A DNA stretch of 64,000 nt from an uncultured Spartobacteria bacterium (lineage in GTDB: Bacteria > Verrucomicrobiota > Verrucomicrobiia > Chthoniobacterales > Chthoniobacteraceae): positions 1 through 64,000 of the forward strand of contig CAIRYQ010000044.1 in NCBI GenBank assembly GCA_903882875.1, read 5' to 3'. Below, in pieces: positions 1 through 64,000 of the stretch (position 1 is its first letter; the number at the start of each line of letters is the position of its first letter). The translations under genes and the position numbers were made by a program. The notes under the pieces were generated by a model, which was not told where the DNA came from, made no database searches, and was given only the letters and a program-made list of their open reading frames with translations.

Positions 1-160
1 AGCGCCGCCCTGGGTCTGGAAACCAAGAATGACCAAAGCCCCAACGGGGCGTCACAAAGACGGATTGCCGCGCCCCGTTGGGGCTTGGATCTTCTTTTTG
101 CCGGTGAACCCAGGGCGGCGCTCGTTCCTCGCTTGCCCTGGGCTGGCTTGTGGATGGGCC
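1..160. repeat. Palindromic intergenic repeat element (left end cut by window)
   Basis: Two nested exact inverted repeats are visible: bases 1-15 pair with 108-122 (15 of 15), and bases 36-51 pair with 71-86 (16 of 16). A second hairpin can form from CCCAGGGC (109-116) and GCCCTGGG (135-142), followed by a short GGGCC-rich palindrome near 157-170. The pattern (AACGGGGCG and CCCAGGGCGGCGCT cores) resembles repeats I recall scattered between genes of Verrucomicrobia and Planctomycetes; that resemblance is from memory. Open frames through it encode low-complexity Arg/Gly/Pro peptides and are not believed. The element may begin before base 1. Confidence 0.6.
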
Positions 161-196
161 TTTGGCCCTCGGAGGACGAATCAGCCGTATCCCGTG

Positions 197-421
197 ATGC
201 TCGTGATCGGCACTTTCGCCGAGGATGCCGAGGAAGACGGGCGCGGCACCGGCAGTGCGAAGCAGGAGTTCGCCGACGTGCGCTGGATGGAGATCACGAG
301 CGTGCTCCAACGCGAAAGCGCGAATGGCACGAAGCCGGTGAAGCAGATCGAATTTGCAGGCGAACGGCTGGACCTCGCCAGCGTGCGGAAGTGGCGGGAG
401 CGGGTGATCGGTGGGAAGTAG
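197..421 (+). pseudogene. Possible 3' remnant of a gene disrupted by the upstream repeat
   Basis: Frame 2 downstream of the palindromic repeat reads as an ordinary soluble protein tail of about 74 residues, from MLVIGTFAEDAEEDG to WRERVIGGK, with mixed charged and hydrophobic residues, unlike the Arg-rich translation of the repeat just before it. There is no convincing ribosome binding site at the ATG at 197. It could be a short real gene, the 3' end of a gene cut off by insertion of the repeat, or a chance frame. I do not recognise the family. The rest of the first 514 bases, apart from the repeat, shows nothing else. Confidence 0.25.
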
Positions 422-514
422 CGTCGTTTGGGGCTTGCCGGAAAGCGTTCGGAAAAAGTTGTCACGGCGGCGCGTGCTCCGTAGCGTCCGCGCTCCATTC
501 CAATCCCACACCTC

Positions 515-1312
515 ATGAAACCCCGTCCTCTCACACTCGCATTCACCGCACTCTTCGCCGCCTCGTCGCTCTTCGCGGAGACCAAGCCCGCTGCCGCGCC
601 CGGCGCACCCGCGCCCACGAAACCCGCGGCCCCCGCCGTCGCGCTCCCGCCACAGGCGCCGGATGTCGCCGCGCCGAAAGTCGGCCGGGATGGAAATCCG
701 GATGCAAATTTCATCCGCGCGCACGAGAGCTTCGTGAAAATCGCGAAGGAGGGGAAGACGAACCTCCTTTTCCTCGGTGACTCGATCACTGCGGGATGGG
801 GCGGAAAGAAGGCGATTTGGGACAAGGCGTTTGGCGCGTACCAGCCTGCCAATTTCGGCATCGGCGGCGACCGCACGCAGCACGTCCTGTGGCGCATCGA
901 GAACGGCGAACTCGACGGCATCAAGCCGAAGGCCGCCGTCATCATGATCGGCACGAACAACTCCGGCGGCGATACCGCCGAAGGGATCGCGAAGGGCGTG
1001 ACGAAGATCGTCGAGACCGTCCATGCGAAATCGCCCGCGACGAAGATCCTCCTGCTCGCCGTATTCCCGCGCGGCACGAAGCCCGACGGCGCATTTGGCC
1101 CGCAGCAGGAAAAGCTCAAGCAGGTGAACGCCATCCTTGCGAAACTGAATGATGGCAAGACCGTCCACTTCCTCGACATCGGCGACAAGTTCGTGAGTGG
1201 CCCCGGGCCGATCAGCGCGGAAATCATGCCGGACTTCCTCCACCTCTCCGAGAAGGGCTATCAGATCTGGGCCGACGCGATTTCGTCGAAGCTCGCGGAA
1301 CTGATGAAGTAA
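515..1312 (+). CDS. Secreted SGNH/GDSL-type esterase (PAF-acetylhydrolase-like)
   Basis: 265 residues. It begins with a signal peptide (MKPRPLTLAFTALFAASSLFA) and an Ala/Pro-rich linker to about residue 60. The SGNH hydrolase fold follows: block I LFLGDSITAGWG carries the nucleophile Ser, the GIGGDRTQ segment provides the oxyanion Gly, block III MIGTNNSGG the Asn, and block V DFLHLSEKGY the Asp/His pair. This arrangement is that of platelet-activating-factor acetylhydrolase IB-like and related carbohydrate esterases. In the PVC group such enzymes are usually exported and often deacetylate polysaccharides, so removal of O-acetyl groups from glycans is a reasonable but unproven role. The following PQQ-propeller and DUF1080 genes lie in the same direction and are also exported. 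Confidence 0.9.
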   Translation: MKPRPLTLAFTALFAASSLFAETKPAAAPGAPAPTKPAAPAVALPPQAPDVAAPKVGRDGNPDANFIRAHESFVKIAKEGKTNLLFLGDSITAGWGGKKAIWDKAFGAYQPANFGIGGDRTQHVLWRIENGELDGIKPKAAVIMIGTNNSGGDTAEGIAKGVTKIVETVHAKSPATKILLLAVFPRGTKPDGAFGPQQEKLKQVNAILAKLNDGKTVHFLDIGDKFVSGPGPISAEIMPDFLHLSEKGYQIWADAISSKLAELMK

Positions 1313-1403
1313 GGGGCGTCCGCGGCCTTCCTCCACGCGTGAGCGGTGTGCTCACGCGGATCATTCCACCCAAAGACCGTCCCTGCGCGGGACTCGTCCC
1401 GTC

Positions 1404-2684
1404 ATGCAAAAATCGTCCCTCCATTTTCTCCCGCTCGCAGCCGTCGTCGCCATGCTCACTGCCGCCACTGCGTGCGCGGAGAACTGGCCGACGTGGCGCG
1501 GGCCGAACCACGACGCCGTCAGCACGGAGAAAAACCTGCCGACCGAGTGGAGCGATTCAAAGAACCTGCTCTGGAAGGCGCCGCTGCCCGGCATGGGGGC
1601 GGCGACTCCCGCGGTATGGGGCGACAGGATTTTTGTCACCAGCGAGGACGGCGAAGACCTCGTGCTGATCTGCATCGGCACCGATGGGAAGCAGCAGTGG
1701 AAGGCGAAGGTCGGTTCCGGTGCCAAGCACGCGCGCGGCGGCGAGGGCAACGGCGCGACGCCTTCGCCGAGCACGGATGGGAAGCTCGTCTTTGCCTACG
1801 TGGGCAGCGGCGATTTCGCGGCGTTTGATTTCGCGGGCAAGGAGGTCTGGCGGTTCAACGCGCAGGATCGCTACGGAAAGTTCGCGTACGGATTTGGCAT
1901 GCACACGACTCCGCTGCTGCACGAGGGGCGGATCTATTTGCAGCTCATCCACGCGCGCGCCGCGCTGGTCGTCGCGCTCGACGCCGCGACCGGGAAGGAA
2001 ATCTGGAAAGTGGATCGCAAGAGCGATGGCCACAGCGAATGCCTGCATTCGTACGCCTCGCCCTGCCTGTGGCGGCGAGGCGCGGAGGCGCGGCTCATCA
2101 CGCACGGGAATGACTACGCAATCGCGCACAATCTCGCCGACGGCGCGGAAGTGTGGCGCGTCGCTGACCTGAATCCAAAGGGCCGCTACAACAGCACGCT
2201 GCGATTCGTCGCCTCGCCGGTCGCAGTCGGCGATCTCATCGTGATTCCCACGGCGAAGAACGGCGCGGTGGTGGGCGTGAAGCCGGATGCCTCGGGCATC
2301 GTCGGCGCGGGCGCATCGGGCGAGGCATGGCGGATCGATCGCGGCACGCCGGATGTGCCGTCGCCCGTCGTGTACGAGGGCCGCGTGTACCTTTGCCGCG
2401 AGAGCGGAATCCTCACCTGCCTCGATGCCAAGACCGGCGCGCAGCTCTACTCGGATCGCGCGTATCCGCAGACGTATCGCGCGTCGCCCGTCGCGGCGGA
2501 TGGGAAAATCTACCTCACCGCGAAGGACGGCACATTCACCGTCGTGCAGGCCGGGCCGGAGCTGAAGATTCTCGCGAAGAACAAGCTGCCGGATCAGTTC
2601 ACCGCATCGCCCGCGATCTCGAATGGCCGCATCTACCTCCGCGGCTTCGACGCACTCTACGCGATCGGCGCGGCGGCGAAGTAG
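1404..2684 (+). CDS. Secreted PQQ-like beta-propeller repeat protein
   Basis: 426 residues with a signal peptide ending near CAENWPTWRG. Repeated blade motifs are easy to follow: TPAVWGDRIFV, TPSPSTDGKLVFAYVGSG, TPLLHEGRIYLQL, SPCLWRRGAEARL, SPVVYEGRVYLCR, SPVAADGKIYL and SPAISNGRIYLRG, each followed by a 'LxAxDAxTGxxxW'-type turn. This is the outer membrane assembly BamB/PQQ-dehydrogenase-like WD40 fold (PQQ_2/PQQ_3 families). No quinoprotein dehydrogenase catalytic or haem motif is visible, so it is probably a binding or scaffold protein rather than an alcohol dehydrogenase. Such genes are abundant in Planctomycetes and Verrucomicrobia with DUF1080 genes, as here. Confidence 0.88.
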   Translation: MQKSSLHFLPLAAVVAMLTAATACAENWPTWRGPNHDAVSTEKNLPTEWSDSKNLLWKAPLPGMGAATPAVWGDRIFVTSEDGEDLVLICIGTDGKQQWKAKVGSGAKHARGGEGNGATPSPSTDGKLVFAYVGSGDFAAFDFAGKEVWRFNAQDRYGKFAYGFGMHTTPLLHEGRIYLQLIHARAALVVALDAATGKEIWKVDRKSDGHSECLHSYASPCLWRRGAEARLITHGNDYAIAHNLADGAEVWRVADLNPKGRYNSTLRFVASPVAVGDLIVIPTAKNGAVVGVKPDASGIVGAGASGEAWRIDRGTPDVPSPVVYEGRVYLCRESGILTCLDAKTGAQLYSDRAYPQTYRASPVAADGKIYLTAKDGTFTVVQAGPELKILAKNKLPDQFTASPAISNGRIYLRGFDALYAIGAAAK

Positions 2685-2721
2685 TCTCGCCGGACGATCT
2701 TTTTCATCGTGAAATAGCCCC

Positions 2722-3480
2722 ATGCGCATTCTTCCCACATTCGTGATTTCCTGCGCCCTTGCGGCGCTCTCCTCGATCTCCGGCCACACTGCCGACGAAC
2801 CCGCACCCGCAGAAGGCTTCGTGTCACTCTTCAACGGAAAGAACCTCGACGGATGGACCACGCGCCAGCCGAACACTGGCGACTGGAGCGTCGTGGACGG
2901 CGTCATTGACTGTGATCCGAAGGGCGAGGGGAAAGGGGATCGCGAACTGTGGAGCGTGAAGGAATACGGTGACTTCGAGCTGTTCGTGGACTGGCGGATC
3001 AAGGAGACGCCGTTCGTGAACCGCAAGGCGCGGGTCATTTTGCCCGACGGCAGCTACAAGAAGGATGACGCGGGCAACATCGTCACCGTCACCGCGCCGA
3101 ACACCGATTCCGGCGTCTTCCTCCGCGGGCAGCACAAGTCGCAGGTGAACATCTGGTGCTGGCCCGTCGGCTCCGGCGAGGTGTGGGGCTACCGGACTGA
3201 TCCGAAATTCTCCGCCGAGGTCCACGCGGGCGCGACGCCGAAGGTGAAGGCCGATCGCCCTGTCGGCGAATGGAACACCTTCCACGTCGTGATGAAAGGC
3301 GACCGCCTCACGGTGACGCTGAACGACAAGCTGGTGATCGATCACGCGGAGCTGCCCGGCGTTCCCGCGAAGGGGCCGCTCGCGTTGCAGCTTCATCCCG
3401 AGCGGCGCGATGGCGAATGGGGCGTCTCGCTGGTGCAGTTCCGCAACATCCGGATCAAGGAGCTGACGGGCACGAAATAA
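2722..3480 (+). CDS. Secreted DUF1080 protein (3-keto-disaccharide hydrolase-type LamG fold)
   Basis: 252 residues. Signal peptide MRILPTFVISCALAALSSISG, then the typical DUF1080 opening GFVSLFNGKNLDGWTT and the DWSVVDGVI and ELFVDWRIKE strands, ending in LQLHPERRDGEWGVSLVQFRNIRIKEL. The family has a concanavalin-like jelly roll; some members cleave 3-keto-glycosides, others have no known activity. A central SGVFLRGQHKSQVNIWCWPVGSGEVWGY-like stretch carries the usual 'GVFLRG...Q.NIW' motif (only part quoted as evidence of family). It starts 37 nt after the PQQ-propeller gene, so the two are probably co-transcribed and act together outside the cytoplasmic membrane. Confidence 0.88.
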   Translation: MRILPTFVISCALAALSSISGHTADEPAPAEGFVSLFNGKNLDGWTTRQPNTGDWSVVDGVIDCDPKGEGKGDRELWSVKEYGDFELFVDWRIKETPFVNRKARVILPDGSYKKDDAGNIVTVTAPNTDSGVFLRGQHKSQVNIWCWPVGSGEVWGYRTDPKFSAEVHAGATPKVKADRPVGEWNTFHVVMKGDRLTVTLNDKLVIDHAELPGVPAKGPLALQLHPERRDGEWGVSLVQFRNIRIKELTGTK

Positions 3481-3527
3481 GAGCGGAGGATTGCACCGGG
3501 CCGTACGTCACGTATCCTCACGGGCAT

Positions 3528-4052
3528 ATGAACGACGACTGGAAAACTGAATTTCGCAACGTGTGGGATCGCGGAGTCGCGGCGTGGAAGGCCGGACGCA
3601 ATTCGGCGAAGACGATGTTCGACGCAAAGGACGCCGCATTCCTCGCGGGCATCGGCTGCTCGGTGCAGGAGCTTTTCGATTTCGTGGACGACTGTCTCGG
3701 CTACGGGGATTTTGATTTCGAGACGGTGCTCGAAGTGACGGCGATCCGGCGCGAATATTTCCTGAACGTGATGCACGGCAAGCCGAGCGGACGCATCGTG
3801 GAGATGGGCGAACTGCCCGCGAAATCCGCGACGGTGGACGGCATCGCATGGCTGCCGCGGCTGATCGAGAAGGCGCGCATCAAGCTGCGCGGCGAGATGA
3901 ATCCCGACCTCATGTACGGCTGCGCAGGCGACAGGCCCTTCCTCCGCGAGCACGGGATGACGCTGCCGCAATTCCTCCAGCTCGTCCGCGACAACGGCGA
4001 CGACTATCGTGCAATTGTCGAGGCGTTGAAAAAGGCGGCAGCGCGGAACTGA
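3528..4052 (+). CDS. DUF5069 domain-containing protein
   Basis: 174 residues, cytoplasmic, no signal peptide. The ATG at 3528 is chosen because an acidic/Trp start (MNDDWKTEFRNVWDRGVAAW) gives the usual family beginning. The C-terminal part contains the DUF5069 signature: DGIAWLPRLIEKARIKLRGE, then LMYGCAGDRPFLREHGM and a final helix DNGDDYRAIVEALKKA. The function of DUF5069 is unknown; it is common in Verrucomicrobia and Planctomycetes, and the conserved MYGC...D.-FL block suggests a small ligand-binding or structural role. It follows DUF1080 by 47 nt in the same direction, but the cytoplasmic nature argues against a shared function. Confidence 0.8.
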   Translation: MNDDWKTEFRNVWDRGVAAWKAGRNSAKTMFDAKDAAFLAGIGCSVQELFDFVDDCLGYGDFDFETVLEVTAIRREYFLNVMHGKPSGRIVEMGELPAKSATVDGIAWLPRLIEKARIKLRGEMNPDLMYGCAGDRPFLREHGMTLPQFLQLVRDNGDDYRAIVEALKKAAARN

Positions 4053-4213
4053 GTGCGCCTTCCCGCGGGGCGGCAGCGGGCCAGATGGGGCGAATCATTT
4101 CGGGCGCGAAGGATGGACGGCGCGCGCCGCGATGCAATTGGAAAGAGGCGGGACGGCTGGGCGAAGGGCACATGGCACTCGCCAATCCTCCGCACCGCCG
4201 CTACACCCCGCGC

Positions 4214-5254
4214 ATGTCTTCCCCGCTGGAGAAGTATCTCGACGGCATCGAACAGGCGCGCATTCTCACGAACGCGACGGAGCACACCTATCGCCAGTTT
4301 CTCGCGCAGCTCATCGGCGACCTTGCCAGCGAATGCGTAGCGGTGAATGAGCCGAAGCGCTCCGAGTGCGGCGCGCCGGATTACGTGGTGATGGAAAAGG
4401 CCAGCCGCCTCACGCGCGGCTACATCGAGGCGAAGGAGATCGGCGTCTCGCTGGATGAAGCCGCGAAGTCCGAGCAGCTCTCCCGCTACCTCCGCTCGCT
4501 GCCGAATCTCCTGCTCACGGACTATCTGGACTTCCGCTGGTATGTGGAGGGGAAGCACCGCCAGACCATCCGCCTCGCCGAGGCGCTCCCCAGCGGGAAG
4601 CTCGGGCGCAACGCCGATGTCTATGAGCGTGCGCAGCAGTTCTTCCTCTCCTTCCTCGGCCAGCCGGCGGTGAAGCTTTCGAGCGCGGAGGATCTCGCGA
4701 AGCGCCTCGCACGGCTCACGCATCTCGTGCGCGACGTGATCATCGGCTCCTTCCAAAGCGGGAACGTCAGCAGGACGCTCCTCGAATGGCGCAAGGGCTT
4801 CGCCGACACGCTGCTCCCCGAACTCGGCGAGCCGGGCAAGGAGGTGGACTTCGCGGACATGTTTGCGCAGACGCTCGCCTACGGCCTCTTCTCCGCGCGC
4901 GTGATGAGCGAGGGCGCGGGCAAGTTCACCCGCGAAAAGGCGCAGCGCCTCATCCCGCCCACGAATGAATTCCTCCGCCGCTTCTTCTATCTCATCACCG
5001 GGCCGGAGCTGGACGGCGAGCCGTTCGCGCCCTTCGTCGAGGACATCGTGCAGACGCTCGATCACACGGCGATGGAGGTCATCCTTGAGGACTTCGGCCA
5101 GCGGCGCGATCCCATCGTCCACTTCTACGAGACCTTCCTCGCCGCCTACGACCCGAAGCTCTGCGAACTGCGAGGCGTCTATTACACGCCGGAGCCGGTC
5201 GTCGGCTACATCGGGAAAAAGGACACCTGCGTCTTGTTCAAAGACGCTGCGTAG
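4214..5254 (+). pseudogene. 5' part of a type ISP restriction-modification gene (nuclease and linker only)
   Basis: 346 residues from the ATG at 4214. Residues about 1-110 form the N-terminal Mrr-like nuclease of type ISP single-chain R-M enzymes: GAPDYVV (the Asp) and TRGYIEAKEIG (the E-x-K) are intact. The linker continues to YYTPEPVVGYI, the sequence that normally opens the N6-adenine methyltransferase domain. After that the family sequence stops, and 13 unrelated residues follow before TAG at 5252. The matching C-terminal target-recognition part reappears at 7053 in a different frame context. What lies between is another R-M system, so this gene has lost its SAM-binding and NPPY motifs. 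The nuclease half could still be expressed, but a nuclease without its methylase would be toxic unless inactive; I regard it as a broken gene. Confidence 0.8.
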
Positions 5255-5266
5255 TCTGAGCGAAAC

Positions 5267-5482
5267 ATGAAACTGAACTGGAACAACCTGCACCTCCTGT
5301 CCCGCGAGGAAATCTGCATCGGCGCATGTGTTTCACTGAGACTCGCCAGCAAGCCGTGGGAAGAGGTGGAACCGTGGCTGCGGGAATTGCTGGCGCTCTC
5401 CTTCGGGCAGCGAACGCTGGGAAGGGCGGCTTTCACCGATGGAGCAAGCGGGCTTTCAGCGCCTCCCGCGAAGCGAGGATGA
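5267..5482 (+). CDS. Small hypothetical ORF in the R-M junction
   Basis: 71 codons from an ATG at 5267, beginning MKLNWNNLHLLSREEICIG and containing a plausible amphipathic region (EEVEPWLRELLALSFGQ). I do not recognise it. Base composition is like the host flanks rather than like the methyltransferase that follows, and its stop overlaps the start region of that gene (5479). It may be a leader or controller-like small protein, a leftover of the recombination that brought in the type II system, or a chance frame. No helix-turn-helix of the C-protein type is obvious. Confidence 0.25.
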   Translation: MKLNWNNLHLLSREEICIGACVSLRLASKPWEEVEPWLRELLALSFGQRTLGRAAFTDGASGLSAPPAKRG

Positions 5483-6483
5483 AACAAAATCATCTTTCCA
5501 CAACCGAGGTTCAGGCGCAAACGTCTGCCATGTCGCTCTTCAATACTGCCTTCAAAGTCGAGGAGGCATACTCGCCGAATGCAGATGCAGTTGTCGCCTG
5601 TGCTGACTCCAAAGAGTTCACAAGCACGCTTCCTGATGGCTTCGCGCGTTTGATTCTCTCGTCACCTCCATACAACATCGGAAAGGCATACGAGCGCCAA
5701 GTTCCGATCGATGAATACCTCGGCCAAATGCAACCGCTCCTCACAGAACTCGTCCGGGTTCTCGCACCGGACGGGAGTCTTTGTTGGCAAGTGGGCAATC
5801 ACGTGGACGACGGCGAAATTTTCCCGCTGGATATGTTCTTCTACCACCGTTTCAAATCGCTTGGACTCCAGCTCCGAAACCGCATCGTGTGGCACTTCGA
5901 CCACGGTTTGCACGCGAGCAATCGCTTCTCCGGTCGTTACGAAACTCTTCTTTGGTTCACAAAAACGGACGACTATCTTTTTAATCTCGACCCTGTCCGT
6001 GTGCCGTCAAAATATCCCGGCAAGACGCACTTCAAAGGCCCGAAGAAAGGCCAACCTAGCGGGAATCCGCTCGGTAAAAATCCATCCGACTTTTGGCGAC
6101 TCGTGCAAACTGAGTGGGATACCGGCTTATGGGAGTTTCCAAACGTGAAAGCCAACCACCCTGAGAAAATGGAACATCCTTGCCAGTTTCCAATCGAACT
6201 CGTTGAGCGATGCGTGCTCTCAATGACAAACGAAGGCGATTGGGTATTCGATCCATTTTCTGGCGCGGGCTCCGCAATTATCGGCGCGCTCAAGAACCAA
6301 CGACACGGCATCGGCGTTGATCGCGCTCCTGAGTATTGCGCGCTCGCTCGCGAACGAATTGCCCTCCTTGCTTCTGGAGAGTTACGAACCCGCCCAATCG
6401 GTAAGCCCATTCATCAGCCCTCGGGACGGGAGAAAGTTTCCCAAATCCCGCTCGCTTGGAATCACCAGACGAACTCCAACTGA
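5479..6483 (+). CDS. Type II DNA methyltransferase, SPPY class (N4-cytosine or N6-adenine)
   Basis: 334 residues from the ATG at 5479; a second ATG at 5530 is also possible. Motif IV, LILSSPPYNIGKAYE, comes first and motif I, VFDPFSGAGS, near the C-terminus, i.e. the beta-class order; SPPY rather than DPPY favours N4-cytosine methylation. The sequence HPCQFPIELVERCVL just before motif I is the usual beta-class motif X region. It overlaps the endonuclease gene by one base (TGATG at 6481), the normal tight coupling of an R-M pair. G+C is visibly lower than in the neighbours (25 of 60 in bases 5941-6000, compared with 37 of 60 in 7141-7200), which suggests recent acquisition. Confidence 0.88.
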   Translation: MKQNHLSTTEVQAQTSAMSLFNTAFKVEEAYSPNADAVVACADSKEFTSTLPDGFARLILSSPPYNIGKAYERQVPIDEYLGQMQPLLTELVRVLAPDGSLCWQVGNHVDDGEIFPLDMFFYHRFKSLGLQLRNRIVWHFDHGLHASNRFSGRYETLLWFTKTDDYLFNLDPVRVPSKYPGKTHFKGPKKGQPSGNPLGKNPSDFWRLVQTEWDTGLWEFPNVKANHPEKMEHPCQFPIELVERCVLSMTNEGDWVFDPFSGAGSAIIGALKNQRHGIGVDRAPEYCALARERIALLASGELRTRPIGKPIHQPSGREKVSQIPLAWNHQTNSN

Positions 6484-7052
6484 TGAAACTCGCTGCCCAA
6501 TTTTCCTTCGCTGACGGCGAGAAAGTAATCACTCGCAACTACGCAAAGCATCTCGACGAAGTTCTCAAAGCAATCGCCCGTGTTGATGGAGCCAAGTGCC
6601 GCACCAAAGTGAGCAAGGAGAAAACCATGCGTAACCGCCAGCTTTTCAGTCCCGTTGGATTGAACAAGGCATTCAAAGCCGAATTGGAACCTGGCGGCTG
6701 GCGCAACCTCAAAGTCCTTTGCGATTACACGCACGATTTCTATCGTCCAGACTACACGACAGGCCGCGCCACTCGCGGTGCCTACCGCGACATGGACTTC
6801 GTGAAGGACAAACTCGGCATCGAAGTGCAGCTCGGGAAATACGCCTTCATGGTTTACAACGTCTGCGCGAAGATGACGATTTTCCGCAACCTCGGCCATA
6901 TCACCGCAGGCATTGAAATTGTCCCCGTCAAAACGCTCGCGGAACAGATGTCCACCGGTGTTTCCTACTTCGAGCAATTCGTTTGGGATCTCCAGCAACG
7001 CGGTCGGGCTGACATTGACGTGCCCGTTCTAATCCTCGGGATTGACGCATAG
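6483..7052 (+). CDS. BglII/BstYI-family type II restriction endonuclease
   Basis: 189 residues starting at the ATG that overlaps the methyltransferase stop. The central block YRDMDFVKDKLGIEVQLGK has the spacing Asp...Glu-x-Gln characteristic of the BglII/BstYI group, in which Gln replaces the Lys of the usual PD-(D/E)xK site; YAFMVYNVCAKMTIF and the C-terminal VPVLILGI also fit that family. Known members cut AGATCT or RGATCY, so a GATC-centred site is the natural prediction, not proven. The stop (TAG at 7050) is followed directly and in the same frame by the C-terminal remnant of the type ISP gene. Confidence 0.85.
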   Translation: MKLAAQFSFADGEKVITRNYAKHLDEVLKAIARVDGAKCRTKVSKEKTMRNRQLFSPVGLNKAFKAELEPGGWRNLKVLCDYTHDFYRPDYTTGRATRGAYRDMDFVKDKLGIEVQLGKYAFMVYNVCAKMTIFRNLGHITAGIEIVPVKTLAEQMSTGVSYFEQFVWDLQQRGRADIDVPVLILGIDA

Positions 7053-7640
7053 AAGCTCGGGCTGCGGTTCATCGGCGATGGCGCGGGGGATTTGAAGAAG
7101 ACCTTCGGGCCGGAGGATGTGTTTCACTACGCCTACGCCGTCTTTCACAGCCCCGGCTACCGCGCGCGGTATGCGGAATTCTTGCGGATGGATTTCCCGC
7201 GGCTGCCGCTCACGGCGGACGTGCCGCTTTTCCGCAAGCTCGCCGCGCACGGGGCAGACATCGCCGCGCTGCACCTGCTGCGCAAGGACGGGCCGGATGC
7301 ACCGGGCTTCCCCGTGCCCGGCCCCTGCACGGTGGACGACATCCGCTACATCGCGCCCGGCGAGGAACTGCCCGTGAAGGCCGAGGGCAAGGCGCGCGAC
7401 GGGCGCGTTTACATCAATCCGCACCAATACTTCGACGGCGTGTCGCCGGAGGCGTGGGCCTTCCCCATCGGCGGCTATCTGCCCGCGCAAAAGTGGCTGA
7501 AGGACCGCAAGGGCCGCGCCCTTTCCTACGAGGAGCAGTCGCACTACCCGCACCTCATCGCCGCGCTCGCGGAGACGGGGCGGCTGATGGCGGCGATAGA
7601 CAGGGACATTGAGGCAGCAGGCGGCTGGCCGATGAAATAA
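7053..7640 (+). pseudogene. 3' part of the type ISP R-M gene (target-recognition end)
   Basis: About 195 codons continuing in frame immediately after the endonuclease stop, beginning KLGLRFIGDGAGDL. It matches the C-terminal end of type ISP/type IIG-like enzymes: FGPEDVFHYAYAVFHSP, RYAEFLRMDFPRLPLT, LFRKLAAHGADIAALHLL, RVYINPHQYFDGVSPEAW, IGGYLPAQKWLKDRKGR and the closing YPHLIAALAETGRLMAAID. A TTG at 7092 could serve as a start, but there is no ATG and no ribosome binding site. Together with 4214-5254 it marks the two ends of one ancestral gene whose middle has been exchanged for the methyltransferase/endonuclease pair. Confidence 0.8.
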
Positions 7641-7815
7641 GGCGGGAATCAGCGTCAAAATTCCGCGCGCCCGTCCACAAGCTTCGTGGGTGAACGCTTT
7701 TGGGAGAGCGGGGCTCCGCGGACGAACTTACTCGGGAAAGGGGTGTCGCGCGGGGATACTGCACGGCTGCGGAGGGTCTCGGCGGGCAAGAAAAGGCCTT
7801 CGCTCGCGCTTTGCA

Positions 7816-8331
7816 GAGCCCTAAAAAATCCGTGCAGGGCTTTGCAAAATGAACGGAGGAACATCACTAATGCAGCGAGGAACTTCGCCAGCCCCGGCTG
7901 GGTTTGCACTCATCCGTGGGCCGACAGTGCTATTCCGGCAGGCGTCTTTGCTATTCCACGGCGCATTATCACTAACGAAAGAGCCAGCTTCAAAGGCGCT
8001 GCCTGCAATTGCACTGAGGAAACAGGGCTGAATTTGGAGGGCTGGAAGGCGGCAAAAGCGGTGCAAAACCCCGGTTTGATGCCGCCCGTCGCTCCCAATC
8101 CAGATTTCCAGCCTATTTTCCTGAAATCGGGAACAGGATCTGGCGAGCATCATCCCAAATGAGGGCTGGATTTGTCCAATGCTGCCGGGCGTCTTGCCAA
8201 CCGAGGGGAGCATTCTTCCAAGGAAGGGGAGCATCTTTCCAAATCGCGGGAGCGTCTTCAAAAATCTGCGCAGGACTTGCCATGATCCGCAGAAGACTTT
8301 CCCTAATCCGTGAAGGACTTTCCAAAGTGCG
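7816..8331. repeat. Degenerate 21-nt tandem repeat tract, two blocks
   Basis: Block 2 (8143-8331) divides cleanly into nine 21-base units that share a GAGCATCTTTCCAAAT-like core (a purine triplet, then CTTTCC, then AAT). Block 1 (about 7816-8025) shows about ten more degenerate units in a different phase, for example starting at 7816, 7837, 7858 and 7879. Because 21 is a multiple of three, open frames on both strands translate into 7-residue repeats (on the minus strand FGKMLPF, LGRMLPS, VGKTPGS). Those frames lack a start signal and are treated as by-products. The 8026-8142 interval between the blocks and 7641-7815 before them show no gene. Confidence 0.7.
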
Positions 8332-8541
8332 GCCAACGGCGGCACGGACCGGATCGCGATCCAAAACCAAAAGCGCACCGCTCTGGCCGGGCTGCTGCGG
8401 CAGCCCGCGGTTCCGTTCCAAGGCATTGAACCGCGGCGGTCGCGGCGCGCGCGGACAGAATTGCGGCGATTCACCGCGCCCGCAGCGTCCGCCGCGGTTG
8501 AAAACAGGACACCACCGACAAGCAGACAACGTTCAACGATT

Positions 8542-8764
8542 CATGCCTATCCGGTTTGTTGACAACGGTGCGGGAAATCATGGTGAAAATAGCCCAGCGC
8601 TTCAGCGCTGGGAACCGAGCGTTCAAACCGGGCAAAGTCCCACAGGGACGGAAGAATCGGTCCTGTCGTCCCTTGCGGGACTTTGTCCTCATCACACTGC
8701 AAACCCAGCGCTGAAGCGCTGGGCTATTGTCATAACCACTTTGTCAACAAACCGGATAGACATG
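8542..8764. mobile_element. 223-bp nested inverted-repeat element (MITE/REP-like)
   Basis: Three pairs of inverted repeats are nested around one centre. The outer arms 8542-8565 and 8741-8764 match at 23 of 24 positions; the middle arms 8588-8612 and 8704-8728 match exactly over 25 bases and are themselves palindromic (CCCAGCGCTTCAGCGCTGGG); the inner arms 8633-8650 and 8667-8685 match with one insertion and one mismatch. The whole can fold into one long cruciform. There is no coding capacity, so it would need a transposase elsewhere if mobile. It ends about 150 bases before the sigma factor start and could influence that promoter. The flanking stretches 8332-8541 and 8765-8917 show nothing else. 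Confidence 0.65.
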
Positions 8765-8917
8765 CAACGATTTGCCCGCATCCGGTACACCTTCTAAGAA
8801 ACTCCGGGCACCATCCGTCTCATGAGCCGACGATGTCTCCTGACTCGCATTGCAACCCAGACCGACCGATGATTCGTGCATGATTCCGCCACAACCCCCG
8901 CAGTGGTCCCCGTGGCC

Positions 8918-9466
8918 ATGAAGACGCCGGAGGAAGCCAGCGCATCCCCGCAGGAATGGGCGACGATCGAGGAGGTCTTCGCCGCCCTGGAGTCGCCGCT
9001 GCTCGCGTATGCCCGCAGGCTGGTGGGCGATTTCGCGGTGGCGGAGGACGTCGTGCAGGACGCCTTTATGAAACTTCACTCGCAATTCCAGCAGGTCCGC
9101 ACGCCGCAGCCGTGGCTCTACCGCACGGTGCATAATCTCGCGGTGGATCATCAGCGCCGCGCGAGCCGGATCGTGCTCGTGGACGATCGTGCGCCGGACG
9201 ATGCGCCCGCGATGGACATCGCCGATTCGCAGCCGATGCCGGACGAACAGATCGCGCGCTGGGAGGGCATCGGCCTCGTGCGGCTGGTGCTGGAGACGCT
9301 GGATGCGCGCAGCCGCGAATTGATCCGGCTGCGGTTTGAGGAGGATCTTTCGTACAAGGAAGTCGCGGAACGCACGGGGCTCACGGTGGGGAATGTCGGC
9401 TATATTTTGCATCACGCGCTGAAGGCGATGGCGCTCGAACTCGAAAAGACGGAGGTGGCAAAATGA
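8918..9466 (+). CDS. ECF-type RNA polymerase sigma factor
   Basis: 182 residues from the ATG at 8918; a GTG at 8876 would add 14 residues. Region 2 is clear: LLAYARRLVGDFAVAEDVVQDAFMKLH with the usual A-E-D-(V/L)-V-Q-(D/E)-(A/V)-F core, then PWLYRTVHNLAVDHQRR (region 2.3-2.4). Region 4 follows a short acidic linker: ELIRLRFEEDLSYKEVAERTGLTVGNVGYILHHALKAM, the SigJ/ECF helix-turn-helix (only its order is noted here). It overlaps the next gene by the four bases ATGA (9463-9466). That downstream protein begins with an anti-sigma-like segment and a membrane helix, so the pair is probably a sigma/anti-sigma couple. Confidence 0.92.
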   Translation: MKTPEEASASPQEWATIEEVFAALESPLLAYARRLVGDFAVAEDVVQDAFMKLHSQFQQVRTPQPWLYRTVHNLAVDHQRRASRIVLVDDRAPDDAPAMDIADSQPMPDEQIARWEGIGLVRLVLETLDARSRELIRLRFEEDLSYKEVAERTGLTVGNVGYILHHALKAMALELEKTEVAK

Positions 9467-12400
9467 ACCCGCAATCACCACGCGAAGAACTCGAAATCCG
9501 CATCACCGCGCTGCTGATGGGTGAGCTGTCGCCCGACGAAGCCGCGGCGCTGCAAGTACAGATCGCTGCCGACGCGGAACTGACTGCGCTCCACACGCGG
9601 CTCCAGCGCGCGATGGGATTGCTGCGTGAGGCGAGCGCGATCCCGCAGCAGCCGGCGGCTCGGGAGCCCGCGCATCTTTCCGAAGACCGCGGGGCGCGGC
9701 TGCTCGCGCATTTCAAGGGTGCAAAGCCGGGGCCGGTGATCGTGAAGACGCGCCGCGATTGGAAATGGGCGGTGCCGCTCGGCCTCGCAGCGTCGCTGAT
9801 GGCGCTGATCGGCGGGGCGATGTATGTGAATGGCTTTGGGCTGAGGAAGGGGAGCACAGCGGCAAATGCGGCACTCTTTTTCGATACGGATCGGGACGGA
9901 TCTGCCAATCTCGGAACGTGGGGCGAACCGAATGGGAAATCTGGCGAAAAGCGAAATGGTTACGCGGCTACGGATCAGGAGGGCGGACGTGGCAAGTGGG
10001 GTTCGCTGCCAGAAACGATCCGAGGCGTTCCATCGCAGGACGGAGAACGCGGTTCGGGCGACGCGCACGCCTTTTACCGACAGTACGCATTTCAAGAAGG
10101 GACGGCGGAGCAGGCCGCGGAAACCGATCCGGCTTTTATTGCAGGTTCGGCGTGGGATACGCCTCGCGTCCAAACACACTTCGACCGCGGAGTGAGCGGA
10201 GGCGGGAGCGGCCCTGCTTTCAGGGGCGGCTTGGCCACCGCCCAGACGCAGGCGAATGCATACGGGCGGCAACTGTCCGACACGAGCACGCGGGCGGCGA
10301 GTGGAAACAACTTGGTCTATCTTCCTGCTGCTGCTGAAGCGCCTGGCGCCAGTTTGGCGAATGGAAAGCTTGCGGCTGGCGAAGAGAGGCATCCGGCGGT
10401 TGATCCTTCGGTTGCAGTCGCATCTTCATCGTCGCCCCTGCAGATCGAAGGTGCAGCAGTTCCGATGGCGCGAGAATTGGCGGACAGGGAGGAGCGGGCT
10501 GCGTCGAATCCGACCCGGCGTTTGGGCGTCGAGCGCGACGAGAAGGGTGCGTCGCGTCCCGTCGCGACGCCTGCTCCTTCGAGTGATCTCGCGTTGGGAA
10601 AGCGCGTGGAGGGCGAAGGCAAAGGCGGACGCAATGCTTTTACCGACGGCAGAACATCCGGCCCCGGCGATTTGCGCCCTGATGGAGCAATGCCTGCCGA
10701 CGGCACGCCCGCACTCGGCGTTGCAAGCACTCCGACGGGAGGCGTGGCGATTTCCGATGACCGGATGCGAGTTCAATTCGGAACCACGAAGCCGCCGGGA
10801 GTGAAGGTTGAAACTCCGCCACCCGATGCCGCGATCTTGGGCGATGTGTTGCTGGCTGGAACCAGCGCATCTCCGGCTCCGGATGCGAAGCCTGGTGCAC
10901 CGTCGTCCGATGCCTTCGAGCGCGGGGTGAAGGAGGAAGAGCGCGTCACGACAGAGAACGTGGACAAGGCGCGACATTTTGCGACGGCGACGAACAGGCT
11001 GCCGGAGCTGAATCTTTCCGATCGTCCGCGAGAGTCCGCTTTTCCCACACCTGCCAAGAAGAGCGAGGAGCGGATCGCAACACGCGAAAGCGGCACGGAA
11101 CTTAAGAAGCTCGCGGGCATCGAGACGGAGCGCAGCCGTCCTGCGGGCTCTTCTCAAGGGCATCCGGGGAAGCCCGCCACCACTTCGCTGGGTTTGGTGT
11201 CGGGCAGTTCGGCGGCCCGTCCGGATGATTTGCCGCCACGCAAGGCCGGGAGCGGCGGCGAGGCAGCGCATGGCGATTTTGACAAGGATCTGGGCGATTT
11301 CCCCGACGGCGCGTTTGCCGGCAAGGCTGATGAAGGACGAGCAGATCGGTGGAAGGAACAGACTGCGGCTGCGTCCGTGGAGGCATCGAAAAAGCGGGAC
11401 TCCTCCGAATCTGCGCTGGGCGTGATGAACGAGAAGCGCGGGCGCGCGGAAATCGCCGCCAGGGAGGTGGCCCCAACTGTTCCGGCAATCACGGCGCGCC
11501 CGCCGACGCCCGAGCCGCCGAAAGCGACGAAGCCCGAGATGGAACTGGATGAATTGAAACGCACCGAAGCCAATCCTGTTCCGACGACACCCGGCGGTCA
11601 GCGCGAGAGTTTTGCGCCGAACGGGGCGGGCGGGCGGCAAGATCAGCCGGCCCTCTTTACGGATCTCAATGCGTTTGCCGTTCTTCCGAAAGGTGGCACC
11701 GAGTTGGCAACGAATGGTGACGGCATTGCAGGCAGTGGAGCGGCGACGCTGAGCAAGACCGGTGGGGGCACTTGGCAGATGAGCGGTGCAAAAACTTACG
11801 CTGGCACGACGAGTGTGAGCGGAGGGAATCTTGTCCTGAATGGCGGGGGCACGCTGAATTTCGACACGGGAATCGGGAGTGTAACCAACGGAACATCGGT
11901 CCTGGGTGTGGATTCGCCGATTGCTGAACCAACGCCCGAAGCCACCATGCTTGCGCGCCGACTCGACAGCAATGGGCGCAATGGGAAGGACGATTCAAAA
12001 ACGAAGAATGAGGGATCTGAGAGGGAGGAATCCGATCAGCTCCGCGTCGAAACGGCGAAGCTGGCCGATCTGAAAGCGAAACTTTCCGGAGCAGCGATGA
12101 ACTTGGAGCAAACGCAGAAGGGCGCGGAGCGGGATAAGGATGTGGCTTTGCAGGCTGGAGAGCCGAAGGAACCTCGGGCTTCGGGGAAATTGAAGGAGAT
12201 GGAACAGGTGGAGAGTCTGGACAAGAAAATTGACGAAGCCCTCCTTGAGAAATCGAAAGTGATGGAGCTGAAAAAGGAAATTCAGGAGGCCAAAGAATCC
12301 GAGCCCGCTCCGCCGAAGCCCGCACCCTCTCCGCTCGTGCCGCAGCCGGAAGTCCGCACGGGCGAGAATGCGTTCTCCACGTTCTCGCTCAATGTCAGCG

Positions 12401-13674
12401 ATGTGGCGTTCAAGCTCGCGGCGGCGAGCCTGGAGCGCGGAGTGATGCCGGATGTCTCGACGCTGCGCACGGAGGAATTCATCAACGCATTCGACTACCG
12501 CGATCCGGAGCCCGCGCCGGGTGCGCCGCTGGCGTTTGCATCGGAGCGCGCGCGGTATCCTTTCGCGCAGAACCGCGATGTGATCCGATTTTCCGTGAAG
12601 ACCGCAGCCGTTGGCCGGCAGCAGGGAAAGCCGCTGAACGTCGTGTTGCTGCTCGACAATTCCGGCTCGATGGAACGTGCGGATCGTGTGCGCATCGTGC
12701 GCGAAGCGATGCGCTCGCTCTCGGCGCAGCTCACGCCGCTGGACAAGCTGAGCATCGTCACTTTCTCGCGAACGCCGCGGCTGTGGGCGGATGGCGTCGC
12801 GGGCGACAAGGCGGGCGAAGTGACTGCGCGCGTCGGCGAAATCACGCCGGAGGGCGGTACGAACCTCGGCGCTGCGCTCGACCTCGGCTACAAGACGGCG
12901 CTGCGGCATTACCAGCCCGGCAGCATCAATCACGTCGTGATGCTCACCGATGGTGCGGCAAATCTCGGCGACGTGGATCCCGCGGCGCTGAAGCAAAAGG
13001 TGGAGACGCACCGCAAGCAGGGCATCGCGCTCGATTGCTTCGGAGTCGGCTGGGAGGGGCTGAACGACGACATGCTCGAACAGCTCTCGCGCAACGGCGA
13101 CGGGCGCTACGGATTCATCAATTCGCCCGAGGAGGCTGCGACAAATTTTTCTGCGCAGCTCGCGGGCGCGCTGCACGTCGCGGCGGCTGATGTGAAGGTG
13201 CAGGTCGAGTGGAATCCGAAGCGCGTCACCGCGTATCGGCAGGTCGGCTACGCGAAGCACCAGCTCACGAAGGAGCAGTTCCGCGACAACACGGTGGACG
13301 CCGCCGAACTCGCCGCCGCGGAATCCGGCAACGCGCTCTACGTCGTCGAAGTGAATCCGCGCGGCGAAGGTGATCTCGGAATTGTGCGGGTGCGGTTCAA
13401 GGTGCCGGGCACTTCCGACTACCGCGAGCACGAGTGGGCCGTGCCATTCACGCGCGCCGCCGCGCCGCTCGAACAGTCCAGCTCATCACTCCGACTCGCC
13501 GCGACCGCCGCGGCGTTTTCCGAAATGCTCGCGGGAAGCCCCTTCGCCACGGAGGTGACGAGCGATCGTCTGCTGGGCCTGTTGAACGGCGTGCCTGCGA
13601 TCTGCGGCGCGGACCCGCGTCCGACGAAACTCGAATGGATGATCCGCCAGGCGAAGAGCCTCTCCGGCCGCTGA
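9463..13674 (+). CDS. Anti-sigma-like, membrane-anchored VWA (YfbK-type) protein with strand repeat
   Basis: 1403 residues. Residues 8-60 (ITALLMGELSPDEAAALQ...) resemble the helical N-terminus of ECF anti-sigma factors, without an obvious zinc motif. One membrane helix lies at about 102-125 (WAVPLGLAASLMALIGGAMY). A long Gly/Ala/Pro/charged low-complexity region runs to about 960; inside it, residues 750-802 form one autotransporter-associated strand repeat (ATLSKTGGGTWQMSGAKTYA, then SGGNLVLNGGGT), and 846-946 are Lys/Glu-rich coiled coil. The C-terminal 430 residues are the YfbK arrangement: N-terminal vWF_A segment (ENAFSTFSLNVSDVAFK), VWA domain with MIDAS DNSGSMER, and a DUF3520-like tail. 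It overlaps the sigma gene by 4 nt. Likely role: envelope stress sensing linked to the sigma factor; the linkage is inferred from position. Confidence 0.85.
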   Translation: MNPQSPREELEIRITALLMGELSPDEAAALQVQIAADAELTALHTRLQRAMGLLREASAIPQQPAAREPAHLSEDRGARLLAHFKGAKPGPVIVKTRRDWKWAVPLGLAASLMALIGGAMYVNGFGLRKGSTAANAALFFDTDRDGSANLGTWGEPNGKSGEKRNGYAATDQEGGRGKWGSLPETIRGVPSQDGERGSGDAHAFYRQYAFQEGTAEQAAETDPAFIAGSAWDTPRVQTHFDRGVSGGGSGPAFRGGLATAQTQANAYGRQLSDTSTRAASGNNLVYLPAAAEAPGASLANGKLAAGEERHPAVDPSVAVASSSSPLQIEGAAVPMARELADREERAASNPTRRLGVERDEKGASRPVATPAPSSDLALGKRVEGEGKGGRNAFTDGRTSGPGDLRPDGAMPADGTPALGVASTPTGGVAISDDRMRVQFGTTKPPGVKVETPPPDAAILGDVLLAGTSASPAPDAKPGAPSSDAFERGVKEEERVTTENVDKARHFATATNRLPELNLSDRPRESAFPTPAKKSEERIATRESGTELKKLAGIETERSRPAGSSQGHPGKPATTSLGLVSGSSAARPDDLPPRKAGSGGEAAHGDFDKDLGDFPDGAFAGKADEGRADRWKEQTAAASVEASKKRDSSESALGVMNEKRGRAEIAAREVAPTVPAITARPPTPEPPKATKPEMELDELKRTEANPVPTTPGGQRESFAPNGAGGRQDQPALFTDLNAFAVLPKGGTELATNGDGIAGSGAATLSKTGGGTWQMSGAKTYAGTTSVSGGNLVLNGGGTLNFDTGIGSVTNGTSVLGVDSPIAEPTPEATMLARRLDSNGRNGKDDSKTKNEGSEREESDQLRVETAKLADLKAKLSGAAMNLEQTQKGAERDKDVALQAGEPKEPRASGKLKEMEQVESLDKKIDEALLEKSKVMELKKEIQEAKESEPAPPKPAPSPLVPQPEVRTGENAFSTFSLNVSDVAFKLAAASLERGVMPDVSTLRTEEFINAFDYRDPEPAPGAPLAFASERARYPFAQNRDVIRFSVKTAAVGRQQGKPLNVVLLLDNSGSMERADRVRIVREAMRSLSAQLTPLDKLSIVTFSRTPRLWADGVAGDKAGEVTARVGEITPEGGTNLGAALDLGYKTALRHYQPGSINHVVMLTDGAANLGDVDPAALKQKVETHRKQGIALDCFGVGWEGLNDDMLEQLSRNGDGRYGFINSPEEAATNFSAQLAGALHVAAADVKVQVEWNPKRVTAYRQVGYAKHQLTKEQFRDNTVDAAELAAAESGNALYVVEVNPRGEGDLGIVRVRFKVPGTSDYREHEWAVPFTRAAAPLEQSSSSLRLAATAAAFSEMLAGSPFATEVTSDRLLGLLNGVPAICGADPRPTKLEWMIRQAKSLSGR

Positions 13675-13719
13675 ACTGCCCGCCATTTTTCTCCCCACGC
13701 ATCTCCCGAATATCTCATC

Positions 13720-16700
13720 ATGAAACTCCGCCTGCTTACACTCCTCCCGTTCATTTCCCTGCTCACGGCCATCGCGTCGTTCGCGCAGAACGAGGCTGAA
13801 ATCAAAAACCCGGCCATCACCGGAGGAGTCGCGGATGGCAAGGTGAAGCTGACGATCGAAGGCGATCTTACCGCGCGCGGCGACAGCAAGGACAAGGTGA
13901 TCTTTGCGACGTCCGTGGAGCATTCGATCAAGGTTTCGCGCGACAGACTCATGCACCGGCTCGCGGTGACGATTGATATTTTGCAGGGCAAGCCGAGGGA
14001 GCTGCCGCTGACAATTTCGGGCGACGGCGAGATCAAGCAGGTGGCTGGCGAAGGATTGCAGGACTGGAGCGTGCGCCGCGATGCGGACGGCGCGCGCACG
14101 CTCGTGCTGCGGCCTGAAAAAGGCGACGAGCCGCTGAAACAGCTCAAGGTCATCGTCACTGCCGAGCACGAGATGAAGGCCGGAAAAAATGTCGCTTCGA
14201 TTTTTTCGCTCACGCCGCCAGTGCCCGCGCTGTTCGGCGGATTTGTAAGCGTGGAATCCACGCCGGACATCGAGGTGCAGGCCGACACGCCGCACGGGCT
14301 GCTGCCCGTCGAGGCGAAGCACATGCCGCAGGCGATGCGCGGCAAGCCAAAGGCCGACGCACCCGAGTCGCTCGCGTTTCAGTTTCACGGCGCGGCGTAT
14401 TCGCTGCCGTTGAAAATCTCCATCGCCGATCCCGAGACGCGCCAGGTGGTGCTGCGCGAATTCAAACTCACGGGCCAGATCACGGAGCAGAACGCAGCAT
14501 TCACTCTCACCGCCACTGCGCGCGTGATGAATCCGAAAGGCGGCACGCTCACGCTGCTCGCCGGCGGCATCGCGCTCACGGAACTCGCGGAGCATCCCGA
14601 CTGGCGCATCACGTCGGCGGGCGGACGGTTCTCGCTCGCGTTCGACAAGCCGGGCGAATTTCCGATCGTGTTCAAGTTCAACGCGGCGGTGCGGCAGAAC
14701 GGCGGATGGAATTCCGTGGACTTTCATGTCGCGCCGAGTGCGCTGCAGCCGATCATCCTTCAAGGGCTCGCAGCAGACACGCAGTTCAATTTCGTCGGTG
14801 CCGCGCGCCCGGAAAAAACGGGCAAGGATTTCGCGAGCTTCCTGCCGCCGGATGGGGCCGTGAAACTTTCGTGGAAGACCGCAGCGCCGGAGGCGGAAGG
14901 GAAACTTTTCTACGCTGCGGAAATGCTTTCGCAGCTCAGCGTCGGGCCGGGGCTCATGCGGCAGGTCGCGCTGCTCGACTGCAAGGTGATGCAGGGCGAA
15001 CTTGATCGCGTGACGCTGCTGCTGCGCGGCGATGGTGAGGTGACTCGCGTGCAGGGCGAACAGGTGCTGTCGTGGGCTGTCGAGCCGGGTCCGAATGCGG
15101 CCGAGCGGAAGCTCGTCGTGAAATTCAACCAGCCGCAGAAAAATCTTTTCACGATTCTCGTTCAGACGCAGACGCCGATCGGCGCATTCCCGCAGACGGT
15201 GGACGCGATGCAACTGAGGCCCGAGGGCGCGACGCGCTTCGCAGGCTACATCCGCATCGTGAACGAGGGCGCGGTGCGGATCGAGGTCGCGCAGGCGAAG
15301 GGCCTCTCGCAGGTTTCGCCTGAGCAGTTTCCCGAGAGCGATGTGACGAAGAGCGTGTTCCGTGCGGGCGGCGGACAGCGTTTTGCCTACCGATTTTCCG
15401 GCGCGGATTTCGCGCTGCGCATCCAGGCCGATCAGATCCTGCCCGAGCTGACGGTCTCGCAGGTGTTCGCATTTCACCTCGGTGAGAATGAGCAGAGCAT
15501 TGATGCGGAGATCGAGATTGATGTCCGCGAGGCGCCGCTGCGCGAACTGCTGCTGCGCGTGCCGAAAGGGTATGCGGTCGCAAAGCTGAACGTCGCGGGA
15601 CTGGCGGATTATTTTCTCCGCGACGCGGATGATGATGCGGAATTGCGCCTCGTATTCGCGCAGCTGATCACGGGCCGGCAGGTCGTGCAAGTGCGCCTCG
15701 AACGCAACGCGGCGCTCGGTGCTGCGGACTGGGTGTTGCCGCATGTGGACGTGACGAAGGCGAAGTCCGTGCGCGGACACGTCGCGGTGTCGGCGGACGC
15801 CGGCATCCGGCTCACTGCCGGGCGCACGCAGGCGCTCACGGAAATCGCGACTGCATTTTTTCCGCGCAAGGTCGCGGGCATCCAGGCGGCGTTCCGCCTG
15901 AGCGAACCCGCATGGCAGGCGACGATGCGCGTCGAGCGGCTGCCGCAGTCCATCCAGGCGGATGCGTTCCATCTTTTTTCCATCGGCGAAGGCGTCGCGT
16001 ACGGCAGCAGCGTGATGAACTTCGTGATCTCTGGCGCTCCAGTCTCGGCGTTCAAAATCGAGTTGTCGGACGAATACTTTAACGTCGAGTTCACCGGGAA
16101 GGACATCCGCAACTGGCAGAAGGCGGAGGGCGGCTACGTGGTGCAACTGCACACGCCGGTGTCGGGCGCATACACGCTGCTCGCGACGTATGAGCGGCCC
16201 TTCAAACCGCAGGGCGACACGCTCGCATTCACCGGCGCGAGGCCTCTTGATGCGCAGTCGGAGCAGGGGCACACGCTCGTGATCAGCGCGTATCAATTTC
16301 AGGTGAAGCCGGTGGATGTCTCCGCCGGATTGCTGCCGCTGGAGACCGGCGAGGTGCCGCCGGAATACCGTCTCTTTTTCGACGCGCCGATCCTCGCCGC
16401 GTATCGCTACGCCGCGCGGCCGTTCAATCTGAAGCTCTCGCTCAGCCCGCTCGCGCAGGGCGATTCACTGAGCCAGGTCGTGGACCGCGCGTCACTCGTC
16501 ACGCACATCTCGAAGGCCGGGCAGGTGCTCACGGACGTGCGCTACTTTGTGAAAAATCGCGGCAAGGCGAATTTCCGGATCGCGATCGAGGAGGGCACGC
16601 AGCTCTGGTCCGCGACGGTGAACGACGCGCCAGTCGTGCCGGTGCAGGATGGCAGCGTGAACCTCATCCCGCTCCCGCAGCACGCGGATCCGAACATGGT

Positions 16701-19700
16701 GCTCAAGATTGATCTGAAGCTCGCCGGCCACTCGAAGGAACCGGAGCGCGTGAAGCTCGCGACGCCCGTGGTTGGCGCGCCCGTGATGCTGGCGGAATGG
16801 AAACTGATCCCGGACACCGCGCAGAAGCTCGTCTATCGCGAAGGCTCGCTCACGCCCGTCGGCGGCGTGGCGGATGCGTCGGGCTTCGCCGGCCTCGCGC
16901 GCATGTTCAGCGGTCACGATGCGGGCCGGGTCACGGTGCAGTTGCTTGCGGCGCTCGCATTGCTCGCGCTCGCCGCAGCCGTTTGGCGGAGCGCGGCGAA
17001 GGATGGCGTGTTCAAGTTCAGCGCGCGTCACTGGTCCGGGCTGGTGCTCGGCTGTGCGGCATTCGTCATGGCGGGGATTGCGTTCATCGGGCTTGCCGAG
17101 GTCGCGCGACAGCACACCTCGGAAATCCCGCGCGGGATCACATTTCTCGCGCCGGTGCAGCAGGCGGGCAATGCACTCGCGGTCGAGGTGGGCAATGTCG
17201 AGGACGGGACCTCGGCGCTGGATTGGATCGGATACTCGTGGCTTCCGGTCCTCGCGTTTCTCGCGTGGGCGTTCGCGCGGCTCTCGGGAAAACCAAAGTG
17301 GACGATCATCGGCTGGACGCTGCTCGCGTGGGCCGCGCTGCGCTGGCCGAACGGCGCGTGTGCGTTTCTGGCGATCGTCGCGGCGTTCTTCGTCTGGAAT
17401 CTCGCGCTGCCTGCATTGAGAAAGCTGTGGCGCGCGCCGAGAAAGCCGAAGGCGAGCCTGCCGAACGCAGGCGGCGGTGCTGCTGCTGCGACTGCATCAT
17501 TGCTGATCACCGGACTTCTCGCGTGGAGCAATGTCGCGTCTGCGCAGGCCCCGGATGCCGTGCCTTTGCCGCCGAAGGAAGCGCCGGTCGCGGAGAGCGT
17601 CACGCAGACGATCCGCGTCGAGGAAAAGTTCGCGCTCGTGACGGCGAAGATCCGCTGGCAGGCGGTGAAGGGGCAGCGGCTGCCGCTGCTGTTCGAGCCG
17701 GCGGTGCTCACGCAAACGAAATTTCCGGAAGCGTCGCTGAAACTCGTGCAGGCCGGGACGCCGCGCTCGCAGCAACTGCTCGCGCTTGAGACGGGCGCGT
17801 TCGACATCGAGCTTCAATACCAGGTGCCTGTCGTGAAGAAGGACGCTGAGAGCGGATTCGTGCTGCCCGCGCAATTCGGGCTCGTGAACCGCCTCTCGCT
17901 CACGCTCGCAAATCTCGATGTGGATGTCGTCTCGCCGCAGGCGGTCTCCATCGAGCGGAAGAGCGCGGGCAAGGACACGACCGCCGCGCTCGTCCTCGCA
18001 CCGGTGAATGAAATCTGGATCGCATGGAAGCCGCGCAGCCGGGATGTCGCTCGGGAAAAGGCCGTCTTCTACGCAGAGCTGACACAGCTCTACGCGCCGA
18101 CTGCGGGAGTCATCGAAGGGCTTCATCACGCCGCGATCCGTCCGGCGCAGGGCGAGCTTGCGGAACTCTCTTTCGATGTGCCGAAGGGTGCGACCATTAC
18201 TGATGTGATCGATCCGGCGACGCTGGTTGCGGCGAAGGACAAGGTGCCGCCGTCCGTGGTCTCGCAGTGGCGTTTCGACCCCGACACGGGAAAGCTGCGC
18301 GTGAATCTCGCGCCGCCGCAGTCGCGTCCATTTTCACTGATCATCCGCTCGCAGATCGCGACGGGACCGCTGCCCGTCGAGCAGAAGGTCGGATTGATTT
18401 CCGTCGAGAATGCGGCGGGACAAGTCGGGCTGCTCGGCATTGCGACGGGCAATGAAGTGCAACTCGACACGGTGGACGCAGCGGCGCTCACACCGATCAA
18501 TCTCGAAGATTTTCCGGGCAACATCGCGGCGTTTCTCCAGGGCCAGATCCCTGGACTCACCACGCGCCGCGCATTTCGCTACGCGGATGTGAAGGCGAGC
18601 GCGGTGCTGAAGGCTTCCGCAGTCGAGCCGGATGTGCGCGTCGAATCACAGGACACACTTTCACTCGGTGAAGACCGCGCGGTGCTCGCGGTGAATGCTA
18701 TGGTGGACATCACGCGCGCCGGGATTTTCCGGCTTAGTTTCGCGCTGCCTGCGGGGATGGATGTGGAGTCCATCACGGGGAAGGCGCTGAGCCATTGGAC
18801 GGAATCGAAAGCCAATGAGGAGCGGATCATCACGCTGCATCTGCTCGGTCGCACCGAGGGGCGGCAGGAGTTTGCAATCTCGCTCACGGGCGCGGGAATG
18901 AAGGCGGCAAAGGCATGGGCGGCCCCGAAGCTGATTTTCCGCGAGGCGGGCAAGCAGCGGGGGACTTTTCTCGTGGTGCCGGAGCAGGGGATGCGGTTGC
19001 AGGTCACGACGCGCGAAGGCGTCACGCAACTCGACCCGCAGAAGTCGGGCATCAAGCAAAAGGGCGTGCTGGCGTTCCGTGTCTTGCAGACGCCGTGGAA
19101 TCTCGCGCTCGATGTCGAGCAGGTGGACCCGTGGGTGCAGGTAACGAGCCTGCAGCACGCGACGGTCGGCGAGGCGCAGGTGAAGGTCGCGGCAAACCTG
19201 CAATACCAGATCGAGAACACGGGGCTGAAAATTTTTCACGTCGCTCTGCCTGTGGAGGCGGAGAACGTGCGCTTCACGGGCGATCAGGTCGCGGACTTTC
19301 TCGCGGTGCCGAAGGCGGTGAATGACGGATTGCAGACGTGGGAGGTGAAGCTCCACCGCCGCGTGATCGGGCAGTATCTATTGCAGGCGGCTTACCAGAC
19401 GCCCGTGCCCGCGCTGGCGACGGACGTCGCGCTGCGCGGCGTGCAGGTCGCGGATGTGAATTTGCAGCGCGGCTTTGTCACCGTGCGTTCCGCGGGCCGT
19501 CTCCAGCTTCGCGTAGAGACTGCACCTGCCGCGCTTCAGCCGACCGAATGGCAGGGCATCCCGCGCACGCTTCAGCAGGACATCGCCGCATCGTCTGCGA
19601 GCTTCGCATACCGGCTCGTCGAGCCTGCGTTTTCGCTCCCGATGAAACTCGAACGGCACGAGGCGACGAAGCTCCTGCCTGCGCGGGTGAACAACATCAC

Positions 19701-20754
19701 ATTCACCTCGGTGATCGCCGACAGCGGCGCGATGCTCACGCAGGTGCGGCTCGAAATCCTGCCGGGCGACAAGCGGCTGCTGCACCTCACGCTGCCGAAG
19801 GACGCGCGGTTCTGGTTTGCGTTCGTCAACCAGAAGGGCGTGTGGCCGTGGCGCGAGAAGGATGAGATTTTGATCCCGCTCGAACAGCAGTCGCGCGGCG
19901 CTCAGGCGGTGCCGGTGGAACTATTTTACAGCAGCCAGATTGGTGAACCGGGATCCCGGTCGCTCGATCTGCAGTTGCTTGCGGCGAAATTTGATCTGCC
20001 GTTGGAGAACATCATCTGGCGCATTTTCCTGAATGAAAAATGGAAGATCACGAAATGGACCGGCTCGCTGCAGCTCCAGCAGGATGAGATCGTCGCCCGT
20101 TCGACCGCCGTGGATTTGCAGAGCTATTTGCAAAACGAGGCGAGCCAGCAGCGCGACAAGACGGCGGCTGCTGAACAGATGCTTGCGCTCGGCAACAGCG
20201 CGTTGCAGCAGGGCAATCCGCAGGAGGCGCGGCGTGCATTCGAGTCTGCGTACGGACTGAGCCAGCACGACAACGCCTTCAACGAGGACGCGCGTGTGCA
20301 GCTTCACAATGTGAAGCTCCAGCAGGCGCTCATTGGCTTGAACGTGCGCCAGTCGAACGTCGCGGGCGAAGGCGACGCGCTCACCGGAAAGCTGCGTGCG
20401 GGCAGAGGTGGTAAGGAGGCTAACTACACGCAGCAGGACGCGAAACAGATCCTCGACCGCAACACGGCTGATGAGAATGCGGCGTTCACCAAACTTGCGG
20501 AGCGGCTTATCCAGCAGCAGGACGCCGCGGTGAGCAGCCCGGCGGTGATTCAGGCGAGCATTCCCGAGCAGGGCCGGATGCTCACATTCAGCCGCGCCGT
20601 TGCGGTGGACAACTGGGCCGATTTGCAGATCGGCCTGAAGGCAAAATCCGCGGTTCCGGCACCGTGGCTGGTGCGTCTCGCAATTCTCGCGGCGACGGTG
20701 CTCGTGCTCGGGATCTTCCTGCGGAGCGCGACGGCTTTCCGCCGGACGCTGTGA
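13720..20754 (+). CDS. Giant membrane protein (2344 aa), unknown function, apparently two-fold
   Basis: Signal peptide (MKLRLLTLLPFISLLTAIASFA), about 1050 residues of beta-rich periplasmic sequence, then a cluster of six hydrophobic segments between residues about 1070 and 1277; the last looks like a second signal peptide (LLITGLLAWSNVASAQA). A second beta-rich half follows (about 1280-2130), then a helical, Gln-rich TPR-like region (AEQMLALGNSALQQGNPQEA, about 2147-2200) and a final membrane helix at about 2315-2337. Each half ends in a similar pattern of a V-P-V/E-K-D-E-I-L-I-P-L strand, a long hydrophobic strand, and a W-containing strand, so an old duplication or gene fusion is likely. 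I recognise no family. It lies 45 nt after the VWA gene and probably belongs to the same operon. Confidence 0.7.
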   Translation: MKLRLLTLLPFISLLTAIASFAQNEAEIKNPAITGGVADGKVKLTIEGDLTARGDSKDKVIFATSVEHSIKVSRDRLMHRLAVTIDILQGKPRELPLTISGDGEIKQVAGEGLQDWSVRRDADGARTLVLRPEKGDEPLKQLKVIVTAEHEMKAGKNVASIFSLTPPVPALFGGFVSVESTPDIEVQADTPHGLLPVEAKHMPQAMRGKPKADAPESLAFQFHGAAYSLPLKISIADPETRQVVLREFKLTGQITEQNAAFTLTATARVMNPKGGTLTLLAGGIALTELAEHPDWRITSAGGRFSLAFDKPGEFPIVFKFNAAVRQNGGWNSVDFHVAPSALQPIILQGLAADTQFNFVGAARPEKTGKDFASFLPPDGAVKLSWKTAAPEAEGKLFYAAEMLSQLSVGPGLMRQVALLDCKVMQGELDRVTLLLRGDGEVTRVQGEQVLSWAVEPGPNAAERKLVVKFNQPQKNLFTILVQTQTPIGAFPQTVDAMQLRPEGATRFAGYIRIVNEGAVRIEVAQAKGLSQVSPEQFPESDVTKSVFRAGGGQRFAYRFSGADFALRIQADQILPELTVSQVFAFHLGENEQSIDAEIEIDVREAPLRELLLRVPKGYAVAKLNVAGLADYFLRDADDDAELRLVFAQLITGRQVVQVRLERNAALGAADWVLPHVDVTKAKSVRGHVAVSADAGIRLTAGRTQALTEIATAFFPRKVAGIQAAFRLSEPAWQATMRVERLPQSIQADAFHLFSIGEGVAYGSSVMNFVISGAPVSAFKIELSDEYFNVEFTGKDIRNWQKAEGGYVVQLHTPVSGAYTLLATYERPFKPQGDTLAFTGARPLDAQSEQGHTLVISAYQFQVKPVDVSAGLLPLETGEVPPEYRLFFDAPILAAYRYAARPFNLKLSLSPLAQGDSLSQVVDRASLVTHISKAGQVLTDVRYFVKNRGKANFRIAIEEGTQLWSATVNDAPVVPVQDGSVNLIPLPQHADPNMVLKIDLKLAGHSKEPERVKLATPVVGAPVMLAEWKLIPDTAQKLVYREGSLTPVGGVADASGFAGLARMFSGHDAGRVTVQLLAALALLALAAAVWRSAAKDGVFKFSARHWSGLVLGCAAFVMAGIAFIGLAEVARQHTSEIPRGITFLAPVQQAGNALAVEVGNVEDGTSALDWIGYSWLPVLAFLAWAFARLSGKPKWTIIGWTLLAWAALRWPNGACAFLAIVAAFFVWNLALPALRKLWRAPRKPKASLPNAGGGAAAATASLLITGLLAWSNVASAQAPDAVPLPPKEAPVAESVTQTIRVEEKFALVTAKIRWQAVKGQRLPLLFEPAVLTQTKFPEASLKLVQAGTPRSQQLLALETGAFDIELQYQVPVVKKDAESGFVLPAQFGLVNRLSLTLANLDVDVVSPQAVSIERKSAGKDTTAALVLAPVNEIWIAWKPRSRDVAREKAVFYAELTQLYAPTAGVIEGLHHAAIRPAQGELAELSFDVPKGATITDVIDPATLVAAKDKVPPSVVSQWRFDPDTGKLRVNLAPPQSRPFSLIIRSQIATGPLPVEQKVGLISVENAAGQVGLLGIATGNEVQLDTVDAAALTPINLEDFPGNIAAFLQGQIPGLTTRRAFRYADVKASAVLKASAVEPDVRVESQDTLSLGEDRAVLAVNAMVDITRAGIFRLSFALPAGMDVESITGKALSHWTESKANEERIITLHLLGRTEGRQEFAISLTGAGMKAAKAWAAPKLIFREAGKQRGTFLVVPEQGMRLQVTTREGVTQLDPQKSGIKQKGVLAFRVLQTPWNLALDVEQVDPWVQVTSLQHATVGEAQVKVAANLQYQIENTGLKIFHVALPVEAENVRFTGDQVADFLAVPKAVNDGLQTWEVKLHRRVIGQYLLQAAYQTPVPALATDVALRGVQVADVNLQRGFVTVRSAGRLQLRVETAPAALQPTEWQGIPRTLQQDIAASSASFAYRLVEPAFSLPMKLERHEATKLLPARVNNITFTSVIADSGAMLTQVRLEILPGDKRLLHLTLPKDARFWFAFVNQKGVWPWREKDEILIPLEQQSRGAQAVPVELFYSSQIGEPGSRSLDLQLLAAKFDLPLENIIWRIFLNEKWKITKWTGSLQLQQDEIVARSTAVDLQSYLQNEASQQRDKTAAAEQMLALGNSALQQGNPQEARRAFESAYGLSQHDNAFNEDARVQLHNVKLQQALIGLNVRQSNVAGEGDALTGKLRAGRGGKEANYTQQDAKQILDRNTADENAAFTKLAERLIQQQDAAVSSPAVIQASIPEQGRMLTFSRAVAVDNWADLQIGLKAKSAVPAPWLVRLAILAATVLVLGIFLRSATAFRRTL

Positions 20755-20758
20755 AGCC

Positions 20759-20803
20759 CGCCGATCAAGCAGCGGGGGCGCATCTCGTCTCCGCTGATCG
20801 GCG
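20759..20803. terminator. Possible bidirectional terminator hairpin
   Basis: CGCCGATCA at 20759-20767 pairs perfectly with TGATCGGCG at 20795-20803 across a 27-base loop. It lies between the ends of two convergent genes (stop at 20754 on the plus strand, stop at 20812 on the minus strand). There is no long T run, so this is a weak prediction. Confidence 0.3.
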
Positions 20804-20811
20804 ATGCGCGT

Positions 20812-23800
20812 TCATTTTGTCGCGAGGAGATTTTTCAGAGCGTTCGCGAGTTCGGCTTGGGTGAACGGCTTGTCCAGGCGGCCTGTCGCTCCCAGCGCCG
20901 TGAACTTTTCAGCCTCATCATCTTCCATCCGACCGCTCGCCACGATGATGGGGATGTCCGGCAGCAGCAACCGGACTTCGCGGACGAATGCCAGGCCGTC
21001 CATGCGCGGCATGTGGAGGTCTGTGATGATGGCGCGGATCTCGGTCCGGTGTTGCGACGCCTGCCTGAGACCGTCCGCGCCGTCGGTGGCGATCAGCGGA
21101 TTGAAATCCAGATGCGTCAGCACCGCACGGGCCACGTTCCGCACCCTGGCTTCGTCGTCCACGAAGAGGATGGTTTCTCCGTGGCCGCGGAAAACTTTCG
21201 GCATGCTCGATGCGGGCTCCGGTTCGCCGCCCACCGGATCCACCGGCAGATAGACGGTGAATGCCGTGCCATGTCCCGGTTCCGAGGAGACCTGTGTGAA
21301 TCCGCCGTGGCCTTTCACGATTCCCATCACGGTGGAGAGGCCGAGGCCGGTGCCTTTTTCCGGGCCCTTGGTCGTGAAGAACGGATCAAAAATCCGGTCG
21401 AGAATTTCCGGCGGAATCCCCGTGCCGGTGTCGCCGACGAGGATCGCCACGTAGTCGCCCGGTGTCGCATCGGGCATTGCCCTGGCGTGCTCCGCGTCCA
21501 TTTCCACGCGCATGGCTTCGAGCGTGAGCATGCCGCCGCGGGGCATGGCGTCGCGCGCATTCACGCAGAGGTTCAGGAGCACCTGGTGCAGTTGCGTGGC
21601 ATCGCCCAGCACCGTCGGAAGATTCGGGGCGCACTTGATCGCCAGCTCGATGTTCTTCGGGAAACTGCCCTTCATCAGATTCTCCATCTCCCTGATCAGG
21701 CGGCCGGGCTGGAGCGCGGCTCGCGCGCCCTCCGCTCCTTTGGCAAAGGCCAACAGTTGCCGCACCATGTCCGCCGCGCGTTTGGCGCTGGCCTCGATCC
21801 GGTCCAGCATTTGCGACTCCCCCGGATACTCCATCCGCAGCAGCTCGCCGCTCATCATGATCGGAGCGATGGCGTTGTTCAGGTCGTGGGCGATCCCGCC
21901 CGCGAGTGTGCCGATGCTCTCCATCCGCTGTGAGCGCAGGGCCAGGCGCTCCTGCCGCTGGCGCTCGGTGATGTCGCGCAGCGTGGCAAAGTTGAACTCC
22001 TTCCCGTTGATGAAGACGTAGTTGGCATTCACCTCGACGGAAAAGATGCGGCCATCCTTTGCCCGGTGCCGAGTTTCAAAGGTGACGGTGCCGCGGTGCT
22101 TGAGATCCTCGAAGTGCGGTTCCCACACGTCCGGCTGGAAGTCCGGATCCAGATCGAAAATCTTCATGCGGAGCAGTTCGTCGCGGGTGTAGCCACGCCC
22201 CGCGCACATGGCGTCGTTTGCGTACAGGATGCTCCCGTCACGGTTGATCCAGGCCACGCTGTCGCCTGCGCGATCCACGCTGAACCGCATCATCCGCAGC
22301 GTCTCCTCGGTCTCTTTGCGCGACGTGATGTCCTGCCAGGTGCCCAGGATTCCGATTACATTTCCCGCCGCGTCAAAGAGCGGCACCTTGTTTGTCTCCA
22401 GCCAGCGCGTGCTGCTGTCAATCATCGTCGCCCGTTCAATGATGCCCAGTTGCGGCTGGCCCGAGGTCATGACCTCGCGATCTTTCCGCACAAAAAATTC
22501 CCCCTGCTCGCGGCTCAGCGCAGGGAAGTCGAAATCCGTCAGGCCCACGATGGCCGCTGTGTCGCTGAGCCCGAAATTTCTGGCGACGACCGCATTGCAG
22601 CCGAGGTAGCGCGATTCGCGATCTTTCCAAAAGACGCCCTGCGGGATGTTGTCCAGGACCAGTTGCAGCATCCGCTGCGAATTTTGCACGGACTCCTGGG
22701 CCGCCTTCCTTTCGGTGATGTCGTGCCATGTGCCCAGCACGCCGATCACATTTCCATCCGTATCGTGCAGGGGAACCTTGTTCGTCTCCAGCCAGCGCAG
22801 GGAACCGTCGGCGCGTGTCGTCTGCTCGATGATGCCGAGCTGTGGCCGGCCCGTGGCAATGACCTCGCGGTCCTTCCGGATGAATGCCTCCGCCTGCTCC
22901 GGGGTCAGCGAGGCAAAGTCACGGTCGCATTTTCCCTTGAGCAATTCCGCATTCTCGATCCCGCGATGCCGTGCGATGATCGCATTGCAGCCAAGGTAGC
23001 GCGATTCGCGATCCTTCCAAAAGACGCCTTGCGGGATGTTGTCCAGGACCAGTTGCAGCATCCGCTGCGAAGTCTGCATGGCCTGTTCGGCCTGCTTGCG
23101 TTTGGTGATGTCTCGTCCGATGCCGACGAGCCCGATGATTTTTCCGGCGGAGTCCTTGAGCGGCACCTTGGTCGTCAGGATGAAGCGCTGCAAGCCGTCC
23201 GGGTGGGGCACCGACTCCTCCTTGTTGAACAGGGAGCTTCCGCCGAGCACGAGCTGTTCATCGCGCAGGAACGTGGCGGAATCCTCGGGCGGATAGATGT
23301 CCCCATCACATTTCCCGATCAGCTCCTCCGGCCCGGCCACGCCCATCACCTGCGCCACGCTGCGATTTGCCAGCAGGAACCGGCTTTGCGTGTCCTTCAT
23401 GTAGATGTGATCCGGCAGCAGATCGATCAGCGTTCGGAGCAGGGTGCGCTCTCGATCGAAAGCCTCCGCGTTCCGCTTCCGCTCGGTGTTGTCTCGGGTG
23501 ATGCCCAGCAGTGCGGTCACGCAGCCCCGCTCGTCGCGCATCGGCACGGCGCGCATTTCGAGCCAGAGGTGGGCGCCCTTGAGTCCGCAAATCTCGAATT
23601 CGAGCGCGCCGCTTTCTCCCCGCAGAACGCGTTCCGTCAGATCGGTGAACGCGGAGCGGAACTCCGGGAGAACCAAATCGAGCATACAATGCCCGGCGAC
23701 CTGTTCGAGGGAGTCCGCCCCGAACATGCGAAGTCCCGCGGGGTTCATGGACAGGAGCGTGCAACCGGGGCCGAGCAGATGCACGCACTCCGGTTCGGTT

Positions 23801-24252
23801 TCAAAGATCGCGCGCAGCCTCCGTTCGCTTGCGGCGAGCTGCTGCTCCGCGCGGAGACGCCGCCGGTGCTCCTCAGCCGCCGCCAGTGCGCGCTGCACCG
23901 CCGATGGGAGGCGGTCGAGGCGATCATTGAGCAGGTAATCAACGGCTCCCGCGTGCAGGCACCGCACCGCCGCCTCCTCGCCGATGGTGCCGGTCACGAT
24001 GATAAACGGCACATCGCGACCGCTGTTCTTGAGCAGCGCGAGAGCATCCAGTCCGCTGAACCTTGGCATCGTGTAGTCGCTGATCACGATGTCCCACGTC
24101 TGATTGGTCAGCGCCGCAGCCATCGCCTCCGGTGTGTCCACACGCTGGTGTTCGGGCAAGAATCCGCCGTCTTGTAACACGTTGAGAATGAGCAAGGCGT
24201 CGGCTTCTGCATCTTCCACCAATAAGATTCGCAACGGCTGGCTCATCGGCAT
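20812..24252 (-). CDS. Hybrid sensor kinase: REC, five PAS domains, HisKA/HATPase, REC
   Basis: 1146 residues from the ATG at 24252 (another ATG lies two codons on; upstream in-frame sequence is not protein-like). Order: receiver domain (RILLVEDAEAD, phospho-Asp in VISDYTMPRFSG), five PAS/PAC units each closed by a (R/H/Q)DIT-R-(K/Q) motif, dimerisation helix with the phospho-His in GTLAGGIAHDLNNAIAP, ATPase with N-box LLNLCVNARDAMPRGG, G1 GDTGTGIPPE, F-box FDPFFTTKG and G2 GTGLGLSTVMGIVKGHGG, and a C-terminal receiver with ITDLHMPRMDG. No membrane segment is visible, so it is cytoplasmic. PAS3 and PAS4 share the long identical run VLDNIPQGVFWKDRESRYLG and lie exactly 130 codons apart, a recent duplication. 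The input signal and partner are not evident from the neighbours. Confidence 0.92.
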   Translation of the reverse strand: MPMSQPLRILLVEDAEADALLILNVLQDGGFLPEHQRVDTPEAMAAALTNQTWDIVISDYTMPRFSGLDALALLKNSGRDVPFIIVTGTIGEEAAVRCLHAGAVDYLLNDRLDRLPSAVQRALAAAEEHRRRLRAEQQLAASERRLRAIFETEPECVHLLGPGCTLLSMNPAGLRMFGADSLEQVAGHCMLDLVLPEFRSAFTDLTERVLRGESGALEFEICGLKGAHLWLEMRAVPMRDERGCVTALLGITRDNTERKRNAEAFDRERTLLRTLIDLLPDHIYMKDTQSRFLLANRSVAQVMGVAGPEELIGKCDGDIYPPEDSATFLRDEQLVLGGSSLFNKEESVPHPDGLQRFILTTKVPLKDSAGKIIGLVGIGRDITKRKQAEQAMQTSQRMLQLVLDNIPQGVFWKDRESRYLGCNAIIARHRGIENAELLKGKCDRDFASLTPEQAEAFIRKDREVIATGRPQLGIIEQTTRADGSLRWLETNKVPLHDTDGNVIGVLGTWHDITERKAAQESVQNSQRMLQLVLDNIPQGVFWKDRESRYLGCNAVVARNFGLSDTAAIVGLTDFDFPALSREQGEFFVRKDREVMTSGQPQLGIIERATMIDSSTRWLETNKVPLFDAAGNVIGILGTWQDITSRKETEETLRMMRFSVDRAGDSVAWINRDGSILYANDAMCAGRGYTRDELLRMKIFDLDPDFQPDVWEPHFEDLKHRGTVTFETRHRAKDGRIFSVEVNANYVFINGKEFNFATLRDITERQRQERLALRSQRMESIGTLAGGIAHDLNNAIAPIMMSGELLRMEYPGESQMLDRIEASAKRAADMVRQLLAFAKGAEGARAALQPGRLIREMENLMKGSFPKNIELAIKCAPNLPTVLGDATQLHQVLLNLCVNARDAMPRGGMLTLEAMRVEMDAEHARAMPDATPGDYVAILVGDTGTGIPPEILDRIFDPFFTTKGPEKGTGLGLSTVMGIVKGHGGFTQVSSEPGHGTAFTVYLPVDPVGGEPEPASSMPKVFRGHGETILFVDDEARVRNVARAVLTHLDFNPLIATDGADGLRQASQHRTEIRAIITDLHMPRMDGLAFVREVRLLLPDIPIIVASGRMEDDEAEKFTALGATGRLDKPFTQAELANALKNLLATK

Positions 24253-24483
24253 TTCATGTCTTTGGGTGGTGGGTGGATTGCCGGACAGTGGCGTTTGGGC
24301 GTCAGCATTTTCACTGCGAACGGGGGAACACGCGTTGCCGGAATGAAGATATGATGACCGATGGAAAGTTTGGCGCAATGCCCGCTTCCTTTTCGTGGAT
24401 GCCGCAGGATTCCAGTGCAACGTCGGCTGGACGTGATCCCCATTTTTCCAGCTCGGCCCCGCCGCTTTTCCGAAAGCAGCCTC

Positions 24484-26004
24484 TCACTTCGCAAACAGCG
24501 CATCAATTTTCTTCCGCACCGCATCATCCATTTGGATCAGCGGCGGCCATGCGCGCTTGAATCCCTCGCCGGGAAGTTTCTTCGTCGCGTCGAAGCCCAT
24601 CTTGCTGCCCACGGCGATTTCGCTCGTTGCATGGTCGAGCACATCCGACGGGCCCTTCGTGAAGATGCTGTCGCGCTGCGGGTCGGTGTTTGCGCAGAGG
24701 CGGAAGAGGACGTCGCTCGTGTTGTGCACGTCCACGTCGGCGTCCACGACGACGATGTATTTGGAAAACATCATCTGCCCCATGCCCCAGAGTCCGTGCA
24801 TGATTTTGTAAGCCTGCATCGGGTAGGTCTTCCTGATCGAGACGAAGACGAGATTGTGAAACACGCCCTCCGCCGGCAGCGCGATGTCCGTGATCTCGGG
24901 GAAGTTCATTTTGAAAATCGGCAGGAAGATTTTCACCGACGCGCCGCCGATGTAGAAGTCCTCCATCGGCGGGATGCCGACGATGGTAGCGGGATAGACG
25001 GCGTCCTTCCGGTGCGTGATGGCCGTGATGTGGAAGACGGGATACGGCTCCGGCAGCGTGTAGTAGCCCGTGTGATCGCCGAACGGCCCCTCGTCGCGGA
25101 GCGGCTCGGTCGGATCCACGTAGCCTTCGATCACGAAGTCGGAGTTTGCCGGGACTTCGAGATCGTTCGTCTCGCACTTCACCAGTTCGACGGATTTTTT
25201 CCGCAGGTAGCCCGCGAGCAAAAATTCATCCAGCCCGTCCGGCAGCGGCGCGGTGGCGGCGAAGGTGAACACAGGATCGCCGCCGAGGAAAATCGCGACA
25301 GGCATGCGCGTGCCGGTCTCGTAGTAACGGCGGCCGTGCCGCGCGCCGACTTTCTGGAGCTGCCAGTGCATGCCGGTGGAGCGGTCGTCGTAAATCTGGA
25401 TGCGATACATGCCGACGTTGCGCTCGCCCGTGTCGGGATCCTTCGTGACCACGCACGGCAGCGTGATGAAGCGCCCGCCGTCGATCGGCCAGCATTTCAG
25501 GATGGGAATATCCGCGAGCGTCGGCGGAGTCGGCGACGTGCCGTTCTTCCAATCCGGTGCCGCGGGCCAGCTCGTGGCGGAGGCAGGCGCGTCGAACTTG
25601 TGGATGACTTCCTTGCATGCGCCGTCCCTCACGATCTTCGGCCGCGCGTGGCGGAGTTCGAACGCCTGGCCGAGCAGCTTCAGCGTCTGACGGAAAGTGG
25701 TCGGCGGTTTAGCCTTCATCAGCGAACCGAGTTCGGCGGCGACTTCGTCCACGGAGTTTGCGCCCATGCTCATCGCCATGCGCTTGTGCGAGCCCATCGT
25801 GTTGATTGCCACGGGGAATGGCGACACGACGCCGTTGATCGTCGGCTTCTCGATGAGCAGCGCCTTTCCGCCGCCGGGCGACTTCATTTCGCGGCCGGCC
25901 AGCTCGGTGATTTCCAGCTCGGTGGCCACAGGCGTGGCGATGCGTTTCAATTCGCCTGCACGGTCGAGGGCGTTGACGAAATCGCGGAAGGAACCAAATG
26001 CCAT
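24484..26004 (-). CDS. ubiD: UbiD-family prenylated-FMN decarboxylase
   Basis: 506 residues, about the usual length for 4-hydroxy-3-polyprenylbenzoate (or menaquinone-pathway) decarboxylases. Family blocks: KALLIEKP near the start, FPVAINTMGSHKRMAMSMG, ITLPCVVTKDPDTGERNVGMYR, then GEIVKCE-like and EGYVDPTEPLRDEGPFGDHTGYY, which contains the catalytic E-x-x-R/E acid residues, and YPATIVGIPPMEDFYIGGAS. The enzyme uses prenylated FMN made by a UbiX partner, which is not in this window. Verrucomicrobia usually make menaquinone, so the substrate may be a menaquinone precursor rather than a ubiquinone one; the sequence alone does not decide. Confidence 0.9.
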   Translation of the reverse strand: MAFGSFRDFVNALDRAGELKRIATPVATELEITELAGREMKSPGGGKALLIEKPTINGVVSPFPVAINTMGSHKRMAMSMGANSVDEVAAELGSLMKAKPPTTFRQTLKLLGQAFELRHARPKIVRDGACKEVIHKFDAPASATSWPAAPDWKNGTSPTPPTLADIPILKCWPIDGGRFITLPCVVTKDPDTGERNVGMYRIQIYDDRSTGMHWQLQKVGARHGRRYYETGTRMPVAIFLGGDPVFTFAATAPLPDGLDEFLLAGYLRKKSVELVKCETNDLEVPANSDFVIEGYVDPTEPLRDEGPFGDHTGYYTLPEPYPVFHITAITHRKDAVYPATIVGIPPMEDFYIGGASVKIFLPIFKMNFPEITDIALPAEGVFHNLVFVSIRKTYPMQAYKIMHGLWGMGQMMFSKYIVVVDADVDVHNTSDVLFRLCANTDPQRDSIFTKGPSDVLDHATSEIAVGSKMGFDATKKLPGEGFKRAWPPLIQMDDAVRKKIDALFAK

Positions 26005-26107
26005 AGTGCGCGGAGGCTAACAGGAACAACGCGCCGGGCAATGAGACGGACGCGCTTTTCTGCCGCGGCTTGCCACGTTCGCGCGGAACCTTCAGCTTCC
26101 CGCGCGC

Positions 26108-26968
26108 ATGAAAACATTCCTCCTCGCTTCCCTCTCCCTCGCAATCTCCGCCACCGCTGCGGACAAAATCAAAGTCCTCATCGTGGACGGACAGAACAAC
26201 CACCAGTGGAAGATGACCACTCCGGTGCTGAAGCAGATACTCGAGGAGCCGGGCATCTTCAGCGTGGACGTGGCGACTTCGCCCGAGAAGGGCAAGGGCA
26301 TCGAATCGTTCCAGCCGAAGTTTTCCGACTACGCCGTCGTCGTCTCGAACTACAATGGCGAGCCGTGGTCCGCGGCGACGAAGCAGGCGTTTGAGAAATA
26401 CGTGAGCGGCGGCGGCGGTTTCGTGTCCGTCCACGCGGCCGACAATTCATTTCCCGAATGGCCCGCCTACAACGAGATGATCGGGCTCGGCGGCTGGGGT
26501 GGGCGCAGTGAAAAGAGCGGCCCGTATCTCCGCCTGCGCGACGGCAAGTGGACGTTCGACACCACGCCCGGACGCGGCGGCAGCCACGGCAAGCAGCATG
26601 AGTTCGCGCTGAACAACCGCGCTCCGGAGCATCCGATCATGAAAGGCCTGCCCGCGGCATTCATGCACCGGCAGGACGAGCTGTACAACAGCCTGCGCGG
26701 CCCGGCGAAGGACGTGACCGTGCTCGCAAGCGCGATGTCCCCGAAAGACATGGGCGGCAGTGGCGAAGAGGAACCGCTCATCATGGTGATCCCCTTTGGC
26801 AAAGGCCGCGTCGTGCACGATGCGCTCGGCCACGGCGCGGAGGCGGTGCACTGCGTCGCATTCGCCGTCACGCTCCAGCGTGCCACCGAGTGGGCTGCGA
26901 CGGGCAAGGTGGCGCAGAAAGTCCCAGCGACTTTTCCGGACGACAAGAAGAGCATTGAGCGTCCGTAG
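26108..26968 (+). CDS. Secreted ThuA-like (trehalose-utilisation type) protein
   Basis: 286 residues with a short signal peptide (MKTFLLASLSLAISATAA). The ThuA/class I glutamine-amidotransferase-like fold is visible: KVLIVDGQNNHQWKMTT at the start, YAVVVSNYNGEPW, the GGGFVSVHAADNSFPEW strand-turn, and EHPIMKGLP, ELYNSLRG and PLIMVIPFGKGRVVHDALGHG near the end. Sugar-related binding or hydrolysis outside the cell is the usual suggestion for the family. It is divergent from ubiD (103 bp apart), where promoters for both probably lie. Confidence 0.88.
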   Translation: MKTFLLASLSLAISATAADKIKVLIVDGQNNHQWKMTTPVLKQILEEPGIFSVDVATSPEKGKGIESFQPKFSDYAVVVSNYNGEPWSAATKQAFEKYVSGGGGFVSVHAADNSFPEWPAYNEMIGLGGWGGRSEKSGPYLRLRDGKWTFDTTPGRGGSHGKQHEFALNNRAPEHPIMKGLPAAFMHRQDELYNSLRGPAKDVTVLASAMSPKDMGGSGEEEPLIMVIPFGKGRVVHDALGHGAEAVHCVAFAVTLQRATEWAATGKVAQKVPATFPDDKKSIERP

Positions 26969-27017
26969 TGCTTTGGTGTGCTTGCGCTCCATTGAGCGGC
27001 TTCACCGCCACGAGGCC

Positions 27018-27112
27018 GTGACTGGCGATTGGTGAATGGTGACTGGACCTTCGGTTTTTCACGAAGCCATCCTGAACGGGACACCAGTCACTTTTCACCA
27101 GTCACCAATCAC
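27018..27112. repeat. GTGACTGG-type inverted repeat between convergent genes
   Basis: Arm 27018-27046 and arm 27084-27112 are reverse complements at 24 of 29 positions. Each arm is itself built of 7-8 base near-repeats (GTGACTGG, GCGATTGG, GTGAATGG). The right arm contains the stop codon of the flavoprotein gene (27109-27111). The hairpin sits between two convergent genes, so it could act as a bidirectional terminator as well as being a dispersed repeat. Confidence 0.5.
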
Positions 27113-28368
27113 AACTTGGCCGCCGCCCTGCCCGCGCGCATTCCAGTCGCAAAGCAGCCCTGCAGCAGGAAGCCGCCTGTCGGCGCCTCCCAATCAATCA
27201 TCTCGCCTGCGCAGAAAACGCCGGGGAGCTTTTTGAGCATCAGCGATTCGTCGAGTTCGCTCCAGCACACGCCGCCCGCGCTCGATATCGCCTCGGCAAT
27301 CGGACGCGGCGCGAGCAGCGGGATGCGACAGTCCTTTACTTCCGCCGCGAGCTTTTCCGAGCAATCGAACGGCCCGTGGAACTGCTCCAGCATCGCGCAC
27401 GCGGCATCGGGCAGCTTCCAGCGGATGCGCGCCTCCGCGATGAAATTGCACCGCACGGATTCCATCTTCCTCACAAGCTGCCCGGTGGAAAACGTCGGCT
27501 TGAAATCAATGCGGATCTCCGGCGACGGCATCGTGCGCAGCGTGCGCCCGAGTTGGTAGATGAGCGTGCCCTGGATGCCGTAGCGCACGGGCATCAATTC
27601 GCCGATTGCGAGCGTGTCTCCCGCGCGCACGTGGAGATTGTGCAGGCCCTGCCCCTCGACACGCGAGCGGGTCTCCGGCGTCCACGCAACTTCCCAGCCG
27701 CAATTCGCCGAGCGCAATTCGCACACGCTGATTCCAAGCGATTGTAGGATGCCGCCCCAGCCGCCATCTGATCCCGTCTCCGGCCACGAGCCGCCGCCGA
27801 GCGCCAGCACCACTGCGTCATGCTCGTGAGCGGTCGCATCATTTTCAAAAAGCACCGTCAGCGGCGTGCCCGGCCGCAGCCCACTCCAGCGGTGATTCAC
27901 CGCAAACTGCACGCCCGCACTCCGCAGCCGCGCGACCCATCGGCGCAGCAGCGGCGCGGCCTTCTTCATCACCGGAAATACTTTGCCGCCCGATGACGCG
28001 AATGTCTCCACGCCGAGATCGAACGCCCACTTGCGCAACGCCGCGCTGTCGAACTCCGCAAGGCAATCGCGCCAGAAATTCGCAGGCATCTCCCCTCCTG
28101 AATACATGCTGGCGAACTTCCCGGGCTCCGCCGTGTTCGTGAGATTCAGCCCGCTCTTTCCCGCGACGAGAAATTTCCTGCCGACCGAGCGCTTCGCATC
28201 ATACACCGTCACCAACGCACCGGCCTGCACCGCGACTTCCGCGGCCCGCAGTCCCGCGGGACCGCCGCCGATCACGGCGATGCTTTTCGGCGCGCTCACG
28301 TCACTTGGAATTTGGAAGCCATGAAACCCGGAAAGGAAAAAATCAACGCCCTCATTTCCTGGCTTCAT
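27109..28368 (-). CDS. HI0933/BaiN-type NAD(P)/FAD-dependent flavoprotein
   Basis: 419 residues from the ATG at 28368, or 396 from a GTG at 28299. The dinucleotide-binding site [16 protein letters not shown] comes immediately after the GTG, so residues before it are not needed for the fold. Family features: [62 protein letters not shown], and the C-terminal [20 protein letters not shown]...[18 protein letters not shown] region (only ends quoted). This matches the TIGR03862-like branch of the family. The substrate is unknown. It lies just downstream of ribBA, which supplies flavin; the 5' end overlaps a perfect 19-bp inverted repeat. Confidence 0.85.
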
Positions 28369-28382
28369 GGCTTCCAAATTCC
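28307..28382. repeat. 19-bp perfect inverted repeat at the ribBA/flavoprotein junction
   Basis: Bases 28307-28325 and 28364-28382 are exact reverse complements (19 of 19) with a 38-base spacer. The right arm covers the putative ATG (28366-28368) of the flavoprotein and lies 15 bases after the ribBA stop. It may be a ribBA terminator or attenuator, in which case the flavoprotein probably starts at the GTG at 28299. Confidence 0.5.
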
Positions 28383-28397
28383 TCCTGCTAATGCGCG

Positions 28398-29606
28398 CTA
28401 GAGCAGATGGCCCATCTTGGTCCGCTTGGTTTCGAGATATTTTGCGTTGTGCCGGTTCGGCACGGACTTCAGCGGGACCACCTCGACGATTTTCAATCCG
28501 TAGCCATCGAGGCCGATGACTTTTTTCGGATTGTTCGTCATGAAGCGCATCTTGCGCACGCCGAGGTCGTGGAGAATCTGCGCGCCGACTCCGTAGTCGC
28601 GCAGCTCCGGCGCGAAACCGAGCTTGATGTTCGCCTCCACCGTGTCGAGTCCCTCCTCCTGCAGCTTGTAGGCGTGGATTTTCGCGGGCAGCCCGATGCC
28701 GCGCCCCTCGTGCTGGCGCATGTAGAGCAGCACGCCGTTGCCCGCCTTCTCGATGAGTTGCATCGCGCGGTGAAGCTGCGTGCCGCAATCGCACCGCAAC
28801 GAGCCGAGCACATCGCCGGTGAGGCATTCGCTGTGGACGCGCACGAGCGCGGGGCGCTTCGCGGAAATCTTTCCCTTCACCAGCGCGAGGTGGTGCGCGC
28901 CATCCACCAGCGAACGGTAGAGGTGCAGATCAAATTCGCCGAATTGCGTCGGCATTTTCACCACCTGCTCGCGCTCGATGAGCCGCTCGCTCCGCCGCCG
29001 GTAGGCAATGAGGTCGCTGATGCTGCACAGCTTCAGCTTGTGCTTTTTCTTGAACGCCAGCAGCTCCGGCAGCCGCGCCATGCTGCCGTCGGCGTTCATG
29101 ATTTCGCAAATGACTCCCGCTGGCTGGAGCCCTGCGAGGCGCGCGAGATCCACGCTCGCCTCCGTGTGGCCCGCACGGCGCAGCACGCCGCCGTCCTTCG
29201 CACGCAACGGAAAGATGTGGCCCGGCTGCACGAGTTCGTTTGGCGCGGACTTCGGATCCGCGAGCACGCCGATCGTCCTTGCTCGATCAGCGGCGCTGAT
29301 GCCCGTGCTGATTCCCTTCGCGGCGTCCACGGTCACGGTGAAGTCCGTCTTGTACGACTCGCGGTTTTCGCGGGCCATGCGTTCGAGCCCGAGCGCGTCC
29401 GCGCGTTCCTCGGTGATCGGTGCGCAGATGAGCCCGCGCCCGTGTGTCGCCATGAAATTAACTGTCGCCGGCGTCACTTTTTCCGCGGCCATCACCAGGT
29501 CGCCCTCGTTCTCACGGTCCGCGTCGTCCGTCACGATCACCATGCGCCCCGCGCGGATGTCGCGGATGACGTCTTCTATCGGGTCGAACTTTGCAGAGGT
29601 GGCCAT
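28398..29606 (-). CDS. ribBA: Bifunctional 3,4-dihydroxy-2-butanone-4-phosphate synthase / GTP cyclohydrolase II
   Basis: 402 residues from the ATG at 29606 ([17 protein letters not shown]). The N-terminal RibB domain has the acidic loop [32 protein letters not shown], and the R-A-R-T and [15 protein letters not shown] motifs. The C-terminal RibA domain begins about residue 215 and carries the zinc site [19 protein letters not shown] and the [20 protein letters not shown] catalytic stretch. It makes both precursors of riboflavin from ribulose 5-phosphate and GTP. I looked for an FMN riboswitch in the 105 bases upstream and did not see the conserved core. The flavoprotein gene follows directly. 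Confidence 0.95.
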
Positions 29607-29711
29607 TGCCGGAAGAGTGCTGGCGGGACGCGGCAATTCAAAGGGTGAAAATGTCACGGTGAAAAATCCGGACAACTTTCCCCATTCCGCAGCCTGCGCT
29701 TCGCGTTCCCC

Positions 29712-30695
29712 TCACTTCTTCGCCCGGCGGATCACGATCTCCGTGCGGCGGTGCCCCTGCATTTCCTCGATGGTGCCGTCGAGCGGCACACCCTCGGCGG
29801 GACGCGTGGAGCCGTAGCCGACGGTCTTCACATTCTGCGGCGGGATGTTCATGTTTGCGACGAACCACGCCCGCACGGCCTCGGCGCGGCGCTCGCTGAG
29901 CTTCTGGTTGTACTCCGGCGTCCCGGTCGGATCGGTGTGGCCTTCGATCGTGAAATTCGCCGTCTCGATTTCCTTGCCGAGAAATTTTCTTAGCGCCTCG
30001 GCGATCTTGTCGAGTTCGATGCGTCCGTCGTTGCTCACATCCGAGCTGTCGTATCCGAAGGTGAGATTGCCCGGCAGCGAGAGGCGCCGGCTTTGCCCGC
30101 TTCCTTTGGCGAGACCGCTCAGGATGCCTTCGACATTCTGTCCCGCGACCTGGATCGCCTTCGCGGTGCCGTCGCCGTCGGGGCCGGGATCGGTCTGCTG
30201 GCGCGCAAAGACTTTTGGCCCGGTGCGGCCCGAGTTGAAAAACGAGTCGTCGAGCTTCGGCAGCAAATCGTCCGGGTTGATCTTCGGCGTCGTATTGACC
30301 TTCGCCATCTCGATCACCGGCTTTTCGTCCGGTAGCAGCTTCGAGGTGTCCATTTCCTTGTGCTTGGTGGAGACGCTGATCTCGTCCGGCTTCGGCAGTT
30401 CCGTGGGCAGTGTGAGATCCTTTTTCGGCTCCACCTTTTTCTCAGGCAGCACCATTTTCACCTCGTCCTTTTTCGGCTTGTCTTCGATGACTTTCACACG
30501 GTGCAGCGTGGATTCCACCTTCGTGGGCAGATCCGGCGGGCCGAAATTTTCCAGCGTCTTGGCGTTAAAAAAAACCGCGAGGCCCGCGTGGACGACAAGC
30601 GACCCGGTGAGCGCCGTGATGAACCACCCGCGTGTCAGCGAGGGCGGCTGCTGCTGTTCGGTGAAAGCGTCGTAGCGTGACATCGGCTGCATCAT
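29712..30695 (-). CDS. OmpA-family protein with TonB-like N-terminal anchor
   Basis: 327 residues from the first of two adjacent ATGs (30695). One N-terminal membrane helix (residues about 22-42, FITALTGSLVVHAGLAVFF) is followed by a Lys/Pro/Glu-rich periplasmic linker (PEKKVEPKKDLTLPTELPKP). The C-terminal third is an OmpA-like peptidoglycan-binding domain: LTFGYDSSDVSNDGRIELDK, then FTIEGHTDPTGTPEYNQKLS and RRAEAVRAWFV. The layout resembles TonB/TolA-type proteins that end in an OmpA domain, so it probably bridges the inner membrane and the peptidoglycan. It sits between the PIG-L gene and ribBA in a same-strand run. Confidence 0.85.
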   Translation of the reverse strand: MMQPMSRYDAFTEQQQPPSLTRGWFITALTGSLVVHAGLAVFFNAKTLENFGPPDLPTKVESTLHRVKVIEDKPKKDEVKMVLPEKKVEPKKDLTLPTELPKPDEISVSTKHKEMDTSKLLPDEKPVIEMAKVNTTPKINPDDLLPKLDDSFFNSGRTGPKVFARQQTDPGPDGDGTAKAIQVAGQNVEGILSGLAKGSGQSRRLSLPGNLTFGYDSSDVSNDGRIELDKIAEALRKFLGKEIETANFTIEGHTDPTGTPEYNQKLSERRAEAVRAWFVANMNIPPQNVKTVGYGSTRPAEGVPLDGTIEEMQGHRRTEIVIRRAKK

Positions 30696-30784
30696 TACAG
30701 CGGGGAGGGGAGAAATGCAAACATGGGCGCGAAGGCGAGGTAAGCGGGGCTTGATGCGCCGGAGCCTTTGAAAAAGGGGCCGCG

Positions 30785-31474
30785 CTACAGGATGTCCACC
30801 GCGTGCGTGTTCATCGCCCGGAGCGCCTCCGCAAATTTCACCCCGCACGCGGCGCCGCGATAGCGCGAGATGTTTGCCTTCGCTGCCTGCGCTGCGTCTG
30901 GTTCCGCTGCGTCGAACGGTTTGTTGCGCACGAACGCCATTAGCTGGCCGAGCCATTCCATCGCGGGCACCCACAGGTCGGTCACATTCACAAACGTGTC
31001 CGGCTCGAATCCGATCGTGTGGCCGGGGCCGTTGTCGTAGCAGTAGATCTGCCGCGGCGCGCGTGCCTTCGGGTCGTTCAAAATCGTCCCGGCCTGGCGC
31101 AGCGCGATTTTGCTCAGCGCCGCGGCCGCCTCGTGGTCGGGATGCCGGTCGTGATGCCACAGCATGAATGCCACGTCCGGCGCGACTTCTGCGACAACAC
31201 GCGCGACGGCCCTCTTACTGTCGTGCGTCACTTCGATCCCACCCGATGCGAAATCGAGGAAACGCATCTCGATCCCGTGAAAATGCGCAAGCTGCGTGCT
31301 TGTCTCGATCAGTCCTCGCTCGCGGCCTTTCACCGGCGGCCAGTTCGTGTAGTCGCCGATGAGCGAGAGCACGACGACGCGCCAGTCCTTGCGCACCGCA
31401 TCGAGGAGGATGCCGGGAATGCCGAACACGCAGTCGTCGTAGTGCGCGCCGATGGCGAGGAGTGTCTTGCTCAT
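30785..31474 (-). CDS. PIG-L/LmbE-family N-acetylglucosamine-type deacetylase
   Basis: 229 residues. The first metal motif is LLAIGAHYDDCVFGIPG, with Tyr where most members have Pro (AHPDD), and the second is MLWHHDRHPDHEAAAAL, both with the zinc-binding His/Asp residues in place. The family removes acetyl groups from GlcNAc-containing substrates such as GlcNAc-inositol or bacillithiol and mycothiol precursors, or from sugar antibiotics. No thiol-biosynthesis neighbour is visible. It follows the DUF1549/DUF1553 gene by 46 nt. Confidence 0.85.
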   Translation of the reverse strand: MSKTLLAIGAHYDDCVFGIPGILLDAVRKDWRVVVLSLIGDYTNWPPVKGRERGLIETSTQLAHFHGIEMRFLDFASGGIEVTHDSKRAVARVVAEVAPDVAFMLWHHDRHPDHEAAAALSKIALRQAGTILNDPKARAPRQIYCYDNGPGHTIGFEPDTFVNVTDLWVPAMEWLGQLMAFVRNKPFDAAEPDAAQAAKANISRYRGAACGVKFAEALRAMNTHAVDIL

Positions 31475-31520
31475 GTGCGCAGCGGCTGCAATCGGATGCG
31501 GAAAATTCGGCCCGCGAGTC

Positions 31521-34500
31521 CTACCGGTTGAACAGAAACGCCGGCGTGTTCACCAGCGCCCAGACGAGATCCTGCGAGCCGGTGAGTCGGCGGTTGGTCA
31601 TCTGGGTCTTGCTCTGCTCCGCGTCCGCGCGGAGCTGCACGAGTTTCGGGTCAATGCGGATCGGCTCCTCGGCTTTGGTGAGCGCGCCACGGCGCTCGAC
31701 GATGCCGGGATCGGCCGGCAGCGGCATCTGGTTCTTTGCGAGCGTGAGGCGGCGCTTCACGAGATCCGGATCGTTGTCCTTCCAATAGGCGGTGATGGCG
31801 GCCTTGTCCTCATTGCTGCGCAACGCCGCGGGCTTTTTCAGCGCCTCGGTCACGGCGATCGGCAGGCCGAAGCTCAGCGGTGAGCTCCCCGTGGTGACGT
31901 AGAGCCGGAAGCGCGCGATGTTGAAGCCCGCCGCACGCGGCTGGTTGAGTTCGAAGCGCAGGCGCAGGCCATTCGCGTCGCCGAGGGGCTTCGCGAGCGC
32001 GAACGCCGCGTAGTGCGGCATGCCGACCTGCTGCGCGATCGCCCAGCCGTTGTTGCCGTCGCCCTTCTTGTCATCAATCGCCTTTGCGGGTTCAAAATTC
32101 GGCTGGCTGAAGTCCGCGGCCGCGCCGTTGAATTTCGCGTCGTCAATCTGCTTCTTGCTCCCGAACGCCCCGGTCTTCAGCGAGATTTCGCCGAGGACAA
32201 AATTGCCCGCCGCAAATCCGGGTCCGAATGCCGCCGCGTTCGCATCGGGCAGCACCTCGATCATCACGCCGGTGATTCCCGTAAGCTTGGTGTCGGCGAC
32301 CACGGTGTAGTCGGTGGATTTTGCCGCGCCGCCGCTCGCGCGGATCGTGCCGTCGGGCTGCTTCATTATGTCCACGCCGCCGGTCGCCTTTGGCTCGATG
32401 AGATCGAGCGGCACCCAGCCCGTGTAGGTCTTCGCGATCGGCACGGTCGCCTCGAAATTCGCCTGCGCCGCCGCGAGCTTCGTCTCTTCGTATTCCTTCA
32501 CGGCCTTCTCCGCGGTCGCCACGCTCTCGACGCGCTTCTTCTCGGCCTCGGCGATCTTCGGCGCAGCTTCTTTTTCGTAGCGCACAAGTTCCGTCTTCGC
32601 CGCTGCGATCGCCGCTGTGCGTTCCGTCTCCAGCTTCGCAATGACGGGAGCCTGTTCCTTTTCCTTCGCGTCGAGCGCGGCGAGCAGATTCTTGTGCTCC
32701 TGCTCGATGCCTGCCCATGCCTCCAGCGTGCGCGCAATTTCCCCCTCGCCCGCGGGACGGCTGAGGACGCGGGCAAAAATTTCGTCAATGAGACGGCGAT
32801 CATCCGGCTGTGCGGCGACGAGCTTGGGCAGAGCATTGCTCGGATCGCCGATTGCGTCGGCGATGGCCGGGCCGCTGAGCAGCGCCATCACGCTGCCGAG
32901 GCGGAGGTCGCTGCTGCGCTCGCACTCACACGCGCTCTCACGCGCGGGGCGTCCGGCATTCGCGAGGAATCCGCTCGGCAGATCGGCTTGCGAATCCGCG
33001 AGCATTCCGGCGCGTACGCCGCCGGGCAGACGCGATCCCGCACCGGTCACTTTCAGCACGGAATCGTAGAGCACCTCGGCGGGCAGCCTGCGTGCGAGCG
33101 CGTGCGAGTAGTTCGTCTTGTCGTCCTCGTTCCACTGGTTTGTCGCGAGCGCGAGCTGGTAGGTGCGCGACTTGCAGATTGCACGCAGCACATGCCGCAC
33201 GTCGAAATTATGTGCGATGAATTCCCTCGTGAGATATTCAAGCAGTTCGGGATTCGTCGCCGGGTTGCCCGCGCGGATGTCGTCGAGCGGCTCGATGATG
33301 CCGGTGCCGAGCAGGTAGCCCCACTGGCGGTTCACGTAGCTGGAGGCAAAGTAGCGGTTGTCCGCGGAGGTGATCCATGCGGCGAGCTGTTCGCGGCGCG
33401 AGCCCGCGCTTTCGGCCTTCGCAGGGAAGGGGAATGTCGGCTCGGCGACCTTGTTGGTGCGAAGATGGATCATGTCGCCTTTCGGCTGATCCTTTACGAT
33501 TTCAAAAAGCGCGCGCGGCTTTTCCACCGCCGTGCCGACCAGCTTCGCGCCACCCGCCGCGGGATCATCCGCAAACGACACCTGTGAAAAAAATGCACCG
33601 AGGTGATAATACTGATCCTGCGTCCACCGCTCGAACGGATGGTCGTGGCACTTGTTGCAGTTGAAGCGCGTCGCGAGGAAGAGGTGCGTCGTGTTCTCCA
33701 TCGTCTCCGCGGGGTCGCGCAGGATCTTCCAGTAGCTCGCGGCGGGGTTCTCCTTGTTCGAGCCGGATGCGGTCACGATTTTTCGCACGAACTGATCGTA
33801 GGGCGTGTTGTCCGCGATCTCCTTGCGGATCCAGTCGCGGAAAAGTTGCACGCCCTGGGCACCGAGGAATTTCGAGTTCACCTGGAGCAGGTCGCACCAC
33901 TTGTTCGTCGCGTGCTCGACGAATTCCGGTGAGCCGATGAGACGGTCAATCACCGCATCGCGCTTCTCGCGCAGCGGCTTTTCATCGGCGAGGAATGCGC
34001 GCAGCTCCTCGGAGGTCGGCGGCTGGCCGGTGAGATCGAGATACACGCGGCGGAGAAAATCCGCATCGCCGCACACTTCCGACGGCGCGATTTTCATCCG
34101 CTGCCATTTTGCAGCGACGAGTTCGTCAATGCGGCCCCACGTCTCCGTCTGCTTCCAGACAAAGCCGCTGCGGTCGCCCATCACTGTGAGCGTGGTTGCC
34201 GCGTAATTTCCCTCGTAGCGCGCGAGCACCGGCGCTTCGCCGCGGCGCAGCGTGTTGATGAGCGCGTTCGTCTCCGGTATCGCAGCGGCGACATCGCCGT
34301 TGCCGCTGTCCACGAACGCCTCCGCCGTCACGTCGCGCGTCTTGCCGTCGGAAAAAGTCGCGACCACGCGGAACTGCTGCCGCGCGCCCGGCTCGGGCAC
34401 GACGGGATTTTTCGGGAACACCTCGATGGACTTCACGCGTTCCACGCCGAGGTCCAGCTTCGCGCCGTCCGCGATCCACGCGCGCAGGATCCCGTAATAT

Positions 34501-35201
34501 TTCTCGCCGAGCTTCGTGCGCTGGCCGCCCTCGTGCGGCACGCCGGCGGTGGATTTCAGAAGCATCAGCGAATCATCCGGTGATGCCGCGTTCAGCCGCC
34601 GTCCGGCGAGATCGTCCTTCAGCGAGCGTACATCGAAAATCGGATCATAGCCGCGCAGCGAGAGCTTGAAGCCGTATTTGCCTTCCTTCGCGCCGTGGCA
34701 CGTGCCCGCGTTGCAGCCGAGCTTCGTCATCACGGGATTCACGTCGCGGATGAAATCCACGGTCGCATTTTCCACAATGCCGCCGACCTCGATCGCGGCC
34801 GATGCCTTCTGCCCGGCAATCTCCGCATTCAGCGTAGTCGAGCCATTTTTCCGCGCTTCGATGTGACCCGATTTCGATACATCCGCGCAGCCGCCTCCGA
34901 GCTTCAGGGAGGCGAGCCGCGTGACATCCGCGACCTCGCCGGACTGGAGCTTTGCGAAAACGATCACCTGCGCCGCCGCGAATTTTCCGTCGAGCGCGAT
35001 CTTTGCCGGCTCGATGGTGAGGGAGACGATCTTCTGCTTAGGCATCGTCTCCGTGGCTGGCTGCATCATCGGGGCATCCGCGGCGGAGAGCGTCGCGGGC
35101 AGCGCGAGGGATGCGAGCAGGGATGCGAGCAGGGATGCGAGCAGGGAGAGGGATGCGAGCAGGGAGAGGGATGCGAGCAGGGAGAGGGAGGTGATTTTCA
35201 T
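31521..35201 (-). CDS. Exported DUF1549/DUF1553 protein with cytochrome-like and coiled-coil regions
   Basis: 1226 residues. The signal peptide contains five LLAS repeats (see the repeat at 35108). Residues about 45-145 look like a bacterial Ig-like domain; then DVNPVMTKLGCNAGTCHG gives a possible haem-binding C-x4-C-H of the PSCyt1 type. DUF1549 follows (WGRIDELVAAKWQRM, FLRRVYLDLTGQPPTSEELR), and DUF1553 (AAWITSADNRYFASSYVNRQ, WGYLLGTGIIEPLDDIRAGN, RRLPAEVLYDSVLKV). Between residues about 820 and 1110 the DUF1553 sequence is interrupted by a Lys/Glu/Ala coiled coil and a discoidin-like beta region; the family tail DLVWALVNTPAFLFNR resumes at the end. Such proteins are typical of Planctomycetes and Verrucomicrobia; they are thought to act on extracellular polysaccharide, without firm biochemistry. 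Confidence 0.85.
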   Translation of the reverse strand: MKITSLSLLASLSLLASLSLLASLLASLLASLALPATLSAADAPMMQPATETMPKQKIVSLTIEPAKIALDGKFAAAQVIVFAKLQSGEVADVTRLASLKLGGGCADVSKSGHIEARKNGSTTLNAEIAGQKASAAIEVGGIVENATVDFIRDVNPVMTKLGCNAGTCHGAKEGKYGFKLSLRGYDPIFDVRSLKDDLAGRRLNAASPDDSLMLLKSTAGVPHEGGQRTKLGEKYYGILRAWIADGAKLDLGVERVKSIEVFPKNPVVPEPGARQQFRVVATFSDGKTRDVTAEAFVDSGNGDVAAAIPETNALINTLRRGEAPVLARYEGNYAATTLTVMGDRSGFVWKQTETWGRIDELVAAKWQRMKIAPSEVCGDADFLRRVYLDLTGQPPTSEELRAFLADEKPLREKRDAVIDRLIGSPEFVEHATNKWCDLLQVNSKFLGAQGVQLFRDWIRKEIADNTPYDQFVRKIVTASGSNKENPAASYWKILRDPAETMENTTHLFLATRFNCNKCHDHPFERWTQDQYYHLGAFFSQVSFADDPAAGGAKLVGTAVEKPRALFEIVKDQPKGDMIHLRTNKVAEPTFPFPAKAESAGSRREQLAAWITSADNRYFASSYVNRQWGYLLGTGIIEPLDDIRAGNPATNPELLEYLTREFIAHNFDVRHVLRAICKSRTYQLALATNQWNEDDKTNYSHALARRLPAEVLYDSVLKVTGAGSRLPGGVRAGMLADSQADLPSGFLANAGRPARESACECERSSDLRLGSVMALLSGPAIADAIGDPSNALPKLVAAQPDDRRLIDEIFARVLSRPAGEGEIARTLEAWAGIEQEHKNLLAALDAKEKEQAPVIAKLETERTAAIAAAKTELVRYEKEAAPKIAEAEKKRVESVATAEKAVKEYEETKLAAAQANFEATVPIAKTYTGWVPLDLIEPKATGGVDIMKQPDGTIRASGGAAKSTDYTVVADTKLTGITGVMIEVLPDANAAAFGPGFAAGNFVLGEISLKTGAFGSKKQIDDAKFNGAAADFSQPNFEPAKAIDDKKGDGNNGWAIAQQVGMPHYAAFALAKPLGDANGLRLRFELNQPRAAGFNIARFRLYVTTGSSPLSFGLPIAVTEALKKPAALRSNEDKAAITAYWKDNDPDLVKRRLTLAKNQMPLPADPGIVERRGALTKAEEPIRIDPKLVQLRADAEQSKTQMTNRRLTGSQDLVWALVNTPAFLFNR
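35108..35191. repeat. 12-nt/6-nt repeat tract inside a signal peptide
   Basis: Five copies of the 12-mer GGGATGCGAGCA occur in 84 bases: three in direct succession (35108-35143) and two more, each separated by the 6-mer GGGAGA. On the minus strand they encode LLAS and LS units in the hydrophobic core of the DUF1549/1553 protein's signal peptide. All units are multiples of three, so gain or loss of a unit would lengthen or shorten the core without shifting the frame. Confidence 0.85.
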
Positions 35202-35369
35202 AGGGAAATAAATGGCGAAGGAGAAACCGGGGCGTGAGGTGACTCTTAGTGCGGACAGTGTGCGAAGGCGGCAAGATGCGAAACCGCAAATCCGCCCGCA
35301 TTGAACCGCCCGAAGAAGAAAGCTGAAACGACCGCTCGCATCCGGGCAAAATTGTGCGATGATGGCCGA

Positions 35370-35771
35370 ATGAAGACAACCTACGGATTTTCTCGCCGCG
35401 GCCCGGATCGGGTGGCGGAGGAGCTCGCCTCAGTGCTTTCCAAGAAGACGCCCTTTGAATTCAAGGCGCTCTTTGACATCGTCCACACGAACCTCCGCGC
35501 GAAGAACGCGGCATCCGGCGGCGAGGAAATGCTCCGGCTGCGCCTTTACGAGAAACTCCAGAATTTCGTGCAGGCCGGCTTTGCAAAAAAGACCGGCAAG
35601 GAATACCGCGGCGTGCCGAAGGGCCTCGAGACCTTCCTCTCGACGGCTGCGGATCTGAACGCAAAGTTCGCCGCAGGCACGCACAGCCGCCCGCCCGTGA
35701 TTCCAGTGATCCCCGTGGCTCCTGTTGTTGCAAAGCCCAAGGCCAAGCGCGCGGCCGCCGGTTCGCTCTGA
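35370..35771 (+). CDS. Small hypothetical protein, winged-helix-like
   Basis: 133 residues from the ATG at 35370. Residues 1-85 are helical and charged (GPDRVAEELASVLSKKTPFE, then FKALFDIVHTNLRAKNA, LRLRLYEKLQNFVQAGFAKK and TGKEYRGVPKGLETFL), with the alternation of a small winged-helix DNA-binding fold; the tail is Pro/Ala/Val-rich with a basic end (KPKAKRAAAG). I do not recognise the family. It is divergent from the DUF1549/1553 gene and 92 nt ahead of the glycosyltransferase. Confidence 0.55.
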   Translation: MKTTYGFSRRGPDRVAEELASVLSKKTPFEFKALFDIVHTNLRAKNAASGGEEMLRLRLYEKLQNFVQAGFAKKTGKEYRGVPKGLETFLSTAADLNAKFAAGTHSRPPVIPVIPVAPVVAKPKAKRAAAGSL

Positions 35772-35863
35772 GCTGAAAATCTCCGAAGTCGGAAAATCGG
35801 ACGCCCGGCTCGGACGCCGCGGTGCTTGCCAATTTACCCGCGTGCCGGTTTCGTGCCGCGCGA

Positions 35864-37048
35864 ATGCTCGGGCAGACCATCTATCACTGGTTCATCGTCG
35901 GATCGCTGCTGCTGATCCTCGCGAACATTCTCGCAAACCTCCGCGTGTTCGAGGGTCTGCGGCCCGCGGAGCCGCCGGAAAATCCGCCGCCCGTCTCCAT
36001 CCTCGTGCCGGCGCGCAATGAGGAGCGGAGCATCGGGGAGTGCGTCGGATCGCTGCTCCGGCAGGATTATCCGAACTGCGAGGTCATCGTGCTGGACGAT
36101 CATTCCGGTGACGCAACCGGCACGATCGTCGGGCAAATTTTTGCAGACGCGATCAAGGCGCGTCCAAATCTCGTCGTGCGTCTCATGCGCGGCGAGCCGT
36201 TGCCGGAAGGATGGACGGGAAAAAACTGGGCCTGCCACCAGCTCTCTCAGGCGGCGCGCGGGGAGTTCCTCTTTTTTACTGATGCCGACACGGCTCACGC
36301 ACCCGGCACGGTGAGCGCCGCGGTGGGCTACGCGCTGAAAAATCGCGCGGGCCTCGTCTCCGCATGGCCGCGGCTGCTGACGATCACGCCTGGCGAAAAA
36401 CTGATCGTCCCGGTCATCGTGCTCATCGGCCTTTCATTCTGCCCGCTCTGGCTGCAGCGGTGGATTCAGATGAAACCGGAACGCGCCGCAGGACGCGACG
36501 TACGCGGCCTCGGTGTCGCGAACGGGCAGTTCATGTTTTTTTCGCGCCGGACATACGCGCGCATCGGCGGACACGAAGCGGTGCGTGCGCATGTCGTCGA
36601 AGATGTCACGCTCGGCCGCGAAGTCGCCGCGCTGATGCCCGAGGGCGAGCGGCTCTTCAACTGCGAGGCGCTCGGGTTTTCCACGGTTCGGATGTACCGC
36701 TCGTTCGCGGAAACGTGGGAAGGCTTCACAAAAAACATGCGTGCGGTCTTCGACGATCGCGGGATGACTTTCTGGCTCTTCGGCTGCTTTCAGGCCGCGT
36801 GTTTTTTCTGGCCGTTCGTCGCGATCTTTTTCGCGCCATCCTCGCTGCGCTGGGTGATCGGAATGCAGATCGCGCTCATCTTCCTCATTCGATTCCTGCT
36901 CGCAGCCCGCTTCCGCACGAGCTGGCTCGGTGCGCTGCTGCATCCGCTCGGTGTGCTGCTGCTGATGCTCATCGGTCTGAACAGTTGGCGGCTCTCGCAC
37001 GGTCGCGGCGTGGTGTGGAAGGGGCGCACCTACAAGCCGGAGATCTGA
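35864..37048 (+). CDS. Membrane glycosyltransferase, family 2 (CrtQ-like)
   Basis: 394 residues from the ATG at 35864; a GTG at 35822 is less likely. An N-terminal membrane helix (FIVGSLLLILANILANL) precedes the GT2 domain: VSILVPARNEERSIGECVGS, VIVLDDHSGDATG, and the D-x-D motif in FLFFTDADTAHAPG. A VVEDVTLGREVA stretch provides the usual ED pair, and two or three membrane helices close the protein (FGCFQAACFFWPFVAIFF and LGVLLLMLIGLNSW). The arrangement resembles hydroxychlorobactene glucosyltransferase CrtQ and other lipid or carotenoid glycosyltransferases. The acceptor is not shown by the neighbours. Confidence 0.85.
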   Translation: MLGQTIYHWFIVGSLLLILANILANLRVFEGLRPAEPPENPPPVSILVPARNEERSIGECVGSLLRQDYPNCEVIVLDDHSGDATGTIVGQIFADAIKARPNLVVRLMRGEPLPEGWTGKNWACHQLSQAARGEFLFFTDADTAHAPGTVSAAVGYALKNRAGLVSAWPRLLTITPGEKLIVPVIVLIGLSFCPLWLQRWIQMKPERAAGRDVRGLGVANGQFMFFSRRTYARIGGHEAVRAHVVEDVTLGREVAALMPEGERLFNCEALGFSTVRMYRSFAETWEGFTKNMRAVFDDRGMTFWLFGCFQAACFFWPFVAIFFAPSSLRWVIGMQIALIFLIRFLLAARFRTSWLGALLHPLGVLLLMLIGLNSWRLSHGRGVVWKGRTYKPEI

Positions 37049-37102
37049 ACGGCGTGGCGGCGGCCCTTGCAATTTCCGCCGTTTCCACCCATCATGCCCG
37101 CG

Positions 37103-37495
37103 ATGCAGTTGACCTTGCTGAAATCAAAACTCCACCGCGCGACCGTCACCGGAGCGAGCGTGGACTACACGGGAAGCATGACGATCTCCGAGGATCTCGC
37201 GGAGGCCGTGGGGCTGCTCCGCTACGAGCGCATCCTCGTGAGCAACATGGCGAACGGCGCACGATTCGAGACCTACGTGATCTACGGGCCGCGCGGCACG
37301 GGTGTCATCGAGTTGAATGGCGCGACGGCGCACCTCGGCGCAGTCGGCGACCGGCTCACAATCATGAATTTCGCACAGATGACCGCGGAGGAGGCCGCGC
37401 ATCACCGGCCCCGCGTGGCCGTCCTCGACGAATCGAACAACATCGTGCGCTGCGAGGCGGGCGTGCTGTCGCGTTTCGAGGAGATGTTCGCCTGA
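37103..37495 (+). CDS. panD: Aspartate 1-decarboxylase
   Basis: 130 residues. The ATG at 37103 is preferred to the one at 37094 because it places the self-processing site at Gly24-Ser25 (SVDYTGSMTISEDL), exactly as in Escherichia coli PanD; cleavage there forms the pyruvoyl cofactor. Other family blocks: LLKSKLHRATVTGA, ERILVSNMANGARFETYVI, GVIELNGATAHL and GDRLTIMNFAQMT. The enzyme makes beta-alanine for pantothenate, and therefore for CoA and the carrier-protein arm. No other pan gene is in the window. Confidence 0.95.
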   Translation: MQLTLLKSKLHRATVTGASVDYTGSMTISEDLAEAVGLLRYERILVSNMANGARFETYVIYGPRGTGVIELNGATAHLGAVGDRLTIMNFAQMTAEEAAHHRPRVAVLDESNNIVRCEAGVLSRFEEMFA

Positions 37496-37533
37496 GTCGC
37501 GGGTGTGCGGCGGCGGCTCCGAGGATTTTTGAA

Positions 37534-38028
37534 ATGAAAGAATTCCTGCTCCATCCGTTTGCGCTCGGCTTCTACGTCGGCGCGCTCCTTTTCCTCGTCT
37601 GCTACTACCACCTCTTCCGGCTCAAGCTGGAGCACCGGCGCTACCGCCGGATGCTCAGCGACAAGATGGATCTCGAGGCCTCCGCAGTGTCGAAGCAGAA
37701 GGCCGAACTCGATGCGCTGCGCAAGGAGAATGAAAATCTGCGCGTCAAAGTCCAGGGCCTCAACATGCAGCCGGAACAGAAGCTCTCCCGCGATCTCGAG
37801 ATTTTCGCCCGCGCCGAGAAAAAGATGACCGTGGCCGCGCCGGGTTTCGCGGGATCGTGGGAGCAGGCGAAGCAGGCCGCGCATCAGGAACTCGCCGAGG
37901 AGGAAGCTGGCAGGTCCGCGCCGCGGAAATTTTTCCAGCGATTCTTCGGCGGCGCCGTGCAGGAGCAGCCTCCGTCGCTCGCTCAGTCGTCCGATGCGCC
38001 AAAGCAGTCCGCGCAGGCTGGCGGCTAG
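37534..38028 (+). CDS. Small membrane protein with coiled coil, unknown function
   Basis: 164 residues. One N-terminal membrane helix (LHPFALGFYVGALLFLVCYY) is followed by a long charged coiled coil (about residues 35-85, SKQKAELDALRKENENLRVK) and a low-complexity C-terminus rich in Ala, Glu, Gln and Pro. The overall build is that of a bitopic LapA/DivIC-like structural protein, but I find no family motif. It starts 38 nt after panD in the same direction and may be co-transcribed. Confidence 0.6.
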   Translation: MKEFLLHPFALGFYVGALLFLVCYYHLFRLKLEHRRYRRMLSDKMDLEASAVSKQKAELDALRKENENLRVKVQGLNMQPEQKLSRDLEIFARAEKKMTVAAPGFAGSWEQAKQAAHQELAEEEAGRSAPRKFFQRFFGGAVQEQPPSLAQSSDAPKQSAQAGG

Positions 38029-38041
38029 CGGGGCGTCTTTC

Positions 38042-38854
38042 CTACTTCGCGAAAAACGGGTTGTTCTTCTGCTCCTCGCCGACGCTTGTGAGCGGCCCGT
38101 GGCCGGGGCAGATGACGGTGTTTGCGGGCAGCGTGAGGATTTGCTCGACGTTGTTCTTGATCGCGTCGGCGTAGCTGATGTTTCCGCCGCCCATGCTGCC
38201 GGCGAAAATCGAATCGCCGACAATCGCCACAGGCCGCGCAAGGCCGGTGACGACATACGTGATGCCGCCGGGGCAATGTCCCCACGTCGGGCGGCTCTCT
38301 ACTTTCAGCCCGCCAAGCTGCCACGTCTTCCCCGGTGCGAAACTCGTCGCGCCCTCGACGGGTTCCTTCTCGCCGGTCCACGCGGGCACGCCGGTTTTTT
38401 CCCGCAGGCGATCCAGATCGAAGATGTGATCACCGTGCGTGTGCGTGATGAAAATGAAACGCAGCGTGAGTTTCTTCGCCGCAATCGTCGCGAGCATCGG
38501 GCCGACATCCGTGCCCGTGTCGAATATCGCCGCGTCGCGCGTGGCGGGATCCCACACGAGGTAGGCATTCACGGTCATGTCCTCGTAAACGGTGTTGCAC
38601 TGCTCCAGCCCTTCGAGCGTCACGTCCGAGGGCGCGTAGCGCTTTTGCGCGACGGCTGTGAGTGCGCGCGCATTCAGCCCGAGCACCGGTGCGATTTTCT
38701 CCGCGACCGCCGCGTTGAATTCGCCGCCGCGCAGCGCCTGCAATTCCGCGAGCGTCACGCCCGCGCGCTGCGCGACCGCCGCCTCGTCGAGCTTCTGCCC
38801 GCGGATGGGTTTGCCGATGATGTCCGTGAAAGTGTCTTCGAGAGGAATGCTCAT
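38042..38854 (-). CDS. MBL-fold hydrolase with N-terminal helix-turn-helix
   Basis: 270 residues. Residues about 1-70 look like an XRE-type helix-turn-helix (KLDEAAVAQRAGVTLAELQA, then VAEKIAPVLGLNARAL). From about residue 85 it is a metallo-beta-lactamase-fold hydrolase of the glyoxalase II/persulfide dioxygenase type: NAYLVWDPATRDAAIFDTGT, the metal motif FITHTHGDHIFDLDRL, TWGHCPGGITYVV, AIVGDSIFAGSMGG and VICPGHGPLT. The catalytic part is complete. The fusion suggests either a regulator controlled by a metabolite or a vestigial antitoxin-like head. Confidence 0.85.
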   Translation of the reverse strand: MSIPLEDTFTDIIGKPIRGQKLDEAAVAQRAGVTLAELQALRGGEFNAAVAEKIAPVLGLNARALTAVAQKRYAPSDVTLEGLEQCNTVYEDMTVNAYLVWDPATRDAAIFDTGTDVGPMLATIAAKKLTLRFIFITHTHGDHIFDLDRLREKTGVPAWTGEKEPVEGATSFAPGKTWQLGGLKVESRPTWGHCPGGITYVVTGLARPVAIVGDSIFAGSMGGGNISYADAIKNNVEQILTLPANTVICPGHGPLTSVGEEQKNNPFFAK

Positions 38855-38956
38855 GCGCGGAGTAAAAGTGAGCGGCGTGCGCGTTGTCCAGAACGCTCGC
38901 GATGCGCTGGCGAAACTCCGGTTGCCCGCGGTGAGAAAATGGGCGCTAATGTCCGC

Positions 38957-39784
38957 ATGGACACAGCGACAGCGACCACTGCGAATCCCGCGATTGCGAA
39001 ACGCGCGCGGCTGCACGAACTGCTCCGCGAGCATTCGCCGCTCGTCATCGCGTACAGCGGCGGCGTGGACAGCGCCTTCCTGCTCGCGGAGGCACGCCGC
39101 GAACTCGGCGACCGCGTGCTCGGAGTGATCGCCGACAGTCCGAGCCTGCCACGGCAGTCGCTGGCCGAGGCGGTCGCCCTCGCGCGGGCAATCGGCGCAC
39201 CGGTCGAGGTGGTGAAGACGCAGGAACTCGACAATCCCGACTACGCCGCGAACCCGCCGAACCGCTGCTATTTTTGCAAGGCGGAACTTTTCCAGACGCT
39301 CGATGCGCTCGCACGTTCGCGCGGCTACCCGGCGATTGCGTACGGGGAAAATTCCGATGATATGCAGCACGAGCGCCCCGGTCGCGCCGCCGCCGCGGAA
39401 TTCCACATCCTCGCCCCGCTGCGCGATGCCGGACTCACAAAGGCGGAGATCCGCCAGCTCTCCCGCGACATCGGCCTGCCGACTGCCGATGCGCCCGCGC
39501 AGCCGTGTCTCAGCTCGCGCATTCCGTGGGGCACGCCGGTGACGACGGACGCGCTCGCGATGGTCGAGCGCGCGGAGGAGCATATCCGGGATCTCGGTTT
39601 CCGGGTCTTCCGCGTGCGGCATGTCGTTAAGCACAGCACACCGCCAAGTGCGCTCGTGCAGATTGCGCCGGTCGAACTTCCGCTTGCCGATCCGGTCTTG
39701 GCGGAGATCGAGCGAGGCATCCGCGAGGCAGGCTACGCATCCGTGGAGATCGATCCTGCCGGGTATCGCGGGCCGTCGGCGTAG
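38957..39784 (+). CDS. larE: ATP-dependent sacrificial sulfur transferase LarE
   Basis: 275 residues. PP-loop LVIAYSGGVDSAFLLAEARR, then GVIADSPSLPRQSLAEA, the NPPNRCYFCKAELFQTL block, YGENSDDMQHERPGRAAA, and PAQPCLSSRIPWGTPVT, whose Cys is the sacrificial sulfur donor of the Lactobacillus enzyme. LarE builds the nickel-pincer cofactor of lactate racemase together with LarB and LarC, neither of which is present in this window. It is divergent from the HTH-MBL gene and convergent with the biosynthetic cluster. Confidence 0.9.
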   Translation: MDTATATTANPAIAKRARLHELLREHSPLVIAYSGGVDSAFLLAEARRELGDRVLGVIADSPSLPRQSLAEAVALARAIGAPVEVVKTQELDNPDYAANPPNRCYFCKAELFQTLDALARSRGYPAIAYGENSDDMQHERPGRAAAAEFHILAPLRDAGLTKAEIRQLSRDIGLPTADAPAQPCLSSRIPWGTPVTTDALAMVERAEEHIRDLGFRVFRVRHVVKHSTPPSALVQIAPVELPLADPVLAEIERGIREAGYASVEIDPAGYRGPSA

Positions 39785-39797
39785 TCGCGAAGCTCGC

Positions 39798-40730
39798 CTA
39801 CTTTGCCGGACGCATCCACCGGGCGATCTTTTCCGCAGCGGTGAAGCCGAGCAATGAATGAAACAGCCGGTAACTGAACGGCGCTGCCGGGCCTGCGAGA
39901 CGGATGAGGCCCTTCGCCTTGCGTTCAGCGTGGTAGGCTGCGGCGCCAGCGAGATCGTGATTCGCAAAAGTGCGCGCCATTTCAAAACACGCGCGACCGA
40001 GTTCCCGGCGATGAATTTCGGTGAGCAGTTTTTTTTTGGCGAGGTGTGTGAGCAGCGTGTCGAAGAGCCCGGTGCGGATGCGGATGACGAGCAGCGGATC
40101 CTTTCTGCACAGCGTCTGCTCGCTCCAGATGCGATAGACCGCGCCGGGTGTGGGCGTGAATTGGAAACGCAGCCCGGCTACGAGTGCGCGGAGGTAGAGT
40201 TCGTGCTCCTGGCAGCACGGCTGGCCCTCTTTCCATCCGCCGATGCGTGCAAGCGCCTCGTGCCGCCAGAGGCAGCCGCCCGTCTGCGGGATGTGCCAGC
40301 GGATCCATTGCGTGAAAATGTCCGCGTCGGGACTGCTCTCACTCACGGTGCGGCTCGATGAATCGTCGTTCCATGTCTCGATCCACACGGAGCTGTAGAG
40401 CACGTCGGCATCGCTTCCGCCGTTTGCTTCGCGGAGCTGTGTGCTCACCTTCATGGGTTCGAGATAGTCGTCCGCGTCGAGATATTGCACCCACTCGCCG
40501 GCGGCATTTTGAAGGACGAGATTGCGTGCGTGGTTTGCTCCGCTGCGTCCGCCTTCGATCACCTTCACGCGTTCTCCAAAATTTTTCGCGATGCCGACCG
40601 AGCCGTCCGTCGAACCGTCGTCCACCACGATCACTTCGGCTTCCACGTCGCGCTGATCGAGCGCGCTTTGGATGGCCTGCGCGATCCATCGTTCGGCGTT
40701 GAAGCACGGGATGCCGACGGTGATTTTCAT
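39798..40730 (-). CDS. Glycosyltransferase family 2 (last gene of the cluster)
   Basis: 310 residues from the ATG at 40730, which overlaps the asnB stop by four bases. GT-A domain: KITVGIPCFNAERWIAQAIQ, EVIVVDDGSTDGSVGIAKNF, the D-x-D equivalent WVQYLDADDYLEP, and the acceptor-side TGGCLWRHEALARIGGW. A helical C-terminus (LTEIHRRELGRACFEMART) has no membrane segment. It probably adds a sugar to the product of the upstream genes. It is 13 nt from the end of larE, which is on the opposite strand, so the cluster ends here. Confidence 0.88.
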   Translation of the reverse strand: MKITVGIPCFNAERWIAQAIQSALDQRDVEAEVIVVDDGSTDGSVGIAKNFGERVKVIEGGRSGANHARNLVLQNAAGEWVQYLDADDYLEPMKVSTQLREANGGSDADVLYSSVWIETWNDDSSSRTVSESSPDADIFTQWIRWHIPQTGGCLWRHEALARIGGWKEGQPCCQEHELYLRALVAGLRFQFTPTPGAVYRIWSEQTLCRKDPLLVIRIRTGLFDTLLTHLAKKKLLTEIHRRELGRACFEMARTFANHDLAGAAAYHAERKAKGLIRLAGPAAPFSYRLFHSLLGFTAAEKIARWMRPAK

Positions 40731-42604
40731 TTCAGGATCGTGCGCCGCCAGACTTCGTAGAGCCACAGCGAGTAAAATGTGCGCCCGCCGTCCCAGCGTC
40801 CCGCGACGGTGTCCTCCCACGCGGTGGTGAGCAGTGTGCGGTCGAGCTGTTCGCACACTGCGGAATTTGCCGCGAAGATTTCATCGCGCACGCGGTCGTG
40901 CAGCGGCCCTGCAAACCATTTTGCGAGCGGGACGGGGAAGCCGAGCTTTGGGCGGTTCATCGGCTCGTTGAGTTTTCGCGCGAGGACTTTTCGCAGGATG
41001 AATTTTCCCGGCCCGCCCGGCGGAAGCTTGAGCGATGACGGGATGCGCGCCGCGACCTTTGCGACCTCGGTGTCGAGGATCGGTGTGCGCAGCTCGATGC
41101 TCGCACCCATGCTCATTTTGTCCGCCTTTTGCAACAGCGACTCGGCGAGCTGCCAGCGGATGTCGAAGCACAGCAGCTCGCTGAGGCGGTCGCGCTGCGG
41201 CTCGAACACATCCGAACCGTGAATGGCCACGAGGCCGTGCAAATCGGCAAGCTGCGCCGGCGTGAATCCACGCGGGTGAGTCACATCGCCGGGAAAACCC
41301 TCCAACCGCAACTGCGCGATCTCTGAGCGCACCTGGCTGTTTGCTCGCCATTTCATTCGACTCCAACGCGACTCACTCGCAAAATTTCCCGGAGGAAAAA
41401 GCCAGCGCCAGCGCCGCAGCCGCTCGGTGCGTTCCATCGTCGCGAGCATCCCCGCGTAGCGGTGCTCGTAGCCGCCGAAAAGTTCGTCGCTGCCCTCGCC
41501 GCTGAGCAGAACTTTCACATGGTTGCGCGCGAGTTCGCAGACCTTCAGCACGGCGAACGCGGCGGGATCTCCGACGGGCTCGTCGAGGTGCCATGCGATG
41601 CGCTCAATGTTGTCGGCGAGATCGGCTGCGGAAAGTTCGAGTTCGTGGTGCTTCGATCCGATCTCCTTCGCCGTTGCGGCCGCGCCCGCCTGTTCGGAAT
41701 CTCCTGCGCCAAAGCCGACGGTGAACGTCTGCATTTTTCCGTCCTGCAATTCCTGCGCGTACGCGGAGACGACCCGCGAATCGAGCCCGCTGCTGAGCAG
41801 GACTCCGACGGGCACGTCCGCGCGCAAATGCACGCGCACGCTTTCCTTCAGTGCGGCGTCGAGCGCCGCGGCAGCTTCGTCCGCATCGGTGAGATCAGGG
41901 TCATGCGAAAGGTCGTAGTGCCAGCGACTGATGGCGACGGCGTGGCCGGGATCGTCGAGCTGCACATGCAGTCGGGCACCCGGCTGGAGCTTCCAGATTT
42001 TTGCGAAATGGGTCTGCCCGTCGCCGAGCGAAGTCGGCAGCGAAAGCCACGCGGCGTAGGTGAGAAAAGCGTCAGGCCGCAGATCGCGGTTCACCCACGG
42101 CAGGGCGAGAAGGCATTTCAGCTCGCTGGCAAAAGCGAAGCGTCCGTCAGTTTGCGTCCAGTAGAGCGGCTTCTGGCCGAAGTGATCGCGCGCGAGCAGC
42201 AGCGTGCGCTTGCGATTGTCGAGGATGCAAAAGGCGAACATCCCGCGCAGGCGCTCCGTCATTTTGACATCGGCTTCCTCGTAAAGATGCACGAGCACCT
42301 CGGTGTCCGAGTGCGTGCGGAAGACGTGGCCTTTCGTTTCGAGTTCACGGCGCAGCTCGACGTAGTTGTAGATCTCGCCGTTGAAGATGACGGCGACGGT
42401 GCGGTCCTCGTTCCAGATCGGCTGCGTGCCGCCTTCGAGATCAATGATCGAAAGCCGGCGCATCCCGATGGCGAGGCCATCCGAATTTGAAACATGAGTG
42501 CCTTCGCCATCCGGGCCGCGGTGGACGATGCGGGCGAGCATCCGCCCGAGCGCGCCGCCGGGGTCGGGCTCCGAACGATCAATGATGCCTGCGATGCCGC
42601 ACAT
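40727..42604 (-). CDS. asnB: Asparagine synthase-type amidotransferase
   Basis: 625 residues. The N-terminal glutaminase begins MCGIAGIIDRSEPD with the nucleophile Cys2, followed by RIVHRGPDGEG, GMRRLSIIDLEGGTQPIWN, FNGEIYNYVELRREL and LLLARDHFGQKPLYW. The synthetase domain has the PP-loop GVLLSSGLDSRVVSAYA and KVLLSGEGSDELFGGYEHRY. AsnB paralogues in capsule and antibiotic clusters often amidate a sugar acid, a peptide or a malonyl unit rather than free aspartate. Its place between glycosyltransferase genes of the PKS-NRPS run, with a 4-nt overlap downstream, points to such a role, but ordinary asparagine synthesis cannot be excluded. Confidence 0.93.
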   Translation of the reverse strand: MCGIAGIIDRSEPDPGGALGRMLARIVHRGPDGEGTHVSNSDGLAIGMRRLSIIDLEGGTQPIWNEDRTVAVIFNGEIYNYVELRRELETKGHVFRTHSDTEVLVHLYEEADVKMTERLRGMFAFCILDNRKRTLLLARDHFGQKPLYWTQTDGRFAFASELKCLLALPWVNRDLRPDAFLTYAAWLSLPTSLGDGQTHFAKIWKLQPGARLHVQLDDPGHAVAISRWHYDLSHDPDLTDADEAAAALDAALKESVRVHLRADVPVGVLLSSGLDSRVVSAYAQELQDGKMQTFTVGFGAGDSEQAGAAATAKEIGSKHHELELSAADLADNIERIAWHLDEPVGDPAAFAVLKVCELARNHVKVLLSGEGSDELFGGYEHRYAGMLATMERTERLRRWRWLFPPGNFASESRWSRMKWRANSQVRSEIAQLRLEGFPGDVTHPRGFTPAQLADLHGLVAIHGSDVFEPQRDRLSELLCFDIRWQLAESLLQKADKMSMGASIELRTPILDTEVAKVAARIPSSLKLPPGGPGKFILRKVLARKLNEPMNRPKLGFPVPLAKWFAGPLHDRVRDEIFAANSAVCEQLDRTLLTTAWEDTVAGRWDGGRTFYSLWLYEVWRRTILK

Positions 42605-42652
42605 GGGAATGGTGAAGGTGTTGGGCCAACGTAGCGGGGTGCGTGCCAGCGA

Positions 42653-43699
42653 TCAGTTTGCGAGCGCGGCGCGGTAGCCGTCGGAGGTGAGCTGGGCGAC
42701 GCGATCCCAGGTGCAGTCTGCACGCCATTTTGCCGCGGCTGCGAAATCGGGCGCGGTGCGGAATGCGGCTTCGAGCTTTGCCGCGAAGTCCGAGTCGAGC
42801 CGCTCGAACCGGTGGACGAATGGCGAGGGCTCGTCGAGTGCGACGGTGTCAAGGCGCACCGGCAGGAGCATTGGCAGGCCGAGGGAACGCGCGAGGTTTG
42901 CCGCGCCGGAGGTGAAGATTTGGCGGTAGTTGAAAATCGTCGCGTCCGAGGCGCAGAGCCAGAGCTTGAGCTGGGCGTCGTCGAGCCAGCCGAATTTTGT
43001 GACGATGTTTGGCGCATCCGCGGTGAGCTGTTCGATGTGCATGCGATATTCGGCGGTGTGCGGCTTGCCGATGATCGCGAGCGTGGCATCCGGTTTCGCC
43101 TGCTTCCACCACGCGATGATTTCCTCCTGGCCCTTGTAGGGCTCGACTGCGCCGAAGACGATCGCGAGTCGTCCGCATTTTAGACCGAGCGCCGCGCGTG
43201 CCTCTGCGGATGAAACGGGCGGGCCGAGGGTGACGGAGAGATCGCCGTGCGGGATGATACGGATTTTTTCCGGCGAAAGCCCGAACGTCTCGACGAGGCG
43301 CACCTTTGCGATCTCCGAGTGTGCGAAGACGACGCCCGCAGAGCGAAGGGCCGCGCGTGCGTTGCGAAACTCGAACGATTTTCCGGCGCGATTGTGCGCG
43401 TGGAGATTGTGTGCGGTGACGGCGAGCGCGCGGCCGCGCACCGCACCGGCGAGATCGAATGGAAAACGAAAACGGCGGAACCAGTCCCAGGCGTCGCCCT
43501 TTGCCGGGTAGTAGGCCTCCGGCCAGTGCAGGTGCAGGATGTCGCAGCGCCGCGCGGAGAGCAGGCGGCGGAGCGGAAAGATGCGCTTGTAGTCGGAAAG
43601 GAATGCAACGTTCACGCCGTGCGGCGGGAGCGATTCGGCCAGCAGCCGCTGGTACGGCACGCCGTTCCGCCAGTCGGGTGCGAAGACGGATTCGATCAT
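42653..43699 (-). CDS. Glycosyltransferase, GT-B fold (GT4-like)
   Basis: 348 residues. The N-terminal half starts IESVFAPDWRNGVPYQRLL, with CDILHLHWPEAYYP and a VTAHNLHAHNR strand; the C-terminal half shows the GT4-type donor site: EKIRIIPHGDLSV, IVFGAVEPYKGQEEIIAWW, NIVTKFGWLDDAQLKLWLCA and a TSGAANLARSLGLPML stretch in place of the usual E-x7-E motif. No membrane segment. Its start overlaps the preceding gene stop by four bases (43696-43699). Confidence 0.82.
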   Translation of the reverse strand: MIESVFAPDWRNGVPYQRLLAESLPPHGVNVAFLSDYKRIFPLRRLLSARRCDILHLHWPEAYYPAKGDAWDWFRRFRFPFDLAGAVRGRALAVTAHNLHAHNRAGKSFEFRNARAALRSAGVVFAHSEIAKVRLVETFGLSPEKIRIIPHGDLSVTLGPPVSSAEARAALGLKCGRLAIVFGAVEPYKGQEEIIAWWKQAKPDATLAIIGKPHTAEYRMHIEQLTADAPNIVTKFGWLDDAQLKLWLCASDATIFNYRQIFTSGAANLARSLGLPMLLPVRLDTVALDEPSPFVHRFERLDSDFAAKLEAAFRTAPDFAAAAKWRADCTWDRVAQLTSDGYRAALAN

Positions 43700-44607
43700 C
43701 GCGTTTCGCCTGCGAAGAGGACCCGGCGCAGGCGCTTCATTCCCTCGCCGTAGAAACGATCACGCACGGCGCCGACGTAGTGGCGCGCGACGCAGTCCTC
43801 GGCGGAATTTTTCCCGAGCGAGACCTCGTAGGTTTTCGGCAGCAGGCCGCCCTTGCCGTGGCGCGATGCGCAGAGCGCGAAGAGCGTCTGCTCCACGCGC
43901 CACATGTGGCTTTTCAGAATGCTCGTCTCGCCGAGCGCGCGGTCGCAGAACTCGAAGTCAATTGCGTCCTTCGTGACGAGGCAGAGGCCGCTGTTCACAC
44001 GCGGCCAGAGCTTCACGGAGAGATCCTCGAGGGCGTCCTTTTCCGGGAGGAGGCTGCCTTCGGCGACATCTTCGTTGAACCAGCATTCATCTGCGCCGCT
44101 GCCGGACCAGTCCATGATTTCGCGCGGGTGGTTGAAGAAGAGCACGTCGCTGTCGAGGATGATGAATCGCTTGGCCTCGCAGTAGTGCGCCATGTCGAAA
44201 ATCTTCAGCGCGAGCGGGTGCATGCCGCGGTACTCGTAGGCGAATGGGAGCGGCTTCAGCACGGAGTCGAGCGTGGCGTCGGCCTGAGCGCGCGGGATGA
44301 TGCGTGCGGTCTTGAACATGTTCGAGAGGATGCGGCGGATTTCCTCGGTGAGCGTGCCGTCGTCGTGAATGACGAGATTCCAAGTGTGCTCGGTGTGGTG
44401 AAAGAAGCTGGCGAGCATCCATGCGCAGAGCTGCCAGTCCTTTTCGCCGGTGAGGACGTGGATCGGGACGGACATCGGCGCGTCGTTCCAAAACGGCCAG
44501 TTCCATTTCTGGATCATCGGCCTGGTTCTGTAATCGTGGTAGCTGGCGCTCCAGCCGCGCTTCATGTCGCGTCGGAGCAGCCACCACAGCCTGCCCGGAG
44601 AAATCAT
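43696..44607 (-). CDS. Nucleotide-sugar glycosyltransferase, GT8-like
   Basis: 303 residues. It has a GT-A-type core: VPIHVLTGEKDWQLCAWMLA, SFFHHTEHTWNLVIHDDGTL, and KRFIILDSDVLFFNHPREIM, where LDSDVLFF is the D-x-D metal site of GT8 and related families. ARHYVGAVRDRFYGEGMKRL near the end supplies a conserved His-Tyr. The N-terminus (RLWWLLRRDMKRGW) is basic and may sit on the membrane. It is coupled by 4-nt overlaps on both sides, within the run of transferase genes. The sugar and acceptor are not evident. Confidence 0.65.
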   Translation of the reverse strand: MISPGRLWWLLRRDMKRGWSASYHDYRTRPMIQKWNWPFWNDAPMSVPIHVLTGEKDWQLCAWMLASFFHHTEHTWNLVIHDDGTLTEEIRRILSNMFKTARIIPRAQADATLDSVLKPLPFAYEYRGMHPLALKIFDMAHYCEAKRFIILDSDVLFFNHPREIMDWSGSGADECWFNEDVAEGSLLPEKDALEDLSVKLWPRVNSGLCLVTKDAIDFEFCDRALGETSILKSHMWRVEQTLFALCASRHGKGGLLPKTYEVSLGKNSAEDCVARHYVGAVRDRFYGEGMKRLRRVLFAGETR

Positions 44608-45527
44608 GTCTGCTTATGACGCTCCAAACCGAGGAGTCTGGCAAGCGCGGCCTGAATGCGCTTTCGCACGGGAAGGCAGAGAAGCCATTGCGGATGCGAG
44701 AGCAGGGCACGCGCGAAAACCGGAGGCTTGCGGTCGCCCTGGGATTTTTTCCCGAGCTGGTAGATGTCGTAGCTGAGGTGTGCGCGCAGCGTGAGCCTTT
44801 TCCACAGGCCGATGGGCGCACGGGCGTCGAGGTGCTGGCGGACGATGGCGCGGATTTCGTCGGCGGCCTTTTCGGTGGCGTTGGATTTTTGCGCCGCGTG
44901 GATGCGGAAGCGCGCGAGCACCTCGGGGATGTGCGCGGTCCGTGCGCCGGCGATGATGCAGCGCACCCAGAAGTCGTAGTCGAAGGCGAGATTCCAGCGC
45001 GTGTCGAAGCCGTTCACTTTTTCCCATAGGCTGCGGCGGAAAAAAACTTCGGGCTGCACCCACTGCCGTTTGCGCCACCAGACGTTGTAGATGTCGAGCA
45101 TCTCGGGGAGGGAGCGGATGCGGCCGCTGTGGATGCCGGAGGGCTTGCCGTCGCGATCGATCCATTCGATCTGCCCGTACACGAGGTCAATTTCGGGATG
45201 CTCGCGGAAAAATGTGATGACGCGCCCGGCGGTACCCGGAGCGAGGAGGTCGTCGCCATTGATGAAGCCGACGATCTCGCCGCCCATCTCGCGGAAGGCG
45301 CGGTTGATCGCGTCGGTCTGCCCGCCATCGGGTTCGCTGCGCACGGTGTCGCCTTCGCGTGCATACGAGCGTGCGATCTCGGTGGTGCGATCTTTCGATG
45401 CACCGTCCTGGAGCCACCAGCGGAGCGCAGGCCCCTGAGCATTCAGCGATTCGAGCGTGGCGGGGAGAAATTCCTCCGCATTGAAAACGGGTACTGCGAG
45501 CACGAGCTGTTCTGCGGGCGCGCTCAT
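44604..45527 (-). CDS. Glycosyltransferase family 2
   Basis: 307 residues from the ATG at 45527, which overlaps the ABC ATPase stop by four bases; the in-frame sequence upstream of it is not protein-like. GT2 signatures: LVLAVPVFNAEEFLPATLES, LRWWLQDGASKDRTTEIARS, GGQTDAINRAFREMGGEIVG, and FINGDDLLAPGTAGRVITFF as the D-x-D equivalent. An NLAFDYDFWVRCIIAGARTA segment is typical of surface-polysaccharide GT2 enzymes. A basic C-terminus follows; no membrane helix. Confidence 0.85.
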   Translation of the reverse strand: MSAPAEQLVLAVPVFNAEEFLPATLESLNAQGPALRWWLQDGASKDRTTEIARSYAREGDTVRSEPDGGQTDAINRAFREMGGEIVGFINGDDLLAPGTAGRVITFFREHPEIDLVYGQIEWIDRDGKPSGIHSGRIRSLPEMLDIYNVWWRKRQWVQPEVFFRRSLWEKVNGFDTRWNLAFDYDFWVRCIIAGARTAHIPEVLARFRIHAAQKSNATEKAADEIRAIVRQHLDARAPIGLWKRLTLRAHLSYDIYQLGKKSQGDRKPPVFARALLSHPQWLLCLPVRKRIQAALARLLGLERHKQT

Positions 45528-46834
45528 GCGGCGACCGGCTCCTCGGAAAGTGTGCGGATTTCCCAGCGGATGCGCGGGCACACGACGCCGGGCCACGGCT
45601 CGGGGAAGCTCGACGACTGGTTGCCCACGCCGGAGACGACGAGGCTGAGGTAATTCCGCATGTGGATGAGGAAGCGCTCGCCGGGGACATCGCATTGCAC
45701 GCCGACCGCGTAGCCGCGGCGGTTCAGCAGGCCGCCTGGGATGATGCACGTCGTCTGATAGGTGCCGGGTTCGTGGATTTCGCGCTGGAAATTGTGATCG
45801 GTCGCGATGAATGCGAGTTCGCCTTCCTGGGTCGTGAACGCAACATCGAAGCGCACGCCTCGCAGGCGGCGCTTCACGCGGTAGGTGATCTCAATCGCGA
45901 TTGGCTGATCGGGCTCGAATGTGGTGCGTACGGCGCCGTCGCGATCCAGCAGCCGGAGGCGCGTGTATTCCACGTCGTCGCACGAGGGGGCGTCGTCGCG
46001 TTCCGTCCAGTCGAGTTCGCCGGCGATCTCATCGGGCACGGTTGAAGCGAGGTAGCGGCTGATGATTTCCGCGGGCGGGCCGTCCATCGTCGCGCGTCCG
46101 TCCTCGATGAGAATCGCGTGTTCGCAGAGGCTGCGGACGGCGCCCATGTTGTGGCTGACAAAAAAGACCGTGCGTCCGTGCTGGTTCGCGACCTCGCCCA
46201 TTTTACCGAGGCACTTTTTCTGGAAGCCCGCGTCGCCGACGGCGAGCACTTCGTCAATGAAGAGGATCTCCGGCTCGAGGTGTGCGGCGACGGCGAATGC
46301 GAGGCGCACGAACATGCCGCTCGAGTAGTGCTTCACCGGAGTGTCAATGAACCGATCCAGCTCTGCGAATGCGACGATCTCGTCGAATTTTGCCGCGATC
46401 TCCCATCGCTTCATTCCAAGGATCGTGCCGTTAAGGAACACATTTTCGCGGCCGGTGAGATCGGGGTGGAAGCCCGTGCCGACTTCGAGCAGCGAGGCGA
46501 GGCGTCCGCGGAGGATTGCGCGCCCGCTCGTCGGCTCGGTGATGCGCGAAAGGATTTTCAGCAGCGTGCTTTTTCCCGCGCCGTTGCGACCGACGATGCC
46601 GACGATCTCGCCGGCCTTTGCGGAAAAGCTGATGTCGCGGATCGCCCAGAATGTGTCCGGAGTCGGGCCCTGCCGTCCCGCCGGTGCGGCGGGCGTTTCC
46701 TTGCGCGGCGTGGTGCCCGCGCCACGGCGGAATCGCGCGGCGATGCGGCCGAATGTGTCGCGCAGGCTGGTCGCGCCGATGCTGCCGAGGCGATACAGCT
46801 TGGAAAGTGACTCGACTTCGACACGGGGCTTCAT
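45524..46834 (-). CDS. ABC transporter ATP-binding protein, Wzt-like with C-terminal substrate domain
   Basis: 436 residues from the ATG at 46834. The nucleotide-binding domain shows Walker A GIVGRNGAGKSTLLK, GRLASLLEVGTGFHPDLTGR, the signature HYSSGMFVRLAFAVA, Walker B ILFIDEVLAVGDAGF and the switch HN pair in VFFVSHNMGAV. From about residue 270 a beta-sandwich domain (RLLDRDGAVRTTFEPDQPIA, then TTCIIPGGLLNRRGYAVGV) resembles the C-terminal domain of Wzt, which in O-antigen systems recognises the non-reducing end of the finished glycan. With the permease at 47768 it forms an ABC-2-type exporter. The substrate-recognition domain implies that a finished, capped chain is exported. Confidence 0.92.
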   Translation of the reverse strand: MKPRVEVESLSKLYRLGSIGATSLRDTFGRIAARFRRGAGTTPRKETPAAPAGRQGPTPDTFWAIRDISFSAKAGEIVGIVGRNGAGKSTLLKILSRITEPTSGRAILRGRLASLLEVGTGFHPDLTGRENVFLNGTILGMKRWEIAAKFDEIVAFAELDRFIDTPVKHYSSGMFVRLAFAVAAHLEPEILFIDEVLAVGDAGFQKKCLGKMGEVANQHGRTVFFVSHNMGAVRSLCEHAILIEDGRATMDGPPAEIISRYLASTVPDEIAGELDWTERDDAPSCDDVEYTRLRLLDRDGAVRTTFEPDQPIAIEITYRVKRRLRGVRFDVAFTTQEGELAFIATDHNFQREIHEPGTYQTTCIIPGGLLNRRGYAVGVQCDVPGERFLIHMRNYLSLVVSGVGNQSSSFPEPWPGVVCPRIRWEIRTLSEEPVAA

Positions 46835-47775
46835 GATGCGAGAACCTGTCGTTTCACCGCGCTGAGCCACGGGCGGAAACACAGCAGCGACGGATGGAGG
46901 AGCGCCTCGGAGAAAAGCCGGAGGAGCCGGATGAGACGTGATTTTTCCTGCGGCGAATGCAGGGCGCGCCGGACGAGGTAGGACTTCCGGTGCTCGACGA
47001 TCTCGCGGGCGAGCGCGGCACGATCCGCGGGGCTGATGCGATCGGCAAAGGCGGCGGCAGTGCGCAGCTCTTCCTCGAGGAACCGGTATGCGCTGCCGTC
47101 CTTGACGGTCTTGCTCGCGGGGTGCCAGCGCCAGCGGCCGAGCACCTCGGGGATGCGGTGGAGGCGGTAGCCGGCGAAATGCGCGCGCGTGTAGTACTCC
47201 ATGTCCATCGAGTAGCCGTAGCTCTCCTCGAATCCGCCGAGCTTTTCGTAGATCGAGCGCCGCATGTAGCAGACATTCGAGCAAGGAAACACATGTTCGA
47301 CCGACCGCGACCATGGAGTGAGGATTTCTTTCTCCGACTTCGGTTCATAGTGCGTCACCGTTCCGCGCTCGCCGGTTTCGTCGAAAATCACGGCAATGCC
47401 GCCGGCCCAGTCCACCGACGGGTCGCGGAAAATTCCGCCGATGTACGCGAGCGATCCGGGCATGAGGAGATCGTCGCTGTTCAGGTAGCACCATACGTCG
47501 CCGGTCGCGCGCGCGAGCCCCTTGTTGATTGCGTGCGACTGGCCGCGATCCTCCGCGCTTTCCCAATGTGTGATGTGCGGCGCGAGCAGTGCGAGGATGT
47601 CGCACGTGTTGTCCTTCGAGCCGCCGTCCATCACGATCAATTCGAGGTTCGGGTAATTCTGATCAATGACCGAGCGCAGCGTGGCCTCGATGAATTCGCC
47701 CTGGTTCAGGCTCGGGACGATCACGGAAATCCGCGGAAGTTCCGCCTCCGCTGTGTGTGAGACGGGATCAGGCAC
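46831..47775 (-). CDS. Glycosyltransferase family 2, between the two ABC transporter genes
   Basis: 314 residues. ISVIVPSLNQGEFIEATLRS, LELIVMDGGSKDNTCDILAL, YLNSDDLLMPGSLAYIGGIF (D-x-D) and EHVFPCSNVCYMRRSIYEKL are the standard GT2 landmarks of polysaccharide loci. It overlaps the permease gene by 8 nt and the ATPase gene by 4 nt, so it is translated with the exporter and probably acts on the same product. Confidence 0.88.
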   Translation of the reverse strand: MPDPVSHTAEAELPRISVIVPSLNQGEFIEATLRSVIDQNYPNLELIVMDGGSKDNTCDILALLAPHITHWESAEDRGQSHAINKGLARATGDVWCYLNSDDLLMPGSLAYIGGIFRDPSVDWAGGIAVIFDETGERGTVTHYEPKSEKEILTPWSRSVEHVFPCSNVCYMRRSIYEKLGGFEESYGYSMDMEYYTRAHFAGYRLHRIPEVLGRWRWHPASKTVKDGSAYRFLEEELRTAAAFADRISPADRAALAREIVEHRKSYLVRRALHSPQEKSRLIRLLRLFSEALLHPSLLCFRPWLSAVKRQVLAS

Positions 47776-48655
47776 AGTCGGTCACCGTCCTTTCCGCACG
47801 GCCAAATGCGATGATGCCAAGCAGCAGGATGACTGCGCTCGCGAGCGCCGAGACGCCGAGCATCGGGCCGTGAAAAGTGCCGCGTCCGAGCAGCGAAAAG
47901 CGGAAGCCCTCGACGATCGGCGCCATCGGATTCATCCACGCGATCCACGCAAAGCGTCCGTCGCCGCCGGTGAGCTTCGAGAGCGGATAGATCACCGGCG
48001 TGGCAAACATCCAGAGCTGGATGAGGATCGGTGTGAGGTGCGAGAGGTCGCGGTATTTTGCCGTCGAGGAGGAAAAGAGAAGGCTCAATCCGAGGCTGAG
48101 CACCGCGGTGATCAGCAACAGCGGGAGTGCGAGCAGGATCGCGGGGCCGAAATAGACCGCGGCACCCCGCAGCGCAAACCACGCGCCAAAAATAAAGAAG
48201 ACCGCGAACTGAAGGCCGAGCGCGAAGAGATTCGAGATGATGGAAGAGAGCGGCACGATGAGCCGCGGAAAATACACTTTGCCAAAAAGGTGCGCGTTGT
48301 TTGTGAACGTCGCCGCGCCAGTCGTGACATTTTGTGCGAAGTACCCCCACGGCAGCAGCGCGCAGAGGTAGAAGAGCAGGGGCGGAATCCCGCCGGTCTC
48401 GATGCCGGCCACCTTGTTGAAGACGATCGTGAAGACGAGCGTGTTCAGCAGGGGCTGGAGGATGAACCACAACGGCCCGAGCACGGTCTGTTTGTACTTC
48501 GCGAGAAAATCGCGCCGCACGAGCACGAAGAGCAGGTCGCGGTATTCCCAAAGTTCGCGCCAATTCACACGCAGCCAGCCGGTGCGCGCCTCGATGTGGA
48601 TCTCGTAGTCGGGCGGTGCGGACTCCGTGTCTGGGCTGGTCTGCAGTGTGGGCAT
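47768..48655 (-). CDS. ABC-2 type polysaccharide export permease, Wzm-like
   Basis: 295 residues. A short cytoplasmic N-terminus (LWEYRDLLFVLVRRDFLAKY, the ABC-2 entry motif KQTVLGPLWFILQPLLNTLV) precedes about six membrane helices, among them FYLCALLPWGYFAQNV, LFALGLQFAVFFIFGAWFAL, ILLALPLLLITAVLSLGLSL and GVSALASAVILLLGIIAFG. The KVYFPRLIVPLSSII and DLSHLTPILIQLWMFATPVI segments are typical of Wzm, KpsM and TagG. It starts 9 nt after the phosphopantetheinyl transferase stop, which physically ties the exporter to the PKS-NRPS part of the run. Confidence 0.93.
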   Translation of the reverse strand: MPTLQTSPDTESAPPDYEIHIEARTGWLRVNWRELWEYRDLLFVLVRRDFLAKYKQTVLGPLWFILQPLLNTLVFTIVFNKVAGIETGGIPPLLFYLCALLPWGYFAQNVTTGAATFTNNAHLFGKVYFPRLIVPLSSIISNLFALGLQFAVFFIFGAWFALRGAAVYFGPAILLALPLLLITAVLSLGLSLLFSSSTAKYRDLSHLTPILIQLWMFATPVIYPLSKLTGGDGRFAWIAWMNPMAPIVEGFRFSLLGRGTFHGPMLGVSALASAVILLLGIIAFGRAERTVTDCA

Positions 48656-48664
48656 CGCGATGGG

Positions 48665-49336
48665 TTAGACGCTCCAGTTCCAGCACGCCAGCCGCCACTC
48701 ATCGCCCTCGCTCGCCACCGCGCCGGCGTAGCCGCTTGCAGGGCAGAGATTCCGCACGCCGAAGCGATCCGTGCGGACATTTCCCGTGAGGCCGCAGCCC
48801 TCGGCTTTCACACATGCCTCCTTGCGCGTCCACAGGTCGAAAAATTTCTCCACGCGCTCGTGTGGCGGCGAGATGCGGAGATCCCACGCTTCGGCCGGCT
48901 CGAAGTAATGCTCGACGATGGGATCGATCTCGATTTCCCGCTGCACGCGCTCGATGTCCACGCCGACCTCGCGTCCACGCGTGACGGCGATGAGCGCGAG
49001 ATCCGCGGAGTGGCTGAGATTGAAGCGGAGATCGGTGAACGTCTGCACGAGGGACGGCTTGCCACTCGGCCCCGTGCGGAATTCCAGCGACTGCGGATCG
49101 GCCGATAGATAAAGCCCGAGCACCATCCGCAGCGCGCCGTGGGCGGCGATGAAGCGATCCCGATCCCGGATCAGCGCGAAGCGTCCCGCGCGCAGGAGTT
49201 CCTCGCGGGACAGCACGGCTTCCGCGCCGGAGAGCCGGACGGGATCATCGAGCGTCGCACGCCAGAGGTGGATCTCGCCGGGCGCGAGCACCGGGCGCAC
49301 AGGGCCGGGAAGCCAGTCAGGAAGCGATGGAGGCAT
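48665..49336 (-). CDS. Sfp-type 4'-phosphopantetheinyl transferase
   Basis: 223 residues from the ATG at 49336 (another at 49351). Landmarks: FIAAHGALRMVLGLYLSADP, GPSGKPSLV, LRFNLSHSADLALIAVTRGR, the metal-binding EVGVDIERVQREIEID, and FFDLWTRKEACVKAEGCGL. It transfers the phosphopantetheine arm of CoA to serine of carrier proteins, here presumably the ACP of the PKS, the PCP of the NRPS, the free ACP and the carrier domain on the FkbH-like protein. It overlaps the NRPS gene by 20 nt. Confidence 0.92.
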   Translation of the reverse strand: MPPSLPDWLPGPVRPVLAPGEIHLWRATLDDPVRLSGAEAVLSREELLRAGRFALIRDRDRFIAAHGALRMVLGLYLSADPQSLEFRTGPSGKPSLVQTFTDLRFNLSHSADLALIAVTRGREVGVDIERVQREIEIDPIVEHYFEPAEAWDLRISPPHERVEKFFDLWTRKEACVKAEGCGLTGNVRTDRFGVRNLCPASGYAGAVASEGDEWRLACWNWSV

Positions 49337-52300
49337 GGGATGAGTGTGCATGTGCGCGTGCGAGCAGTTCGCGGAATTTCGCCGCCGCCGTCGCGGCGTT
49401 TTCGCGGATATAGGATAGGTGCGTGCCAGGCAGGACGTGCCTTTCGAGCCGCGCACCGGAAAATGATTCCCATCCAAATGAGCCGTGGCTCCGCGAAGAT
49501 TCCTCATCCTGCAGCAGCGTGACGGTCCCGCGAAAATTCCGCAGCCGGTGCCGCAGCAGTGTCACCGGGTAATCCTTTTGCCCGCGAGGGTGCTGCTCCA
49601 CCACAGGCTGCCCAATCGGCGGCGTGGTCGTTGCGGAACGCGGTTTCCGGCGCATGGCCTTTTGAAAAATGTAGCCGATTTTCCTCCCGAGGGAGAGTCC
49701 GGCCATCTGCGCGAGGTGGTGTCGGATGCGCCGTCGCAGCGTGAACTGCTGCGCCTCGGCGGCACGTTTCTCCGCCTCTGCGTCGAGGTAGTTTTTCAGA
49801 TGGGTATCGTTGGGCACCACCGTGTCCAATAGCACGAGCAGCGCCACATTTTCACCGGCTTCCTCGAGCTGGCATGCGATCTCGTGGGCACAGATTCCGC
49901 CCACGCATTCGCCCGCCAGGAAATACGGCCCGCGCGGCTGCACTCGGCGGATTTCGCGCAGGTAGTCCGCGGCCATCTCCGTCACACTTGGGTGGGGCGG
50001 TTCGCCGGTGCCCGCCCCGCGTGCCTTCAGGCCCCAGATGGGACGCGCGGGATCGATCTGCCGGGACAGTTCGGCATACACGAGGAACTCGATCTCGCCG
50101 CCCCAGCCGCCCGCGACGAGGAACAGCGGACGCACCGATGGATCGCCGTATTGTACGGAGACGAGGTAGTTGCTGGCATTCGCCGCCGCCGTGCGATGCA
50201 TCGAGAGAAACTCCGCGAGGCCCGCAACGGTCGGCGTTTCAAAAAGGCGCCGTGCGGGAATCTCCACGCCAAGCTCGCTGCGGATCGCGCCGAGCATCCG
50301 CAGTGCGAGCAGCGAGTGGCCGCCGACGGTGAAGAAATCATCGAACACTGACGGGACAGCGCGCCCGAGGATGCGTTCCCAGATTGCAGCGATGCCGCGC
50401 TCGGTCTCGTTGCGTGGCGCAACTGCGGCGGCGGAACTGGCGGCGGCCGTGGCATCCGGCAGCGGCAGTCGCTTTGCATCCAGCTTGCCATTCGGAGTGA
50501 GAGGCAGGGCATCCAGCCAGACGAAGTCGGACGGGATCATATACGAAGGAAGATGCCGTGAGAGAAAATCTCGCAGCTCGGAGAAGTCGGGGCGTTCAGC
50601 CGAGTGCGGCACGACGTATCCGATGAGCGACTGCGCGACGCCTGACTCGACGCGGGCCGTGACTGCCGCTTGGCGGATCAGGGGATGTCGCCGCAGCGCC
50701 GTCTCGATCTCGCCAGGCTCGATTCGGAATCCGCGCAGCTTCACCTGCTGATCCATGCGGCCCAAACATTCGATCCGCCCATCGGCCAGATAGCGTGCGA
50801 GATCGCCCGTGCGATAGAGCCGAGCATTCGCATCCGGGGAAAATGGATCGCGGATGAATTTTTCCGCCGTGAGTTCCGGGCGCTTCAAATATCCGCGCGA
50901 GAGTCCTGCGCCGCCGATGTGCAATTCGCCCGGCACTCCAATCGGCGTCGGCTGCCCGTACGCATCGAGGATGTAGATTTGCGTGTTCGCGATGGGCCGT
51001 CCGATCGTGATCGTCGTGTCGCCCGCCGTCAGGCGTTGAATCGTGGACCAGATGGTCGTTTCCGTCGGGCCGTACATGTTCCAGAGTTCGCCGCACTTTG
51101 GCAGAAGGCTGGCTGCCAGTTCGCGTGGGCACGCTTCCCCGCCGATCAATGCCTTGAGTTGCGGCGTTCCTTTCCACGCTGTCTCGATCAGGAGCCGCCA
51201 AGTCGTGGGTGTCGCCTGCAGCACCGTCGCGCGGCGGCGCTCGATTTCGCGGAGCAGTGCGCTGCCGTCTGTCGCACTCTCGCGTGTGAGCACTGCGAGC
51301 CGTGCGCCGCAGATGAGCGGCAGGAAAATTTCCAGCCCCGCGATGTCGAACGAAAGCGTCGTCACGGCAAGCAGCACGTCGGTGGATGTCATTCCGGGCG
51401 ATTGCTGCATCGAGCGGAGAAAATTCGTCAGCGAGCGGTGCGAAATTTCCACGCCTTTTGGCCGGCCCGTGGAGCCGGAGGTGAAGATGACGTAGGCGAG
51501 ATCGTCGGGAGAGGCAGATGCCCGCGACGGGATTTGGCCGCGAGGCTCGGAAGGCGCATCATCGAGAAGGACGACTGTCGCTCTGTGAGGTGGCAGCGCG
51601 CCGGTGAGTGCGTGCTGTGTCAAAATAAGCGGCATGTCCGCGTCCTCGATCATCATCGCGAGCCGCGCGGAGGGAAACATCGGGTCGAGGGGAACGTAGG
51701 CCGCGCCGCTTTTCAAAATGCCCAGCACCGCCGCGACCATCTCCGCGGAGCGATCCACGCACACGCCGATCAAGACTCCCGGCGCAGCCCCCAGCGCACA
51801 GAGTTGCTGTGCGATCTGATCCGAGCGCGTGTCGAGTGCGCCGTATGTCAGGCATTGCGTCTCGGATTCGACGGCGATGGCATCCGGTGTTCGGGCTGCC
51901 TGCCGCACGATGAGCGCGTGGACGGTGAGGGAATCCGGGTCGTCCTGCGCGGTCTGGTTCCACTCGATCAGCAGGCGACGTTTTTCCGCATCAGGCAGGA
52001 TCGGCATTTCGCAAATCCTCCTCTGCGGATCGCGGGCGATCTCGCCGAGCAGGTGCGTGAAGTGCGCCGCGAGCCTTTCGATTGTTTCCCGGGAGAAAAG
52101 CCCCGATGCAAATTGGAACTGCCCGAAAAACGCGCCATCCTGCTGTTCAAAAAGATGCAGCGCGAGATCCACCAGCGAGAATCGCGTTTCAAAATCAAAG
52201 CGGCTCACGCGCAGCGTGCCGAGTCGCTCATGCACCGGCGGGAGCACCTGGATGAGCGCCTGAAAAACCGGGTTGCGGCTCGGATCGCGGTGCGACTCCA

Positions 52301-53420
52301 GATTGTTCACGACGTTGTCGAACGGCACATCCGCGTTGGAAAGCGCAGTGATCGCGGTATCGCGGCAGAGCCGCAGCAGTTCTGTGAAAGTCGGATTGCC
52401 CGATGCGTCGCAGCGCAGCGTGACCATGTTCAGGAAGTTGCCGATGAGGCGCTCGAATTCCGGCAGCGGTCGCCGCGCGATGGGTGTGCCCGTCAAAATT
52501 TCCGCCCCGGCGCCGTGGCGCATGAGCAGGAGATGGAATGCGGCGTATGCTGTGGCGAAAAACGTGCATCGCTCGCGGTTTCCGAGTGCCGTGAGTGATC
52601 GCGCGAGTGGCGCGGGAATTGTGAAGCTCACATCCGATCCGTCGAAAGACTGGCGCGGCGGGCGTGTTGAGTCAGTCGCGAGTTCGAGCTTGGGCAACTC
52701 GCCTTGCAGGTGCCGCCGCCAGAAGTCTGACTGCCGCGAATTTCGCACCCCTGAAAGCTCATCCTGCTGCCATGCGGTGAAGTCGGAATACTGTGCGGGA
52801 AGTTCCGGCAGCACAGGCGCAGAGCCGGAAACCGCCGCGCGGTAGCACGCATCCAATTCATCGAAGATCAGGCCAAGCGAGAGCCCGTCCGCGACGATGT
52901 GATGCACATTCACGAGCAGCACATGATCGTTTTCCGCAATCTTAAACAGCGAGACACGCAGCAGCGGCAGGCGGGTGAGATCAAATGGCTTCACCGAATC
53001 CGCGATGATGAGCGCCCTTGCCTCGCTCTCGCGCATTTCATCGGGGAGGTGCGTGAGATCGTTCACGCGGATTTCCATCGCGCATTCCCCATGCACCTGC
53101 TGGACGGGCATTCCATCGAGTTCGGCAAACGTCGTCCGCCAGCTTTCATGCCGTTGGATGATTTGGCGGAAGCTTTCGCGCAGCGCTCCGATGTCCAGTT
53201 CTCCCGTGAGCCGATATGCGAGCGGAAGGTTGTAGGCCGCGAGGCCGGGATTCATCTGCTCGCTCAGCCACATCTGCCGCTGCGCGGATGAGAGAGGGAC
53301 AGGTTGCCCGTCCGCACGGATGGGAAATCTGCGCCGCTCACGTTGCGCACCGCCAGCACCCCGCAGGCGCAGTTCCAGCAGGCGGCGCCTCTCTTCGGAA
53401 AGTGGAGTCCGGCTATCCAT
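49317..53420 (-). CDS. Nonribosomal peptide synthetase module C-A-PCP-TE
   Basis: 1367 residues. Condensation domain with intact NVHHIVADGLSLGL (about residue 172); adenylation domain with YVIFTSGSTGRPKGVEISHR (about 645), YGPTETTIWST, and LPLTPNGKLDAKRL, whose Lys is the catalytic one; carrier domain with FFTVGGHSLLALRML (about 1033); thioesterase beginning RPLFLVAGGWGGEIEFLVYA. The TE nucleophile elbow reads FLAGECVGGICAHE, with Cys instead of Ser. Aligning the binding pocket by eye with GrsA gives D-I-L-T-I-G-M-I-W-K, nearest to the published glycine code (7 of 10), so Gly or a small residue is a tentative prediction. It ends the assembly line: the PKS ACP just upstream should feed its C domain, and the TE should release the product. 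Confidence 0.93.
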   Translation of the reverse strand: MDSRTPLSEERRRLLELRLRGAGGAQRERRRFPIRADGQPVPLSSAQRQMWLSEQMNPGLAAYNLPLAYRLTGELDIGALRESFRQIIQRHESWRTTFAELDGMPVQQVHGECAMEIRVNDLTHLPDEMRESEARALIIADSVKPFDLTRLPLLRVSLFKIAENDHVLLVNVHHIVADGLSLGLIFDELDACYRAAVSGSAPVLPELPAQYSDFTAWQQDELSGVRNSRQSDFWRRHLQGELPKLELATDSTRPPRQSFDGSDVSFTIPAPLARSLTALGNRERCTFFATAYAAFHLLLMRHGAGAEILTGTPIARRPLPEFERLIGNFLNMVTLRCDASGNPTFTELLRLCRDTAITALSNADVPFDNVVNNLESHRDPSRNPVFQALIQVLPPVHERLGTLRVSRFDFETRFSLVDLALHLFEQQDGAFFGQFQFASGLFSRETIERLAAHFTHLLGEIARDPQRRICEMPILPDAEKRRLLIEWNQTAQDDPDSLTVHALIVRQAARTPDAIAVESETQCLTYGALDTRSDQIAQQLCALGAAPGVLIGVCVDRSAEMVAAVLGILKSGAAYVPLDPMFPSARLAMMIEDADMPLILTQHALTGALPPHRATVVLLDDAPSEPRGQIPSRASASPDDLAYVIFTSGSTGRPKGVEISHRSLTNFLRSMQQSPGMTSTDVLLAVTTLSFDIAGLEIFLPLICGARLAVLTRESATDGSALLREIERRRATVLQATPTTWRLLIETAWKGTPQLKALIGGEACPRELAASLLPKCGELWNMYGPTETTIWSTIQRLTAGDTTITIGRPIANTQIYILDAYGQPTPIGVPGELHIGGAGLSRGYLKRPELTAEKFIRDPFSPDANARLYRTGDLARYLADGRIECLGRMDQQVKLRGFRIEPGEIETALRRHPLIRQAAVTARVESGVAQSLIGYVVPHSAERPDFSELRDFLSRHLPSYMIPSDFVWLDALPLTPNGKLDAKRLPLPDATAAASSAAAVAPRNETERGIAAIWERILGRAVPSVFDDFFTVGGHSLLALRMLGAIRSELGVEIPARRLFETPTVAGLAEFLSMHRTAAANASNYLVSVQYGDPSVRPLFLVAGGWGGEIEFLVYAELSRQIDPARPIWGLKARGAGTGEPPHPSVTEMAADYLREIRRVQPRGPYFLAGECVGGICAHEIACQLEEAGENVALLVLLDTVVPNDTHLKNYLDAEAEKRAAEAQQFTLRRRIRHHLAQMAGLSLGRKIGYIFQKAMRRKPRSATTTPPIGQPVVEQHPRGQKDYPVTLLRHRLRNFRGTVTLLQDEESSRSHGSFGWESFSGARLERHVLPGTHLSYIRENAATAAAKFRELLARAHAHSSHASIAS

Positions 53421-53458
53421 GTTGCAGGATCATTGGTGCGGTGCGGCCGGGATACTGG

Positions 53459-56400
53459 TCATTCATGCGGCTGCGATTCTTTTGAAATCAGATCGCGCAC
53501 CTCTTCATCCGTGAGGTTCGCGATGTCTTCCAGAATCCTTTCACGGATAGTGGCGCTGAGTTGCGCGATGGTCGGCGCCTCGAAAAAATCCCGCAACGAA
53601 AGGTTCACATGGTAGGTGGAACGCAGCCGTGCGACGATCTGAAGTGCGAGCAGAGAATGTCCGCCAAGGCTCATGAATTCATCGTGGTTGCCGATGTCCT
53701 CGAAACCGAAAATAGACCTCCAGATTTTCCCCACGACGTCCTCCAGTTCAGTGTCAGCGCCCGGAGCGTCGCTGAATTGTTCTGCCACCGTTGCGGGCAG
53801 GATTTTCTCCGGGCGCAGCTCGTCGCCGAGATCGGTCGGGCTGACGATGACCTGCGAAAAATTCGCAGCCAATGCACGGCGAAATACTTCGATGCCGTCC
53901 CGCGTGAGGATCGCTTTTTTCAACGCGGTCTCCTTCCAGTGCTCCGTGCCCGGTGCGGATTTCAGATCAGCGAGCTGTCCCGTTTCCCTCCATCCGGGCC
54001 AGTTGATCGAGATCACGGGATACTTGCGGTGAGCGCGCGAGTAATTCGCGAATGCATCGAGAAATGCGTTCGCAGCGCTGTAATCGGATTCGGCAAACGG
54101 CGTCGTGATCGCGGTGATGGAGGAGCACAGGACGAGAAAATCCAGATGAGCATCCGCAAGCAAATCGTGCAGAACCCATGTGCCTGCGACCTTCGGTGCC
54201 ATTACCTCCGAAGCGACCGCGTCCGTTTTCGCCTGAATCAATCCTGCGCGCACGATGCCTGCAGCATGGATGACCCCGTGGATGTCTCCGAACCGTTCCT
54301 GTGTCGCGGCGAACACAGCCCGCATCGCCCGTGCATCGGATGCGTCTGCGTGCATGACGTGAACTTCCCCCCCGAGGTTTTCGATTTCGATCAATTGCCG
54401 GAGCGTCTTTGCAACTTCGGGCGCAGTGCCTGCCTGTGAGAGCAATTCCTTCCAGCGGGATTTTTCCGGAAACGGATTCCGCTTCGTGAGCACCAGCCGC
54501 GCGCGGCATGTCCCGGCAAGATGGCGAGCCAGTGCGAGCCCGATGCCGCCGGTGCCGCCGGTGATGAGATACACGCCGCGCTCGCGCAGGCGCTCTGCAC
54601 CTGGGGCGGCGGGAAGTGTGACGGGGAGAAATTTCCGACGCCAGCGATGCGCACCGCGGTAGGCCAGTAATTCTCCGGCGACTGGCTGCGCAAATTCGGA
54701 CACAATCCACCGGCGATGACGTTCATCCATTGCGGCCGGCTCGCGTTTGCCGGCGAGATCAATGTTGAAACTCGTGATGTTCGGAAACTCCCTCGGAATC
54801 ACGCCGCATGGCCCCAGCACCGTCGCCCTCGCGGGATTCAGTGATTCGTCGCCGATGACCTGGTGGATGCCACTGGAAACGATCGCCATTTTCACAGGTA
54901 AGACGATGCCGAGTTCGCCGATGGCTTGTGCGATTTGCATGAGGCTGAAGAAGCCGAGATCCTGCTCGTTTCCGCTCGCGGTCGGGGCAGCGTCCGAGTC
55001 GCCTGCGCATCCGAGATGCACGATGTGAATGCCAGCCCAGCCCGCGTCTTTGATTTCGCGGAAGAGCCGGAGGCAATCTTCGGGATCGCGCCGATCGATC
55101 ACACGCGAACCATCGGCATGATGCGCGAAGATTTTGCCAAACGTGACGACTTCGACTGTGGCGCCGAATTCCGTGAGTTGATTGCGGAATCCGTGATCAT
55201 TGCCGTGGCGATCGGAAAACACGATCCAGAGAATGCCTTCGTGCCGCACAGCGTCTGTGCCGCCGACCGCAGAAACCGTGCGTTCCCACGATGGCGCGTA
55301 GAACCAGCGATCGATTTCATTCGCGGCGGGTTCGGTTACATCCGCCGGTGTTTCGTGTGCAGGCGGGACATTGCCGGGACCGAGCCAGTAAATGGTCCGT
55401 TCAAACGGATACGTGGGAAGCGGGATGCGGTGTCGCGGTGCGTCGTGGTGCAGCGCATCCCAGCGAATTTCCACACCGCCCACCCAGAGGCGTCCGACGG
55501 ACGCGAGAAGCACCTCCGCGTCCGGCTGATTTTCGTAGTGATGGCGCAGGGTAAAAATCGCCGCTGCGGAAATGCTGTCTGGTTTCGTGGGATGCGCATG
55601 GGCAAGCACGCTGAGCGTACGCCCAGGTCCGGCTTCGAGCAGGACCGGATTTTCAATCTGCCAGAGCGCATGAAGCGCATCGTGAAAGCGCGCGGTGTGG
55701 TTTGCATGGCGCACCCAATACTCGGGGTCGGTCGCATCGGCGGCGGTGATCCATCTGCCGGTGACATTCGAGGTGAAAGGGATGGTTGGCGTGCTGAGGC
55801 GCACCGTGCGCACTTCTTCGGCAAAGGCGGGCAAGATCGGATCGAGCAGGCGAGAGTGGAATGCGTGCGTGTTTTGCACGGGCCGGTGCATCACGCCGCG
55901 GGCCGTGAGCGTGCGCGCGAAATTCTCAACTGAATCCGGTGGACCGGCGATGACGCACAGGCTCGGACCGTTGATCAGCGCGAGCGACAGATCACCCGGG
56001 AGCAACGGTAGCAGTTCTGTTTCCGGCAATGTCACCGCGAGCATTTTTGCGGGCGGGAGTTGGGCGACGAGTTGTGCTCTTCGCACGATCAGCTTCAGCG
56101 CGTCATCGAGTGAAAATACGCCGGACAGGCAGGCCGCGACGTATTCGCCCATGCTGTGCCCGACGATGGCTTGCGGAACGATGCCGAGATCCATCCACAG
56201 CCGTGCAAGCGCGTATTCGATTGTGAAAAGCGCGGGCTGCAAATGTTCGGTCTGATTGAGTTGCCGAGAGTCTTCGTCGTCCGGCGGCTGCGTGTTGCCC
56301 GCGAGCATTTTTTTCAGATCTATGCCCTGAGTTGCCGCGGATTTCTGCCAATCGCGATTTTTCGGATAGAGGATGTCGCGGATGTCGTGGCCAAGGTGCG

Positions 56401-58087
56401 TGTGAAGAATTTCCGCGCAGCGATCCACCTCGCGCCTGAAGACGGGGAAGGCGGCGTACAGCTCGCGTCCCATGCCGACGTAGTGGTCGCCGACGCCGGG
56501 CAGCAGCAGCACGACCGCGCGCTTGGCGCCTTCATCCACGCGGGCAATGGAAAGCCGCGCCGGTTTCGCTGCGAGCGCCGCGATGGCCCCGGCGCGATCC
56601 GCCGCGACGATGAAACGCCGGTGCTGCATCGCGCGGCGTCCGTTCTGCAACGTGAATGCGACGTCGTCCATATTGGCCGACGTGTTGCTTTCCAGAAATT
56701 CGCGCAACCCTTCCGCGGATGCGGCGAGCGCAGTCTCAGTACGGGCCGAGAGGATGAGCAAGTTCGGCCGGCGCGTTTCCTTTGCGGGTGCGGATGGCGG
56801 CGCCTCTTCGAGAACAACGTGCGCGTTCGTCCCGCCCATGCCGGTGGACATGATGCCTGCGCGTCGCGGGCCATTTGTGTTTGTCCACGGAGTGAGCTGC
56901 GCATTCACGAAGAACGGCGTTGCGGAAAAATCGATCTCCGGATTCGGCTGGGAAAAATTCAGACTCGCCGGAATCTGCCGGTGCTGCAGCGCGAGCACGG
57001 TCTTGATCAAACCGGCCATGCCCGCTGCAGCATCAAGATGGCCGACATTCGTTTTCACTGAGCCGATGGCGCAGAAACCGGAACGCTTCGTCGAAGCGCG
57101 AAACGCTTTGGTCAGCGCGCACACCTCGATGGGATCGCCGACGGGCGTGCCGGAGCCGTGGGCCTCGATGTAGCTGATGCTGTCTGCATTCACGTCGGCA
57201 TTTGCCAATGCCTCGATTACGGCATCCGCTTGGCTGTTCACGCTCGGCGCCGTGTAGCCGGCCTTCTCCGCGCCGTCGTTGTTGATCGCGGAGCCCTTGA
57301 GGATCGCGCGGATCGTGTCGCCATTGGCGATGGCATCACTCAGCCGTTTCAGCACGACCACGCCGCCGCCGCTGCCGAAGACTGTGCCATTCGCCGCCGC
57401 GTCGAATGCGCGCACGTGCCCGTCGGGTGAGGACACGCCGCCGGGATCGGAAAAATATCCGGCGCGGTGCGGTGCGCGGGTCGAGACTGCGCCGGCCAGT
57501 GCGATGTCCGTCTCGCCACTGAGCAGACTTTGCCGAGCGAGATGCACGGCGACGAGCGAGGTGGAGCACGCGGTCTGGACGGTGAGGCTGGGGCCTTTCA
57601 GATCGAGTTTGTAGGAGATGCGCGTGCTGAGGAAATCCTTGTCGTTGAAGATGAGCGTCGGGATGTAGTCCTCGGCAAAATTCCGGTTCAGCCCGGCGTG
57701 CATGAAGTAGGTGTTCATCGCAGCGCCGGCGAAGACGCCGATTCGCCCTGGAAAGCGCTTCGTGTCGCAGCCCGCGTCTTCGAGCGCGTCGTGCGCAAGT
57801 TCCAGCAGGATGCGGTGCTGCGGGTCCATCGTCCGCGCTTCGTTCGGAGTGAATCCGAAAAATGCCGCGTCAAACGCGCCGGGTTCGTCGAGGACGGGCG
57901 CGGCCTTTACGTAATTGGGCGCGGTCAGGTGGGATTTTGGCGAGCCGGATTGCAGGATGTCGTCGTCGGAAAGCTGCGTGATGGATTCCACTCCGGCAGC
58001 GAGGTTGCGCCAGAATTCCTCCGCATTTCGCGCGCCGGGAAAGTGGCAGGCGAGTCCGACAATGGCGATGTCCAGGCTGTCGTCCAT
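53459..58087 (-). CDS. Type I polyketide synthase module KS-AT-KR-ACP
   Basis: 1542 residues from the ATG at 58087, chosen because GGAGG lies 9 nt upstream. Ketosynthase: TVQTACSTSLVAVHLA (Cys), YIEAHGSGTPVGDP (His; Ser replaces the usual Thr), AIGSVKTNVGHLDAAAG (His). Acyltransferase: LLLPGVGDHYVGMGRELY, IVGHSMGEYVAACL (about residue 642) and NTHAFHSRLLDP; HAFH is the malonyl-type motif. The KR has a structural subdomain (WFYAPSWERT), GVYLITGGTGGIGLALARHL (about 1177), and the catalytic Ser/Tyr pair in VLCSSITA and ESDYSAANAFLDA; no DH or ER. ACP SLGGHSLLALQIV (about 1473) and an acidic tail (LTDEEVRDLISKE) end the protein. The expected output is a beta-hydroxyacyl-ACP passed to the NRPS. 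Confidence 0.93.
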   Translation of the reverse strand: MDDSLDIAIVGLACHFPGARNAEEFWRNLAAGVESITQLSDDDILQSGSPKSHLTAPNYVKAAPVLDEPGAFDAAFFGFTPNEARTMDPQHRILLELAHDALEDAGCDTKRFPGRIGVFAGAAMNTYFMHAGLNRNFAEDYIPTLIFNDKDFLSTRISYKLDLKGPSLTVQTACSTSLVAVHLARQSLLSGETDIALAGAVSTRAPHRAGYFSDPGGVSSPDGHVRAFDAAANGTVFGSGGGVVVLKRLSDAIANGDTIRAILKGSAINNDGAEKAGYTAPSVNSQADAVIEALANADVNADSISYIEAHGSGTPVGDPIEVCALTKAFRASTKRSGFCAIGSVKTNVGHLDAAAGMAGLIKTVLALQHRQIPASLNFSQPNPEIDFSATPFFVNAQLTPWTNTNGPRRAGIMSTGMGGTNAHVVLEEAPPSAPAKETRRPNLLILSARTETALAASAEGLREFLESNTSANMDDVAFTLQNGRRAMQHRRFIVAADRAGAIAALAAKPARLSIARVDEGAKRAVVLLLPGVGDHYVGMGRELYAAFPVFRREVDRCAEILHTHLGHDIRDILYPKNRDWQKSAATQGIDLKKMLAGNTQPPDDEDSRQLNQTEHLQPALFTIEYALARLWMDLGIVPQAIVGHSMGEYVAACLSGVFSLDDALKLIVRRAQLVAQLPPAKMLAVTLPETELLPLLPGDLSLALINGPSLCVIAGPPDSVENFARTLTARGVMHRPVQNTHAFHSRLLDPILPAFAEEVRTVRLSTPTIPFTSNVTGRWITAADATDPEYWVRHANHTARFHDALHALWQIENPVLLEAGPGRTLSVLAHAHPTKPDSISAAAIFTLRHHYENQPDAEVLLASVGRLWVGGVEIRWDALHHDAPRHRIPLPTYPFERTIYWLGPGNVPPAHETPADVTEPAANEIDRWFYAPSWERTVSAVGGTDAVRHEGILWIVFSDRHGNDHGFRNQLTEFGATVEVVTFGKIFAHHADGSRVIDRRDPEDCLRLFREIKDAGWAGIHIVHLGCAGDSDAAPTASGNEQDLGFFSLMQIAQAIGELGIVLPVKMAIVSSGIHQVIGDESLNPARATVLGPCGVIPREFPNITSFNIDLAGKREPAAMDERHRRWIVSEFAQPVAGELLAYRGAHRWRRKFLPVTLPAAPGAERLRERGVYLITGGTGGIGLALARHLAGTCRARLVLTKRNPFPEKSRWKELLSQAGTAPEVAKTLRQLIEIENLGGEVHVMHADASDARAMRAVFAATQERFGDIHGVIHAAGIVRAGLIQAKTDAVASEVMAPKVAGTWVLHDLLADAHLDFLVLCSSITAITTPFAESDYSAANAFLDAFANYSRAHRKYPVISINWPGWRETGQLADLKSAPGTEHWKETALKKAILTRDGIEVFRRALAANFSQVIVSPTDLGDELRPEKILPATVAEQFSDAPGADTELEDVVGKIWRSIFGFEDIGNHDEFMSLGGHSLLALQIVARLRSTYHVNLSLRDFFEAPTIAQLSATIRERILEDIANLTDEEVRDLISKESQPHE

Positions 58088-58101
58088 CACCGCATTCCTC
58101 C
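58088..58101 (-). promoter_or_regulatory. Ribosome binding site of the PKS gene
   Basis: GGAGG on the minus strand at 58097-58101, with 9 nt to the ATG at 58087 (6 nt to an alternative GTG at 58090). It argues against the longer in-frame start at 58120. Most other genes of this run show no clear Shine-Dalgarno sequence, so this one is unusual. Confidence 0.6.
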
Positions 58102-58142
58102 ATTGGGAAGCCTCTGCCACATGCTGAGATTTTTCCGTGCGC

Positions 58143-59783
58143 TCATTTTTTCACAAGCTCGGGTTCCGGCAGCGCATTGCGGTTCGCCTTGCCGGTCGCG
58201 GTCAGCGGGATTTCCGCGATGCGCTCGAAATGACTCGGCACCATGTAGTCGGGCAGCCGCTCCTTGAGGTGGTTTTTCAAAAGCGTGAGATCGAGCGGTG
58301 CGCGTTCGACTAGGTAGGCGACGATCAAAATCACGCTCTCAGAGTATCGTTTCACCACGACGACGCAGTCCGCCACGCCGGGAAATTCGCGGATCGTATT
58401 TTCGATTTCGCCGAGTTCGATGCGCAGTCCGCGGATCTTCACCTGATGATCCTCGCGCCCGAGATATTCGACATTTCCATCCGGCAGCCAGCGCGCCACA
58501 TCGCCGGTGCGATAGATGCGCTCGCCGGGCGCGAGCGGATTGTCGGTGAACTTTTCCGCAGTCAGCGCCGGATTATTCAGGTAGCCGCGTGCAAGGCCGA
58601 CTCCCGCGAGGCACAGTTCGCCGGGCTCGCCGATGGCTGCGGCGCGTCCGTCCTTAATCACATGCAGTTGCGTGTTGTGGATCGGTTTGCCGATGGGGAT
58701 GCGCGTGAAATCATCGCCGCGGGGACAGTCGAACCACGTCACATCCACGGTCGCTTCAGTCGGGCCGTAGAGGTTCGTCAGATGCGCGCTTGTCGTGCTA
58801 CCGAGCAGTTCATTGAACTTCCGCACATGCGCGGGCATGAGCGCTTCGCCGCTCGCAAAGACGCGACGCAGGGACACAAGGCCGTCGAAAGTTTTCGCAT
58901 CACGCCCGTCGAGATATTGGAGGAAGACGTTCAGCATTGAGGGGACGAAGTGCATCACGCTCACGCGTTGACGGCGGATCGTGTCGAGCAGCACCATCGG
59001 GATTTTTTCGCCGCCGGGCCGGAGGAAGCAGAGCTTCGCGCCTGCAATCGCCCACCAGAAAAGTTCCCACACCGACACGTCGAAATAATAGGGCGTTTTT
59101 TGCAGGATCACATCGTCCGCACCGATGGGATAAGCGCACTGCATCCAGTGCAGGCGGTTCACCACCGCGCGGTGCTCGATCATCACGCCCTTCGGTTTGC
59201 CGGTGGAACCGGAAGTGTAAATCACGTAGGCGAGATCGTCGGGCTTTGCGGAAGCGGTGGGATTTTCCTCGGACCCGGTGAATGTGTCCGCGCTTTCGAG
59301 GTTGATGGTTTTTCCACCGAAGCCCGCAAATGCGCAGTGCTTCTCCTGCGTGAGCAGCACGCGCACGCCTGCGTCCTGAAGCAGGTAACGGGTGCGTTCA
59401 GGCGGGTTGTCGGGCGCGATGGGGAGGTATGCGGCACCGGCCTTCAGGATGCCGAGCAGCCCGAGCATCATCGAAAAGGAACGCTCGACGATGAGGCCGA
59501 CAATGCTGCCGGGCCCGACGCCTTCGACCCGCAGGCTATGCGCGAGCTGGTTCGCCTTCGCGTTGAGCTGCGCGCAGGTGAGCGTTGGCGTGCCGAAAGT
59601 TTTGTCGTGTTCGCAGAACACCGCGATGTCGTTTCCGCGTGCAGCGAGCTGTTCCTCGATGATCCCGTGCAGTGTCGCCTGATCGGGGAACGGATGTGCG
59701 GTGTCGTTGAAGCGCGCGATGCGTTCGGCGTCGTCAGCGGTGATGGACTGCGTGGATTGCATGGGCTGGATGCAAAAATTCAC
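58143..59783 (-). CDS. Stand-alone adenylation protein, predicted serine-specific (ZmaJ-like)
   Basis: 546 residues from the GTG at 59783, which overlaps the upstream stop as GTGA; an ATG at 59762 is the alternative. Only an AMP-binding domain is present, with no carrier: YVIYTSGSTGKPKGVMIEHR (about residue 189), YYFDVSVWELFWWA, LYGPTEATVDVTW, GERIYRTGDVARW and EIPLTATGKANRNAL with the catalytic Lys. The binding pocket, aligned by eye with GrsA, reads D-V-W-S-F-S-L-V-D-K, one residue different from the EntF serine code. In zwittermicin biosynthesis the free serine A domain ZmaJ loads Ser on an ACP, which is oxidised to aminomalonyl-ACP. The neighbours here (free ACP, acyl-ACP dehydrogenase, hydroxyacyl-ACP dehydrogenase) fit that route. 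Confidence 0.88.
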   Translation of the reverse strand: MNFCIQPMQSTQSITADDAERIARFNDTAHPFPDQATLHGIIEEQLAARGNDIAVFCEHDKTFGTPTLTCAQLNAKANQLAHSLRVEGVGPGSIVGLIVERSFSMMLGLLGILKAGAAYLPIAPDNPPERTRYLLQDAGVRVLLTQEKHCAFAGFGGKTINLESADTFTGSEENPTASAKPDDLAYVIYTSGSTGKPKGVMIEHRAVVNRLHWMQCAYPIGADDVILQKTPYYFDVSVWELFWWAIAGAKLCFLRPGGEKIPMVLLDTIRRQRVSVMHFVPSMLNVFLQYLDGRDAKTFDGLVSLRRVFASGEALMPAHVRKFNELLGSTTSAHLTNLYGPTEATVDVTWFDCPRGDDFTRIPIGKPIHNTQLHVIKDGRAAAIGEPGELCLAGVGLARGYLNNPALTAEKFTDNPLAPGERIYRTGDVARWLPDGNVEYLGREDHQVKIRGLRIELGEIENTIREFPGVADCVVVVKRYSESVILIVAYLVERAPLDLTLLKNHLKERLPDYMVPSHFERIAEIPLTATGKANRNALPEPELVKK

Positions 59784-60931
59784 CGCGCGTGTTTTGGCTC
59801 GGCTTCGAGGAATGCGCGGCTGATCAGTTCCTCGTGTATCTGCGATGTGCCCTCGATGATTTCGAGCAGCTTCGCGTCGCGGTGGTAGCGCGACACGGGA
59901 GCGCTTTCATGGCAGCCGGCAGCGCCCCAGATTTGCACCGCGTCGTCCGCGGCGCGCACGGCAGCGCGCGAGGCGAAATATTTTGCCGTGAGTGTCTTTG
60001 TGAACGCCTCGGGTTCGCGCTCATCGGTCGCGCGGCACGCGGCGAGGCAGAGGAGTTCGGCTGCGCGCAAATCCGTGCCCATGCGGGCAATCATGGCGCG
60101 AGTCGTTCCAAAATCACCGACCCATGCGTTGCCGAGCCTGCGCGTCGCGGCGCGCGACACGGATTCCTCGACGCACGCACGCAGCAGCCCGAGCGCGGAG
60201 CATGCGGTGCTGAGACGTCCAAATTGCATCCCGATCGGAACGACATGACTCAGCGCGAAGCCCGGCTTTCCGATCACATTTGCAGCGGGAACTTCCACAT
60301 CGGTGAAAGTCGCCGTGCCGAGTCCCGCTGCGCGGTAGCCGACCATCCCGGTGATCGGTTCGACGCTCACGCCTGCGGATTCGCGCGGCACGATGCACGC
60401 GACCGGTAACGCGCCCGCGTGGCCGACGACGACAAACACGCCCGCAGTCTGCGCGTAGGAAATCCAAGTCTTCTGTCCGTTCAGCCGGAATGCGCCGCCG
60501 CCCGCATCGGTGAATTGCGTGCGCAGCGCCTGCAGATCGCTGCCACCCGTCGGCTCTGTGAGCCCGAATGCGCCGATGATTTCTCCGCGCGCGAGCGGCG
60601 GGAGCCAGCGGGATTTTTGATTATCGGTGCCCCACTTCAGCAGCGCCATCGAGACCATCGCCTGCACGGTGATCAGGTCGGTGAGTGCCGCGCTCTCGCG
60701 GCCGAAGGCTTCGTTCAGCAGGCCGAATGTGACCATGTCCCAGCCCTGCCCACCGAATTTTTCGGGCAGCATGTTGCCGAGGTATCCGGCCTCCGACATG
60801 CGCGCGACGACATCGCCGGTAAGATTTTCCGCGCGGTCCCACTCGGCGGCAAACGGCGCGACGTGCCGTGCGACAAACTCGCGGAAGTCGCGCTGGCGTG
60901 CGCGCTGTGCGTCGTTGAGGAAGCTGTCCAT
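59780..60931 (-). CDS. Acyl-ACP dehydrogenase, FkbI/ZmaI-like
   Basis: 383 residues, the length of acyl-CoA dehydrogenases. FAD-binding and fold landmarks: YLGNMLPEKFGGQGWDMVTF, GAFGLTEPTGGSDLQALRTQ, GQKTWISYAQTAGVFVVVG, DDAVQIWGAAGCHES, and the C-terminal RDAKLLEIIEGTSQIHEELI. The TEPTGGSD block and the SYAQ variation resemble the branch that works on carrier-bound hydroxy- or amino-acyl groups (FkbI, AsmI, ZmaI). In that role it would oxidise an ACP-bound aldehyde or alcohol on the way to hydroxymalonyl- or aminomalonyl-ACP. It starts 6 nt after the ACP gene and overlaps the serine A gene by 4 nt. Confidence 0.88.
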   Translation of the reverse strand: MDSFLNDAQRARQRDFREFVARHVAPFAAEWDRAENLTGDVVARMSEAGYLGNMLPEKFGGQGWDMVTFGLLNEAFGRESAALTDLITVQAMVSMALLKWGTDNQKSRWLPPLARGEIIGAFGLTEPTGGSDLQALRTQFTDAGGGAFRLNGQKTWISYAQTAGVFVVVGHAGALPVACIVPRESAGVSVEPITGMVGYRAAGLGTATFTDVEVPAANVIGKPGFALSHVVPIGMQFGRLSTACSALGLLRACVEESVSRAATRRLGNAWVGDFGTTRAMIARMGTDLRAAELLCLAACRATDEREPEAFTKTLTAKYFASRAAVRAADDAVQIWGAAGCHESAPVSRYHRDAKLLEIIEGTSQIHEELISRAFLEAEPKHAR

Positions 60932-60937
60932 CGTCGG

Positions 60938-61204
60938 TCAGGCGGCGGCGGGCTGCGCCTGTTTTCGGAGCACGAAGCCGGCGGCGGCCTCGATGGATTT
61001 GAAATTTGCGATGTCGAGATCGTCCGGGCCGACTTCGATGGCGAACGTCTTCTCGATAAACGTCATCAGTTGTACGGCAAAGAGCGAGTTCACGATGCCG
61101 CTCTCGAAAAGGTTGTCGTCGTCCGCGAGGTCGGGGACATGGATCGAGGCGAGGATGAACGCGCGGATTTTTTCGCGGATGAGTTTTTCGTCGGTGGTGT
61201 TCAT
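60938..61204 (-). CDS. Free acyl carrier protein, FkbJ/ZmaD type
   Basis: 88 residues. The phosphopantetheine site is in NLFESGIVNSLFAVQLMTFI (Ser of V-N-S-L instead of the common D-S-L), which is the form seen in the ACPs dedicated to methoxymalonyl, hydroxymalonyl and aminomalonyl units. The flanking helices (KIRAFILASIHVPDLADDDN and VGPDDLDIANFKSIEAAAGF) complete a normal four-helix ACP. It is the only free carrier in the window, set between the two dehydrogenase genes. Confidence 0.9.
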   Translation of the reverse strand: MNTTDEKLIREKIRAFILASIHVPDLADDDNLFESGIVNSLFAVQLMTFIEKTFAIEVGPDDLDIANFKSIEAAAGFVLRKQAQPAAA

Positions 61205-61218
61205 GCGTGGTGTGAGGT

Positions 61219-62079
61219 TCAGGCTTCCGGATAAGTGTGAAATCCGCGGCCCGTCTTGCGGCCGAGATGTCCCTCCGCGACGAGCTGCCGTAGCAGCGGG
61301 CAGACGCGGAATTTCGGGTCTCGAAATTCATCAAAAAGCACGTCGAGCGAATTCGCCACGGTGTCGAGGCCGATGAGGTCGGCGGTTTCAAGCGGCCCCA
61401 TTTTGTGTCCGAAGCACTGCTTGAAAATTTTGTCTATGTCCTCCGCCGTGGACACGCCGTCCTGCAACACCGCTGCAGCCTCATTCATGAAAAGATGTGA
61501 GATGCGGTTCGAAACGAAGCCCGGCGAATCATTCACGATGATCGCCTGCTTGCCGAGTTGCGCAAAAAGTGCGAGCAGCTTTGCAATTGTGTCGTCGGAA
61601 GTCTGCACGCCGCGGATGACCTCGACGGTCGGCATGAGATGCACCGGGTTCATCGCGTGCAGGCCGATGACCTGCGCGGGCCTGCGCGTGAGTGCCGCGA
61701 CGCGCGCGATCGGGATGCACGATGTGTTCACACCGAAGCACGCGGCGGGCGGCATGAACGAATCGAGCAGCTCGTAAATCGGGCGCTTGATTTCCCATTT
61801 CTCCGGCACGTTCTCGATCACGAATTCGCACGGCGTAAGATCGCGCAGTTCGCGGGTAAAAATCATGCGTGCGAGCGCATCCTCCCGCGACACGCGGGGC
61901 AGCGATTTTGAAAACATCGGTGCAAAGCGGATGCTTTTCAGCACTTCGCTGCGGGCGCGTTCGAGTGCAGCGTCCGAGACATCCACAGCGATCACATTGA
62001 GCCCGTGCAGAGCAAGGTCAGTGATGAGGCCCGTGCCGATAGTGCCTGCGCCGATGACTCCGACGGTGGAAAATTTCAT
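61219..62079 (-). CDS. 3-hydroxyacyl-ACP dehydrogenase, FkbK/ZmaG-like
   Basis: 286 residues from the ATG at 62079, one base after the stop of the FkbH-like gene. N-terminal NAD site VGVIGAGTIGTGLITDLALH, catalytic region VIGLHAMNPVHLMPTVEVIR with the His, then IIVNDSPGFVSNRISHLFMN and a C-terminal domain (GHKMGPLETADLIGLDTVAN) that ends RKTGRGFHTYPEA. This is the 3-hydroxybutyryl-CoA dehydrogenase fold. In FkbK-type cassettes it oxidises glyceryl-ACP (or a seryl equivalent) at the primary alcohol. Its position between FkbH and the ACP supports that role. Confidence 0.9.
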   Translation of the reverse strand: MKFSTVGVIGAGTIGTGLITDLALHGLNVIAVDVSDAALERARSEVLKSIRFAPMFSKSLPRVSREDALARMIFTRELRDLTPCEFVIENVPEKWEIKRPIYELLDSFMPPAACFGVNTSCIPIARVAALTRRPAQVIGLHAMNPVHLMPTVEVIRGVQTSDDTIAKLLALFAQLGKQAIIVNDSPGFVSNRISHLFMNEAAAVLQDGVSTAEDIDKIFKQCFGHKMGPLETADLIGLDTVANSLDVLFDEFRDPKFRVCPLLRQLVAEGHLGRKTGRGFHTYPEA

Positions 62080-62080
62080 G

Positions 62081-64000
62081 TCAGCCAGCCCTCCGTTTGA
62101 TGAGCTTGTTGCGGCGCTGCTTGCCGCGCGATTCGGCATCCGACGCTGCGGCCGGTGCGCTGTCGGCCTGCGCGTCGGAACCGCCGAGGCGTGCGGTGAG
62201 GAGTCTGATCGTCGGACATTCGAAGAGAGTGATGATCGAGACGTTGCGATGCATCTCGCGGCGGATGGCTGCGACGACGATCACGGCCTTGAGCGAAGTG
62301 CCGCCGGCGTCGAAGAAATTTTCGTCCGCGCCGATGTGCGGGCGGCCCAGCGCCTTTTTCCAAATCGCAGCCAGCGATTGTTCAAGGGCACCTGAGTTGC
62401 CGGGCATTTCACCAGCGATTGAGTTGGCAGATTGCTGACGGATGCGGGAGGAATCCATCGCGGCGACGACGGACTCGATGTCGCTGAGATCGTCGCCAAG
62501 GCGCTGCAATGCCGAGGTGAGCCTGATGCGGTCATGCAAGAACGGTAGAGTCTGAGCAGTGTTGTCCTTCTGTGCCGTCGCGGGTGCGACCTGCTCATTC
62601 GGCTCGTAGCGCAGCGATGCGAGCGATGCTGCGGGTAGCGTGAGCGTGAACTCCGGCCCGTCCGGTGCTGCGCCGAGTTGCGCGAGAAAGTCACGAGCTG
62701 GTTTGTTACGATCTGTGCGGCGATAGGAAAGTTCGACGCTTGTCTTTCCGCCGCGCAACGCGCGGGATGCGAGCGTGGCGAGCATGTGATGCTCGACGCC
62801 TTTGCCGAGCGTGCGGCAGCTCAGGAGCATCGTGTCCACGACGACGCGATCCTCCCCGACGGTGTGCAGCGTCGCGCCGACGAGGCCGTAGTCGCCGAAA
62901 CGGTCGCTCACGCTGGTCACCAGGCAACGCGCACCGGATTTCAGGAAATCGCGCAGTTCGCTTTCCGAACGGCGGACGGTGGTGAGGTTGAACTGGTTTG
63001 TGCGCTGCGTGAGCTGTGCGACTCGGGCGATCTGATCGTCGGTGGCCTCGGTGGTCTCGATGCGCAGTTGCAGGCTGTCGAGGAAGTCGCGGAGCGTCGG
63101 TGCGTTGCCGCGCAGTTCTTCGCGTCCGGCGTTTGCGCGATACCATTCGCCGCGCTCGCGATCCTCCTTCGTCGTGGTGGCGCGATCGAGAATCCAAAGG
63201 CTGTCTAGGAATGCAGGGATGCGATCGTGCTGCTGCGGGAGCTGGAGTGTGATCACCTCGGGGCACGCTGCGCGGACGGCGGCACACTCGACGGGATTGT
63301 CGTCAAGGAAGATGAATGTATCGAGGCCGACGTTGAGCTGTTCGGCGAGCGAGCGGAGATTGTCAGGCTTCGGTTCCCAGTTGATCCGCCAGCCCGCGAG
63401 ATGCTCGCGGCGCAGCGGCATGTCGTCGCGCTGATCGAAAACGGCGACGACATCGGCCTCCTGGTTCTTGCTGCACAGGGCGAGCAGCACTCCGGCCTGC
63501 GATTGGGCGACCATGAATTCTTGCAGGCGTTTGAATGGCTGTGTGAGCGCGATGCCGTCCGGCCCGTCTTCGGCGGCGAGGCCCTGCCAGAGCGTGTTGT
63601 CGCAATCGAGGACGATCACTTTCACATGAGGCGCGGTCGCGCTGAAAATCGCGCGCGCGATCGCGGTGCCGAGCGCGGCGTAGCCCTCGGGCGTGAATGG
63701 CATGTGGCCGAGCTGATGGCTGTGCGCGTCGTGCAATTCGCGCACGGGATATATTGTGAGAATGTCGTGAGAGCTGATGCAGCGGATGTGCGGATGCCGC
63801 GCGGCGCGGGCGAGGATTTCGGATTCGGCTTCTGCGAGCGCACCGTTCGCTGTCGTGTGCGGCGTGAGCGCAAGGATGAGCGGGTTGCCCGCGGCTGCGG
63901 CGAAGGTATCGAGCGCGCTGCAAAACTCGGCGACCTTCGCGCGGAGTCCGTCGAGCCTTTTGTCCGAGGCGGCGGTTGCGGTGCGGCGGGCGTAAATGTT
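62081..64000 (-). CDS. FkbH-like HAD-IIIC glyceryl transferase fused to a carrier domain (5' end outside window)
   Basis: Open to the window edge; 639 residues are visible. The first about 90 (RLDGLRAKVAEFCSALDTFA, GNPLILALTPHTTANG) fit the end of the N-terminal SGNH-like part of FkbH proteins. The HAD-IIIC domain has VIVLDCDNTLWQGLAAEDG with both Asp residues, LLALCSKNQEADVVAVF, and FIFLDDNPVECAAVRA. A GNAT-like domain follows (RVAQLTQRTNQFNLTTVRRS, VDTMLLSCRTLGKGVEHHML). The C-terminus adds a complete carrier domain, ADENFFDAGGTSLKAVIVVA, which ordinary FkbH lacks. FkbH takes a glyceryl group from 1,3-bisphosphoglycerate, removes phosphate and loads it on an ACP; here the carrier is built in. 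The protein's start and any earlier genes lie upstream. Confidence 0.9.
   Translation of the reverse strand, partial: NIYARRTATAASDKRLDGLRAKVAEFCSALDTFAAAAGNPLILALTPHTTANGALAEAESEILARAARHPHIRCISSHDILTIYPVRELHDAHSHQLGHMPFTPEGYAALGTAIARAIFSATAPHVKVIVLDCDNTLWQGLAAEDGPDGIALTQPFKRLQEFMVAQSQAGVLLALCSKNQEADVVAVFDQRDDMPLRREHLAGWRINWEPKPDNLRSLAEQLNVGLDTFIFLDDNPVECAAVRAACPEVITLQLPQQHDRIPAFLDSLWILDRATTTKEDRERGEWYRANAGREELRGNAPTLRDFLDSLQLRIETTEATDDQIARVAQLTQRTNQFNLTTVRRSESELRDFLKSGARCLVTSVSDRFGDYGLVGATLHTVGEDRVVVDTMLLSCRTLGKGVEHHMLATLASRALRGGKTSVELSYRRTDRNKPARDFLAQLGAAPDGPEFTLTLPAASLASLRYEPNEQVAPATAQKDNTAQTLPFLHDRIRLTSALQRLGDDLSDIESVVAAMDSSRIRQQSANSIAGEMPGNSGALEQSLAAIWKKALGRPHIGADENFFDAGGTSLKAVIVVAAIRREMHRNVSIITLFECPTIRLLTARLGGSDAQADSAPAAASDAESRGKQRRNKLIKRRAG

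Follow-up and report, generated by a model that had tools for sequence, protein, structure and literature searches.

Which genes does an ECF sigma factor control when its gene is followed by one for a membrane protein that begins like an anti-sigma factor, and then by one for a giant membrane protein, and what might such a membrane protein sense? ECF sigma factors usually govern sets of genes, and the inputs of their anti-sigma factors are often hard to learn. The three genes lie in the window, meaning the whole analyzed stretch of 64,000 nucleotides from an uncultured Spartobacteria bacterium. An ECF sigma gene comes first, followed by a gene encoding an anti-sigma domain, a transmembrane (TM) helix and a YfbK-type VWA module in one protein, and finally by the giant membrane protein gene. 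The stop codon of the sigma gene overlaps the start codon of the VWA gene as ATGA (9463-9466), and 45 nt separate the VWA gene from the giant gene. Both details, and the length of 2344 residues for the giant, had been described in the first-pass annotation and were confirmed by the ORF coordinates. The features of the block, all on the + strand, are as follows.

8793 to 8822, + strand: promoter-like element of the ECF type with putative -35 and -10 parts, conserved 5' of the sigma gene in relatives
8918 to 9466, + strand: ECF sigma factor (Pfam Sigma70_r2 and r4, TIGR02937; found at 75 loci)
9463 to 13674, + strand: anti-sigma/VWA fusion gene, 1403 aa (ORF; member of the giant-linked clade, SH-aLRT 100)
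9463 to 9717, + strand: predicted anti-sigma domain, residues 1-85 of the VWA protein, zinc ligands lost (zf-HC2 in relatives, profile matches)
9772 to 9828, + strand: single predicted TM helix, residues 104-122 of the VWA protein (hydropathy; TM in relatives)
9835 to 12327, + strand: predicted periplasmic linker of about 830 residues, low-complexity, G+A 26%, no Cys (composition)
12352 to 13581, + strand: YfbK-type module with vWF_A N-domain, VWA domain with intact MIDAS, and YfbK_C (Pfam)
13720 to 20754, + strand: giant membrane protein gene, 2344 aa (ORF; in Pfam a weak TPR match only)
14440 to 16899, + strand: giant ectodomain A, residues about 241-1060, beta-sandwich array (hhalign to B; AF2)
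16918 to 17544, + strand: giant central cluster of about six TM helices, residues 1067-1275 (hydropathy; AF2 helices)
17581 to 20049, + strand: giant ectodomain B, residues about 1288-2110, duplicate of A (hhalign; AF2; VIA-align)
20116 to 20529, + strand: TPR-like helical insertion in the last beta sandwich of the giant, residues about 2133-2270 (profile; AF2 helices)
20665 to 20733, + strand: C-terminal TM helix of the giant (family-averaged hydropathy; AF2)

The sigma ORF ends at 9466 and may start either at a GTG at 8876 (196 aa) or at the ATG at 8918 (182 aa). Pfam sigma-70 region 2 was matched at residues 37-98 (5e-13) and region 4 at residues 135-185 (8e-13), and TIGR02937 was matched at 3e-26. 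The protein contains regions 2 and 4 only and lacks region 3, which places it among the ECF sigma factors. Downstream of the block, the next gene is located on the opposite strand (20812-24420, - strand), and the start of its product resembles a response-regulator receiver domain (RILLVEDAEADALLILNVLQDGG).

The first-pass annotation had proposed a search for the three-gene block in other Verrucomicrobia. Profile searches of the genes upstream of the giant revealed sigma, VWA and giant genes in the same order and on the same strand at 75 loci across Verrucomicrobiota, a count in which a few genomes were entered twice, e.g. L036 and L171. The 4-nt overlap of the sigma and VWA genes was present in 35 of the 75 loci. 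Such conservation of order and overlap argues against a chance arrangement, and the three genes are probably co-transcribed. A missing neighbourhood in relatives had been named in the first-pass annotation as grounds for refutation, and this does not apply. The giant itself was detected in 48 of 240 genomes of Verrucomicrobiota, the weakest matches being distant split relatives, and a scan of about 85,000 species located it at 142 places. For the best 80 of these 142 places the named hosts were all Verrucomicrobiota. No giant was found on the plasmids searched. The family includes cultured organisms such as Chthoniobacter flavus. Where a giant gene was found outside the block, the locus was either cut by a contig end or was one of L053, L066, L067 and L060. 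L053 and L066 belong to one genus with small genomes, and L060, which has no adjacent pair, has its sigma-VWA pair on another contig (L092).

Two unusual arrangements were observed. At L046 (8670-13025, - strand), two tandem VWA genes, one canonical and one of the giant-linked type, are situated between the sigma and giant genes. In the genome of the window itself, contig C35 carries three tandem giant proteins of 1181, 1390 and 1501 aa (L034, 7369-18652). Matches to P0003 (E about 1e-15) were obtained for the first two. All three open with related V-P motifs, the third contains PATR repeats, and no sigma match was found nearby.

The second protein was said in the first-pass annotation to begin like an anti-sigma factor, and the comparison of its relatives bore this out. 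The N-terminus of the window protein alone had no Pfam match. Zf-HC2 was matched by 23 of 30 aligned relatives, and a mixed family profile searched against the PDB matched RsiW (3.7e-8), ChrR (1.4e-5), 3hug_B (4.6e-5) and DdvA (7e-5). A profile composed of the zinc-less members only gave no anti-sigma match among solved structures, only weak, unrelated-looking ones. The H-x3-C-x2-C zinc ligands are absent from the window protein and its class, and are present in many relatives from other classes. Owing to this loss, the window domain is to be regarded as a zinc-less derivative and not as a strict member of the ZAS family. The anti-sigma homology holds family-wide, the zinc-less members being tied in by sequence through their zinc-bearing relatives, as the two profiles align with each other at an hhalign E of 9e-17.

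The missing zinc ligands and the lack of a direct match between the window protein and anti-sigma models would also be expected if the N-terminal domain of the zinc-less clade no longer binds sigma, the neighbourhood being a historical remnant and the promoter-like element being read by another factor. This we consider very improbable, since the zinc-less domain is still conserved, with LTALLLGEL and LS..RR motifs, and still aligns to the zinc domain as stated above, and the sigma and VWA genes remain overlapped in many loci. In two genomes (G169 and G181), a single ORF encodes an ECF-sigma-like part, a TM segment and a VWA module, which fits a functional pairing. These fused ORFs are located at L090 (3171-5912, - strand, 913 aa) and L091 (3734-6367, - strand, 877 aa), and their N-termini match the sigma profile at E of about 4e-7.

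The VWA protein was expected to cross the membrane once and to carry a YfbK-type VWA module, and both expectations agreed with the hydropathy and Pfam results. One hydrophobic segment was found, at residues 104-122. A TM segment was likewise predicted for 79 of the 88 giant-linked relatives; among the rest, several are truncated by contig ends. The YfbK module covers residues 964-1373 (Pfam). E values were 6.6e-12 for the vWF_A/YfbK N-domain, 1.5e-15 for VWA and 1.9e-28 for YfbK_C, and the corresponding scores of 45.7, 58.3 and 100.3 bits exceed the gathering cut-offs of 25, 23.8 and 25. All 88 giant-linked proteins have the DxSxS and D residues of the MIDAS, 81 of them also the T, and the domain may bind a ligand. 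Regarding its location, the module had been placed on the outside as a surface sensor. A position beyond the inner membrane is indeed predicted, but surface exposure found no support, and the predicted compartment is the periplasm. One PATR-like repeat of the autotransporter type was noticed in the linker (11749-11838; Pfam PATR 7e-6, TIGR02601 1e-6). It was rejected as a functional part of the linker because the window member alone shows it.

In a tree of VWA proteins, 86 giant-linked proteins formed one clade (SH-aLRT 100), the exception being the extra upstream VWA gene of L046. All 33 genomes with a divergent YfbK (70-165 bits) also have the giant, whereas genomes with a canonical YfbK (170-260 bits) may lack it. 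Four contigs titled Akkermansia muciniphila (L111, L140, L143 and L162) were yet placed with other families in this tree, and their titles look wrong.

Apart from the weak TPR match, whose score is below the Pfam cut-off, no Pfam or TIGR family was matched by the giant. Residues 235-1070 and 1285-2310 were aligned by hhalign in one profile alignment of 809 columns (E 2.8e-92), and shifted alignments of the two halves indicated smaller internal repeats. AF2 models of halves A and B had pLDDT values of 85 and 83; half A is mostly beta, and both halves form long beta-sandwich arrays. As the pTM was 0.42, the domain folds are usable and their arrangement is not. Comparison with VIA-align gave Z-scores of 14-16 with ribophorin I, with an rmsd of about 20 or more over multi-domain spans, and of 12-13 with the saddle domain of M1 aminopeptidases, with an rmsd of 3-4 over about 150 residues. 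The giant is thus an internal duplication of an array of about 820 aa, made up of beta sandwiches like those of the M1 saddle and ribophorin I. The structural match concerns the non-catalytic saddle domain, and no Pfam match to the M1 peptidase domain (HEXXH) was obtained in the giant at E 0.1. A TPR-like helical block is inserted into the final sandwich of half B, and the giant profile matches designed TPR proteins over about 35 residues. At the apparently equivalent place in half A, the AF2 model has a TM hairpin instead. Mid-protein membrane helices had been reported in the first-pass annotation, and about six were indeed located at residues 1067-1275 from family-averaged hydropathy and AF2; that description was incomplete, as a seventh TM segment is present at the C-terminus. 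The helix count and the positively charged loops suggest that both rods, as well as the VWA domain, are periplasmic.

The conserved linkage of two adjacent genes for membrane-anchored products could also reflect a structural or assembly complex of the two proteins, of the type proposed for Bat-like membrane VWA proteins, in which the sigma/anti-sigma pair would set the expression level only and respond to nothing specific to the giant. The TPR-like insertion and the beta-sandwich architecture recall the division of labour in Bat operons. Against such a complex, no YfbK protein was detected in four giant-bearing genomes (G175, G149, G124 and G106; loci L053, L066, L067 and L065), so the work of the giant seems not to need the VWA protein. 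ECF-VWA pairs without a giant exist as well. A purely structural role is therefore regarded as unlikely.

What the sigma factor transcribes was approached through the region upstream of its gene. A recurrent element, TCTAAG(A/G)AA-N~13-GTGTC(A/T)TA, was found 5' of the sigma genes. In the window it reads TCTAAGAAA-N14-CGTCTCA, its spacer being one base longer than in most relatives. A relaxed form was present in 45 of 73 sigma-upstream regions, compared with 0.6 expected from Markov controls and none on the reverse strand, and both controls rule out a chance origin. About ten further loci, including Chthoniobacter flavus (L182), showed the element after over-long ORF starts had been corrected. 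Most sigma-upstream regions of the zinc-bearing lineages gave no match to the element. A GGAGCA upstream of CGTCTAAG, seen in several relatives, was considered as an alternative -35/-10 pair and set aside, because the window and other members lack it but share the TCTAAG/GTC pair. Given the conserved -35/-10-like element, the sigma gene may be autoregulated from an ECF-type promoter.

With the strict pattern, 25 sites were found in 25 whole genomes, 23 of them located 34-140 nt 5' of this sigma gene, and the reversed-pattern control gave 6 sites in the same 25 genomes. The genome of the window has two exact matches; the second (C104) was set aside, as it overlaps a gene end. These counts bear on whether the sigma factor could be a general envelope-stress ECF factor with a broad regulon, the giant being one of many targets. 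Degenerate sites can escape a strict pattern. When two mismatches were allowed, however, 124 sites were found versus 205 in the reversed-pattern control, and no hidden broad regulon is indicated at that sensitivity; the exact element occurs about once per genome. One perfect extra element, which a broad regulon would readily accommodate, was observed at L210 (G241:C139), 34 nt 5' of an ORF for a small secreted protein, which makes this ORF a candidate second sigma target in that genome.

Genomes in which the module is split provide a natural test of which gene controls which. G114 has its sigma-VWA pair on one contig and its giant gene on another, with CTTGGAAAACCGCTCGCACCAAGCGTCTT 5' of sigma and CTTGGAAAACCGCGTTCCCCAGGCGTCTT 5' of the giant. 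The best-matching 30-base segments share 24 identical positions; of 395 segments drawn at random from these two loci, 1 reached this level, and it may overlap the site itself. The paired-site pattern occurred at these two places only in 6.2 Mb, with 0 in the control. G086 agrees with G114 more weakly. It has a shorter pair, TGTAA-N17-GCGTCTCGG, likewise at two sites only, but an unbiased comparison without gaps did not single out this pair, because the upstream region contains repeats. As the two patterns were written down only once the paired sites were known, finding both members is by construction and carries limited weight; the independent part is the absence of further sites. Together with the counts given above, the presence of only two sites in each of the split genomes speaks against a broad regulon, which appears unlikely.

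The explanation that we consider reasonably probable is that the sigma factor serves its own operon and the giant exclusively and is kept in check by a membrane anti-sigma factor whose input comes through a periplasmic MIDAS VWA domain. In its favour are the parts identified and their conservation, the homology to anti-sigma factors, and a promoter-like element that is conserved 5' of sigma and nearly absent from the rest of the genome. The N-terminal domain of the VWA protein would bind the sigma factor and so retain it at the membrane. The VWA protein would span the inner membrane once, its long and flexible linker positioning the MIDAS VWA domain in the periplasm. There, the VWA domain would sense a change, most likely in how far the giant, or its envelope ligand, is occupied or assembled. 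The signal would cause the anti-sigma domain to release sigma, and the free sigma would transcribe from its own promoter, yielding more sigma, more of the VWA brake and more of the giant. The output would be the giant, which would sit in the inner membrane and project two homologous beta-sandwich rods into the periplasm. The idea that the VWA domain responds to the state of the giant is attractive, if conjectural, and is weakened by the genomes that have a giant and no VWA protein. A still tighter version, a phylum-wide closed loop in which sigma serves only its own operon and the giant, and the VWA domain reads the state of the giant directly for homeostasis of a new envelope machine, is a tentative proposal that we hold to be rather doubtful. 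The first-pass annotation had not mentioned the duplication within the giant, the promoter-like element or the signs that sigma targets only its own operon and the giant gene. Here, comparison defines the sigma factor together with its brake and sensing domain, as well as the promoter and what is probably the only output, and the analysis points to an uncharacterized family of giant envelope proteins that is widespread in Verrucomicrobiota.

The fusion of an anti-sigma factor to a VWA domain was thought to be unusual. This did not hold, since many genomes of Verrucomicrobiota, as well as alphaproteobacterial plasmids, carry ECF-VWA pairs without a giant. In Ruegeria and Rhizobium, for example, the sigma gene overlaps a gene for a TM-anchored YfbK-type VWA protein and no giant is present. 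The giant-less pairs of Verrucomicrobiota and Alphaproteobacteria share with the window a sigma gene that overlaps or abuts the gene for a TM-anchored YfbK-type VWA protein; those of Verrucomicrobiota differ in their canonical YfbK sequence and in having no giant gene. YfbK of E. coli and many other bacteria has the same three-domain C-terminal module with an intact MIDAS, from which the giant-linked type differs as a separate divergent clade with lower scores (70-165 versus 170-260 bits). To our knowledge, E. coli YfbK has neither an adjacent sigma factor nor a giant.

Similar to the ZAS anti-sigma factors RsiW, ChrR and RslA (3hug), the window protein has an N-terminal anti-sigma domain encoded directly 3' of an ECF sigma gene. 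The zinc motif of the ZAS factors is shared by many relatives of the window protein, and the membrane anchor is as in RsiW. In contrast to these factors, the window clade lacks the zinc ligands and has a periplasmic linker of about 830 aa and a VWA domain. A protease-cleavage module was not identified in the window VWA protein. RsgI-type anti-sigma factors of clostridia resemble the window module in joining an anti-sigma factor to an extracytoplasmic ligand-binding domain. They differ in the anti-sigma fold and the class of sigma factor, and their ectodomains are carbohydrate-binding domains instead of VWA domains.

In the Bat system (aerotolerance), a membrane VWA protein is the partner of a large beta-sandwich membrane protein, and TPR elements occur. 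We know of no Bat operon with a sigma factor. When the proteins of the block were scanned, BatD had no Pfam match at E 0.1, and BatA_Lepto scored 28.8 bits against a cut-off of 380. The M1 saddle and ribophorin I beta domains resemble the sandwiches of the giant in fold only, with no sequence similarity, and the giant differs from these proteins in its tandem arrays and in that no catalytic domain was found. A full-text literature search, of incomplete coverage, returned no description of the giant family or of the ECF/YfbK anti-sigma fusion. The sigma/anti-sigma and YfbK parts are of known kinds, and what appears to be new is the giant together with its apparently private regulation.
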